DNA from: Paracyclopina nana
Lineage: Eukaryota; Arthropoda; Copepoda; Cyclopoida; Cyclopettidae
Reading direction: 5' to 3'
Assembly: GCA_019096065.1 (NCBI GenBank)
Contig: JAGUCH010000002.1
Span: 15,822,501 to 15,886,500, forward strand
Length of the DNA stretch: 64,000 nt
In this document: piece after piece, positions 1-64,000 of the stretch
Position numbering within the stretch: position 1 is the stretch's first letter
Layout of the letters: every line of letters starts with the position of its first letter
Program-made: the position numbers and the translations under genes
Notes under the pieces: generated by a model
Told to the model about the DNA's origin: nothing
Seen by the model: only the letters and a program-made list of their open reading frames with translations
Database searches by the model: none

Positions 1-298
1 AAATGCTTTTGATCTGCCAGTGTTACCAGATTAAATGTGGACGTAAAATCACTATTTGGGCCCATGTAATTAATATTTCGTGGCTCGGAAAAAAGTATGG
101 CAGCCTAAAATAGAATTGTGTTTTTTTATATCGTTTTTTTTTTTTTTGATTGAGGCTATTTTGGTGACTGTTTGGCTTTTTACATTTGCTTACATCCAGT
201 GACACTGAAATGCGTCGAATCGCTCCTGTCAAAACAAAACAATTTTCAAGACGCAAACTGGAAACTGGATGGTGAAATAAGTGTGGACAAACGAAACA

Positions 299-3200
299 AT
301 GTCTCCACATGGAAGGAAGCCCGGTAAACTTCAAAAGCGATTTATCAATGAATCAGTCAGAATAGCGCATTATTTTGCAGGTCCGAAACCAAAACAAAGC
401 GTGGCTTCTTCCCCTGAACTTCCAATGCGGGAACGTACTTGTGTCTTGGACGGGGAAAAGTTCGACAATTATGAAAGCTATCAGTTTCATTTGGACCAAA
501 ATCATACCGAGGTTCTCATCAAAAGGTGCAAATTTTGCCCCTTTGAAAGCCGCCAACGTGAGGTTGTGTTTGAGCACATGTACCAGTGTCACTCCATGAG
601 GCCGCTGCTCAAAGTCATTCCTTGCACCCATTGTCATAACTTCAAGGCCACGAGTCTGGATTTGATCAATTTCCATATTCAAAGTCAGCAGCCGGTGCAG
701 CAACAATCATCTCCTACGCCGGAAAAGTCTGTAGAAGGGAGCTTCCGGATCGTGCCAGAGAAATCAAGTCCGACGAAAATTGTGCTCAGTCGCAGTATGA
801 TTCGGATATTTTGCCACATTTGCGACTTCAGCACCATGGACCGAAGCCAGTTTGGTGAGCACCTCGCCACCAACCATTTGATGTTGTGCTCATTGTGCAG
901 ATTTTCGACTGTCAGTGAAGATCTCTTGAAAAACCATATGCAAGTGGTCCACAAAGACGCAAAAGACCAGCAGCAACCTCCGCAAAGTTGCAATGATGAT
1001 GAAGATGTCAAGAGCAGTTGCAACAGTGAAAGTTTGTCCAAAAGAAAAGGTGTAAAAGTTGAGATGGGTCGTGCAAAAAAGGCGAAGAAAGATAACAACA
1101 ATGAAGAAGAACTTGGCGCAGGCAGTCAACTGAGGAAAAGCATTCGGAAGCGAAAAATCAAGACTCCACTTTCCCCTGCTGAAGGCAATGAAGTGCAAAC
1201 GACAAAAGTTCCTACTTCTAATCAATGCCAAATTGCAGATGAAGGAGCAAACTTCAGTATTCCCAAGAGGCCACGAGGTCGCCCCAAGAAATCTGTGCGG
1301 TCTTCAGTTCTGCCTCCGGTTCAGCAAATGGAAGAAAGTAGCGAAATGAGTCCAAAAAGGATGTACAAAACTAATTATGATGGAACAGATCCGACAGCTT
1401 CAAAAGATCAACCCAAAATGCCTGCAATCATTGCCATATCACCTTCCAAACAAGAAGCTGGATTGGAAAATGGGGGGCATTTTTCCAATCATACCAACAG
1501 TGAAAACCACTTGGGTGGCGATGAAAGATTGATGAGCGTGGCTTCACCAAAAACACCTACTAGAGGTCGACCAAAGAAATCTGTCCAGACTCCGGATCAA
1601 CTTGCAGAACGACAATTAAAAATGGATGATGTGTCTAGGCGAGACGTCTTGGAGTACACTTCAGCACGAAAACATCGGGAGCTCGTCAACAGCAAAGAAA
1701 AGCAAAAAGCTGCCAGAGGTCGACCAAAGAAATGCAAAAAGCCACCACCAACACAACTAACAATTATGGATCATGAAAATGAAAACCAAGAAGAAGTGGT
1801 GACTATTAACGATGTGAGCCATATGGTAGGCGAAGGTACTAACGATAAATTAATTGTCCAGGAAAAACTTACTCCAAAGCCGAGAGGGAGGCCACCAAAA
1901 AAATCGTCTTTGAAGGAACCAACACTACACCAAATAGCTTTGGTGGAAGAAGCCACAAGAAATGGCGAGTGTCCTATAGATTGCGAAAAAACACTCCATT
2001 TCGCAAATGAAAGCAACATTGCAGAAGATGGTAAACACGAATTGAACAAGGAAAAAGAAAAGCCTGCCCCCAAACCTCGCGGAAGACCGCCGAAAAAAGT
2101 CGACGAGCTCGCAAAGGGCCCAGAAGTTATTCAATCAGAACCGGCTGAGATAAAGCCCAAAAGACCACTGAAGACCCAGGAAAAGATCACAAAGGCACCG
2201 TTTGCCAAATCCTCAAGTGCAGTTCAACAATATTTACCTGTGGGCATTTCCAGAAAGATGGAAGGCAAAAAATGCCTTGACTGTGGCTATAATGGCTTGC
2301 AGAGGTATGACACCATCAGACACGTCCTGAACGTGCATTTAAAGACAAGGTTTTTCTCCTGCAACGAGTGTCACTTTTCGAGCTTGTACCTACTGAAACT
2401 CAAGAACCACTACTCAGCTGTGCATCAAGGAGACGAGAAAGTCTCTCCGTTACCCTTGGCTGAAATCAAGATTATCAAGATTGTTCACTCTCCGTTGCAT
2501 CTGGACCACGAGGAATTCAAGGAGTCTCGCCTGAAAAGAAGCCTGCTGTGCAGCAAAGATGGCAATTTGGCGGAGTTGAGGCCGGTGATTAAACGCTTTT
2601 TCATGTGCCCTCACTGCAGCCGATTCAAAAGCGAAATTCGAGACGAGTTTCTCAAACACTTGACAGCCTTCCATGACGCGAGGAGCAATGCTCAGATCAA
2701 AGGGGATGATACTTCACAAATCAAAAAGACTGAAGGAGAAAAACTGGATGCTTCCTATGATCGTTCAGAGTGTCTGTCCAATCCAGTTGTTGAAGAGGAT
2801 GAAAAATGGGCTTTGAGGCAGCTCATCACCGACGACGGAAGAAAGTGCATTTTGTGCAGGTAAGTTGAACAACAACTACGCTTTCAACCATACAATGCAT
2901 TAGCCGGCTTCGTAAAAAATACCCACAGGATTTGCAGGAATTTTCCTTTTCAATTTTAAATGCGATGTCTGAATTCACGTCTTCCGCATAATGGCAATTG
3001 AAGAATGAAACTGATATTTGAAAATGACACTTGGTAGTCATTATTGCCTAACTTTCTGGGGTTTCTTTGACAAGTTTCAAATGACAGCTTCCTTGTCGGT
3101 AGCTTCCTTTTCGTTAATTAACGCGCCAAAAAGTTCAAGTTCTTCTTGATTTTCGCCTTTTTTCTAAATTAGTGCAGTGCATAGCATCACTCTAAAACAT

Positions 3201-3965
3201 TCATAGTCACATAAAAAGCACATGAATGACCATACAGATTCATTTTCGCTGCATCGAACTCTTAGTACATTCATTGCTTGGTGGTGAAACCTAGCACATT
3301 TCCACATCCTTAATTTCATGCTTTACAGGTTCGAGGCTGAAATTCCATTAAAATTGCAAGAGCACATTTCGTCTAGCCACGTGGGCACAACCAATGTGTC
3401 ATGCCTGTCTTGCAAATGGAACTCGCCTAACTGGACTGCTTTAGTTGAGCACATGAAAGAGAAGCACGTGGATACCTTCGAGGATGAAGACAACGAGGAT
3501 AACATGGACGAGTGGCAATTTGCATGTTTGAAATGCAAATTGAAATTTCCAACAGAAGAGATTTTGAAGGAGCATTTCAAGAAATCCCACGCCACCGCTT
3601 TCAAATGTGCATTGTGCCAATTCTCCACATGCTCGGATCAGGCCCTAATTCAACATGTCACGGTCAAGCATTCCAACCAGACCATTAACGACGTGGTGAC
3701 CGAGCTCAAGTGCCCACTGTGCTGCCAATTCGAAGGCGAGGACCACGTGGACCTCAGTGGGCATCTGAGGAAAGCCCATGCGAAGGAAATCGGCTCCAAG
3801 TGTTGCTACTGCCAAGATATTCGGTCCACGACAATGTCAGTGATGCGGCACATTGATACGGTCCACTTAAACATTCGCAAGTATCCTTGCACGATTTGCA
3901 GCCATCGTTTCACGTGCTCCAGAGATTTGAAGAAGCACCTCCATTTGCACTCGTTGCGTTCCTGA
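299..3965 (+). CDS. C2H2 zinc-finger protein with five AT-hooks
   Basis: Two coding exons, 299-2859 and 3329-3965, joined across a GT/AG intron (phase 2) give about 1065 aa. The junction rebuilds a finger: the CILC pair lies at the end of exon 1 and its His pair at the start of exon 2, which supports the splice. Roughly four divergent C2H2 fingers lie at residues 40-220. A low-complexity middle (about 330-640) carries five RGRPKK or RGRPPKK AT-hooks, and eight or nine more fingers run to the C-terminus. C2H2 fingers plus AT-hooks imply a nuclear protein that binds AT-rich DNA or chromatin; target and role are inferred only. The start is the ATG at 299, because the open frame upstream has only a GTG. 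A polypyrimidine-AG at about 370-380 leaves open a 5' intron and a different first exon. I do not recognise an orthologue. Confidence 0.85.
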
Positions 3966-3972
3966 CAACAAC

Positions 3973-3978
3973 AATAAA
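3973..3978 (+). terminator. Polyadenylation signal of the zinc-finger gene
   Basis: AATAAA lies 8 bases after the stop codon at 3965, implying a very short 3' UTR. Confidence 0.6.
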
Positions 3979-4161
3979 TGCACTTTGAAATTCAAATGCG
4001 ATATTTTAGCCGTGTTTCCACTTGAAATTGAGCTGCGCCATCATATGTGGTCCATGTTTAAGTTTTGGATTTACAGCTTTTTTCTTATTTGATCTTGTTA
4101 ACGCTGTCACCAACTCAACATCAGGCATCGTCCTAGTTATGATTAGTACTTATTGCAGGAA

Positions 4162-4774
4162 TCACGCGTCTTTTGTCAGCGTGTAGACCAGGGTTTTTCT
4201 GCCTGCCGCCGGATCTGTGCAAATAGGATCACCTAATGGCTCGTACCCGCAAGATTTGCCTAGAACTCTCATTATCTGAAAGAGAGGGAATTTGAATCCA
4301 TTATTTGGGTGGACCAACAAGCCCAGAATAAACTCGAAAACACTTGCTGTACAAGTTGCTGTAAACATAATAGACCTCTTTTACTTAAGGGCCTTGATCA
4401 CCTTGAAAGCAGAGCAATTGAGTAACAAGCCATCGTTGTCTTTACTATTCTTGTTGGTCATTGTGAAGCCAGCTTCGATCAATGCCCGGATTTCATCTTC
4501 CTCGACTCCATATAATGTGCTGGTTGGGCAGGTGTATTCACCCATATCTAAATGGAAGGCATTGACATTAAAACTTAAAAGTACTAGTAGATTGGCCTCA
4601 TTTCTTCAGAAATACCCAAAGCTGTGGCATTTTTAAATATCTGCCTCAATTTCAAGCAATACTAATTTCGTTGGAAATTCAATAGGATTCAATGATTTTC
4701 TTTTCAGTTCACATGCGTAATTTACCTTCTCTTCTGAAGTCAGCGATGATTCCAACAACCAACTTTCCAGGCAT
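4162..4774 (-). CDS. Small three-exon gene, copy A of a tandem pair (102 aa, unknown family)
   Basis: Exons on the minus strand: 4774-4726, 4547-4402 and 4275-4162, all with GT/AG ends and intron phases 1 and 0. The product is 102 aa, starting MPGKLVVGIIADFRRE and ending GRKTLVYTLTKDA. It pairs exon for exon with copy B at 5044-6212: first and last exons have identical lengths (49 and 114 bases) and the protein is clearly similar along its length. That conservation of frame and splice sites is the evidence that both are real genes. The family is not recognised. The end (a GF, then GRTxLVYTLTK) faintly recalls the C-terminus of GTP cyclohydrolase I feedback regulatory protein, but that is a weak guess. 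No signal peptide or membrane segment is seen. Confidence 0.75.
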
Positions 4775-5043
4775 ATTTGAAGGAAAAAACCGAAGTAGTA
4801 TGCTAAGGAATAGCTTCAATTCACGACTGGGCGTTGTAGGTTATTAGCAGGCAATTTATTAAGGCAAACAATGCAATGGTAACTTCCCGCAAAAGTGAGT
4901 CACCGCGCATTTAACATTCTTCTTGAAAAAACCGCTTTTAGTAACAATATATTAATTCTGGGGCATATCTAACAGGAGCACGGCATTCATGATTAGTACA
5001 TACACAAATCCAGTTTTTTGTGGGCTTTTAAAGCTAATTAAGA

Positions 5044-6212
5044 TTAAGTATCCTTGGTCAAGGTGTAAATTAAGGCGGTTCTTCCTCCAGGAGCTTCAGT
5101 AGAAACGGGGTTACCAATGGGCTCAAAACCGAAGGATTTGCCAAGTTCTCGCATCAGCTGAAAAATTACTAATTATGTATGTTTTGGCATGATAAAAACA
5201 CTTTTTTATGTCCACTTATTTAAATGGCGCAGCCTTTTAAAAATACCAGATGTGGATTCTTTTCTATTTCGGCGTTTTGGCGTTTTTGACTTGCGAATGG
5301 CAGAAAAAATTAGACCTCTTCGAAAAACAAATCGCCGCTCCATCTAGCGGATTATTTAATGCTTATTGTTTTGAAAGATCATATAAAAATGCGCTATTTC
5401 CAGCTATAAATATTCAAATGAACGTCGTAAATTGAAAATGTTATCTACGTCTATCTATGGTGAAAAGTGATTGTAGGAGGTGCCATTATTTTCTGCGAGG
5501 GAATTTGAAAGCTGGATGAATTGTATTCTTAGACTCATTACAAAATTGGCTAAATAAAAGTACATATTGTCAGCCAGATCGCATATGAACTAATGAGGCA
5601 ATTTCTGGAGAAAAGTCGAAAAGAAAGCCTCATCTTAAGAAAGCCATTTGCCAATTAACTAATTTTCACCTTTAAAACAAGAGCACCCACCAAAAATTAG
5701 TACTACGCCGGAATTTCACAGCAATTGAGGTTAATTAGGTACTTTTTAGGCTCACCTTGAAAGCAGAACTGTGAATTTCGTAGCCCTCCTCTTCTTTGTT
5801 GCGGTCAGTCATTTTGAAGCCTTGCTCAAGTAAAGTTTGGACTTCAGCCTTTTCAAGGCCGAAAACGGTGCATTTCGGGCAGACGTATTCGCCCTCATCT
5901 GAAATATTGGAAATTGAAATGAAATACGGCTCTTAGCAAAATTGCTTTTGTTGCCCTTATTCTTGCTAATTTTATCACGAAACAAAAGCATGAAAATTTG
6001 CTTGAGAGGCAAAACCTGAGCAACGTGAGCCATATCAGCAATTTAAGTGTATCTTGGCAAAACCAGATTCGTTTATTCATGCACACCCACGCACAAAATT
6101 GCAATTTGCCTAATTTTGGCAATTGCTTAAGATCTTTTTTTGCTCCTCTCAAATTGCATTTACCTTCTCTCCTGAAATCTGCGAAAATCCCAATGACTAA
6201 TTTTCCAGGCAT
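5044..6212 (-). CDS. Small three-exon gene, copy B of a tandem pair (101 aa, unknown family)
   Basis: Exons on the minus strand: 6212-6164, 5898-5756 and 5157-5044, with GT/AG ends and the same intron phases (1, 0) as copy A. The 101-aa product starts MPGKLVIGIFADFRRE and has a CPKC motif early in exon 2, where copy A has CPTS. It ends GGRTALIYTLTKDT. The ATG at 6212 is chosen because copy A starts at the same residue, although the frame stays open upstream here. Copies A and B lie head to tail about 0.3 kb apart, so a simple tandem duplication is likely. The introns and middle exon have diverged, so the duplication is not very recent. An AATAAA on the minus strand at about 4860-4855 could end this transcript. 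Function unknown. Confidence 0.75.
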
Positions 6213-9200
6213 TATTTTGTTGCAGGAATTGTAGCCCTTGTCCACTATGCAGGAGCAGGTAAATAGAAGGTCTGTGCAACAGCTGCACCTTTGGAGGTAA
6301 TCCTGGATGTGAAAAGAGCAACATGTGGAGATGGGCATGCCAAATGTACATAAAGAGCGGCAAATACGAAAATGGCAATTAGAAATGTGCACAGCGAATT
6401 TTAGTGTAACTTTAAAATTACTTGCACGATTGCTTATGATTTTATCTCCATATTTGCATTTTTCTGCCCAAAATTGTTGATTTAAGCAGATGATGATGCA
6501 TTCGGGCGAACGCAGGTCGTTACTACTACAATAAACTTTGGAGGAAAAAATGTTTACCAGCAAAGTTTGCTCTTCGATGGCTTAGCATATAACATCAGGT
6601 GCATCAGCTGAAGTTGATTTTGCAGTACAAGAATGAGCCAAACCATTTCCGAATCTGCTATTTGATGGAAGACAGAGAGCTTGTCCACTGAAAGCTGAAA
6701 AAGGTATTAATTTAGTGTAGGCTCTCAACTTCAACACTTTCATAAGACATCATGCACTTCAATTAGAGTCCAAGCCATCTCTCAGATGCATTTTGTTGAA
6801 GAAACTTTTGCGACCAAATTGGTTACCTTAGACTTTGCTCTCTAATCTCACACACTTCCATTCATTCATGAAGAGAAAAAAGCCAAAAAAAATTTACAAG
6901 GCCAAGGCAAAAGCTATGAGGCTTTACAAAATGTGCATACCAAATAGCAATTAATTGCTTAATTAATGATGAGTGATAAAATGCAAGCCAAGTACGAAAT
7001 TGAAGCAGCGTTCTCATGTGGTGTTCATCTACGTCATTTTGAGATTCACTTATGATTTCAAGACTCCGTCAGTTTCGTACTTAGGAATATTGTGTAGTAA
7101 AATAAACTAAAATCTAAAAATTCTGAATAAAATATTTGACGCTTTAAATCTATTAGGAGTATCGAACTGTTAAGAAGCAGCATTAACCTTAGTTTTTAGC
7201 TCAAAAAGGTTTTAGAGGACAAGGACTGTCCTTTCCGTAATAAATGAACAACACATTAATACTGATATGCATTATACCAGCCAAAAGCTTTTTCATGCAA
7301 GAGTTCAAGTGAATAAATTGGTAAAGGCCATCGATTTATGTAAAGCATGCGTGTACGCATATGCCAAACAAGAGAAAATTCAAGAAATAGCCAGATTTGA
7401 TGAGGATTTTTGAAAGAGAAGGATTTACTCGAAAAGCTTTTTATGCAACTAGCTGCTAATATGCCCTATTTATGCGCTTTTTAAAAATGGTGTGAAAAAA
7501 ATTGCCTCAAGGTAATCTAATGCTGACTGCGTGGAAAGGCTTTAAAGCAACTAGGTTCTGAAGATTTGTGTAATTTCTGTAGTTTTCGAAAACACATTTA
7601 AAGGCTGCAAGTAGTGCGATTTTCCAATATTGCATAGCGGAAACAGACTTAAAGTGAGGCTTTCGAATCATGTGCCAACTCTTGAAATATCAAATCAACG
7701 CTTACAAATTGCATGCGGTAAAATTGTTATGGCATGAAAAAGCTCAATTTTAGCTGCATCGACGTACAGCCTCCTTTGTTGAAGATTTCCGGGAAGAAAT
7801 AAAGACATAATGTGATTATCCGCTTTTAAAATTTCTTGCTAATAATGGAATGCAATTAGGCATATTAATCTACAGCAAAGCTAGGATGTACTTATTATGT
7901 CATACACCTTCTTCCTTACTTTACATTGGCTTTATAAAAGCTATCATAGGAAGCCAACAACCTTTTAAAAGCAAAAACTTAATCTTTGCTGTGCTTAGTT
8001 CCTTATGCTGCTGTTGCCGGGAAGATTGGATGGTATGAAAGCACTGGTAAATCATCATTTACCCGCGAATAATTAGCACTTTTGGCTAGTTTTGAATACA
8101 ACAAAAGACCGTTTTGAACCCAAGTTAAAAACTCGTCAAAAGTCAATTACTGCGTGGAGCGTTGCCCTTTGTTGAAGGCAGTTCGCGGAAAAAAGACTCT
8201 TTGTTGTTATTTTTGAGCACTTCCGCTGAAGTAGGCTATTTTCAGTTCCTCGCAAAAAATATGTTATAGATTGCACCATAAGTTGCCGTTTTCCTTCAAC
8301 ATTGCCATGACTGGCAACATTGGTAAAATTGTCACGTCTTCTTTGAAGGCCTGAATACTTCGAGCACTTTCACAGCTAGCTAGACTCAAAGTCTTGGCAA
8401 ACAGCGGTTGTTGACTGCAAGTCTGGCTATTGCATTACGTGTTGCTGAAGATTCACGGAAAACGCTCCGATTTTTGCATCACGTCGCTACTTTGATCCTC
8501 CGTGGAGCTGAAGGCCATCTATCAAAAGCCTCTTCAATGCCTAATTAGTGTGGCCAATTAATTTCGGTGCATGCACTCGAGCCACAAGTTGCACTGAGCC
8601 TACCTCCTTTTGACCCTCGAGGTTAACCTTAGCTCGAGTGGTGTGAAAGAGGCTTCGTAGAAGCCAAATCCAGCATTCACACTCATCGAAAAATGAAGTG
8701 AGGTCCTAATATGTATTTTCTTTAGCTCAAAGGCCTAAAAAACCAGGAGGAAAACTGGGATTGTGCTAAAGAGGAAATGAAACTCAAAATACAATGGCGG
8801 AGCAAAATCAGGAAAATCTTCTTTTGGCCAAAATTCCAGCTCGAAAGTAAAGACAATTTATATTAGTAGCTACAAAAACAAGGAGTCCTTTAATTCATAA
8901 ACGCATGTACGCTCATATTCTGTAGCAGGAAAATTGAAGATATACATATAGTTGCACACTTTTAAACTTTTCCAAGGCGGGTTAACTTTGCTCTAACTTC
9001 CTAGTTTGATGCGAGTTAAGGACATAAGCTCACGTGCAGGAAATGCATTCCAAATGTAATCTGCATTAATTACGCGCAATGATAGCGCCATTAGCTTAAC
9101 TTATTCCGTTATGTTGCTTTGCCAACATCTTGATAGGATGTTTTGCATTGTGGTATTATTATGTCACGGTTAAAAGGCCTCAAATCCTCTTTGAAAAAGT

Positions 9201-9601
9201 ATTTAGAAAGCAAGCAGCCTTTGGTAATGCGTTGTGGATTGCAATAGTGTTTTACTCTCAATGAATTCGCAGAAACTTATATTAAAAATGTAAACAAAGT
9301 CACGTGGACACCAATTGTCATTGATAATGTGAGTCACGTCAACAAAAATACATTGACTGAAACGTAACCCGCAATGCTGATTGATTAAAGCAAACCTATT
9401 GTAAATACGCAAAAGCTGCATGTAGCAGATATACTATGACTAATAATCGAAGGCCCGAAATGGAAGAAAGCTCGAAGGTCATACTGCGTGTTAAATCGAA
9501 GCACATGCTCATGCATGCAGCCCAAGCCCAAGTATACACTCGTACGAGGCTTTATCAACAATTAAATGTTAGCTAGATAGCCTAAACAAACTCCGGGCAA
9601 G
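6213..9601. other. AT-rich intergenic region
   Basis: Between the small gene pair and the TRPA channel gene I see no exon series with matching splice phases, no tRNA and no clear terminal repeats. The short open frames here look like chance. It presumably holds the promoter of copy B and of the channel, and any untranslated first exon. Confidence 0.5.
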
Positions 9602-12600
9602 ATGCGTGAGGAAGGCGAAGCAATTGAGCTGCAAGACATGGATGAAGAGGAGGAGGACATTTCCATCATCGTGGATGATGCCGAAGATGACCCAGTTCAA
9701 GCCAGCAACGGCGAAGATGAGCTCAATAGACTAAATGTCAAGCACCAGAGAAGGTAAAATAAGCGGCTTACATGGCAAATCGTAAATGGAAAAGTGGCTT
9801 TTGATTTTAATCTTGCAGGGGCTCGACTGCCTTTGAGATAGCCAATGATACTATTCTCAGCTCACCGACTGAAGCTCTAGGTGTTGGCAAAAGCCTGCAT
9901 CAATTGGCTCGTGATGGTGATGCAGATGCTATGGCCTCTTTGCTCCTGGCCTCATCAAGGGATGAGGTGGCAAAGTATATCAACACTCTGGATGAAAAAC
10001 GCTTGTCTCCATTGCATTATGCAGCCCGCCACTCTGATCTTGAGGTCATGAAGCTGCTAGTGCAATTCGGAGCGGATGTCAACATTAAAGGTAGATTAAT
10101 TGATGCTTGCCAACCTGGCTTTATTAATTATCTAGCGAAGTAACAACACCATTAAATAATTCGTTAAAATGCATCATGCAATGCATCTAAAGTAAGCAGG
10201 GTGACCCGATGTGGCTATTTATAGCCAAAGCGGCTATTTTTGACCCAAGTACTATATTTCTGTAGCCACATTTGCAAGTGTGGCTACGGAAATGTAGGCC
10301 GCATAGCCAGTCATTTGGGGCTATTTATGAAGAGCCTAAAAATTCGATATTTTTACTGAATAAACGCTTGAAAAATTTTCAAAAAACTGGGGAAAAATTA
10401 AGTATGCAAAAATGGCTGACTAAAGTTTTGAAATTTCTGCTACCAAAATAAGATGAAAATCACCCTGATTAATGGATCAAATTTTCAAAATATTTATCAT
10501 TATTTAGACAATCCTAAAAGTTGTGGCTACTTTTTTGCCAATTTGTGGCTATTTTGAGTCTTTCTTTCTTATATAGCCAAACGTGGCTTTTTGGGGAAAA
10601 ATCTGGCTATGACCCGCTCTAATTTTCTGGTCACCCTAAAAGTAAGTATAGTTGAAACGAGCGCTTTTTTAGCTGAAAAAAGTACTTTTCTTGTCACATT
10701 GGGAAAAGTGAATTATATTGTTATTATTTTCAGGCGATGATGATATGACACCTATCCATTATGCAGCAAGGTATGCGCGCGTCAATATTCCAAAGAGGAA
10801 AAGAAAGATGTCCATCACACCAATCACAACACCAAAAAGCAGTGAGGGAGATCCAGCCCACGACTTGGTGGATAACAAAGAAGTGATCGACATGCTGACC
10901 ATTGTAAAGGCTGCCGAGGACATGGTAGATGCCACAGTGGATTATCTGATTTCAAATGGGGCCAATATCAATGCTCATGACAAATATGGCATGACTCCCT
11001 TGCACCACACGGCAATCCGAGGCAACAGGAAAGTGCTGACCAAATTGCTGCTTGCACCTGGCATCAACAAGGAGCCGAAGGACATGCAAAACAGCACACC
11101 CCTCCATTTGGCAGCCACCTACAACCAGCCGGGTGTGGCCAAAATCTTGCTCAATCAAGGTGGCAACAATCCTCGAGCCACTGACAGAGATCACAGGACT
11201 CCTCTGCATGAAGCTTGCCAAGAAGGATCTCACCGAGTAGCTGAGATTTTGCTCAAGGACGTGGAGGAGAAGTTGGGCACTTTCGAGGCCAGGAACATGA
11301 CCCATGACAAGGATTTTGAGGGTGACACACCTCTTTCTTTGGGCGTGGGCAAGGGTGGCACTCAGATTGTCCAACTGTTGCTGTCTTACAAGGCCAATCC
11401 CAACCAAAAGAACAAAGAGCTGACTTTCCCCATTCATTTTGCAGCCCGAACAGGAGACTTGGACACTTTGAAGCTGCTCGTGCAGGTACAAATTCAAGCT
11501 TCTTATATGAGATTAAGGTATAAAAATACTTCATTGTTAATGTACTAGAATGGAGCTATGAAAAACAGCATGAACGCAATCCACCAAACTCCCCTGTATT
11601 TGGCAGCAGAAAACAACAACTTGTCTGTTATGGAATACTTATTGGACAGGTATAATATGAACTTAATAAATGCGTACTATATTTGAGGATATAGGAAAAG
11701 ATTATAAAATATGATTATTCCAGTAATGCTGATATTGATAAGTGGACTGTGAACCAAGTGACCCCACTTTGCATAGCAGCCATTGAAGGCCATGCTGAGG
11801 CTGTCAACCTTCTGATGTCAAGGGGAGCAAAGTTGGAGTTGTGTGACAAGGATGACAGGAGTCCACTCTTTCACGCAGCTCAAAACAACAACATTGAAGT
11901 CATCCAAGCCATCCTGACCTACCCAGATGGAAAAGACCTCCTTGAAATGGCAGACATGTATGACAACCTGCCCATTCATGCTGCAGCCAGAGAAGGCCAT
12001 TTGGAAGCTCTCAAGGCTCTGGCTGAGTCCGGATCCCCCATAGACAGGAAGAATGAAGATGAGCAAACTCCAATTCACCTGGCAGCAATCAATGGCAGAG
12101 TTGATGTGGTTGAAGAGCTCCTCATGAGAGACAGGAATGCCATCATGAATGAGGACGAGGATTCCAACAAACCTCTTCACTTGGCATGCTTGAACAAGAA
12201 GCACAAGACTGCCGAAGTCCTCCTCAAATATGGAGCTGATGTCAACTGCAGAAATGCCAAAAAGTGGACTCCGCTGGATGTGGCAGCCTCAGTGGGAGCC
12301 TACCACTGTGCCAAACTCTTGCTGGACACCCACTCACCTATTGATCCTGTGGATCGGACCAAGACCACTCCGCTTCACTTGGCAGCTGAGAACGGGCATG
12401 CCAAGGTTCTGGAGCTGCTGCTCAATTATGGAGCCGACATCACCATGGAGGACTCTCACCATAGAAACGCTCTGGAGAGGGCAATTCTCAGTGGCAAGAA
12501 GAACTGTGCCAAAGCCATCCTGGAGCACAAGCACTGGAAGAAAGCCATGAGAACCTCACATCCCACCTATGATGATCATGGGACTCTGGTACCAGAAACT

Positions 12601-15600
12601 CCTTTAAGGCTCCTCATCAAAAGGTTGAAGCAAAATCAATTTTGCACAAGCTAGCCAGGACTAAGTTATGTTTTTGCAGGTATCCAGACTTGGCTGAACT
12701 TGTGTTCAATAAGTGCATCAGTAGGAAAGCTCCAGTTGGATCGGATGATCCTCTGATTACCCCCAAAAGCATTGTTGTCATGAACTATGAGTTCATTGAT
12801 GACGCCTTTTGCATCAATGCCATTTCAGGCCAGGCACACAAAGACAAGTTTTTCAAGTATTGTGCCATTGGTGAGGATGATGAGGTCAAGATGTTCAACA
12901 AGACTTACAACACCAATTCCAAGGTGGTCATGGACAATCATCCTCTGATGATCATGGCTAATGAAAGACAAAGAGTAATTGAGCATTTAAAGAGAAAGTT
13001 GCATTCTTCCAATGATTTCAATTCTTTTGCTTAGAACCTGCTCAAGCATCCCTTGTGTGTATCTCTGGTGAGGAGAAAATGGATGAAATATGGGAGATAC
13101 TTGTACTACCTTTCACTGAGTGCTTATGCACTTTTCCTGACGTTCCTTACCATTTTTGCCCTGTCCACTCCAAATGCACAACAAGAGAATGGCAAGGAGT
13201 TTTGTGAGAAGGCAGATGATGCACCAGACGAGAGGTTTCCAGCGTTATCCATAAAAAAGACGAGCCTACTCTTAGTAAGCCAATATGGCATACTCATCAT
13301 GGCCACTATTAATTGCTTGGTGGAGCTCTTGCAATTCATTAGAGTAAGTTCACCCAATTTTTTTTGTCATTTCCTTGATAATTGAAGTAGTTTTCCAACA
13401 AATCAGCATAAAAAGTTTCCTATGCGCATTATTTTCCATGATGACCCACACAGGGCTATCTCTAACGAGCAATCCTGACGGAACTAAGTCATATTTAATC
13501 ACGAAACTAAATTAAGCTTTTTCGTCCTCACCTAGTTGGCGCTGCAGTTGCGCTAGAACATAAAAAAATGCGGGAAATTCAAACTGCAAATCTGGCTTAA
13601 CTTGTGCGCCGGCGAGTACTCCTTTCACATGCCCACAAGCGCTACCAGACAAATCCAAAATAAAATTAGCCCATCACAATTACTGGCTTTTTAAAAGAGA
13701 TTTTGGCATTAAATATGATTTCCACTGCAAAAACTATAATGAAAATCCACAGATCTACCTTAAAATTTCGTCTTGAAGCTTACCACAGCGTAGTCACTCG
13801 ATTAGTAACAGTACAGCTGCCGTAAGAGCTCACCTTATTAGTATAGATCATCTTGGACCCACATAGACTTGGTATATATGCATAAACCCAAACTGTTTCC
13901 ATCACTAAAATGTACATACTTCGAGTAGGCGTGTGTCCTTGGGGTTGAATAAGTGGTAAAATCAAAATCATAGCCTATGACTTCCCATAAGATATTTTTA
14001 AAAACTTTTAGCTCTAACTCAATTTATTCTAGAGGCATACCAAGCTTCAATGATCCCTGCTCAAATTAGATAATCTAACTTTTGTTATTTCATAATAAAA
14101 TTGCTTGGATGAACAGGGATCGAGAAACAGTATTGCTGAAAGTCAACTGAAACCAAGTTGATACTTTTGATTAAATATGTTTGAAGCAAAATATCTCAAT
14201 TTGAGTGCATTTTAGAGACTTGGAATAAAAAAGTTAGGCACTAGAATTTTTTGATTTTATACATATACTGTAATACAATTTCCTCGTGTCATAATTCAGT
14301 TTTCCTATCCGACTCAGCTTTTCTATGTCACATTTCTTTCTAAGCAATTTGGGGGATATTAGATACTCAACGGCCCTGAAATCAAAGAGGGATTTTAACT
14401 AATTTAATGCCCCTCGTATTCCATGGAACTAATCCAAATTCCAAAGAAAATAGAAAAAAGAGAGAATCACCCTAGATTTGAACCTCAGAAAGTTGGATCA
14501 GCATTCCAATGCCAGATAAAGAAATCAAAAAAGTTAAGGAATAACTGGGTTTTGAACCTCAGATGGCTGAATCAAGAGCCCAGCACTAGTATAACCATTG
14601 TGCCATAGGATTTTAAAAGTCTATTTTATTGCTCCCAAACCACAGGGTGCTAGCACATGAGAGCCAGCGATATTCACATAGCAACTAAAAACCGAGCAGC
14701 ATTTCCTAGGGCACAGGGTAGCCCAGTACATTAAAACACTCAAAAATCGTATTACAGAATATAAAATTGTATATTTAGAGCTGGGGCACGTAAAATTGGG
14801 TCATTTAATAGCTGTCCTCAGATTTTAAAACTAATGGAACTAATATAGGATTATAAAATTCCAGAGTAGGAGTGTATAATCCTATTGCTATTAGCTACCC
14901 CTATCATTTCAAGCATTGCTTTTAGAAAAAAGCTGGCCTCGGATTTTAAAATGGAAAAACACTAATAAAATTACAGCCCTCGCAGGCTCGGACTAGTAAA
15001 GCTGAACTTAAAAATCGCACCTAAACCAACCCTAGGGGGGCATTAGCTTTGGCAAAATATGTTCTTTTATGATATTGTACATAGTTTGGGTCAGGATCCC
15101 ACCACCCAAGTCATTGTTGAGCGCAGTAGCTTCCCCAGCAAGAGATAATAATTAAATAACTCTTTTGAAGGCAGAAAGTTGATTTTAATAATGCATTTGT
15201 TCATTTTTCGCCAGTCAGGAAGAAGATACCTTCAATGGAGCAACTTGTTCGACTGGATCGTCTATTTGCTCGCCATTTTCATGGTAATAGACATCGCGCA
15301 AGGGTCTGACCTCAATGGTCGCCGAACTGTAAGTCTTCCAGCAAATGCCTAACCACGCCCAACTCATTTACTTTGGTTCTTTTGAAGTGTTGGCAGTGGG
15401 AGATGGTTGCAGTCAATTTGACTCTGGCTTGGCTCAACCTTTTAGGCGATGTGAGAGAACTGCCATTCCTGGGCATTTATGTCATCATGTTTTTCGACAT
15501 CCTCAAGACTTTCCTACGCTTTGGCATTGTTTTCCTCATCTTCATCATCGCTTTTGGCCTTGGATTCAACTTGCTACTCAACAATCAGACGCCTTTCGAC

Positions 15601-16182
15601 TCTGTTGGCAAATCCCTGCTGAAAACTTCAGTCATGATGATAGGAGAATTCGAGTACGAAGGAATTTTCCATGATGACGAAAATGCTCCGGAATTCCCTA
15701 ATTTGACATACGCCTTCTTCGTGGCCTTCCTAATTATCATGTCAATCATCATAGTCAACCTGCTCATTGGCTTGGCTGTGGATGACATCAAGGCAGTGCA
15801 AGAGCAAGCAATCCTCAAGAGACTGGCGATGCAAGTTGAACTTGTCTTGGATGTGGAGAGGCTGATTCCGGACTATTTCCTCCGGAGAATGTTCATCACT
15901 GTTGACGAAATCCGACCAATGAAAGCCCAATGGTGGAAGGTGTTCAAAGACATTTTCAGCAAAAGTAGCATCATCAAGGATGTCACTGAGAGATCAGATA
16001 ATAGGCAAACTAATGACGGACTTATCGTGGCTTTGGAGTCTCTGCAAGAAAGCGTGCGCGGTCTGAGAGCCGAATTAAAGTTGGTAGCCGAGGAAAACAA
16101 GGAGAACAGCAGGATGTTGGCTGCCATCACAGACAAAAACAGAATTTACATGGATGATTTTGACGAAAATATCAGTCTTTGA
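9602..16182 (+). CDS. TRPA1: TRPA-family cation channel
   Basis: Nine exons (9602-9753, 9819-10090, 10734-11485, 11549-11649, 11724-12623, 12680-12974, 13035-13343, 15215-15328, 15388-16182) splice in frame to 1229 aa, about the size of TRPA1. An acidic N-terminus is followed by about 15 ankyrin repeats (residues 90-740). Then come six membrane segments: S1 near 845, S2 near 905, S3 near 935, S4-S5 in 970-1030 and S6 near 1070-1095. The pore loop MMIGEFEYE lies at about 1048-1056 and a C-terminal coiled coil at about 1190-1215. TRPA channels are plasma-membrane Ca2+-permeable sensors of irritants, heat or touch. Arthropods have several TRPA subfamilies (TRPA1, painless, pyrexia, TRPA5, waterwitch); TRPA1 is my best guess, not proven. 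Intron 2 holds a hAT MITE and intron 7 a large repeat. Alternative first exons, common in insect TRPA1, could lie upstream. Confidence 0.9.
10197..10638. mobile_element. Non-autonomous hAT element (MITE), 442 bp, in TRPA intron 2
   Basis: The ends are inverted repeats (CAGGGTGACC on the left, GGTCACCCTA on the right) of the hAT type. They are flanked by an exact 8-bp target duplication, AAAGTAAG, at 10189-10196 and 10639-10646. The interior repeats GTGGCTAT/AGCCA motifs and has no coding potential. An exact duplication suggests a fairly recent insertion. Confidence 0.9.
14256..15015 (-). repeat. tRNA-bearing repeat, copy 1 (in TRPA intron 7)
   Basis: This stretch matches, in the opposite orientation, the sequence at 20256-21801. 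Inverted ends with the core TACTGTAATACGATTT lie at about 14264-14282 and 14746-14766. Between them are two minus-strand tRNA-like units: Asn-like at about 14470-14515 and Lys-like (CTT anticodon loop) at about 14543-14610, each with a recognisable B box. A degraded copy of the GAGCTGGGGCACGTAAA palindrome follows at about 14779-15015. It looks decayed. Confidence 0.7.
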
Positions 16183-16210
16183 AGATCAAAACAGCATAGT
16201 ATATTTTTAC

Positions 16211-16216
16211 AATAAA
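16211..16216 (+). terminator. Polyadenylation signal of the TRPA gene
   Basis: AATAAA begins 29 bases after the TRPA stop codon at 16182. Confidence 0.6.
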
Positions 16217-19180
16217 CTCGCCGATTTTTCGCTTTACATTTTGGGCTATTTGCCAATATTTGAAATGTCACTATAAATACCTCAATGGAAATTAACTATA
16301 GAAAAGTTAAACTTGTTGCCATACTCAATGTTGTCTTGGACCTTTTTGGGTATGAAAATTGCTTTTTTAATTGAATTTTCTCATAGAATATACTTGAATA
16401 AATTGATAATGGTCTCATCAAAATTCAGCTCTTGAAAAGAAAAAAAAAACTTAATGGGTTGCGGTGCAAGCCGAAAAATCGGTTCGAGCTCTTACATAAC
16501 TCAGCAAGAATCAAGTACCTAATCCATGCATAATTCTTGTATCAAGAGCAGGAATCAGTCGTTGCACAATCGCTTCATTATGAGTACATCTGCAATTTGG
16601 TTAGGCAGTAAGTCCTTCTTCATATGCAGCCTAATTCGGATGATTTATGGCTGGCACCAAGAAAAGATAGACTAAGCATGTTTTAATGAGGCGCCCAGCT
16701 AGAATGTTCCGTCTCCAGACATGATCACAACAGCAGAATGATTAGATTATGCGTCTCAAAATAGCCCACATTTCCTCCATAATTGGCCACAATCATATCA
16801 CGAGATGGAGTATCGGAAGTAAGTGGCTATTGTCGCCATTTGAGGGCAAAAAATGCCAAAAAGCATGCATACCGTAAAAGCCCACCTCTGGTATTGTCCC
16901 CCCGTTACAGTGGCGCCATCTAACGTGGGTATGAAGAAATACGAAATTGCATAAGCAGATGATAGCAATTACTTACACCCACGAAACTACGTATTTTTAG
17001 GAGGTTGAGTATCCTTTTAGAATCTCAAGAGGCCTCCACTTCTTCAAAGAGAGGGAAAAGAGTTGTTGTCTATTCTATTTATAAAAATGAATGCAAGAGC
17101 CAACTTTATCACATAAATGATGAACTTTTCGCGCCAAAAATAAACTTTTATTGCCATCGCGTGAAGTGTGAAATGGAAGTTTCCACTTGTCACAATCTGG
17201 GGAGGCTTTCGTTGTTAGACGATGATGCCAATTAGGCATATAAATACTATGCTATGGGAATGCTGCTATAAATCACGAACAAATGACAGCCAAGCAAGAA
17301 ATTGATGACGTCATTGACTGCCAAAAGTGTTTGTTGAGATCCTACACTATCAAAAGATGTATCTTGTTTGGAGAGAGATTTGAGACATTAAAATTGATGG
17401 AGATGACACTGTAAAAGTGTTTTTCTCGTTGCCTCAGTAGTCAACTTGTTGTTGTCACCCATAAGGCTTTTTCTATGCTCTCTTAAAAGAGCCACTCCTC
17501 AATAAAAAATTCTATATGTACTCAATGCAAAGTGCATCAGAAACAATTTTGCTTGAAGAATGCTCCTGATGATAAAAAAGTGCATTGAATGCTTGGGGAC
17601 TCCTGCTGTTCCCTTGATTGACTTAAGCTTTTGTGAGCATCTCTTTAAGGTCTTCTCATGAAACCCAGCATAAGTAAGCTCACGATTGGCAAACGTTCGT
17701 AATTCAGTTGTGCATGTACTATAGTAAATACTCCGTAAGTAAGAACATAAATCACCATATAGCTAACTGCGTCATTGAGTCGTGCGTTGAATTACATTTG
17801 CATACAGCTTGTAGTAACCTAAATGGATTTTTTGCTAAGCAGCATGTAGAAGGCTCCAGAATAATCCATAAGCTCATATAAGCTTATAATAGGGTCTGTA
17901 AGGTCAATGAAAATAGCTATTGCTACCAGCTCACAGAGCAGAAAAACTAAGGGATAATGACAAAGGAAGGGTAGCAAGGAACAAAATCCTACATAGAAAT
18001 TCTTCAAAAGAGAAAGCCTTATAATTATTCAAGTGAAAAGAAGCAGCAGCTTATAGGAATAAAGTATGTTATCCTCACCAACTGGAGCTAGACTGAGCCA
18101 TTTCCAAAGTGACAGCCTGAGAAGACACAGTGTACCAAGCCTACCAAATCCAGGAATCTACCCAAGCCTTTTGTCAAGCAGCTTCTTCTAAAGAAGGCAT
18201 TTTGAGGAGCTAGCAACAATCCCAATTATGTATTCGGGCATGCCGCGTGTTCAGTGTATGAAAAAAGCCTTTTCACCACATGTACTTCCGCCAATTACAC
18301 TTAATTAGGCATGTGTGATTAATTAATGGGAAAAAAGCTGCCCACGTGGCATGAAATCCTGACATGAAGGCTTGATGGCGCGACCAGTGAAAAATTGATG
18401 TCAACCGCCAGACTCTCAGAATTCAGAGTGCAGCTTGGTATGCGAAATGTATTTTGTGGGAAACGCGAGCTACATAATAATACATTTTTCATTACTTTTC
18501 TCAGTTTCCCAGGACTTTCTCTACTTTTTTTATTACTGAAGCTACTGTATTTTACCACCTCAAAAGTTTGTATTGAAGAGGTTAATTTGGCACCTCTTTT
18601 AAATGCAGTACATAATTCAGAGATTAAAAATAATCAAAGGAAGATTCGCACTTTTTAAGCATAATATTTTTCTCTTTATATGTCGTGCCCAGGTATGCTC
18701 TGATATTCTTAACTTGGTAATTTTCTAATCTTATTATGCCAAAGATATCGTCACTTGTACTCTCACATGTCAGAAAAGGCTCTAAAAAATCCAACATTTT
18801 ATTGCAAAAACAGGACTTTATTGAGCTTAAAACGCAATCTGATTATAAAAGCAGAAAATTCCTTTGTCTTCCAAAGAGCCAATAAAAGGAGTGGTCACCC
18901 ATTTCACAACTTATTAATGTACACAGTGATGCATCATCTACAAAAAAAAGAATAAGCATTCCAAAAATACATAATTGCTACTTTAAAGAAAACGAAACTC
19001 TATTGTTAATTAAAGCCAATTTTGGAGTGATTACGTAATGCTTCAGTTCACTGCTAATGAAAAAGCTTGCATCCTAACTTAACTACCCAATATTATGAGG
19101 TAAAGCCACACCTCCTTTCGTAGTTACGTAATACCCAGCGTCTCGAAAATATTCAGTCTCAAACTTGAATTCTCGCAACA
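16217..19180. other. Intergenic region
   Basis: No supported gene. It contains one CTCF-like motif (GGCGCCATCTAACGTGG, 16912-16928) and must hold the promoter of the MORN gene. Open frames here are short and show no matching splice phases. Confidence 0.5.
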
Positions 19181-22100
19181 ATGCGCCCAAAATGGCTGCC
19201 CATTTTCACTGGCGTAGTGCTTCTTTACTTCTCCACTCAGACTGAATCTCAACTGCAGGTAATTTTGCCACTTTTTCATGCCGAAAAAAAAGCTATTTTT
19301 GCACCCTGAAAGCTGCGCAATTGCACAAAAAGCTCAATTACGTTCAGCCTTATTAAGTCAGAAAAGTGGATGCATGCAGGAAGACTCAATTTTCGTTGTT
19401 TTCACAGGATTTTGCAGCCTTAACAAGATTTAGTGTCATCAACGAAGGCCTGTATCAGGGTGGAAAACGGTAAAATACTGGGCCATCTTTTTAGTTATAA
19501 TTCTTTGTTTGTAATGCTACTTTGAAAAATTAACTTTCTGCAGAAATGGCAAACCGGATGGACAAGGATTCTTGGTATATTTCACAGATGATGTCAATGG
19601 AAGATACAACTATACTGGAGAATTTAGAGAGGGCCAAAGGCATGGTCAAGGTATACACCAACATCATAATCCTTAGTTACCACATAAATTGTACTTTACT
19701 TGCCATAGTAATGGCCTCTTTTATGGGTTTTAAATTAGGAAATAATGAAGCTTTTCTTTTTGCATGAGTTACAATATTCAGGAGTGGCAATGAACATCAA
19801 GGGAGCTACATGAATGACAAACCTCAAGGAAGAGGAGAATTGAGGTGAGTTGAATGTTCTGCTCAATGAGGGTGATCCCCAATTGAAATATTTAGTCGAG
19901 TTACCTTGCTAAGGAACGATGGCTTCTGTTACGTAGTACAGTCAGCGCACCCTAGTGTGAAAAGCCGTGTAGTATGTTCACTACAGAGGCAGCTACATAG
20001 CAATTCGTAATTTGCCAAAAAAATTGGCCTTCCCTTCTGATTTATCAAATACTCATAAAATAATAATGAATTCTTATAATGTTTTATGCTCCTATGTGAG
20101 CAAAAAATCAGGCCAATCAGGTAAAAATAGCGGGAAAATGCGAGTTCTTGAATTGCAATCTAATTTGAAAATTTCCGCCTTTTTTTAGACCAATCGGAGC
20201 AGAGATAAAAAAATGTCGGCTTTTATGGTGCTACCAGATAATAGTTATTTATTTCGAGCTGGGGCACGTAAAGTAGGGTCATTAAATAGCTGAGCGAGGA
20301 TTTTAAAATGGGAAAACTCGAGTACAGCTTTACTAGCCCGAGCCTGCGAGGGCTGTAATTGTACGAGTGTTTTTCCATTTTAAAATCCGAGGTCAGCTAT
20401 TTAATTACCCTACTTTACGTGCCCCAGCTCAAAATATACAATTTTATATTCTGTAATACGATTTTTGAGTGTTTTAATGAAGTTACCGGGCTGGCCCGTG
20501 CCCTTGAAAATGCTGCTCGGTTTTTAGTTGCTTCACTGGCTCTCATGCGCTAGCATCCTGTGGTTTGGGAGCAATAAAATAGACTTTTAAGATGAATTTT
20601 TGCAGTTGTGCTCCTATGGAACAATGGTTAGAGTGCTGGGCTCTTAACTCAGTAGTCTAGGGTTCAAACCCCAGTCATACCTTAACTTTTTTTATTTCTT
20701 TATCTGGCATAAGTCATGGTAAAGTCCTGTTCATAGCATGCAATTTTCATGATGTTTCCATAGCTCAGTGGTTAGAGTATTGGAATGTTGATCCAACTTT
20801 CTGAGGTTCGAATATAGGGAACAAAAGACAAGCATAATGCAATAGATGGTGCTGAATTTTTGGCTGTCTGGCGTGCATGCGTTCACGCGTCGCAATTGCC
20901 GAAAAAATAGCGCATTTGCAAAAACATAAACAAAGCTGTTTTTGCTAATTTAGTTAAACAAGTGGCAAAGAAAGTGCTTAGATGGTGCTTGTAACGCTTA
21001 GAATTAAACAAGGAACAGAATGGTACAGATTTGAGCAATTTTCATGAAAGTCAAGGAATTCTGGATCATGAGACATATCATATCCAGGCTTGAGCATGAT
21101 GGATCGAAAATGAGAAAAATGCCTTACATTACCTTACTCAATTCTCTTACAGCTCCAAACTAGCATGTTCAACTTGAGAGGATTAAATAAAAATAGCCAA
21201 GATTTTGACAAAACAGTCAATTCTTGAAGAAAATATAGCAAAAAGTGCTTTCTTGCAATGATGTCTGCCATGCTGTAGTTTTTGTACTGGCATGGAAAAG
21301 CTAAGAAAAGTTGGAAAAAGCCAGCCCAAAAGTTGTGATCAGGCTAAATAGTTTCATGAAACTTAGGTTAAATGTCGAAATACAAGGGTTGCAAATTAGT
21401 CAAATCTTAATAAATTATATTCAAAATTAGCATATGATTTTGGTGACTACATTTTAGGTTTAGTTACAAGCAAACTTCTAGAGAAAAGCCGTGTTGAGAA
21501 CTTCTGTCAACCAACGCTAGGCAGATTTTTGACAGCCAAAATTTCAAAGCCGGCCCGCCAGTTGGATTATTGCTTTTCTACTTGTTCCCTATTGGATGAT
21601 CCTCTCTTTTTTCTAACTTCTTTGGAATTTGGATTGAATATGAGGGGCATTAAATTACTTAAAATCCCTCAAATTTGATTCCAGGGCCGTTAAGTATTTA
21701 ATATCCCCCAAATTGCTTAGAAAAAACTGTGATATAAAAGAGCTGAGTCGGATCGGTAAACTGAATTATAACACGAGGAAATCGTATTACAGTATATAAA
21801 AACTTTTATCAACACGTAATGAGTGATTCGGGCTGTTTTATCTAAAAACTGGCAATTTATAGAAGCTTTTATCATGAAGTCCAAAAATTATTTTTTTTGC
21901 TTTTCCGTCAAAGCGTCATGCGTAAACAGCTGTACTACCTTACTGTGGCGCCATCTACCATGATAAATTTCAAAATCAGCTCTTATAGCCTTACTTGATT
22001 AGCTAATTTCAGCTCGTTCTAGCCAAGTTCAGTCGGTTTTAGCTAAGTTAAGGCGGCTGCTATATGCTGACGCGCCAAATCATTTGTTATTATCAGCTGA

Positions 22101-25100
22101 TAATCAGCTAACTTAGCTTTTTCCAAACTTAAGTTTGCTAACCAGTCAATATGTGAACGCCCTCTTGATTGGAATGAATTGCAGCCTTTATTGCTGATAG
22201 TGCACACCTCAAAATGTACTATAATACAGTAAGAGATTGGCCAGAAGTAGGTCTGGTTTTTACCAGGTTTTCCTGGTTTTACCACAGTGCATTCAACTTC
22301 TTTGGTTGAATCAACTCAATTTGACCTCAATTATAAGTGCTTTTCACTCTTAACTCCTTAGAAACTACTTAACCTACTCTACTATAAACTTTATCAAAGC
22401 TCTCCAGAAAGTTCTGAGCTTTTTTTGACATCACTTGATTTCTGACACTTCAACTGTATTCAGGGCTCAAGAGTACTCAAAATTCATAATTGTGTACTGT
22501 GCAGTTTTCCTCAAATCAGCCTTCAAAGGCTTGGATCACCTGATCTCAATTTAGGTGATATTACCAGTGTGAAATACGTTTTTAATTTGCCAAATTGAAT
22601 TTAGGAAAAAGTCAAAGAAAGTGGGGTAAAATTATCAGAAGACTAATGTAGTAGCAGTTACTGCAATCGATGTTTGAAGCTGAATTTTTAGGTGATCAGA
22701 GCCCAAATTGGGCTCATTCAATTTTCTAGCTTTAAGCCATTTTTAGATCACGCAAATTGTAAATTCAATAGAGCTCCTTTTCTTCATTCAGATGCAATAG
22801 TATTGATAGGCATAGGCATTATTCCCCATTGATTCTACTCCATTTTTTCGAATATCACTTGACTTACCTTACGAAATAAGTCGGTTGAACTCCACGAAAA
22901 AGTGCAAATTTCAATGCGCTTCCGTAGCCCCAAGGAACTGGTCGCACACCGTACTGAACGCAGCTGCTACTAGGGTAGGCGGAACTTAGTAAAGGAGCCT
23001 GGAATTGGTTAAACTGCAGGCAAAATAGAATGTTTTAGTTTACCCTAGCTGGCAGGCCTAACGTGCTCAAGACACATCCTTATGTAATGATAAAGTAAAC
23101 CATTTTAATTATGGTCGTTCAACTACAAATTGATGAAATGCAGCGACCCTAGCTAGTCTGCTCTTAACTAGTTTGACTCGCTTGCCCGCCTTGGATTGTT
23201 GGCATAACAAAATGTAACGACTGGTTTTATTGCTTTTCTAGATGAAAAGGGCATAAATGTGGGTCATTTTTTTTGGAAGGGTAAAAAAGCATTTGTGCTA
23301 TTCGCGTTAGAGTACCAATTTGCCTTCAATTAGTGTGAAATTGATCCTATTCAAACAATTTCATTTTACAGTCAATTAGCAATTTCCGTGATATATCTAA
23401 CTCACATTATATGCTTTCATGTTGTTAAGTAAACAAAACATGTTTCAGATTGCTACCTAATAACATTTACCTTAATCTGTAGCTATCAAAAAAGATTTGC
23501 CTCGGGCCTTTCATTAGGGCAAACATTATGAAAGCAGTGTTTCATAAGGCCTCTTTTAGCATTGCATTTCTGATGCGAACAAGTAAAAGGAAGAAAGCAG
23601 CTTTTTCCTCCTAGTAGTACAGGAAGACCTTGAAAAAAATTACCTTTGTGGCATCTGTAGTTTTGACAATGCAATGATGACAAGATGTGTGTGCATTTGG
23701 GAATAAAGTTGAGCCAAATGAAAGACAATTCAGGCAGAAACTTTGTCTTCTTAGATAAACATTCTCCAGAGATAATTTAGGTTTACGAAAAACAGTTTGA
23801 CTCAGAGACTTGTATAACAAGAGAAGTGCTACTGGGCGAGGCTTAAGGGGGTGCGTTTGCAGATCTGCTGCACGCCGCAAAAGAGACTACAATGGAGTTT
23901 TGGTCGCGGCTGCCTGAATTTGGGCTGGGGCCGACTTTTGGCTGCTAATAATTCCTTAATGAGTCCACTTAGCCAAAATAGTCCTATTTTACGAGATGCT
24001 CAATTTTGTTAGGGCTATCTTTTGTCTTTTATAAATATTTTCCCAACCATTAGGAATTAAAAGTTGTAAAACAGAGGTACCAGTTGGCGTTTTCCTTTCT
24101 GGATCAATACAGCCCACTGACTATTTTATTAGAACAGCTGACCCAAATGTTTTAAAAATCTCTTGTAGCACTTGGCGCGCGCTCGCGTGCAGTGAGAATG
24201 CAAGAAGTAGCACTTCTCTTTCTATATAAGTCTCTGGTTTTACTGTAAAAATTGGGCTGCGAGTGCGAGTAAAAAAGCGTGCGAGTAAAAAAGCGCGCGA
24301 ATAAACAAGCGTGCGAGTAAGACCAGCGCGCTCGATAACAGTAACAGTGTTTACCTTATAACGTACTAGGTTGCAATTCATACGCATTACATATAAGGTA
24401 CACAAATGGAGATGTTTTTGAGGGCTTTTTCAACAAAGGACTTCGGCAAGGAACTGGTTCAATTTTGTACAAGGACGGAAGTCGACGAGATGGTGAATGG
24501 AATGCTGACAGTTTGAATGGGTTTGTTTTCCATCATTTTGAAGGGCCTGACTCGCCCACAGTGGAAAGGTGGGAACATGGGCGACAGCTTGACCAATCAG
24601 CTGACCGTGATAACTTTATTGACAGGTAATTGAGTCCTCCTTGGCACTTCCACGCATATTGCATGCAGTTGATGAGTTAGCCAATTACTAGGCAATGTTC
24701 ATAGCAAAGATTAGGTAATTAACCATGTTTCATTTGCATGTATTGAGCAACTAAAGGGGCTTCAAAGTACGAACGAGTGATGCATAACAAGTTTTATCTC
24801 ACTTATTGTTGCTCAAGGCTTTCTTGCAACAAAGCCAATGACTAATAGGCAGCAAAAGTACATATGTATTTATAGCAACGAGGCTTGGATTCATAACATG
24901 AATGTAGATATATTAACTACGTTTTCTGTGTGCTTGCCCATTGCTGGCAAAGTCGACTCTAATGAAACTTTATAATATAATAGGTATATGATTTTATTTC
25001 AAAACATGAGATCTGGTAGCCGTGATCGTCTAGTGGTTAGGACCCTGCGTTGTGGCCGCAGTAACCCAGGTTCGAATCCTGGTCACGGCAAGATCATTTT

Positions 25101-25315
25101 TTTTTTTCAGTCTTTTAGATGAAATACCAGCAAAAACAGCTCAGAAGCTTTCAACTATTCCTGGCGATCACGCTCGGTCTCTTTCCAAATCCTGGGATAA
25201 ATCAAAAGTTACTTCCTCTAAGGGAGATGAAGAAGTTGATGCTGGTGGTGTCAAAATTGTGGTCGAAGAGGAAAGCAATCAGCGGCTCAGAAGAATATTT
25301 GACTTTGTCAACTAA
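19181..25315 (+). CDS. Secreted MORN-repeat protein
   Basis: Six exons (19181-19258, 19408-19469, 19544-19650, 19769-19844, 24398-24625, 25111-25315) give 251 aa. Residues 1-24 form a signal peptide (basic start, hydrophobic core, polar end). About four MORN repeats span residues 45-160, with cores YTGEF, HQGSY, FEGFF and a degenerate DGEW. A charged C-terminal tail of about 70 residues has no recognised domain. The exon 4 acceptor is taken at 19768 (TTTTTGCATGAG), because only that site keeps the frame and completes a MORN repeat. MORN repeats usually act on the cytoplasmic side of membranes, so a secretory signal is unusual. The function is unknown. Intron 4 is 4.6 kb and repeat-filled; intron 5 contains a tRNA-His gene. 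Confidence 0.8.
20256..20430. repeat. 175-bp imperfect palindrome of the tRNA-bearing repeat family
   Basis: The sequence begins GAGCTGGGGCACGTAAAGTA and ends with the reverse complement of that string; the arms extend about 75 bases with few mismatches. It should fold into a long hairpin. A degraded relative lies at 14779-15015, again next to the tRNA-like part. Confidence 0.85.
20815..21591. mobile_element. Nested insertion with short inverted ends, 777 bp
   Basis: Absent from the matching position of copy 1. It begins TAGGGAACAA and ends TTGTTCCCTA, with looser inverted similarity for about 20 more bases. No open frame of note, so it is probably a non-autonomous DNA element. The target duplication is unclear (TA or TAT). 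Confidence 0.6.
24265..24330. repeat. 16-bp tandem repeat, about four units
   Basis: Unit GCGAGTAAAAAAGCGT, copies at 24265, 24281, 24297 and 24313, with increasing divergence in the last two. It lies about 70 bases upstream of MORN exon 5. Confidence 0.85.
25019..25090 (+). tRNA. tRNA-His (anticodon GTG)
   Basis: A full cloverleaf: acceptor stem GCCGTGA/TCACGGC, anticodon stem CTGCG/CGCAG with loop TTGTGGC (GTG anticodon), T arm CCAGG-TTCGAAT-CCTGG, discriminator A, no intron. A run of eleven Ts at 25097-25107 is the Pol III terminator. It lies on the sense strand inside the last intron of the MORN gene, 20 bases from exon 6, and the T run also serves as the polypyrimidine tract of that exon's acceptor. 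Confidence 0.97.
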
Positions 25316-26148
25316 CAAAATAATGTGTGAGAACCTTAATTTTTTAACTCACAATTGTGCAATACGCATCTAAAAAGTAGTGAAAATTTTTGGGCTAAAA
25401 ATAGACGCGTTAAAGTTTCTATAGGCGCATTGATTTCCTTTGTATTGAGTGTAGCAGCATGCGTGAATCATTGATTTTGAAACTTTGACAATAGCAACGA
25501 AGTTGAGTCAATATTCTGCTTGAATCAATTTTGGTGACTTTTAAATATTTCAGCTTTCTCTTTTAATGGTTAAAAGTATACATATATAGTATGTATAACA
25601 CAAAGATGAGCGTCCTTGAGAAAGGCTCAATAAAGGCTTGATTAGCCCTCTCAAATAATCACTAATTTGTGCCATCAGATGAAGTAAGTAAGCTCATTAC
25701 TACTTGCTAACGTCACAAATAAGCCTCAATTCGCATCCAAATCACCATCCAGCATAAATATCAATGTATATTTATGAAGACATACAGCAATTATGTGGTA
25801 ATATATGGTAACATAATTTTTAGTCAGTATACATGCAAAAAGTTATGTAAGTGGTAAACAATTAAATGCAAGGATACCAACTGGCTTGAATAATTAAGGT
25901 AACGCACTGAAATCTAAAATTGCACAGTTTGTTTAGCTGATAAGTTTGTATTTGCAATTCTTGCTGTGCATTTTACCTGGTGCAAAAACTTGCTTTTAAA
26001 TGCTGGCCCCTCTTTGCGCTTTTGTTTTCTTTGGTTTCTTGCTGAGAAGGAGCGATTTCTAACAAGAGAGACATTGGTTACATCCATTTAGCAAGCAGCA
26101 TCAACTAGAAATTCCCAAGTACTATTTTTTCGAAGGCTTGGTACAAGA

Positions 26149-26588
26149 CTAATATCCCGTTCATGTGCAAAATTGCTTTTCGGAAAGTAAAAAATTGTCA
26201 TAAGGCAACGGAGTTTTGCTATCAAACCACTTAAGAAGGGCTTCTCAACTAGTTAAACCAGGAATCGAGTTAACAAATTTAGGGCGAAATTCCGAATTTT
26301 TATTATTATTTCAGCTGTATCTTATTTGTAATAACTCTGCATTTTTTAGCTAGTTCAAATGAATTTGTGCGAAACAATTTGATTTAATAGTAACCAGTTT
26401 GGCACTGAAATTGAAATAAACTTTGAGTGTTTACTTCTCAATAGTCTTAAAATTGACCCGATTTTTTCCTAAGCGTTAGCATTAGCAGAAGTTTAGTGTG
26501 TTAGTCATAAGACAATTTTTCTCCTTTCCGTAAGGCGTTCGGTGTGCATTATCGTCAGGAATTTGGGGGCACATGAACGGGATATTAG
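26149..26588. mobile_element. MITE-like inverted repeat, 440 bp
   Basis: CTAATATCCCGTTCATGTGC at 26149-26168 is exactly inverted at 26569-26588. No coding content between. The target duplication could be TA or CTAA/TTAG, so the superfamily is undecided. Confidence 0.7.
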
Positions 26589-27047
26589 ACCACCCCTCAG
26601 TGACGAGAAATTCAGCCAAGGACATAATAGAGATTGTTTTTAATCTTAATCGAACGATGGGGAAGTTTAGAGCCCATTTTTAAAAAAAGATTGTCATAGC
26701 AGAAAAGGTTGAAAATTGAAATACAATGCTGTCAACATGTCAAATTACTCCAGCCATATAAACATTTTGGCGCTATTGGCAAGCAAATGTCCCTATAGGC
26801 ACTTATTAGGCTTTTTTCACAATTTTGATCCAGCCAATATACCAGAATGGGTAGTGATTGGCCCCCCAAAAAATGCGTTCGGCAGGTAGGTAATGCTAAT
26901 AAAGTAGTTCATTCTTTTATATAGCTAGCCTCACGTACACCTGAGACTCTAATTGATCATACCCTCGAGTTGAGAAACGATTCATTTCCAGGCATAGCTT
27001 TTTCTGGCAAAAAAAGCCACATTGCTTCGGGCTGAAAGTGTCAATTA

Positions 27048-27269
27048 GGGCCTGTTCACCTGCTTATTATGGCCGTTATTTTGGCAAAATATTGGAGAGA
27101 AATACTGAGAAACTGAGGATTTTTATATTGGTGTAGGATGGCTTTTGGTACCAATATACCGATTCCGAAGTCAAAATCTGAAAAATGATTTTACAAATAC
27201 CACATATTTGCAAATTTCATCATAATATCGCGCGTTATTTTGCTGATAATATTGCAGGTGAACAGGGCC
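27048..27269. mobile_element. PIF/Harbinger-like MITE, 222 bp
   Basis: Inverted ends GGGCCTGTTCACCTGC (left) and GCAGGTGAACAGGGCC (right) differ by one base. They are flanked on both sides by TTA, the usual PIF/Harbinger target duplication. Noncoding. Confidence 0.8.
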
Positions 27270-29414
27270 TTAGCTTACATGAATATTTGCTTCTCAGAGA
27301 CAAAAAAGTGTAATTGTCACAGTACACCAGTAATTCAATCTTGCCAAAGGATCGGTGAAAGCCTGTTTGCTCATGGGTGTTTGACAATCGCATTTTCGAG
27401 GTTTGCTGTCACAAAGTAAATTGGCTGGCTATCCAAGCGGATTTGCCAATAGCTTGAATGCTTTAACTGACCCACCCCAATATTTTCCCAGGTTTTTGAA
27501 ACGTATTAGCATTCCTTTGTTTTACCTAGTAGAGGGAAATGAGTGGATGATATAATGAAACATCTGCCTTTGAAAAGATTTCATTTTGATGAAGGTTTTC
27601 CATTTTGAAAAAAAAATTAATTCGTTTTTGCAACGCCCCTTATAGCTCAACTTTTTCCCAGCCATTTTGGCTGACCAGTCTTAAGAAAAGCTTGGAATTT
27701 TAGGTCGGGTACGGAAAGTTGTACGATGAAAGATGAGTGCAGTGTAGAGAGTAAATGTTAATTTCCTCGCTTGCTTGTTAGGAATATTGTTTTCTTAGGC
27801 CTGGTACAAAAATAAATTTCTATTGCTGATGAGCCTTAATTTGACCAGACAAGCTTTTACAATATTCGATGAGTAACTTATGGGATTTATTGTCGAGAAT
27901 CGTCTCCAGGGTGACGCAGTCTTTTTTACTAGGCAATTTGCTTGGTTCTTGCCCTTAAATATGCATGTGAAAAAGTGGCTGAGCATAAATAAGCTTCCTT
28001 AGGTTGTGCAAGCCTTGGAAAGCTTAAAAGTATTTTAGGACGTGATATTGTAACGGTAAAATAACGTGAAACGAATTGGGATACACGGATTAGAAGCACA
28101 TCAACGCAACAATCGCCAATTTGAGAAGCCTCTTAAAAAAACTTCGTTACTTCATCCAAGAGATTAGATCATCATTAATTAACAAGTACTGTAAGCATAA
28201 CTGAGGCTTAATGTAAAAAGGCCGAATAATGATGCCTTTGGCTTCGTGTATTAACAAAAAAGCCATCAACGATACATCATTGCGATAACAATGGTCTTGT
28301 TGCTAAGGAATCATTATCCAAGTTATAGAAATATTATTTCGGCTCACAATCATTGCATTGTTAGATAGATCATGTACACTATACACATAGTGTGTGACAT
28401 GGAGCAAGAAATGTGTAAAATCTAGTAAAACACGATTCACATTTGAAAGCGGGTTGCTTCCATTAGCACAATCCGTTTATTACAGTGAAAAATATCGAAA
28501 AATGGCCTTTTTTGCGGCTGAACGTGAAGTTGCTCTACTATACTGGCAATATCCCGCCGCCATGTGATAATGCTGCTCTGCTGGTACTCCTACAACGTAC
28601 CACATATAATAGCCGTCTATCTGCTCTCCGAGATCGCGGGAAAGTCGCGACGAGAGCCTTCAGAAAGGCCTCAATCCTCGAACAGGCAGCAAGCACATCA
28701 AAGTTGGGCTTCTTTTTTTATTGCGGAAGAAGTTTACCAATTGGGAAAAAGTGACCATAACACATCAGGAAAGGGTAGGTTTCTTTAGCGCTAATGCTTT
28801 TTGCACGCGATGTGAATACAGTTTTAGTAGAATTTTCAGCCGGCGTCAATTTATACAAAAAAAAATTGAGGCATTTTTATCGCGAAGCCCCGCAAAATGT
28901 AATTTATATTTAGCTCTTGCTAGTGAAAACCTCAATAAAAGTAATCAACCCTAAATAGGTACAGTTTCCTTTGTTGTTACGCTTACTTCAACTTTGGTTC
29001 ATCTCGTCAAGTGCCAAAATACTTGCATGCTCCTAAAAACTTTACGTATAATATGTGTCTTGTTATAAAAAATGACATGGCAGTCGTGAGGATGCCATAA
29101 ATATGACAAAAAAGTGCATTTTATCGTGTTGACTCACCCGAATTTCTCTTTGGGGCTTCTTGCACCTTTAGATGGTCAATTGCATCCTTACAACTTATTG
29201 TAGTGGAGCTTCTTCAAAAGAAAGCCACGATGAAAGGCCCGAAATTATTTTGCAGTTGCAAAAATCTTGGGATTCCTAACGATGCAAGCGCAGAATGCAG
29301 TTTGCAGCTAGTTCAGTTTTCGTAGCTGCACATGTGAATTGCGATGTATTGACTTTTTGTCTGACGCGCTGCCATTTCGCGACTTTTTTTTTAAACTATC
29401 GGGCCGGAATTAAA

Positions 29415-29510
29415 ATGCCCGGAAAACTTTTATTTTACTCCACTGGACTTTTGATTGGAGCGATCACATATCGATTATTTGTGGTAGAGGCCGCGGGGAA
29501 AAATGCATAA
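29415..29510 (+). CDS. Candidate 31-aa small membrane ORF
   Basis: A 31-codon frame with a hydrophobic stretch (YSTGLLIGAITYRLF) between basic and charged ends, shaped like a single-pass mitochondrial or ER microprotein. There is no homologue I recognise and no splice or polyadenylation context to prove expression. It may be chance or an upstream frame in the GPCR's 5' region. Confidence 0.2.
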   Translation: MPGKLLFYSTGLLIGAITYRLFVVEAAGKNA

Positions 29511-29934
29511 TTCGAAAATCATTATTTCTTTTGGCCTTGAACCGACCATGACATTCACATGCATTTGAATTATTCACATTGATTACTCGCTGGTTTTTAT
29601 GCTAATGCTCTTCTGCGTGTATGTTGATATAGTCGTCTTTTTACTTTGAGGGAAAAAACTACTCCGCATTGAAAAAAGAGCTATTGTAACCCTCTTAATC
29701 TTTATCTGAACGTGGCGCACAAAAGCATCTCAAATCCAGGTAGTTGAGGATAGATTGGTGTATTATTTCACTCCCTTTTTAAAAAGCCTTGCGCACTTTC
29801 ATCCAAACTTATTTTAACCTACATAAGTCAGACTGAAAAAAAAAATAGTGAAACTGCTTTCGAAACATGCTTTCATAAAAAGTAATGAGACGAACATGAA
29901 GCCTGATTAACCTTCTTTTTTTCTAGCTTCGACT

Positions 29935-32124
29935 ATGATGTTGAGCAATGAAAGCAACGAGTTCAACATCTCAGCCAGTGATTTGGACCTAACCTGTCCC
30001 AGCCTGACGGAATGGCAGGAAACTGTGATAAAAAACACCAGCTACTACATAGAAGGAGTACTCCAGTCCAGTGTGGCTGTTGTTGGCATTTTCATCAACC
30101 TGATTTCCTCGATCATTCTCACCAAAAAGGAAATGCGCAACAGCTTCAATCTGCTGCTTGTCACTCTCGCGGCCTACGACTCGTGGTACCTTTTCGGCGC
30201 CATTCTGGAGTCGTGCCGCAAATTCTTCCAATCCATGCGAAGTGACACCCACATCATACTATTCCCCTACTTTCTGTATCCCATCCACCAAACCTCAATG
30301 TCCGGATCGATATTCATGACTGTGGCCATAGCTTTTGAGAGGTTCACTGCAGTTCATTTCCCCCTCGATTATAATCAGGTATGTTCCTCTTTGAGCCTTT
30401 TAAATCGAAAAGCTTTTGAGGAGAGCCGTTCAATTTCGTGCTCTGGGAAAAAGAAAGCCAGTTATTGCACTTTTTGGCAGAAGCCATCAAAATAATTAAT
30501 CCAGTCAAGATTATCCTCGTAGTTTTTGCAAAAGATCCCTCCTATATATAAGAGCCATTCTTTACATTAAATCCATAAGCCACTATACGAAAGCAGCTTT
30601 TGTAACGGAGCCTCCTTTTTCCTCAGTTCATTTCTTCTTTCTCATTTGCAGGCGATGAATGACGACCGAGTGATGCGAAAACGTGTGGCCAAATACCTCA
30701 TTCCAGTCTGTGTTATCTCGTTCGTTTTCAACATTCCCAAGTTCTTCGAGGCTCAAATAGAGTTCGATGAACAAGAAGATTTGAGTAGCAATGACACATC
30801 CATCGAAGATGCCAACGGAACAATATCCGTGAGTATCATACTTTTAAGCTCGAAAAGGAAACTCGAGCGATCCTTGGTTCCTTCGAAATTAGAGTAGTAT
30901 ATAAGAATAAGCTGAATAAGCCGATCAGGCATGAATCATTTTGTCTTAGACAGCAAATAGCTTTTTTTGGATTACACCAAAGTTGCACAACCGAGGTAAT
31001 GACATAAAATATCATTCTAGGACATAATGACCCCACGTATCACGCTGACCCCCATGAGAACCCATCCCTGGTACTCTAATTACAACAGCTGGAGCAGACT
31101 GTTTGTTTTGGGCATCATTCCATTCATCCTTCTGGTTTTCTTCAACGCAAAAATCTACAGGTAAATAAAGTGGAGTGGCTGGCTTGGCTGGGGAATTTCA
31201 ATAAAATTGGCTTTTTCCCCGAGCAGAGACATCACTGAGCGCAGGAAGAGGAGGCTTTTATCCAATGGAATTGCGAAAGCTAATAAAGGTCAAGAATTGA
31301 TTACCAGAAATCCATCAGCTTCAATTGGCGGCCAATCCATCCAGGCCCCTGAAGAGCTTCCCATGGTGGTGGCTGTCTCAAGACCCGGAGAACTGAATGT
31401 CAACCAGCCCATCCAGATCACCATCAACGACGTGGCACTTCCGAGCAGGGATGGCATGAGCGTGGTGTCCAACGAAGGCTCCAGCCAAACGAGGTCGTTG
31501 AAGAAAACGGCTTGCTCAATCAGGAAGGCCAGAAAGTCCGTCAGCTCAGCCCAGAGAGCCAAAAAGGCCAGCTTGAGCTGCTTGACTTGCATCAGGGGAT
31601 CCGTCAAGGAGGCATTTCCAGTGCAGACTCCGCCCACGCTTCAGGTACCGGGAGAAATGGCCAGGCCTGCATCCTCATTGCTGCTGATGGACTCTCCGGT
31701 GAGGAACGACTCCCCAACAAGCTTGAACGGGGCTGCCCTCAACCAACCTGCGTCATCATCACGCGTACCGAGGAGGAACACGTCAAGGCGAAGGGCCGAG
31801 GACAATTTGGCCGTGGTGTTCATGGCCATCATACTGATCTTCTTGGTTTGTCATGCCCCTCGCATCCTCTTGGACATCCGTGAGCTAGCCACAGTGGCCA
31901 CGGCTGACTATTGCAACAAAGCGGGCAGATATGAATTCAAGATGTGGTCTCTGGTCCTGTTGAATGTCTCTCATTTTCTATTGGTTGTCAACTCGTCCGT
32001 CAACATGGTTGTGTACTGCTTGCTGGGCTCCAAATTCAGGGCAGAAGTGAAGAAGATCCTCGACAAGCTGTTCACGTGTGCAGGCTCCAAATATCAGCCC
32101 AACAATAACTGCGTCACTGCATAA
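29935..32124 (+). CDS. FMRFaR: Class A neuropeptide GPCR, FMRFamide-receptor-like
   Basis: Four coding exons (29935-30378, 30652-30828, 31021-31160, 31227-32124; phases 0, 0, 2) give 552 aa. N-glycosylation sites (NES, NIS, NTS) precede seven membrane segments. TM3 ends with ERF in place of DRY. The second extracellular loop is long and acidic, and the third intracellular loop is about 170 residues, Ser/Arg-rich. TM7 reads NSSVNMVVYC, an NPxxY variant found in insect FMRFamide receptors. These signal through G proteins at the plasma membrane in response to RFamide peptides; the ligand is inferred from family only. An acceptor (TTTTTTTCTAG) at 29926, just before the ATG, implies an upstream noncoding exon. 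The length fits the family (about 550 aa). Confidence 0.85.
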
Positions 32125-32451
32125 ATGCGCGTTGTTAAGCTACAGAGCTTTCAAGTTAGCTATACCATGCTTGTGTGTAAAGTACTCCAGACTTTTCCAT
32201 TAGATTGCTTTGTTGTTGTATTAGGAGCCTAGGAGGTGCCCACCAAGAAGCTTTAATTGAATTAATCGCATGCTAGCACCTTTTTTCTTACTGTTCGCCC
32301 TCGAAGCTGTGTGTGTACTCATTGGAATCGTGTCGAGACTGTTACTGTACACATATCAAATAATGTACCTAAGAAGGAAGAAAAACCAGATTTTCAACGT
32401 GTTGTCCTCAGTCATCAACATGCGCTCAAAATTAAGTTGAATATCCGTGGA

Positions 32452-32457
32452 AATAAA
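32452..32457 (+). terminator. Polyadenylation signal of the GPCR gene
   Basis: AATAAA about 330 bases after the GPCR stop codon, in an AT-rich tail. Confidence 0.5.
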
Positions 32458-32784
32458 GTTGTTCTATTTATTCCATACCTTTCAAGATTTTGTCACTTAA
32501 TGAAAGCTCACTTCCATTAATTTCCGCGGTTTTCTATGCCGAAATAGCTCCTTTTTTGTCCACTGGGTGCAAGATTTACTTCGCGATAATTCGTGACAAC
32601 GACCTCAGCCTCAGTTGAAGCTATTAACGGGGAAACGGGCTTGCGCGCGCCCGAGCTGAGGGCGGGAGCGGTGCTCAATAGTAAAAACAATCACCCAACC
32701 TCGTTTGTTTACAACACGTGAGAGTCACGACAATTTGACGGAAAATTGGAATTTTCGCCTTTTCTCTCTCTTGGAATAGACGGC

Positions 32785-35700
32785 ATGTCTTTTTTCCGCC
32801 AATTGACCACAGGCATAAAGTTCGACAAAGCTAAATTCCGGCCAGAAGCTGAAAAATTTGGTCTCGTCAAGAAGGAGACTAAACTGGACAGCCATGAAGT
32901 GGAAACTGTTTCACTTGACGACGATTTCGTGCCCGATTCCAACTTGCCAACTCCCGAAGATTCTGAAGAGTCTGAAACTCATTCCGAAGACTCTGACAAC
33001 GAACATGAGCTCAAACTTCTTGGTGAGTGTTTTATGTGAAAGCCTGTTTATAGCAGAAAATCTAGGGAATCCGCAATTCACGTCAATCACGTTAAGAATG
33101 CTTCCTTCGTTGACGTTATATTTTAGATTGTGTCTCAAAATAAAATGCTATTGTAGTGCAATAAGCACATTATTCACGTTTAACGTTGCCTTCTCTCGAA
33201 AGCTGTGATTTAATAAGTTTAGCTTATTTCATTTACCACCGGCAGATACACAGACAATTTTAGAGAAAATGTCAACTTCTAAAAACAAAAATTCCAAATA
33301 TTTGTTTGGTAGTTTACGCATGTATCTTAACCACCGAAATTTGTGATTCTAAATCAATTGACACATCAACTTGCATGTTGTCCTAGGATTCCTGTATTAT
33401 GATGTTTTATGATTTTTTGACGTGCGCTCAATATGTTTCTTTTGATTTACTACATGGGTTTGGCTTGCTAGAGATATTTTGTTGGCAAAATATGGCTACT
33501 GTGAGGCCATTGAGGCTGCGTATTTTTCTGAAATGTCGTCGACACAATTTATTAGAGCTTGTAGCCATAAACTCGCCAGGCGAGGGATTCTCTTAAAGTA
33601 GGGCCTCTCCTCCCACGCAATAACCTGGTGCTCTCAAGTAAGAGCCATTTCAAGCTCTTTTCCACGGGGAGCCCAACACGGTAGGAAAACAAATATGTTT
33701 TCTATTTCGGAAAATATGTTATGTAATGTAGGGCTACAAATAGGTTTCTTCCTCATTTACATGTGTTGTGAAAGTTGGTGTGTTTTCCTATTTCCTATAA
33801 GTAATATCTTCTCAGTATGACATGTAGGCATTTTGTACTGCACGAGCTTTGACGTGACTCGGATGAAAAAAAAGCCCTCGTTTTTTCATATGGTTCATTT
33901 ACATCATTTCAGGCGACATATGCGTCAAGGATCAGAAGTCAGGCAAGAAGAAAACAAAAAAGAAAAAGAGCAAGCACGATTTGGCGCTTATGCTTCAAGA
34001 GAAAGTCAACAGGTTTCGCAATGTGCATCGCATCCATGTCAAAGGCTCTGACATTCCCAATCCAATTGATAGCTGGGACAAGCTCAAACAAAATTATGGC
34101 GTCTCCGAGGATCTCTTGGAAGTTTTGAAATCGTCATACGACAAGCCGACCCCCGTACAAATGCAAGCCATTCCTCTAATGCTCGAACGAAGGGAATCTC
34201 TCGTTTGTGCGCCAACCGGCTCTGGTAAGCTAATTAGTATCCTCACGTCGATACAAGACCTGACATGGATAATTCCTTGATCCTTAAGATAGATACTTAA
34301 ATTGCCTAGGTGGAATATTCCGTTAATCAATTTTGAGAGAACCTTTGTGAGCAAAGTCTCTAGGAATCCTGGGTCTCGTCCCTTGGGATGCTTCATAGCA
34401 ATTTGTAGTTGACATAAATTACGAAAACAGCTCATTTTCTTTATCTACGTCAGTCAGCAAATGCAGCCTAGGGCTCTGCTGAAGAAAGCTCTCTAAGTAA
34501 AACATGTGCCACTGACATCACAATAGCTGAAAGGACCACATATTTCTAAATCAAGATTTCCGTTGCATTTTTTCAAAGTGAAAGCTTCCTTTCCATTGGA
34601 ATAAAAAAGTCTTTTCTTTGCAGGCAAAACTGTGTCTTATTTGCTGCCTCTGATTCATCATCTGCGTGAGCCACGCAACAAGAAAGGATTCAGAGGCCTA
34701 ATTGTTGCCCCTACGCGTGAACTAGCCACCCAAATTTACAGAGAATGCCTCAAATTGTGTCAGCCTCGTAAATTAAGGCCCTTCATCATTGACAAGGTTG
34801 CAAAGAGTGCCAAGAAAATCAGCGGGCAAAAGTTGGACATTTTGGTGACAACCCCCAACAGACTCGTGTACATGATCAACAGTGAGGAAATCAGCCTCAA
34901 AAACGTCGAGTGGCTCATTGTGGACGAATCTGACAAACTCTTTGAAACTGTTGGCAAAGGAGAGAGCTCTTTCAGAGACCAGCTGGCAACAATCTACAGG
35001 TAATTGTTTCTTCTTCAGAATCATATTTGTCAAATTAAGAGGCTTTTTCTTTGTTCCCCTCTTCAAGAGCTTTGCAAAAAAATGGAAGCCGTCAATTTCT
35101 TAGGATTTCTTACTTTAAATAAATTAGGCAGCATACCCTATTCAGTATTTAGACATATGAGTGGGAAACCATAGCATATGCATTATATCTAGCCGGATAT
35201 ACTTACAGACGTAACCAGGGAAAAAGCAGATTTCTCACTCATTCCTGGCCCTTTTCGGATTTAGGCATCTGTGAGATCTTAATGTAAGCTTCTTTGGAAG
35301 ATTGCACTTTCGAATCACGGAAACCGGAATTAGTTGGGTGCAAAAGCCACATGTTGCATTTTTTGTGGCCCCTGCTGCTCTGCTTTCATAAGTAAAAGTT
35401 TCCCACTTGTGTTATCTTTTCGTGGCTAGCTTTGTGGTCCGCCTAAAATGCAAATATAGCTTAATGCTTTCTAAGACCGTCTAAGTTTTTTCATAAAAAT
35501 GCTACTTTTAAAATAAGTAGTGATGGAACGAGTTTCAGCTTGGCTTGAAAGCTTGAAGCTAAAACCCAGCTTGAGCTACATAAGCAAAAAGCTTGGGATC
35601 GCTCGAACCAAATTTTGAAAAGCTTGAAACCCAAAATATGCAAAGCTTGAAAAAGCTTGACACCAAATTTCAAAACTTTATCCATTTTTAATCAAAACAA

Positions 35701-38700
35701 AAAAAGGGCTGATTTTAAAATTAACAATTGCGTGAGGGAGTGAAGTACTTTTAAATCTAAGTTAAAGCTAATTCTGTCATTTGTTGCGCTTTTGGGGTAA
35801 TTTTGTCAAATCTGGTGACTAATCGCCATTTTTTATGTTAAAATACTAAAAAAGTGAAAAGCTTGAAAAAAGCTTGAAATGTAAAATTTGGAGCTTGAAA
35901 AAGCTTGGGATCGCTCGAACACTTTTCAAAAAGCTTGAAGCTTGATCAAGCTGAAAATTTCCGGCTCGTTCCATCACTAAAAATAAGCAAATTGATTTAT
36001 AAGTTGCATGCACTTCAACATCATGACCTTGCAAATTGAACAAAAAATGAATGGAGACACCTGAAACGTTTTAGGTTGCCTTTGAACTTGGATCCGGGCT
36101 CCCCTACTGAATTAATTCAAAGTTGGATTTGCGCTAGGCGACATCACGTCTGCTCTTGTTTTACGATTTTTTCTTTAGAAAATAAACTTGTAAGGTTGCT
36201 AGATTCGAAGCGCCATCTAGCGCGGCAACTAGAACAAATACATTTGGCATAGCTGCGTTACATAGATGATGAAAAATTGGCAACTGTTTGGCTTTTGGAG
36301 CGCTTGTGCCAAAAACCTCATTAATATGACATAATCTCAAGACAAAATGGCACCCTTTCAAGCCTTAAAACCACATGCAACTCACGCATATTTTCATTGT
36401 TGAAACCAAATTTTTCTAGCCTGGCTCCGCCGATCAGCCAATCAAATTGCAGCTTTTAATCACGTAACAAGTTTAGCGCCATCTAACGGAAAAGTTTGTC
36501 ACTCCTCTAGCTTATTACGTGAAACAAATATGCGGGCGCGCATGCAAAAAATCGAAAATATCATATTTGTATATTTGCCAGAGTTGTGCACAAATGTCGT
36601 GACTGTCATAAGATTTAAAGTTTCCAATGCAAAGAGTTTTGGCATTTCCCTGAAAAATATTGGGTATTCCTTTGAAGTTGCTTTTTCTTGTGCAATTTTC
36701 GCCATAAATTATCAGGCAACGACGAGCTTTTTTGGCGGGGGCCTCGCTTCAGTTCGCTACTGGAGCTACTTTGCAACTACGTGAAACATCTAGGTCGATG
36801 AACTATAAATAAGAGTAAATTGAGGAAAGTATTTGTGCAATGTCGTCGAGCAACTCACAAGTTTCGTTCAAGTCATTCTACGCTAACAAGTTCTTTCTCG
36901 AGGCCTTTTGGCAGTGTGCTATTTTGGGATTTTGCAAGTGCATTGTTGTGATATAGATAATGCTACCGCAATGCTACGTGAAGGCACTGATTTCGCCCAA
37001 GAGATGCTAAATGAGGCTTACATCTACTTTCTTAGATTGTTGATTAAGAATAGCGCGCATATATTACGTGCTGTTGCCAAGCACCAAACACAAAAGATCG
37101 GAAATTATTACCAGTATCAGGCGGAAAATGCAGCTTTACGCTTTTTAAGCACCAGCTCTATTTTAGAATATGTTTACCCCACTAATGTTTTGACCATGCT
37201 GGCAGTTGGTGAACAGTTGAAAATAATTTTATTTTTTTTCCTTTTTGCAGTTTGATTAACGGATTGCACTAGTAGTAAAGTTGTGACAAATAAGTTGCAC
37301 TTAAGAAAAAAGCAGCCGTAAATAAGTTTTTGTCTTTCAGCTGGGGCGGCGTGGTGCAATGACTTATCAACACGTTAATAATTGTTAGATAAGAAAATGC
37401 AACGAAATAAATTTAATGCCTTGAAAAACATGTTATAAATTGTTATTTAGCCAAAAATGAATTGAAATATAATTTTATTTTAAAAAACAGTCTTTTTAGG
37501 TTTTATTCCTTTAAAATACTCATAATAATGATGTAGTCGACCAGAGGAGACAGATATTTGTTTAATGTAGTCGTAATTGTATTTCAACTAAGAATTTTCT
37601 TTTTTTGCAATGCAATATTATTACCGTAAAAAAGTATTAATGGAATGTCATGAATAATAGCAGAAAAGATTGAATCAGAAACTTCAGTTGTTGTTTCTAT
37701 TGGCTTGTTCCTCGTCCAAGCTTGCCTGCTTTTCTTTAAGCTTCTTCAGTTCCTCCTCAAGCTCTTGCCGACGCTGTTCAACAGACTTTTTAATGCTGTC
37801 GTACTCCTTAAGTTGTCGAGCTTCTTCAGCCAGTTTTGCTTGCTGTTCCTCGAGCAACATTGCCTCGTGAATTGCCTCAGGTGTTATTAAGTCGGCCAAA
37901 ACACCGCACGATGGACCAGCAGTATTCATCAGCAGCTCCTCGATCGTGATGTTTCTGGTCTTTGCCTTAAAAAGGAAAAGGAATATTTCAATGATACGAT
38001 CAGTTAAAAGTCGTTATCATGGGCTTACAGGCGGAGGTTGGACATCAGGAGTTGCTGATTCTGAGGTTTCAGTCGAACCACCAATAACTGCTTTTTCAAG
38101 AAGACTAACTGAAGCAGAAGAACTTCCACTGACGGAAGTGGTTTGGTTGCTAACATCACCACCGTTGCTTTCATCATCTGTGGCATGATCAATTTCCTCA
38201 TGTTGCTACACGATAATTAATGAGATACATACATTGTAAATGCCTTTTTAAGTGTTTTATAATTTTCTTACCTGACCCTTGCGGTACCCAGTGACATATT
38301 CACATGGAAACTTCCTTGGACTAGGCACATAAGGTCGAGGACTTGGTCCAGAACCATAAGAGGGCGTGGCATGATGAGGAGTGGCCTGAAGAGGAGTTCC
38401 ACCACCAGCAACACCGGTAAATTCATTGAGCAGGTCATCCAAACGATTGACATATTCATCACAAACTTCTTTGTGCAAAGTTGCAAGCTGTGAATAAAAT
38501 AAATTGTAATTGATTTTATCAATGATTTCTTTCTTATAAAGCAGTTTTTACTTACATTAGGCAATGCGGGAACGTCCTCGTACTGCAATTCGTAGACATT
38601 TTTCCCGAGCGTATGTCCGGCAGCAATAATGATCTTGATAATGTCATGAACAGTCCAAATTTTGCCAGGGTGTGGCCCACGGATTGGATGGAAAACTTTT

Positions 38701-41700
38701 CCTTCCTCTGCAATTTCGTTGGCATCGCTCTCACTCTCGTTGCCATCATTTCCCTTTTCAGCTTGCCTTTGAGCATTTCTGTACTCTTTTCTCGTCTTCA
38801 ACTTTGCAGTGAACTCCTCAAGGCTGTCAGGCTTGACACGTTGATCCAAATCATGCTACAGGATAACACATTAGTATGCGCGAAATAAGTGGTTAAGACG
38901 ACTTACTGAATTGGCGCTGTACATTTCCATTGACATGTCGTACAATGCTTGAACAGCACTGTCGACACTGTCGGTCTTCCTAAATGCTCTTCTGTAGAAA
39001 GATGTCCTAGCATTTGTCATGGCCGTGGACAGTTTGTCTTTCACAATAGACATGTTCTCAAACACCTCTTGTTCACCAATTCGCCTGATGTTCCGCAGCC
39101 TTGGCACTAGCTTAAACTCAAGCATCCTCATGAGGCTTTGAGGAATTGTTCTCCTGTAGAATGCCACTTTGTCCAAACTGAAAACATTGTTAATAATGAA
39201 TTTTCATTTTTGCTATACAATTCGCTATCTTACTTGGTCGCATGCTTGTGGACTAAGTGCGCCATTGCGCAAGGAGTGAACATTTTCTTAGTCACAGATT
39301 TGGCGATGTAGTAGTCATACTCACTGACTACGCCATTGAAAAACGGAATGATCACGTAGACCAGAAGGTCTTGGACTAGCAGATTCGCAAAGAATACATC
39401 CATGCCCAATCCCATCAAATCCCATGGTAAGGGCCTTGAAATGATGCCAATGGCTCTGGCTTGCATACTGGTGGAAGCATTGGTTGCCTTCTCAAAATCA
39501 AGCTTGATTTGGCCAGTAGCTTTTGTGAAAGCGTCCACTTTCTCTTCAATTTTCTTGCACACAGCTAGCGTTCTCTGAAAGAGCAAGGCAATGTATAAAA
39601 CTTATTTTGATGTTTAAATCGTGTTACCAACCTCTCGTCCTTTTGGCCTCTCCTTTAGCTCAGCAATATCCTTCTCATATTGAGTAAGGAACGTCTTCCA
39701 CTCATTTTGAATGCCATCCAATGCAGGCTTGACTTTACTGTCGAAGAAGTCACTTAGTACTCGCTTGAACATGGCCTCCGTTTCCAAATTGGCAATTTTC
39801 TGCTTCACCTTCTCAAGAGTGATACTTTTCTCAACTGCAGACATGTCCTCGAAGGCTGTTGCAGTGTTATTGCCAGAAAGGGCACGCTCGATCACTGGCA
39901 CTTCAAGAGTGACGGTCTGTAAGGAATTAGCGATAATCGATTAATAAGTCAATAATAAGAAAATTCATTTTTACCTCTTCGACATTTTCGCCAGCGGCAT
40001 TGTCAGATGAGGACGACTCCACAAGATCCACGACATCAGCTGGCAATTCATCAGTCAATTGACTTGTAGCAGCCTCTGCTGTCTGACTTTCCTCAGCTTG
40101 TACTTGTTGGTAAGCAGGATTGGGCAAAACGACATTTTTGGCGGATGGCTTATCTTTCGGATTAGCAGCAGATTTCTTTCCCTGGCCCTTTCCTTTCTTG
40201 GACGACTTCACTGGGCTCTTCCTAAACGTGGATGCAACTTTGGTGCTTCGAGTTTTCACCCGTGATGTTGTTGCAGTCGTTGGCACCGCCTTTTCAACGG
40301 ACATCCGACTTTTCTTTGGAGTGTTCTGAAACTCCGATGAGGAGGAGTTTCCATCGTCATCCTCTTCGCCTCCAGTGACTGGCAACCTCTTCAATGACTT
40401 TGATCTGGTTGAAGGGCCCTTCCAGGTTGAGAAAACGAATTTCCCATTCGCCATTTTCTTTGGGTAGTCATATGCAACGAGAGCCTTTTCTGCATAGTTG
40501 TTGACCAAAGACGTTTTAATGGCCAATCTCGTTCCAATCTCGTATTTGCCGTGTAACTCCTTGTTGAGGGTTTTACAGATTGCCTGGATCCTGGTCAATT
40601 CCATTCCTAAAATGTGACAAAAGAATAATAACGACTGCATAAGATTTGTTCGATCACTTATTATTACCTTGCTCAATTCTGGCGAAAATTGAAAATTCGC
40701 GAATGTCGTCCCCATCCTGGTATTTGAATACCTTAAGCCTTGAGGGATTAGACAGGCAAATTGTGGGATCAAATGAAAGGATCTCGCTCAGCTTTTGGCC
40801 CTTTGGCGACGTCCAACTAGTGGGAATGTGCGTCACTGCCGGATTTTCTTTGAGGTAAATTACCACAAGTCGGTCGTAAACAGTCCCTGATATCTCATTT
40901 GGCAGTTCCATGACGGATGCAGCGGATATTTCACACTTAAACGATGTTTAAATTTATGGCGACTTTTTTAAGCGACCGTTAATTTAACCATTGGCGGTTT
41001 GGCGAGATTTTTCAATTTTTTGCAGCTGACGAAAAAATGAATAATAATGCACTCATTCATTTTGAATATTAATGTCATTTATTAAACGCAAATACAAAAT
41101 CATTGCATTTAAAAAAAATATGAAATATCTTATTTCTCACATGATCTTCGTTACATCAAATAATGTATAACTTAATGATTTTTTCGTTTCACTTATTTTC
41201 AGGTTGCGTGACACTTTTCATGTTGTTGCGAATTGTAAACAAAACGCCGCCATCATGTAAAGTGCAGAAATGGCGAAGAAAAAGCTTAAGCCAGTTTTTC
41301 GTCATGAAGGTCCAGCAGAGAGGAAAAGAAGGCAACGTGAGAAGGAGAAGGAAGCCAAAATTGAAAGTGAAAACGTGCGGCGCCTAGCAGAGCGTGAAAA
41401 ATTACTTCGTGAAAAACGCAATAATAACGAAAATGACGACGATCCAATACCGGGAACAAGCACCGATGCCATGAAAAGCCTGCTGATGAGCAAACTGTTC
41501 CCACAGTTGGCCAACACGTTAGTAAGAGGAAAAGCAGCCAAATATGCTGAAGCTTCTGAAACGCAACGTCTCCTTGACATGGCTGTCATAAAAATGTCTT
41601 CACGTGACTCCGACCTAGATGACGAAACTGACATTGACTGCCAAAATAATGAAAATGATTGTGTCTATGATGCTCAGGAACTGTTTGAAGGCGAAAGACT

Positions 41701-44700
41701 GCTTCAGTCAATGAAAGAGAAGAAGCAACCGAAAATCATCAATCCGTCACAAATTGAGTGCAATTACGATGATTTTGTCTTCTCTGATGAATATGGCAAC
41801 AGTACTGATGCTGACACCGATGATTGTGAGGCTCGCGAGGATGTGACTGACAAACATGGTGTCTACGACTTATTAAGGAAACCAGTCGTTCTTGATTCTG
41901 ACGAAAACTTTGATCTGCCAAGTGCCGATGTATCGGAAACTGAACGTGAAGGTGATGCAATGCACCTGGATCGCGACGCAATTGAAAACCTGGTCATGCC
42001 TGACGCTGACTTTGACTACCATGAAAATTCAGATGATGAAAAGGATAACGCTGAGAAAAAAACTGATGAAGCCATTGCAACTGACTTGCCAAGTGATCGC
42101 AATGAATTAGAAGTATCGATGCATGACCAAGTAAATCAAAACTAATTATTTCTATATACTAATGCATTAACACTCCTAACAACAATTATTCTTTTGCAGC
42201 CACAAAGTGAATCACTTCTTGCACCACTTCGAACTAGACGTCCATCTGATCATGATTCTGAGGAGGACGGCATTCCTAGCGACATTGAAGAAACTGATGT
42301 TGCAGTTGAGGATGACTTTTACACTTGTGATGAAGACGCACCTGATGACGAGGAAGGAACTGGTGGCAAGGTCAATGACGGTTTTGATCGTTACAGAAAC
42401 CTAAGGCACATGTCCAGAAGGCAATTTGAAGAAGAGTTTGCAAAAGATGCTTTGCTAATCACTGAAAATCAACGGTTTGACAGTTTGTACCAAAAGTACA
42501 TGGCACTTACGAACGCCTTAGCATTGGAGGAAACAGCTTGCGAGACAATGTGGAATTTCATAGTTGCTTCACAGAAGTATGCAATTGCAACTCACCTTGA
42601 TGTAAACGCATTAGTCACTTATCCTACAATGAGGAAACGCTTTGAGAAATTGGTTCCAAAGGTGCACATGATATATGAATTCTTAGACACAGAAACACAA
42701 GAAACAGAGTGCCATAACGGAGACAAGTTTCCTAGGAAAAAATTCCCACGTCCACGGTTCAAACTGATGAGTGAGTGGACTTATGCGTGCATTGATGAAG
42801 TGTATGACTTCCATGACTTAATACACGCTGATAAGTGTAAAAGCAGTGGTGAACAACAGCGGTGCATTGACATGTTTTTCGATGGTGTACCCTTGACCAA
42901 AAGTGGCGACGCATTCATGAATGTTTTATGTGTGAGATTCAGCATCTGCAAGGAAGTTTGGCCAATGGCTGTTCAAATCTATCGAAACGGAAAAAACACG
43001 GACATGCTAACACTCATAAAGAGAATCATTGATGAGTGTTTGAGGCTCAATATCATTATAAGGCGTTTTAATGGCGATTCACCGATGCGCTCGAAATTGA
43101 AATGCATGGTGCAACATAATGGCTATTTCAGCTGTGAAAGGTGCCTTGCTGTAGGAAAGTACGACAAATTGAAGCACAAGATGACTTACCCAGCCAATAC
43201 AATCAACTACAAGTTGCGCACAATGGATGAGTGGCGTGAAATAGCGACCAAACTGAAAGAAGACCCTAACGCATTGAGAAAAAGCAAGCGGTATGGCATA
43301 CAAGGATACAGTCCAATGCTAGATGTGCCTTATTTCGACATTATCAATGACTTTACAGTTGATCCAATGCATAATATCTCGTTGGGTCTCTGCAAACTGG
43401 TCCTATCGTTCACCCTAGAATTTCGAAAAACTGCCAAAAAAATGCCTGAAGCAGGCAGCGTTATCTCTGAGAAATTTGACAATTTGTGGATGAAAATGGA
43501 ATTGCCCAGTGAGTTTCCAAGGAGGCCGAGGTCAATGAGAGACAATTTTCAACACCTTAAAGCTGTGGAATTTCTGTCAATAATTGTTTGTGGATTTCAT
43601 CCTTTCTACTTGGCATTGGAGGGTCCCAGCTACAGATCGTTGAGGAAGCTGTGGATTTATTTCATCTGGATTGTCCGCATGGTGCTCATGAATGATACCT
43701 GGTATAAAAAGCGGATGAACAGTGCCAAAGCATTCACAGTTTCAAAAAAGTTCTACGAGCTATTTCAGAAGCAGTTCGGTGCAGGAGAATGTGTCTTCAA
43801 TGTGCACGCATTCAGCCACGTTTTTGAAGTGCGCAACATTGGCAGTTTAAGTCAATTTTCAGCTGTAATGTTTGAGGCCTTCTTCTCATTTGTGAAACGT
43901 GTGATTAAGCCAAACACATTATCGTTTGCAAAACAGTTCATGATCAAGGCATTCATTGCAAATATGCAGAAGCATGACTGTGACTACAAGGTGAAAATAT
44001 CAGCAAACGAGGGACCAAAGAGAGCCTGCAATAATCTGATAACAACCATTGATGGACAATTTTTTAAAGTGGTGGAAACGACTGATGACGGATACCAATG
44101 CAAACTCATTAGTACGTCGCGTTTAATCTACAATGAAGCAGTTGAACTAGACATGTCAGAGATTTTAGTCAAGAAAATAGCAGAATCAGCAGAACCAGAT
44201 CGAATATATTTTATTGAAAATGAGAAAGTAATGTGTAAAGCTGCTGTATGTGATAATATTGTTATGTCGGTGCCAAATGAAGCATTCATAGTTTAATAAA
44301 GTTGATTGGCAATTTTAAATAAGTTATTATTGACTTACGCTGCGTACCTCATCATTACAATTTCATTAAATTGATAAAAATCTCGACAATTTAGATATAT
44401 GCAATACGTTTCAGCCACTTAAACAGGATTTATTATTTTCCACTGCAACTCATGCATTGAAAACATGTTTATAATTCAATAAATAAGAATTATTGAAAAA
44501 TGGATTAATGTTATGTCTTATAAACTAATTAATAAGCCACTTATCAGCTATTTAAAAAATTGCGTTGCAGCAGTGGAAAAGCAGTGACAAAAAAATCTGT
44601 GCAATAAAGATAAGAAAAAATAAGTGACTTATTAACGCCAGCATCACCACTTATTTGATCATTTACTGTCAGCAGTGGAAAAACAGCATAAAAACAGTTA

Positions 44701-47700
44701 TGCACTTAAGCGGCGCTCACTTAGTGGGGTATCTCGGATCTTCCAAAATTCTACATGAATATTAATATCACATCGTGACTTCAATTGCGCAAAAAGCTTT
44801 TACAATTCGCTCATCGTCCAAGTAATCAGCTAAAGAGGCCTTATTTTCTGTAAGGCCCTTTGAAGGTTTTCACTCGTCTTATTATTTTACATGCTGTAAT
44901 GGCAGGCTTTCGAAGGGTATTTTTGGAATTTGAGCAGGCGAAAATTCCAATATTTTTTAATCTTTTTTTAATGTTGGTTTTTTTCGGGGATTGAGGAAAT
45001 CTAGCGGAAATTCGTGAGTGGAGCTAACCACGCAAGAATGTCTACTTGGTTTGCTCATTAAAATTAGATGCGAGTAAACAAACTCAAGCTGTTTTCCTTT
45101 CTGTTGTATGATTTTCCTGGTCTCTTGTCATGCTTATTATGTCAATTTTGCTCTATGAAGAAAAGCCCACTTGCAATGCTACTTTTACAAAATAACAGCG
45201 AAAGCTTTCTAATTGATTAGCAAAAGTTTCCTTTTGGGAAAAGTCAACAATTGATTCCATAAATTGGCACAATTGTACGTGGCCGATATTTTTAGTTACC
45301 TTCATTCATTGTTATCCCAACTGTTAATGAGTGAAAGGAACTGTTAAACTTTCACGAATAGCTAATGGAAATGAAGCAGCCTCATAAAATATTACATTAT
45401 GTGTAGGAGTCTTCATTTTAAAAAGAATGATGATAAAGTGATTTTTGTGGCTGGATGAACGTCAGGCTGAAAAATGGACATACGAGCAACTCAATTATTT
45501 TTTTTCTTTGCCTCAAAGGAGATAAGAAGGGAAATAAACTCCTATCAAAGGAAGCAGCTAATAGATTCTTCTGGAAGTGCTAAAAATGAGCTCCAAAGGG
45601 TCATTTCGTTTGAGAATTTATATATATTGTTGCTTGGTATCGCATTTTCTTTCATCTCAATCCAGGAACATTTTTACACGAATGGTATGAAAAAAAGAAG
45701 TTTGTTGACAGCAGCAGTTTGAAAATTGTGCATAATTTTTTGAAAGCTGAATTGTTTGTTTTTCATTTATGATAATTGCCCACCAAAACAATCCTTGAGA
45801 GAGCTTTGCTGCGGTTTTTTCACTAATAAAATTGACAATGTTTTAATGATACCTTGCTATTTGTGCTGAATTGGCTTGTTCAATGTGGCTTCGTAGAACA
45901 CTTGACCTATTCCTAGAATTACTTTCCTGCAATCGACAGTTGATGATGCTTATTTGAATCGCTTCCACTTCTCCTTGGTTTTTTACATCCTTCCACAAGA
46001 TGAACTAAAAAAATCATTAAATTTCATTAGAATTTTCTCGCAACAACAAAAAAATTAATGTTCAAAAGCTTAGTTTGAGCCAAATGTCCACTGAGCCAAT
46101 TCAAAATAAAATCATAATATTCAGAAAAAAAGTCCTATTCGAGTGATGCTGGTAGGATGAAAAATTCACTATGTAGCATGCCTGCATTGTTATTTTGGAT
46201 GTGATACATCAAAGGTTGGAGAGGCCATACATCTTTTTCATGTATTTCTACGCATCTAAAGAAACTGGATGCTTGGGATTGACAGCATTTTCTTGCGCAA
46301 CCTGCTCTTACATTTTCGCCGTGAATTCAAAGCAAAAAACCACAGTATATACAGTCTGACCGTTCAAAATTGGACGGTGCGGGAATCAAAAGTTTGTGTT
46401 ATGATTTCATGAATTTTGAGGCTTAATGGGTATCGTTGGAAAGCTTAAACCTTTGGACATCTTTTTTGTTTTCTGACAAAATTAAAAATATTTTTATGAA
46501 TTCCGCTATAGGAAAATATAAATGATGCATCAGTTTGTTCGTGACAATTTACTGGGTTGCCTTGCGAAAATTGAATTTTCCCGGGTTTTTCCCGTTTAAA
46601 TCGATTTTTTCTATTTCTAAAAAAAAGATGGAAAAAGGCTCAATCTTTCCAACGATATCATTTAAAAGTCCTGTATATATTGAATTTGTGACAAAAAGTT
46701 TAGATTCCCGTACCGTCCAATTTTGAACGGTCAGACTGTATATGAATTATTCAAGAACTCATTAAAAGCGATCCGAAATGTACCTTCATGTCAAAAAGAT
46801 TTTCATTAGATGAAACCACCGTGAAAAAGGTCTTTTAGGCGCACAATTACCGAGACTTTCGTCATTTCTTCATCTTCTCCTTCTATTCCTCTTTTGGAAG
46901 CTCCTGCTACGTTGTAAATTCCATTTTATTTTCAGGGCTTGCAGCGAAGGCGATGGGCAGGTTCGACGTGCCTTCTTTAGTGCCACTCTCCCTCCGGATG
47001 TGGAAGAATGGTGCTCCTTGAACCTGGACAATGTTGCCTCAGTGACCATAGGAGAAAGACATGCAGCCACTGACACCATTGAGCAATCTCTGGTCTACAC
47101 TGGCACCGAAAAGGGCAAGCTTTTGGCCTTTCGCCAGCTGATTGAAAGAGGCGGCCTCAAGCCACCTGTCTTGGTGTTTGTGCAAGAAAAGGATCGTGCC
47201 AAAGAATTGTACTCTGAGCTCATCAAGGAGAAAATCCACGTGGATGTCATTCACTCTGAAAGGTCGCAGCTGCAGCGGGACAACACTGTCAAGGCATTTC
47301 GCGCGGGCCACATTTGGGTCTTGATTTGCACTGAGCTCATGGGCCGAGGCATCGATTTCAAGGTGAGACAGATGGCAGCAGCAGCATCTCTTCTTTTTCT
47401 GGCCAAACTGCCAAAGTGTAACTAGATTTCGATGATGGATAAGGTCAGTCAGGCTGTCAGGTTTTTGAGAGACAGCTGCTGCATTTGATGAGAGTGGAAG
47501 AAGGATCTTTTTTTTTAGGATAAAATGTAAAGCATGGTTTGCTTGTACTCACCATCGTTTCTCGTTTTCTTCAATTACGTTTCTGTCCCTAAACGTTGTA
47601 AAGTGTCTAGCTGCTTCTAGAGTGCGCGTACATGTTTCTGAAGGCAGAAGAGAGCCTGCAAAAAGCAGAAACAACATCTTCTCACTGCCATACCTATCGA

Positions 47701-48843
47701 GTGACATGCAATAATGTTCAGGCATCCTTAGAAAACAGCCAGCTTTTTGCATCTTTTCTCAGCTCTTTTGCTAAAATCTCGCGCATTAACTTAACTCGCC
47801 TTTTCGCTTTAAAAGATATTTAAAATGGGCATTTTTGATATACTGCGAGTTGAGTGGTAGTGCGCAGTTTCAAAAGTGTACATTTCCAATTTGATGTCTC
47901 TCCCTTATTTAATTTTTTCCATCTCCGAAAATTCTTCAGATTCAATTTCCACGACGCAATAGTTAGGGCATTGGTCCCAGTATAAAGTTACGATAGTAGT
48001 TTTGTCATTATTTTGCCAAGCAATGGTGGCCACTTTGCAAAGTCTTCAATTTCATCAGCCTACGCGATGATGATCACTTTCATAATTGAGGAGCATAAAA
48101 TCATTTGATATCTTAAGTACACTTCAGAGCTGTGGCTTTAATTTTGGAAAATATCAGGAGATTACCTTATGTGCCATCAGCTTTCTTGAAATTCCTTCTC
48201 TAAGCCAGTTAAGCGGTACTTGTCATTTCGTCACGCTACTCTTGTACTCCAGCATGTCTTAGTAGGCGTGCATTTCATCAAAGTATGCTAAGGCTTTTTG
48301 TTTCTCAACTTTATTTGTTCAAAGTTGCTTGAAAGGCCAAGTTTTTGGCCCCAACGGCCTCGATCTCCGAGACAACTAACAAATTCCATTAAAAATGTTG
48401 CTCGTCATTTGCATGGAAATCGCATGTCCTCCTCCCCAATTTGTCTTGTTCCTTAGAATGTCATCACTAATGATGATGTGCCTCTTTTACAGGGCGTTAA
48501 TTTGGTCGTCAATTATGACTTCCCACCTTCGACTGTCAGTTACATCCACCGGATTGGTCGGACTGGTCGAGCCGGAAGGCAAGGCCAAGCTGTGACCTTC
48601 TTCACGGACAAGGACAAAGTGCTGCTTCGCAACATTGCTGCCATTGTGCAAAAATCCGGTGGCCATGTTCCGGAATACATGCTCAAGATGAAAAAGGCGA
48701 GCAGGCAGGACAAGCGGAAACTGGCCAAATCTGCAATTAAAAGGGAAGGCATCGTGAAAGGTGGAGGAAGCTTGCCGCCCCAAAAAAGGAGGAGAGACAC
48801 GAGCCACAATGGAAGGAGCAAAAAAGCAAAGCTGAATAAATGA
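32785..48843 (+). CDS. DDX52: DEAD-box RNA helicase DDX52 (Rok1)
   Basis: Five exons (32785-33022, 33913-34224, 34624-34999, 46936-47362, 48493-48843) give 567 aa (human DDX52 is about 600). Motifs in order: Q-motif region ([10 protein letters not shown]), Walker A APTGSGKT split across the exon 2/3 junction, [14 protein letters not shown], the DEAD-box variant VDESD typical of Rok1/DDX52, SAT, GRGIDFK and [11 protein letters not shown]. The tail is Lys/Arg-rich. The family unwinds snoRNA-rRNA duplexes during 18S rRNA processing in the nucleolus. Intron 3 is 11.9 kb and holds a CACTA-like element, a hAT MITE and a TA-flanked MITE, yet every splice site and motif is intact. AATAAA at 48835-48840 overlaps the end of the coding sequence, and the next gene's ATG is only 86 bases downstream. 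Confidence 0.93.
35518..35979. mobile_element. Non-autonomous hAT element (MITE), 462 bp, in DDX52 intron 3
   Basis: Inverted ends TAGTGATGGAACGAG and CTCGTTCCATCACTA are perfect over 15 bases. An exact 8-bp target duplication, AAAATAAG, lies at 35510-35517 and 35980-35987. The interior repeats AAGCTTGA on both strands and is noncoding. Confidence 0.93.
37684..40911 (-). CDS. Accessory nine-exon gene of the CACTA-like element (915 aa, unknown)
   Basis: Minus-strand exons: 40911-40668, 40606-39975, 39916-39632, 39574-39234, 39177-38907, 38855-38556, 38487-38272, 38205-38029 and 37965-37684. All junctions are GT/AG and the frame stays open to a stop at 37684, giving 915 aa. I recognise no domain. 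The N-terminal 190 residues look folded. A linker at about 190-290 is acidic and Ser-rich, then strongly basic (repeated KS/KK, likely nuclear and DNA-binding). The middle is helical and Lys-rich. Near residue 600 is [12 protein letters not shown], followed by a Pro/Gly-rich linker, and residues 840-910 form a Glu/Lys/Gln coiled coil. Its place between the terminal repeats, divergent from the transposase, suggests a transposition partner (as TnpA is for plant En/Spm) or a captured host gene. Function unknown. Confidence 0.75.
40912..41269. promoter_or_regulatory. Shared divergent promoter region of the transposon genes
   Basis: The 358 bases between the two start codons are AT-rich and must drive both genes outward, unless the promoters lie within the coding exons. 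No sharp core element is evident. Confidence 0.4.
41270..44296 (+). CDS. CACTA (En/Spm-like) transposase, 985 aa
   Basis: Two exons, 41270-42130 and 42200-44296, are joined across a 69-base GT/AG intron in phase 0. The first 290 residues are charged and probably disordered, starting with a Lys/Arg-rich segment. The second exon has signatures of metazoan CACTA-type transposases: [15 protein letters not shown] (catalytic Asp region), GYFSCERC as a zinc-binding pair, [18 protein letters not shown] matching the Tnp2 DxMH-xxLG block, and [15 protein letters not shown] followed by [16 protein letters not shown] near the end. The protein would cut and join element ends in the nucleus. The frame is open throughout, so it may be functional or recently so. 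It reads in the same direction as the host DDX52 gene, inside its third intron. Confidence 0.85.
44730..46351. other. Remaining DDX52 intron 3 sequence
   Basis: AT-rich intronic DNA between the CACTA-like element and the next MITE. No exon, RNA gene or terminal repeat was recognised. Confidence 0.5.
46352..46738. mobile_element. TA-flanked MITE (Tc1/mariner-like), 387 bp, in DDX52 intron 3
   Basis: Terminal inverted repeats of about 36 bases start CAGTCTGACCGTTCAAAATT at both ends with one or two mismatches. TA at 46350-46351 and 46739-46740 fits Tc1/mariner target use. No coding capacity. It ends about 200 bases before DDX52 exon 4. Confidence 0.88.
48835..48840 (+). terminator. Polyadenylation signal overlapping the end of DDX52
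   Basis: AATAAA is formed by the last two sense codons, immediately before the TGA at 48841. If used, the 3' UTR would be only some 20 bases, fitting the tight spacing to the next gene. Confidence 0.5.
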
Positions 48844-48929
48844 CCAACTGGCTGCAAACTCCCTCCAAGATTCCTATTAATATTGATATTTTGCATATTT
48901 TGTTTCAGAGTTGCGGTTGCATGCTTATT

Positions 48930-50713
48930 ATGAGTACCAAGACTGGAGAATCTGGAACGAGGAGAAGAGCCCAAAAGCACCAGAACAAAACTGTGTGGAA
49001 GGCTGACAAAAACAAGAGTGATCCCAAGACGAAGTTGGTGCAATCATTGACAGTCACCAATTGCTGCCAGCGTTGCACCGAGGTGATTGAGTGGAAAATC
49101 AAGTAAGTTTTTGCGCCTTCTGGTGCTGTTTGGCAAAAGGCGGAAAATTGTGGGGTAAATGCATTTCCGAGCATCATGAGATGCATCCAGATTTTTGCAT
49201 GAACTAGAATTGATTGCACTTTTGCTTCAAGTGATACATACTATTTTTCCTTGAAAGCGTAGCTCAATGCGGTGTACTTCATTTTTCTTTTCGATTAGAT
49301 CACTATTTGCGTTCTCATCTCTCTTGTTGGTTTTTGTGCAAGATTCATCCACCTGTGGCTTGGCGAAAATATTCCAAGCTTACCAGTATTAATACAAGAC
49401 GTCAAACTTCAAAGCCAACGGGGGAGAAATGCATTTTGGCAATATTTGTGCAGCAATAAAATATCCGATAAAGGCCCAAAGTTATTCACGATACAAGCCC
49501 CCAAAAAGCCAGATATAGCTGAAGATATCATCCTCTTAATGAAAAAACACTGTAACTTTTCAAGAGTGGACTCTTGAAAAGTTTCGAAAGTAGGGATGAT
49601 TTTCCAGCCAGTTCCCATATTTGCGAATATTATTTCCACGTGTGCAGTCCTTTTTTCTGCCAAAATTACGTAATCTTGCTCTGTGTCATTTTCAGCTGCC
49701 ATATATGTCAACATCAACGCAGCTAGCAAGCAGCAGCAACTTGCTACAATCTGATTCTGCTAGAAGTGGATTCCTCAAATGCTTGTTGCTCTTTGTGCTG
49801 GACTAAGTTTGTTATTGTGCAATCCTCTTTTTCCAGGTACGGCAAATACAAACCCTTGAGCCAGCCCGGCAAATGCATTGGATGTAGCGAGAAACGTGTG
49901 AAGTACGCCTATCACGTGTTGTGTGCCCAGTGTGTCCAGGCCACCAACCATTGCGCCAAGTGCAACAAGATCGAAGAAATCGTACATCAGCCCGAAGCGA
50001 GCGTCAGTGAAGCAGCCAAATTAGAGGCTGAATTGCAGCGAGACTTGAAAGCGTTGCCAGAACGAAAGAGGAGAACGTTCTTGAGATACTTGAGGAGCCA
50101 GGAAAAAAGTAAGGATAAGTGGATGATGGAGAACGTATGAAATGCCTACTTGGAATTCAATTTCCCACCGGTGTCCACCTTTTCACATATCGAAAATAGC
50201 ATCAAATAGCTTAGTATTGAATTTATACGAATATGCAAATATTTATGCATATGAGGCTCCTTCTGGAATATTAGGCAACTAATAGCAAAGCAGGTTGAAA
50301 AACGTGAAGCTTAGGTAATAATGTTGGGGAAATGTCAAGGAAAGAAAATTGAATTGACTATTTTTAGGGCAAAAAAAAAGAAATCGTTTCTTAATGGCGG
50401 CTAGCTGTTGTTGCTGTCAGGGATAAGTACATCTTTGACCAAATGGGTTTCCGTCGGAAAAAGCCACGACTCGTGTTTGCTTTTAATCAATGCCTTGATA
50501 TTTATTCTAGGAGCGACCACGGGCAAGTCAAACCCAGAAGAAGAGGAAGGAGAGCAAGATTGCAAAAGGCCAACTTTGGCAGAAATAAGGCTAGAAGCGA
50601 AGGGCAAGTTAGCCGAATTGACTGAGAAATTCGGTCTCGTCGAGGACTTTGAAGGCCTTGATTTTGGCTCTGAGGACGACGACGAAGAAGACGACACCGA
50701 AGATGATGAATGA
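48930..50713 (+). CDS. C9orf85 homologue (Cys-rich, DUF2039 type)
   Basis: Three exons (48930-49102, 49837-50108, 50511-50713; phases 2, 1) give 215 aa. Recognisable blocks are [12 protein letters not shown], then [37 protein letters not shown] and [13 protein letters not shown], matching human C9orf85: paired CxxC motifs that probably bind zinc. The tail is Glu/Asp-rich ([19 protein letters not shown]). The biochemical role of the family is not established. The alternative of reading through the second donor would stop at 50138 and lose the acidic tail. A strong acceptor (TTTTGTTTCAG, to 48908) precedes the ATG, so a 5' noncoding exon is likely, possibly inside the DDX52 gene. The last codons overlap the start of NUBP1. 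Confidence 0.85.
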
Positions 50714-52177
50714 GAACGTGCCAGATCACTGTCCAGGGACTGAAAGTGAAGATGCTGGAAAAGCGTCTGCCTGTGAAGGCTGCCCTAATCAGCAAATTTG
50801 TGCCTCAAGTGTTCCCAAGGGACCCGATCCTGACGTTGATGTGATTGCCCAAAAGCTCATCAATGTCAGGGCTAAAATATTAGTTCTCTCTGGTAAAGGT
50901 GGCGTGGGCAAATCCACTCTGACTGCAATGTTGTCCCGGGCTTTGGCAGCCTCTGATGAAAGCATCAACGTTGGAGTCCTCGATATTGACCTTTGCGGTC
51001 CCTCGGCGCCAAGAATGTTTGGCGTTCTCAACGAGCAAGTGCGTACTTCGGGCACAATTTTTTCGTACTTTTCCTCATCTGATGCTGCTACTGCGTGAGA
51101 AAAAGGCCTCAACGGAATTGCCTTTGCGCAAAGGCCTCCTTTGTTTGTTTCATTTCTTCAGGGTTTTTTTTTTCAACTCAAGTTATTGCTGCCAAAATAG
51201 CTTCTTACTACCACGTGACATGAACGACCTTTTAAGAATGCATTTTTAGAGCCAAGAAATTTCCAGCTCCTGAGAGCATCTGAAATTTCTAGGATAACGT
51301 ACTTTGAAATTCATCAAAAGTTAAACTTTGAAACTTCTTTATACACAGTGACCGCGTACTTATGCTCTCTTACTACAGTGGCATTGGTGCATGGCTTTCT
51401 CGAATTATGAAAGTCCCACAAAAAGACCTGAGAGGGTTCATCTATTTCCCATTTCGTTCTTATTAAATGCTTTGAAGTAAATCCGGATTTTCTAGGTACA
51501 CCAATCCGGGTCTGGCTGGAGCCCGATTTACATCGAAGATAACTTGTCTTTGATGTCGGCTGGATTTTTGCTGCCTTCTGAGGATTCCGCTCTGATTTGG
51601 AGAGGGCCAAAAAAGAATGGATTAATCAAGCAACTTCTGAGAGACGTTGACTGGGACAAGTTGGACTTTTTGCTCGTTGACACTCCACCTGGAACCTCCG
51701 ACGAACATCTGTCCATTGTCCAATACCTGTCAGGAGGAAAAGGTACATTCGCATTTGTGTATTATGAATAATGCACATAATTTAGTGTATATTGTAGGCC
51801 TGGATGGAGCCATCATTATCACCACGCCTCAAGAAGTGTCACTTTTGGATGTGAGGAAAGAAATTGATTTTTGCCAGAAAGTCAACTTGCCCATTCTTGG
51901 CATTGTGGAAAACATGAGCAGCTTCAAGTGCTCCAAGTGTCAGCATGTGTCGCAGATTTGGCCAGCCTCGACAGGAGGTGCAGAAAAGTTGGCCAAGGAT
52001 CTAAGTGTGCCAATCCTTGGTAGGATCCCTCTTGATCCTCTTGTAGGTCAAGCTTGCGATCAGGGCCAAAATCCGTTCATTGATGCATCAGAGACTTTAG
52101 CTCAGAGCCCCTCGATCAAGGAGTACAAGTGCATCGCCATGAAAATTGCTGAAATGTTTGATGATGGCAAAAAGTAG
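50703..52177 (+). CDS. NUBP1: Cytosolic Fe-S cluster assembly factor NUBP1 (Nbp35)
   Basis: Three exons (50703-51038, 51496-51742, 51798-52177; phases 0, 1) give 320 aa, the same length as human NUBP1. The N-terminal cysteines C10, C24, C27 and C32 form the stable [4Fe-4S] site that separates NUBP1 from NUBP2. The deviant Walker A GKGGVGKS lies at 63-70. Other blocks are [18 protein letters not shown] and the CSKC pair that holds the bridging cluster of the NUBP1-NUBP2 scaffold. The protein passes nascent clusters to cytosolic and nuclear apoproteins. Translation starts at 50703 or 50706, inside the last codons of the upstream C9orf85 homologue, in another frame. The stop lies 7 bases from the stop of the convergent DEG/ENaC gene. 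Confidence 0.95.
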
Positions 52178-52184
52178 GTGCATT

Positions 52185-53228
52185 TTATTTCAGTGTTTTG
52201 CTGTACATTCTTTGCATACACTTGGCAAAGGCTAAGAGGCAAGAGAGGCATGAAAATCCCAAGAAAAGGCCCAAATTGCCACCAATGGATGTCAGAAGGG
52301 TGCCAGGATCATAGACGTACTTTTCAATCCTCTCCTCCACTATAGCCGATCCATAGAAAATAAACAATACGAAAACGTCTGATGCATACTTATTGAGGTA
52401 CAGACTGTCCATGTTCATGTAAGAAACGCTTGATGCGTAAGTGGTGAACGTGCAAATTTTCGTGGTGCCTCTCATGACATCATTTATTAGCCCGATGGCC
52501 TTTTCAGTGACTTTTGAGCTATCGTCTGAGCTGTCATTGCATCTAGGCAAATTTGTTCCATTGAGTAGTGATGCGGTGTATGACATGTAGCAAGTAATGT
52601 TTCGTTCATGCACTTTCTCCTGCACCCTTTTTATCAGCAAATTAATGTAGTCTGTAACGGGCAAGTCCAAGCAAACGTCAGTGCCTCTCCCTTGGATTTT
52701 TCTGATGACAGATTTCTTGATGACAATATCCACTCCTTGGTACTTGTCCATGAAATTGATGAAAACCGAGGACAACTCGTACGGGTACGAAGCAGCGTGC
52801 AGGTAGAAATGCTCTCCTGGCTCAACCAAGTAGATCATGAGATCCAGCTTGAGCCGGAACATGAGCCTGAAGCTGTCATACTCCTGCGGTTTAACTGGTT
52901 TCAACTGCTGCACGGCTTGACAAGTCCCGTAGAATAAACTTGGCACTGAAAAAGTGTGAAAACTTCCAGTGCTAAAATTGCTGATTGTGTTATCGTCGAA
53001 CATGTCATGCAAAGTTAATGCATTTGGTTGTCTTATGCCTTGAGCAGGGCAAAATATAACAAGAGGCAGAGTCATTGCAGACTCGGCCTTTTGGTCAACC
53101 AGAGTCATTTTTTCCTTGGACAAGAATTTCTCCAAAATGTCTTCCATAACAAGGAGGAAAAAGGCCAAACAAAGCAGCACTGAAAAAGCGTTGAAAGCTA
53201 TTTTGCAGCGGAAAGCTTTGTCAGCCAT
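52185..53228 (-). CDS. DEG/ENaC (pickpocket-like) sodium channel subunit, short
   Basis: A single-exon frame. The ATG at 53228 (MADKAFRCK) gives 347 aa; the open frame reaches 53390 but starts there with GTG. TM1 is at about residues 9-30, then the post-TM1 LPLVIFCPAQG block where the family has FPAVTICN. An extracellular region of about 240 residues carries few Cys. TM2 contains the family GxS-type filter region (IGGNLGLFLGFSCLS). These trimeric channels carry Na+ at the plasma membrane of neurons and epithelia. At 347 aa it is much shorter than usual (450-650), with a reduced finger/knuckle region and thumb cysteines. It could be a divergent subunit, lack 5' exons, or be decaying. The minus-strand AATAAA at 52189-52184 overlaps its stop codon. 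Confidence 0.7.
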   Translation of the reverse strand: MADKAFRCKIAFNAFSVLLCLAFFLLVMEDILEKFLSKEKMTLVDQKAESAMTLPLVIFCPAQGIRQPNALTLHDMFDDNTISNFSTGSFHTFSVPSLFYGTCQAVQQLKPVKPQEYDSFRLMFRLKLDLMIYLVEPGEHFYLHAASYPYELSSVFINFMDKYQGVDIVIKKSVIRKIQGRGTDVCLDLPVTDYINLLIKRVQEKVHERNITCYMSYTASLLNGTNLPRCNDSSDDSSKVTEKAIGLINDVMRGTTKICTFTTYASSVSYMNMDSLYLNKYASDVFVLFIFYGSAIVEERIEKYVYDPGTLLTSIGGNLGLFLGFSCLSCLLAFAKCMQRMYSKTLK

Positions 53229-53459
53229 CGCACTTAATTCCGGTAGACTAAAGGTATATTTAACTACGATTATTTTCCAAGTGGGCGTAGGCAAAATTAA
53301 AATGTTTGCCAAGCTAAAAGAAAGTGTTTGACTGCTTTTAGCTGCAACAAAGCAGTAATTCTTAAGTTTTGCTAATTTGAGCTCGTTCACTTAAAGAGCA
53401 ATGGAAAGAATGCGTAGAACATAGTTTTTGCATTTCATTGGTAGGCAATCATTGGAAAA

Positions 53460-55236
53460 TCAAAATCCAATTGGGGTGAGCTTGACAAATCGTTCACCCA
53501 GATATTCTTTGTCCTTTTTCATGGCGTTCATGGCAGCCTCCTTGGTGGCAAACTCAGCAATGGCTTCTCCACTTGGACGGTTGTCCCGGGTTTTGAGTAT
53601 CCTGATCCGGAGGCAATCGGCGTCTGGCCCGAAAAAGTCCTTGATTTCTTGAATTCTTGCCTTGTAAGGAAGACCGCCCATTTTTATGGAGAAAGCATTC
53701 ATTTGGCCCTCTTCAAACCTTCAAATGAGAAAATGACTAAGCTTTCGGGTTTAGTGCATCCAATCGTTACCTTGAAAGAAGGATGAATCTTGAGCCGAGA
53801 TGCTCCCTGTTTTTGCCCAGAGCTGCCTGGAGAGCTTCCTCGTCTTCAAAGCTGGCAATGGCATCCCCCGAAGGCCGGCCTTCGCGATTCAGGATGACTT
53901 TGATTCCAGAACATTTGGCCTGAGGCAAAAAGAACTCCTTCATTTCAGTCTCGGTGGCTTTGTAAGGAAGACCAGACATTTTCAGGCTGAACTTTGATAT
54001 GGAGGTGTCGTCCTTCGTGTCAAAAGTGGCCGCGGCCTCCGTGAGCATGGACAAATTAATGAACCTCCCTTCCATGTCGTCCTTGTTTTTTGTCATGGCC
54101 TTTTTGGCCTCCTCCAGCGTAAGGAAAAAGGCAGTGGCATCTCCACTTCGTCGGCCTTGTTGGTTGAGGTGGATTTGCACGTCCACACAATTGGAGTCTG
54201 CTGCCTTGAACCATTTGGCGGCTTTGTACTCGCTCACTTTGAAGGGGAGACCATTCATACGAACGCAGAACAATTCGACTCCTGCAAAAAACGCGAACCG
54301 ATGATGCACATCCTTGAGCAAATGCATTGAATTTAGCGCCAATAGGGAATTTGCACCTCTTTGGATCAATCAATGCATTTTTCGAAAAAATGACTTCATG
54401 ATCTCAACAAAAATAACAACTAATGACGTATTTAGAAAATCAGTGTTTAAATTAATGTAAGAGTAGCTTCAATAAGTGCCTCGACAAGTGTCACTTTTCA
54501 TCAATTATGGCGCTAAAATCTACCACTAAGAGGATTTTAAGAAAATGCCTTCTAATGACTTCTCGGTATTTCCCTGAATATGCACATGCTTGACCTTGCA
54601 ATATATCCAACCTTGAGATAATTTGGCACTGTAATTTGCCTGCAAATCTTAATCCACAGAATTTCTCAAAACGTAAGACAACGTTGCATGGTAATTTAGT
54701 ATCTTAATTGAGCAGCAATGCACAATTCGAAGAAAAACTTAGCAAAGAAGAAGTTTGGTATGACAAAAAGCTTCCCAAGAACAATCTAAATTTCTTGAGT
54801 ATTTTTTACAGCTTTTAAACCTTACAGAAGCCGTAGAACTCAAGGAAGCAAAACTATGATACAAAGATTTTTTTAACCGCTAAATTCACGATAAGAAGGC
54901 TGTCACAAGTCAAATGTAAAGGATTTTGGCATTCAACTAACCCTTGAAAATCTCTTGTCTTTGCAGCTGCCAATCTAGCTCTTCTTGGTCAGTGATGAAA
55001 ATCTTGACGTATCGGTTGGACTCTCCGATAGTCTTCTCGTCACACGACTCTCTCACAACTTTGGTCTCTTCTACCTCTTTCACCACGACAAGAGCTTCAC
55101 CGCTGGAAAGGCCGAAACGATTGGAGATCATATGGATTTTCTCCGACTCCACCTGCGACAAATCTTGGATCCATTTTTTGAGCTCCTCGGAGGTTGTTTT
55201 GAATGGGAGCCCCTCAAATCGCAAGATTCCAGCCAT
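53460..55236 (-). CDS. Four-RRM RNA-binding protein (hnRNP F/H / RBM12 qRRM type)
   Basis: Minus-strand exons 55236-54942, 54281-53771 and 53718-53460 (phases 1, 2) give 354 aa. Four RRMs are each introduced by an RNP2-like GLPFK or GLPYK block: residues about 5-85 (LRFEGLPFKTT), 100-180 (VRMNGLPFKVS), 190-265 (LKMSGLPYKAT) and 275-350 (IKMGGLPYKAR). RNP1 takes the reduced form xxRPSGxAxAxF, typical of the quasi-RRMs of hnRNP F/H, GRSF1 and RBM12, which bind G-rich RNA in splicing control. The protein is almost nothing but RRMs. The target is inferred only, and the exact orthologue is not recognised. Intron 1 (54282-54941) holds nothing I can name. Confidence 0.85.
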
Positions 55237-55407
55237 GTTCACGTGGTGAAAATTCGGAAAACTCGGCTTTGTTTACAAACAAAATCGGAATCACTTTAAA
55301 GCGGCGAGGTTGCGTTGATTTAACGGAAAATTTGTTCCGCCTTTTTAATCTTTAGATTACTTTTAAGAATTCAGAAATAAGTTAGCGTGTACAAGTATTT
55401 TACAGGT

Positions 55408-55413
55408 TTTATT
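55408..55413 (-). terminator. Polyadenylation signal of troponin C
   Basis: AATAAA on the minus strand, about 205 bases after the troponin C stop at 55618. Confidence 0.5.
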
Positions 55414-55617
55414 TGCGTCATCAAGATTGCGGGCGAAATATCTTCAGCAGTTTTTCAATACAGAGAAATAATTTTTATCCATAATTAACCAATCATTGAA
55501 AGCCACGCGGAGGAGAGTCAGAAAAAGAACATAAATTGTTACAAAAACAGCGAAAAAACGGCAGCGAAGGAGAGCAGATTTTTATAATGGCAGCCAGCAT
55601 CGAGATCATCTGCAGCA

Positions 55618-56152
55618 TTAACCGGTCATCATTTCCATGAATTCTAAACACAGCACACATTTAATCATTGATATTATCATTAAAGTAGTTGCATATACCA
55701 TCAAAGTCCACCGTTCCGGATCCGTCCTCATCGATTTCCTCGATGATTCCATCCAACTCATGATCAGTTAATTTGGGGTCCAACTCGTGAAGGATTTCCT
55801 TAAGTGCTGAAATGGGAATGTACCCGTTGCCCGCCTTGTCGTAGATCCGGAATGCTTCTTTGAGCTCTTTTTTCATCCCCTCCTCATCTTCCTCGACCAA
55901 AAATTTGGCACTCAGCTGGCAAAACTCCTCGAACTCAAGGTACCCAGATCCATCTTCGTCCACCTCCTCGATGATCTCCTTCAATGCAGAAGGCTTCACC
56001 CGAAGTCCCATCATGGTCAGAATGGTACCAATTGTGTCCACGTGAATGGATCCATCTTGGCAGAATCCATCAAAGCATTTCTTCAGCACGTTGACTTGCT
56101 CCGGCTCAAGGCCGATTTCATCGAGCTTTTCCTGCGAGATTCCGTGAGCCAT
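55618..56152 (-). CDS. TpnC: Troponin C, arthropod type
   Basis: Two coding exons, 56152-55699 and a 26-base terminal exon 55643-55618, give 159 aa. Four EF-hands follow in order. Loop 1 ([10 protein letters not shown]) is degenerate, loop 2 ([12 protein letters not shown]) is canonical, loop 3 ([12 protein letters not shown]) lacks the 12th-position Glu, and loop 4 ([12 protein letters not shown]) is canonical. Sites II and IV active is the usual arthropod pattern. The protein is the Ca2+ sensor of the thin filament in striated muscle. Reading past the donor gives a wrong end (GICNYFNDN) without the loop-4 Glu; splicing to the small exon restores it and the standard ending EFMEMMTG. An untranslated first exon upstream is likely. 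The next gene on the minus strand, the RRM protein, starts about 380 bases downstream. Confidence 0.93.
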
Positions 56153-57522
56153 GATGCTATTTCAGTGAAGTAGCGAGCAAGCTACTATACATAGGAATCT
56201 TTCTCGCCAACTGAAACTGATTGACGCACTTGCTCATGTCCTACATGAAGAAGAAAATTGTTACAGCAGTAACTCGCACCGGAGCTTCCAAATAGCATCA
56301 ACTTTTACCATGCCACAAATTGGAAAGCTCCCTAGTGGACATGCTCCGCGATTGAAGTATCCAAAGGCTTTCAAAATAAGCACTCTAAATGAAAAGGGTC
56401 ATTTCAGAATATGACCAAAACCGATTTAGTACAAGGAATTCCTGCGAAAATCTTCAATCAGAAAATATAAGCCCGTTTAAGCCAGAAAAAAAGATGCGTC
56501 AAAAAAAAATCAATCTAAGGTAAAAATGAGCCATTTCACCTTTAGTCTAAGATTTAGAAAATATTATTGAATCAGTAAAGTAATGTTACACTTTGATTCA
56601 AATTCAATTTAGAATAAAGGCAGGGTAAGCCATTTCCATTTGAGTGTATGGAAAATTCTGATTGGAATCCACCTAACTTGCTTGCTCTTTGCGTAGAATG
56701 GAAAGCGATATAATTATAGATTAATAGTGGATTTGCATCGATTCATGCATTTGTGAAGTGTAATTGCGTTGGTGTAAGAAGTTGTTCAAATCGATCAAAG
56801 TTAGCCGAGAGCTCCAGGCCGGCGCAAGTGCAAATGAGTAGAAGGAAAATTCACTCTCCATCATTTCCCCAAGTTTATGCTATTAAAAGTGGAAAGGTGC
56901 AAAAAAGTATTATAGTCGCTTTCTGTATATGTATGCAGTCCATACGTGTGTATGTAGTTTGAAACGCGGATCTCCAACGAAATGTCAGATCATGTGTGGA
57001 GGAGGAGCGAGATCTTAGAGCCGCACACGAGCAGTGAGCATATAGCTATCGAGATTGCTCAATGCGGCGACTGCAACATACATATATAGTACGTTTACAT
57101 GAAGCGAGTGCATGCTTCGAAGCGTGTTCGCGAAAGAAGAGCAATTGCGATTGATTTGTGTTGCAGCAAGCACACGCTCCAATAATAGTAATAATGCTGC
57201 AAAGGTCATGTTTCCTGCTGTGAGGTACATAATTATTTCTCGAGAGGCGTTTAAATAAAATTCCGCCAACCTCCTGCGCACCCGCTGGGCCTGGCAGTCA
57301 CCTCCTTCCATTTCGCGAACTTTGGCACCTTTGTTTGCGCTTACTAAAATTACATGATGAAAGCACCCGCGTGGTCAGCTTTAAAAAGCCAGCTCCATTT
57401 ATGCTCGCGGTTGCTCGGTGACCACCTTGGCGACGTTGGCGTGGCAACCCCTTGTTTGCCTTTTTGGTGTCCTGGAGATTCACGATCGCTCAGTTGACCT
57501 TAGCACTGATTTCGCACCAGTC
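56153..57522. promoter_or_regulatory. Divergent intergenic region between troponin C and WDR86-like gene
   Basis: 1.4 kb between two outward-facing genes; it must contain both promoters. On the minus strand an ACTATATATG stretch near 57086 could be a TATA box for troponin C. No other element is clear, and the open frames here look like chance. Confidence 0.4.
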
Positions 57523-60149
57523 ATGGGGAACGGCAGCTCTTCCGCGAGCAAAAATGGCGTGCTCAAGGAGACAATGGGTGACCATGACGAGAGCATCAAC
57601 TGCATGGCTTTGTCCGAGGACGGTAGCATGCTCGTCACCGGATCAGAGGACTCCACGGCCAGAATGTGGTCCACCAAAACCGACGAGACCGAATGCATTG
57701 GCGTGCTCAAGTGAGATCGACGACGCACTTTGCTAAACCATCCAACGGCCTCAATTCCATCCTTTTCAGGGGTCACTCTAGCTACATCAATTGCGTCGGC
57801 GTGGTGGACATTTACGTGGTCACCGGCTCGGCAGATTCGACCATGCGAAAGTGGGACATGACTACGTGCGAATGCCTCTTTGTTTACGAGGGCCACACAG
57901 CCAGAGTCCAAAAGTACGCAACTTCTTTTTTACATCATTACAACGTGATGTCATTTGTCCATCATGTAATAAGCGCTCCGCCTGCGCGTGAGCGCAGTTG
58001 ACACGTGCGCCAATCACGTAGCAAGAAATAACCAGTTTCCAAAAATGATAGTCGCTGATTGCACTTTAGATTGCACCTTTGCTTTGATTGGTGCGCTGGA
58101 TTGTCCAGCACGGTCAGTTTCTCAAAAAGGGCGAATTTCAATTGAAAAATGTTAAAATAATCAGTTTGACTTTATTCCTAAAAGCAAAAGCAAAAGATTA
58201 TATTTTTGCCAAATTATCAAAAGTTTGGCCTCTGCTATTTTCCCGGTTTTTAATTCTTCACGAGGCTGAGTGGTAAATCAGGCTGTATATTTTGTTAGAT
58301 TCGCGTCATGGCTGGGCAAAAATCACCTTAATTATTGCAGATTAATTTGCACGGGAGACTTCATTTTCTCCTCCTCCTACGACAAAACGGTGAAAGCCTG
58401 GCTATTTGACACCACGGAATTGGACGAAGGCTCTGAGGACAAGGCATGCATTCGGACCTTTAAAGGCCACAGCAAGGGCGTTTACCCCTTGATTTTCATT
58501 CCTGCTGAAGAGAGCCACTTATTCTCGAATGAGGACGGACCCGTCATCAACCCTGGCGACCTGTTAATCTCTGGAGCAGCTGATTCAACTGCAAGGTCGT
58601 GGTCTTTTGACACTGGCAGCTGCTTGAAAATCTTCAAAGGCCACACTGGGGCCGTGACCACCATGTCCACAGATGCCTTGGGAAAAGTCCTCTACACGGC
58701 AGGAGCTGATGCTACCATCAAGTCTTGGAACATTTCCACCGGCCAAGTTTTGAAGGTAACTAAGTGCAATTAGGCGTTCATTTTTCAGCGCGGTCTTTAA
58801 ATAATAATGTATGGACCATTTTGCTCAGACCTTCAGAGGTCACCAAAAAATGATCCTGGACATAGTGCTGAACAAGGATGAGTCCTACCTCTACTCAGCC
58901 TCAGTTGATATGAAGGCTCGTAGTTGGCTGCCCGAAGTGGGCGGGGAGGCCAAAGTGTTTGAGGGCGGGACCCGCTCAATATGCTTCCTCTACCTCAAAG
59001 GCCACATCTGTGAGTCCTTGACCGAAAACGAACTTTTTCGAGCTGCACCTTTGAGCACACAGCCATACTTACATGTATAATGGCCATTTCCACTGCCATC
59101 TACTGGCTTTATTTGTTGACATTGGTTTTAAGCAGTGTGCGCATGCGCAGAAACGGCGGACCGGTACGGTGAGCGCGCACTAGCCATTGCGCATGCGCAC
59201 CACCTAGATTTATAGATGGCAGTGAAATGGCCCGATTGGTATCGCTCATATGACCCTTGGGAATTGTCTGTTGCAGACAATGGAAGGCCACACGAATGCC
59301 GTGATTTGCTTGCTCGTGGTGAACCGGCTAATGTACTCGGGATCGGCTGACAGCTCGGCCAAATGCTGGGTGACTGAGTTTGGGGACTGCACCAGGCAAT
59401 ACAAGGGCCATAAGCATTCAGTCATTTGCATGAAGTTTGACAAGGGCGTATGTACGTGAATAGCACTGTTTTCAATAGTTGATACTGCACAAAAATAGGG
59501 TGGTTTTTTTTGGCCACCAGATGGCGTTCCGGCAAATTGCACTTACAAAGCACATATTGCAGTCATGGCAAGGTATAGTGCAAAAAATATTGAAATGCAT
59601 CTCAATTCTAGTATTTACTGGGTGTGGCGATGGAATTGCTAGGGCTTATGATGCAAAGTCTGCAACCTTAAGAAGGGTCTTTCAAGGGCATGAAGGTGCT
59701 GTTAATTGCATGGTGGCTGTTGATGACAAGCTCTTCACTGGAAGCTCTGATGGCACCCTAAGAGTCTGGGATGCTAAAGACATCAGGTACAACTTGCAGC
59801 AAATTAATGTTTCTTTAAGTATTTAGCATTAATTTACATTTTGCAAAGTGATGACATGAATGTTGATGAAGAGCCACCACCAGCCCCACCAACCACTGTG
59901 GTCGAGGATGATGGCCTTGCCAATGAATTGGAACGTCTCGACAATGATGAGGAAAATCCTGACATGATTGAAACAGCTGAAGATGGTATCATTGATGATG
60001 ATGCTCCTCCAGCTGAGGATCCTGTTGAGGACGTTGAAGAAATTAAACCTGATGATGAAGAAGAGCCCCCAGCTGAGGCTGAAGAAGAAGTGGGGAAAAC
60101 TGACGAGCCGTCAGCTGCTGCTGCTGAGGAGGTTCTGGCATCTGGTTGA
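57523..60149 (+). CDS. WDR86: WD40-repeat protein, WDR86-like
   Basis: Exons 57523-57710, 57770-57913, 58341-58755, then either 58829-59009 (4) or 59277-59451 (5), then 59612-59786 and 59849-60149. With exon 5 the product is 465 aa. The N-terminus MGNGSSS fits N-myristoylation. Six to seven WD repeats follow (TGSEDSTARMWS, SSSYDKTVKAW, YTAGADATIKSW, YSGSADSSAKCW, FTGCGDGIARAYDAKS, FTGSSDGTLRVWDAKD), closely matching human WDR86 in order and wording. A tail of about 95 Glu/Asp/Pro-rich residues ends the protein. WD40 propellers are scaffolds; the partner of WDR86 is not known to me. Exons 4 and 5 encode aligned repeats with the same phases (0 in, 1 out); including both breaks the frame. Confidence 0.88.
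58829..59009 (+). other. Candidate mutually exclusive exon 4 of the WDR86-like gene
   Basis: This 181-base exon has a good acceptor (TTTTGCTCAG) and donor (ATCTGTGAGT) and encodes one repeat unit, beginning TFRGHQKM. The frame joins exon 3 at phase 0 and exon 6 at phase 1, exactly as exon 5 (175 bases) does. The two units align end to end. Joined to exon 5 it would shift frame and stop within about 25 codons. Confidence 0.65.
59082..59232. repeat. 151-bp inverted repeat with NRF1-like and CTCF-like motifs
   Basis: The arms GGCCATTTCCACTGCCATCT (59082) and AGATGGCAGTGAAATGGCC (ending 59232) pair with one bulged base. Inside, two palindromic TGCGCATGCGCA sites (59138-59149 and 59188-59199) match the NRF1/ewg consensus. 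It lies between candidate exclusive exons 4 and 5 and resembles a MITE, though no target duplication is clear. Confidence 0.75.
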
Positions 60150-60889
60150 ATTTTGTGGTGCAGCTGTTTGTTTACTTTTCTGCAAGCTAACTGACCCATT
60201 TGACCCACCAACTCTAATATTGCTGAGAATAACAACACTATTCTATTTACTGAAATGCTGCTGTTTATTATGTTCCAGATGGGAGCATTTTCTTTTCATA
60301 ATACTTAGCATACTGTACATTTAGTTATGTATGGATATAGGTCATGTAGAAGCTTAAGTGGAAGTGTCATGTTCATATGATCGAGGGCGGGGTATCACAA
60401 TTAACCAATTACCATGGTAAATTAACTTCAATGGTATTCAAATGCAGATTATCCCACAATTAACGCAGAAAGTCACTACTAGATCGGGCTCCAAGTCGAG
60501 CCAAATGCAGCTGGTGCTTTCCAGTGTGTGCTTGGTACCCAGCGCGTAGCCTGTTTTTATGCCTGAGATTTATAGGCCCGAATCATGCGCGTTCAACTCC
60601 GAAAAAGGTGGGACATTCTGTAATTTTTAACTTCTGTGGTGAGTGAAATATGTTGATAAAAAGGGAATTTGAGATTTCTACCTTCAGCCAGTGAATCTGT
60701 GTGAATCATTCTTGAGTTATGAAAAGCTATGATGACTTTGCTAAAGCAGTACAGTGGATACTAGCTACATTTTAAATGCATTGTCCGGTCATGTTCGGAG
60801 TGTAGCTGCGTACACTGCACGTTTTATAATGGTGGAATGAACATTAAAAGTATCAAGTAAGTTTTTGTGCCTTGTATGGAAATAGTGCA
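60150..60889. other. Convergent intergenic region
   Basis: 740 bases holding the 3' ends of the WDR86-like gene (+) and the sushi protein (-). An ATTAAA near 60843 is a possible signal for the plus strand. Nothing else was recognised. Confidence 0.4.
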
Positions 60890-63818
60890 TCAAGCCTTGT
60901 TGGAAGCTTCACTGTAGGTGCAAGCACTTCCAGTGTCCCCTGGCTCAGAAGAGTTGCTTCCTTCGGTCTCCAGCTCGTGCTCTTCCAGCAGGGGCACACC
61001 TTCAGTGTTGATGATTGAGGAGGTGTCAAAAGAGGCCAGGGAGCCAGCCAAGGCCCTGCATGATGGGGTCTGGCTCTCTGTGGTGGTCAGGGTGCTCTCA
61101 GAGGGCTCCTTGCAGTGCAGCAGATTGCCAGCCACGTCCACGGAGGCTGCTGAGCCCGACCTCAGGCTGGCTGTCTGACTGGGCTGCCTTTGCCCTGACC
61201 AGTTGACCCCAGCTGAGGACACAGAGTGGTGCGAGACAGTGTCACTCAGAGCATCATGATCCCTGGGAGAGCCACCAGAAGAGGACACTGAGCTGCCAGC
61301 ATGTCTTCGGCCATTCCTCGGAGGCTGCTGCCGATTGCTCTGAGGCCACACATGCACTTCATTGAGGTCCACAACCTCACGACTGCTGTGAGATCTCCCT
61401 GCATGCTGCTGCTGCTGCCTTGAGCTCGTTCTGGCAGACCTGGATGAGGCCGCAGGGGCGGCCGCTGATGTTGGCCTGCTGTACCTGCCCTGCTGCCTGT
61501 AATGGCCTCCATTTGTCGAGGCCGCGTGAGAGGATGATGGGATGGTATACAGGATATGCGACCCTATTGCAGTGGTGCTCACTGGATTGGAGTTGCCATC
61601 TGCTTCGATGGCCTCTGTGAGCGGCAAGCTGCTGTTATGTGCCAAAGGCTGCTGCTGAAGCTGCTCATTAGTTCCAAAGTGGGCGTTGATGGCGCTAGTT
61701 GTGCAGTGATTGATGTTCACGCCATCTCTGAGCGCTTCTTCGTAACTGGGCAGGGTGACTTGCTGCATGCCGTCCGCAAAAGCAATCAAGGCCATTCTGT
61801 CATGCTCATGTGGCCTTCTGACCATATGATCATTGCTGCCCGAAGAGGAATTGTTGTTGTTGTTGTTGGGCGGGCCGGTGCGTGGCCGGCATTCCGGTGT
61901 GACTGTCACCGTGGTGGACCAGTGCGCCGGGCCGGACGGCGGTGGTACCGGCCCGCCTTTGCGCCTACACAGCACCACCAGGCAACTGGTGGTGAACAGG
62001 GCAATGACAGCCAACCCAGTAGACACTGTGACAAGACTGATGACAAGTGGCAACGAGCTGGAGTCCGAGTCAGACCAGCCAGAGTCGATCAAGTCCTCGC
62101 GTACACACTGGGGCAGCTCGTTGGGAGTCCAACATCCGGTGGGGTGGCATTTCAAGGACCGCGACCCCTTCATTTTGTACCCAGGGTGGCACTCATAGTA
62201 GACCTCAGTCCAAATGCGGTAGACATTTTCCGGGGAGGTCACCATGAAGCCATGGCTGACACTTGGTGGCCTCTCACAAAAGTCAAATGGCACTAAAAAA
62301 TAATTTTAAAAAAATAGACGTGTCAAATTTGTATTGTAGTTACCACAAGCTGGCATATTTCCGACCCATTTGCCAGCATGACAAGTTCTCCTGGTTGGCA
62401 AGCAGGGCGTCCGTGAGTCACGGTAGCCAATGCTGCATGAATACTCGAGGACTGTGCCATGTATGGCTCCATTTGAGGTCAACCAGCCCTCCATGCGCTC
62501 GAAATCAGTGTTTGGAATGGGAGTTGGCGAAGGGCACATCACTTCATCCAGAGGGTCTTGAAAGGTGTTTTGCTCGAGCTTGATGCACACAGGCGGCACC
62601 TTGGGAGACCAGTCACCTGTTGACATGCACCTGTAGGTGTCCTGGCCCTGATAGGTGCGCATGATGTAGCCCTCTTGGCAATGGTATCTGGCTATGGTGC
62701 CCCGCTCGTACTGCCCTCTTTCGGACACTGGCAAAGCCAGGGGTGTTCCTGCATCTGTATCCGTGACATAATATCCATTTGGAATCGAGGTCGGAGAGGG
62801 GCAGTGAGTTCTTCTAGGCACCGGCCGAATTTGGGATGACACTACAAAAACATTATTTATAATAACGGCATTTTTAGCTTGGACCAGTTTGTGAGTTTTC
62901 TCACTACCGCTTTGGATGGCGCCACCGTCGAGGGGGCAACATTGCCAGAAGTGTTTATTTTCGTTAGTTCACCTTTTTGGCGTTTTTGGTGGGCGAGTGG
63001 CCAAAATTATAGTAAAAATGTAATTACCACAAGCTGGAATGACGCCTTCCCACTTTCCTTTGCGGCAAACTCGTTTGTCAGCCGACAGAGGGAGCAAGAC
63101 AAATCCTTGGTGGCAATGGTACACCGCCACAGCTCCTGGCTTGTAGCCGTTATTCGGGGACTGCCGATGGCCGTTGATTTCCAGGCTGCCATTTTCTATC
63201 ACAGGAATTGTGCTATCTGGGTACTGGCAGAGTTTCTCTAGATTGACAAAAATGCCAAATGTCAAATTATTCTTTTCCATTATTCCTTTTGGTACCTTTG
63301 CACTGAGGGAAATCCTTTTGGCCCCCAACAGCCTCCCAGCTGCCATCTTCCTTGCACCTGATCTTGCCATTGGAGCTGCCACTCCTTAACTCATAGCCTT
63401 CATCGCACTCAACTGAGGCCTCCTGGCCAGTTCTGTACCTCACATTGTCCCCAGTGTCCAGTTGACCATTGGGGATTTTGGGGTAACTACACACAATGGG
63501 CTTACAGGTGGGGTAAGTTGATGGGGCTGCATCGGAGAACCAATTGCCATAGCGACACTCCACAAAGGGTGGACCCACCAAATGGAAGCCCTGGAAGCAG
63601 GCATACTTGGCCACTGAGGACTTGCCATCCCAGTCAGTGACACCATGCTCAATTTGCTCAGGAAAAGAGCAAGGTGGATCTGAAAATGTAGCATTGCTAA
63701 TCATTTTTTTTATGTCACTAATCAAAGGCCGAGCTTTTGTACCTGATTGAGAGGAAACCAAGGCTAGGCTGGCAAGCAGCCATTTTGCCACAAGAGTCCA
63801 ACGTTTCATGCCTGACAT
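60890..63818 (-). CDS. Type I membrane protein with six sushi (CCP) domains
   Basis: Minus-strand exons 63818-63743, 63679-63296, 63237-63028, 62841-62344 and 62292-60890, all joined in phase 1, give 856 aa. A signal peptide (residues 1-24) is followed by six sushi domains at about 27-82, 84-152, 155-222, 232-305, 318-388 and 394-450. Each has the Cys-Trp/Gly pattern (CSYPKIPNG, CPSPTSIPNG, GKWEGVIPAC). A membrane helix lies at about 468-497, with CRRK as stop-transfer. The 355-residue cytoplasmic tail is Ser/Asn/Gln-rich with an LPSYEEAL motif, a PY-like site for NEDD4-type ligases. All-phase-1 introns are typical of shuffled extracellular modules. Sushi domains bind other cell-surface or complement-like proteins; the ligand is unknown. 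The layout resembles SUSD4, but orthology is not established. Confidence 0.85.
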
Positions 63819-64000
63819 TTGTAATGTCTCATTGTAAGTTCCTCATATAAGGAGCAATATTTTGTACTCAGCTGGCAAGAAAATCGATGGCTCTGACTGC
63901 TTTTGCGCTGCAATGCTGGCGCGCTCCTCTCAATTTGTGGAGGGCTTTCTCTCCTTTTTCAGCCTAAAGAAAGCAATTTTGCTCAAAGAGTATACAAGAG

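Follow-up and report, generated by a model that had tools for sequence, protein, structure and literature searches.

Does the nine-exon gene that lies beside a transposase gene in this stretch of the Paracyclopina nana genome belong to the transposon or to the host, and what does its product do? The window, that is, the whole stretch analysed here, comprises 64,000 nt of contig JAGUCH010000002.1 (GCA_019096065.1, positions 15,822,501–15,886,500), and its relatives were sought in the same 92-Mb genome. From these analyses we conclude that the accessory gene is a standing second gene of an old, recently mobile animal CMC transposon lineage. We consider it somewhat probable (roughly 0.57) that its product is a TnpA-like, putatively DNA-binding partner of the CMC (CACTA/EnSpm) transposase that acts at the element ends and is encoded by a separate, divergent gene.

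The accessory gene occupies the minus strand from 40911 to 37684, and its exons (Table 1) splice into 915 codons and a stop. All eight introns have GT..AG ends and are 51–68 nt long; seven carry a stop in frame, and the eighth, intron 6 (68 nt), would break the frame if retained. With a spliced aligner the exon skeleton was recovered at 20 related loci, mostly retained at identities as low as 23%; the 341-nt exon 4 and the 271-nt exon 5 each occur in 16 of 21 models, window included. Chance would not produce the same skeleton across related loci, and this, together with the selection described below, led us to reject a chance reading frame or splicing artefact. The nine-exon, 915-aa gene with GT/AG introns and an open frame given in the preliminary description is thus borne out by the splice model and by its relatives. 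The accompanying remark that so intron-rich a gene is uncommon in a DNA transposon does not hold for CACTA elements, in which a multi-exon accessory gene is not unusual because maize tnpA has 11 exons (PMC2613891).

Synonymous sites are saturated between accessory genes while the protein stays conserved. Among the best 34 of 210 pairs, at 54–74% identity, dN was 0.21–0.41, and dS lay past the range of the formula except in four pairs, two of them non-independent, with dS of 2.5–3.2 and dN/dS of 0.11–0.16. The gene is therefore kept functional by long-term purifying selection; present or recent selection had been supposed from the window alone. Its protein comprises a conserved N-terminal domain, a basic linker (21/21 models; peak net charge +8 to +18 per 60 aa), a conserved core and a charged C-terminal tail that is coiled-coil-like in most models; linker and tail had both been predicted. 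The initial failure to recognise a domain was repeated in profile and HMM searches of the 915-aa product. No credible Pfam match was obtained with the window protein, nine N-terminal pieces or seven core pieces (best E 0.027, in one member of nine), and no credible PDB relative with a single sequence and two profiles (best E 0.36). Since these matches were weak and scattered, a protein of known domain type was rejected; a Myb/SANT/MADF domain was likewise not found by Pfam in the window protein or in the N-terminal and core pieces. That Pfam and PDB, with single sequences or profiles, recognise no DNA-binding domain speaks against a TnpA-like role. Pattern scans of viral and bacterial/archaeal contigs yielded no relatives, which in such non-animal collections is uninformative on rarity.

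Table 1. Positions within the window of the transposon and its parts.
Feature	Position	Strand	Basis
Complete two-gene CMC (CACTA/EnSpm, animal TRC type) transposon, 7,553 bp	37177..44729		TIRs, TA duplication, 14 related elements delimited alike
Target-site duplication TA, left	37175..37176		Equal flanks
Left terminal inverted repeat CCCCACTAA	37177..37185	+	TIR comparison
Left subterminal noncoding region, ATAAGT and ACTGC repeats	37186..37683		Motif counts
Accessory exon 9, charged coiled-coil-like C-terminal tail and stop	37684..37965	-	Splice model, charge profile
Accessory exon 8	38029..38205	-	Splice model, spliced alignment
Accessory exon 7	38272..38487	-	Splice model, spliced alignment
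Accessory exon 6, conserved core	38556..38855	-	Splice model, spliced alignment, conservation
Accessory exon 5, 271 nt	38907..39177	-	Splice model, spliced alignment
Accessory exon 4, 341 nt, strongly conserved core	39234..39574	-	Splice model, spliced alignment, conservation
Accessory exon 3	39632..39916	-	Splice model, spliced alignment
Accessory exon 2, second half of N-terminal domain and basic linker	39975..40606	-	Splice model, spliced alignment, charge profile
Accessory exon 1, first half of conserved N-terminal domain	40668..40911	-	Splice model, spliced alignment of relatives
Central 358-bp region between divergent genes, presumed shared promoter	40912..41269		Position only
Transposase exon 1	41270..42130	+	Gene model
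Transposase exon 2, DDE domain	42200..44296	+	Gene model, alignment of relatives
Right subterminal noncoding region, ATAAGT and CCACTGC repeats	44297..44720		Motif counts
Right terminal inverted repeat TTAGTGGGG	44721..44729	-	TIR comparison
Target-site duplication TA, right	44730..44731		Equal flanks

The accessory gene sits within a complete element, whose termini CCCCACTAA and TTAGTGGGG are flanked by TA on both sides and enclose two divergent genes; from its position, the region between them is presumed to be their common promoter. The terminal inverted repeats, the TA duplication and the opposite strands confirm the proposed placement inside a CACTA-like transposon, facing away from the transposase. 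Elsewhere in the genome, 14 related elements were delimited in the same manner; for 6 of 21 regions no boundaries could be set. Terminal inverted repeats beginning with CCC and matching 2-bp target duplications, as in the animal TRC type of CACTA, were present in 14 of the 15 delimited elements, L023 being the exception. Four short elements have kept their ends and equal flanks, with at most small gene remnants. Searched as DNA, the right end of the window element matched only itself.

The two-exon transposase gene encodes 985 aa, or 979 aa if a second possible donor is used. In 12/12 aligned transposases, picked out of 21, D229, D294, C313-x2-C316, H537-x3-H541 and E560 are invariant (numbered in window:42197-44293). 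The family thus carries the signature of CMC (CACTA/EnSpm-Mirage-Chapaev) transposases, a DDE triad whose second D and E enclose C(2)C and H(3-4)H (PMC12730594, PMC4592977); the assignment of the first catalytic D is putative. Pfam Transposase_21 (PF02992) matched neither the window transposase exon (to E=5) nor the 12 members (to E=10), and a genome-wide search for the family found no match here, an uninformative result because it also gave 0/14 in control genomes. A Tricorn_C1 match (E 0.0034) in 2 of the 12 members, absent from the window transposase, was taken as noise.

Relatives of the accessory gene are encoded at 28 loci, window included, and at 26 of these the same kind of transposase adjoins. 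At the other two, L036 and L037, no transposase turned up in the 5.8 kb inspected where one would be expected, and the gene next to L037 (C9:691059) is interrupted by two stop codons within a one-exon match. Orthologues without a transposase beside them, which the preliminary description named as its refutation, are thus not the pattern in this genome. Conversely, in all 20 regions fetched around transposase matches, as well as at L030, the accessory gene is present and runs opposite to the transposase; a recent capture of host sequence, one of the options originally offered, is for that reason unsupported. Near-identical two-gene copies occur at different sites (L013/L014, L016/L017/L018, L019/L020, L009/L026). 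The transposase and accessory trees have 12 of 15 splits in common, and the distances within the two families correlate at 0.93, a value reached in 0 of 5000 permutations. As expected of a TnpA-like product, the gene is therefore a second gene within the element that is co-inherited with the transposase. That it is a host gene beside which a transposon landed by chance can be dismissed as next to negligible: its intron-rich, host-like structure and the two loci without a transposase would fit, but 26 of 28 loci adjoin one, equal flanks lie outside both genes, and the trees are mostly congruent.

Short repeats, ACTGC or ATAAGT depending on the family, accumulate at the two ends of most elements tested, forming clustered, family-specific subterminal repeats such as accompany TnpA-like proteins. 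In 12 of 13 elements, representing about 9 of 10 independent lineages, the 350-bp ends contained more ACTGC, ATAAGT or both than any of 200 shuffles. Counting against a TnpA-like reading, these motifs were picked after inspecting the sequences; when the commonest 6-mer was tested instead, without such bias, 9 of 13 elements passed, the window element (7 vs a shuffle maximum of 10), L013 and L014 failed, and L025 tied. The strong motif was 2.4 to about 11 times denser at the ends (mean of the two) than in the central gap in 8 of 11 elements measured (L009, L010, L012, L013, L015, L016, L019, L026), with the strong clusters located at the far ends, past both stop codons. Short element L035 has 8 and 8 ACTGC in its two 350-bp ends and none between. 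The central region also contains ACTGC, which speaks against a TnpA-like reading; its density there was 4.5–7.2 per kb in the seven ACTGC elements measured, above both gene bodies in six. The exception is L022, whose right end (5.7 per kb) is barely above its central region.

The TnpA-like reading draws on directly observed gene structure, mobile-element membership, co-inheritance, purifying selection, end-concentrated repeats and gene-less short elements. In plants, transposition requires TNPA, which binds repeats in the subterminal regions (PMC2613891). By analogy, the accessory protein, whose gene starts in the central region and faces away from the transposase, would bind the family-specific short repeats inside both ends, self-assemble through its coiled-coil-like tail, bring the ends together and load or position the DDE transposase. 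DNA binding, assembly through the tail and contact with the transposase are all inferred. Among the three functions first suggested, this one appears to fit best.

A second suggestion, a silencing suppressor, is unlikely but stays a rival. Such a VANC-like factor would bind the short repeats to lift host silencing and not to join ends; the VANC proteins of Arabidopsis VANDAL elements are sequence-specific anti-silencing proteins (PMC10398659, PMC5735166). The lower conservation of accessory proteins than of transposases and the central ACTGC excess over gene bodies in 6/7 elements would agree with it; the far-end position of the strong clusters, and their retention in short elements without a gene to express, such as L035, argue against it. 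Distinctly unlikely is an adaptor for nuclear import, chromatin or target choice that binds the transposase and not the element ends. The Myb-like partner of PIF/Harbinger carries its transposase into the nucleus (PMC9710019), and the basic linker and charged tail would suit this role, but the family-specific end repeats would be left unexplained unless the transposase reads them. The transposase itself could do so, which also counts against a TnpA-like partner. A self-regulator or repressor limiting transposition, akin to TNPA in its suppressor role, is very improbable: TNPA does regulate the activity of its own element (PMC2613891, PMC1636069), but a pure repressor should be easily lost from selfish copies, and the gene is present in 20/20 fetched transposase regions and L030.

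Comparable systems are known. Maize En/Spm (TNPA and TNPD) and Antirrhinum Tam1 (TNP1) also combine a transposase with a second multi-exon product, have subterminal repeats in clusters peculiar to each family, and are described as having second proteins without sequence similarity across families (PMC2613891). The likeness is one of description; the second product of Spm is spliced from the transposase's transcription unit, whereas here it has a gene of its own, read from the other strand. A divergent two-gene layout is itself of a known kind, because the Neurospora crassa CMC element Sly1-1 has a transposase and a divergently transcribed, apparently co-moving gene of unknown function (PMC4592977); that element is fungal and 11.5 kb long, and the likeness of its NCU09968 to the accessory gene is one of layout. 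SmTRC1 and other animal TRC elements (Schistosoma, Aedes, Tribolium) have CCC-starting terminal repeats, 2-bp target duplications and a CACTA-type transposase (PMC1636069). The extra proteins of SmTRC1, for which its authors found no relatives, are presented as products of alternatively spliced transcripts, and its description does not include a divergent second gene (PMC1636069). PIF/Harbinger is another two-gene DNA transposon, whose Myb/SANT partner contacts the transposase as well as binding a subterminal motif of 9 bp (PMC9710019), but it belongs to a different superfamily, and the accessory protein here has no Myb/SANT match. In the open-licence literature searched, we came across no animal CACTA element described with a divergent second gene.

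The literature searched has little on the second proteins that animal CACTA/EnSpm elements encode. By our estimate (28 loci minus near-identical copies), this one genome contains about twenty distinct two-gene lineages, several with recent copies, among which both the end repeats and the second proteins diverge. Tentatively, the accessory protein may be the first representative of a new family of DNA-binding proteins that read the end repeats particular to each lineage, with protein and repeats changing together, so that about twenty parallel, mutually insulated transposition systems would coexist in one genome. Coevolution of TNPA-like proteins with subterminal repeats has been raised before (PMC2613891), and so many lineages with diverging repeats and proteins in a single genome make this idea directly testable by swaps of proteins and ends.

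The accessory gene belongs to the transposon in which it lies. Its protein gave at least 105 tblastn rows in the P. nana genome (91.95 Mb in 10 contigs), a lower bound with 50 of 453 candidates scored, and these were grouped into 28 loci, the window included. This assembly contains arrays of TTAGG, a usual arthropod telomere repeat (a 25-base pattern matched 9,278 times, overlaps counted). A transposase row lies within about 5 kb at 23 of the 28 loci, and inspection revealed a transposase at L029, L031 and L038, split across several frames or pieces in the latter two. The preliminary description had placed the gene inside a transposon, and orthologues without a transposase were looked for: 26 of the 28 loci have one, and at the remaining two, L036 and L037, the 5.8 kb examined on the expected side yielded no transposase, the gene beside L037 having two stops inside a one-exon match. 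The 20 regions fetched via the transposase are not a random sample, having been taken from the 17 highest-scoring rows below the window's own plus three that scored lower; in every one, the strand opposite the transposase carries the accessory gene. It is also present on the opposite strand at L030, from a transposase class of 31–36% identity, with weak similarity in the N-terminal domain (best E 9e-10).

Checking of the splice model bore out the gene structure and the opposite orientation proposed earlier: the accessory introns are GT..AG and 51–68 nt long, and the genes are divergent, with 358 bp between their start codons. The element sits inside a single intron of a gene which we take to encode a DDX52/ROK1-type DEAD-box helicase, together with other insertions, so that this intron holds at least three different DNA transposons.

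Coordinates of the features described (window positions unless a locus is named)
Feature	Position	Strand	Description
Window element	37177–44729		7,553 bp; CCCCACTAA...TTAGTGGGG between TA flanks
Accessory gene	37684–40911	minus	nine exons; 915 aa
Transposase gene	41270–42130, 42200–44296	plus	two exons; 985 aa, or 979 aa with an alternative donor
Intron of the presumed helicase gene	35000–46935		about 11.9 kb; boundaries read by eye
Small element, presumably hAT-like (from ends and duplication length)	35518–35979		462 bp; inverted ends TAGTGATGGAACGAG; 8-bp duplication AAAATAAG at both flanks
Small element, presumably Tc1/mariner-like	46352–46738		387 bp; inverted ends CAGTCTGACCGTTCAAAATTGGACGGT; TATA at both flanks
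Accessory frame of a very divergent element	L029:4149–6044		631 aa, stop-free

The boundaries of the window element are proven by its relatives, since an 11-bp match is not rare by chance between flanks of such a length (five are listed). Elements were delimited in 15 of 21 regions (the window and 20 fetched), 14 of them from CCC..GGG ends and L021 with one variant end placed using short elements; full elements measure 7.55–8.06 kb. Left out were L011, L017, L018, L027 and L028, with a single end in the fetched stretch (the other end of L011 and L027 falls just beyond it), and L024, with none; equal flanks were looked for at weak end pairs of L017, L024 and L027, and none were found. Of the 15, 14 are flanked by identical 2-bp sequences (flanks include AT, AA, TT, GT, AG, TG, TC, GA and TA). 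The exception, L023, has equal 16-bp ends and unequal flanks. The lineage of L023 and L025 has deviating ends, CCCAGCGAACCCTTTT, and an unchanged two-gene layout. CCC-starting terminal inverted repeats and 2-bp duplications are likewise described for animal TRC elements in PMC1636069.

Spliced-aligner models of the related loci, with the window gene recovered exactly as control, have an exon 4 of 341 nt and an exon 5 of 271 nt in 16 of 21 models each (window included); deviating models have apparently fused exons, few-nt differences (L021, L028) or a decayed-looking copy. In L029, the stop-free frame spans a region split over several exons elsewhere, and most introns therefore seem lost. Related proteins share 23–49% identity with the window protein, and most conserved positions fall in an N-terminal domain (about 1–160) and a core (about 385–730), joined by a basic linker with a maximum net charge of +8 to +18 per 60 aa; most models also have a charged tail resembling a coiled coil, which was not recovered in L018 and L023–L025. 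The suggestion that the gene is under selection held: lineage pairs at 54–74% identity have dN of 0.21–0.41 with dS beyond the formula's range or, in four pairs, of 2.5–3.2, and in these four dN/dS is 0.11–0.16. Six near-identical pairs gave 0.26–0.77 from few changes. Accessory and transposase trees of 18 loci have 12 of 15 splits in common, conflicts being mostly of low or moderate support (exceptions: a transposase split at 0.955, an accessory split at 0.926), and distances correlate at 0.93, a value reached by none of 5000 permutations (0.92 with near-identical copies excluded). Accessory models 98.8–99.6% identical at different sites (L016–L018, L019/L020, L013/L014, L009/L026) indicate that the two-gene unit as a whole moved recently.

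A Pfam search gave no match for the window transposase and no Transposase_21 match among 12 copies. D229, D294, C-x2-C, H-x3-H and E560 (numbered in 42197–44293) are kept in all 12 aligned copies, which thereby share the D/D/E, C-x2-C and H-x3-H signature given for the CMC superfamily in PMC12730594 and PMC4592977. The window transposase has at least 69 tblastn rows in the genome, down to 31% identity, with the best candidates alone scored.

There are 73 copies of the 14-base end CCCCACTAAGTGTT in the genome (control: 0), and its inverted pairs delimit 17 stretches of 1.0–1.7 kb, of which eight measure exactly 1,353 bp, and nine stretches of 7.6–8.1 kb. All four short elements fetched have perfect 14–15 bp ends, with the 2-bp flanks equal on both sides; their longest frames without a stop are 67–110 aa. 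They match full-element ends of the L019–L021 or L028/L009 types, three also a stretch at about 5.6–6.0 kb of such loci, and two retain tiny gene remnants (E 0.003 and 0.007). They fit internally deleted copies mobilised in trans, suggesting sufficiency of the ends as substrate.

The ends of the full elements carry repeats. In 350 bp per end, ACTGC occurs 18–20 times in L009, L010, L012 and L026 (shuffled: 1.4–2.5) and ATAAGT 11–16 times in L016, L019 and L020 (shuffled: 0.7–0.9), the comparison with shuffles being descriptive because the motifs were chosen after inspection. L013, L014, L015 and L022 have 9–16 ACTGC copies, the window element 6 ACTGC and 7 ATAAGT, and L025 a different motif, AAGTACTT, in 3 copies; L009/L026, L013/L014 and L019/L020 are pairs of near-identical copies. 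In an unbiased test, the commonest 6-mer exceeded all 100 shuffles in L009, L010, L012, L015, L016, L019, L020, L022 and L026; the window element, L013 and L014 did not exceed all of them, and L025 tied. Among 11 partitioned elements, strong-motif density is 10–26 per kb at both ends of L009, L010, L012, L013, L015, L016, L019 and L026, versus 4.5–7.2 (ACTGC) or 1.1–1.6 (ATAAGT) per kb in the central gap, the weakest single-end contrast being L012 (12.6 versus 7.2); the ends of L022 reach 17.1 and 5.7, versus 4.5 in its centre. The repeats are therefore concentrated at the ends, yet ACTGC also occurs centrally. Since both genes presumably start transcription from the central region, the end clusters would seem suited to transposition rather than transcription.

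The transposase, rather than the accessory protein, could read these repeats. According to PMC2613891, maize Spm requires a transposase and a second protein binding subterminal repeats, and second proteins of plant CACTA families are unrelated in sequence between families; the tested features agree with Spm as outlined there, whereas the second gene here is separate and divergently oriented. The fungal CMC element Sly1-1 shares this layout, PMC4592977 describing in it a divergent second gene of unknown function. Because the features fit the logic of Spm and Sly1-1 provides the layout, we propose, with a probability a little below 0.6, that the accessory protein is a TnpA-like partner of the transposase, putatively binding the element ends through a predicted DNA-binding activity.
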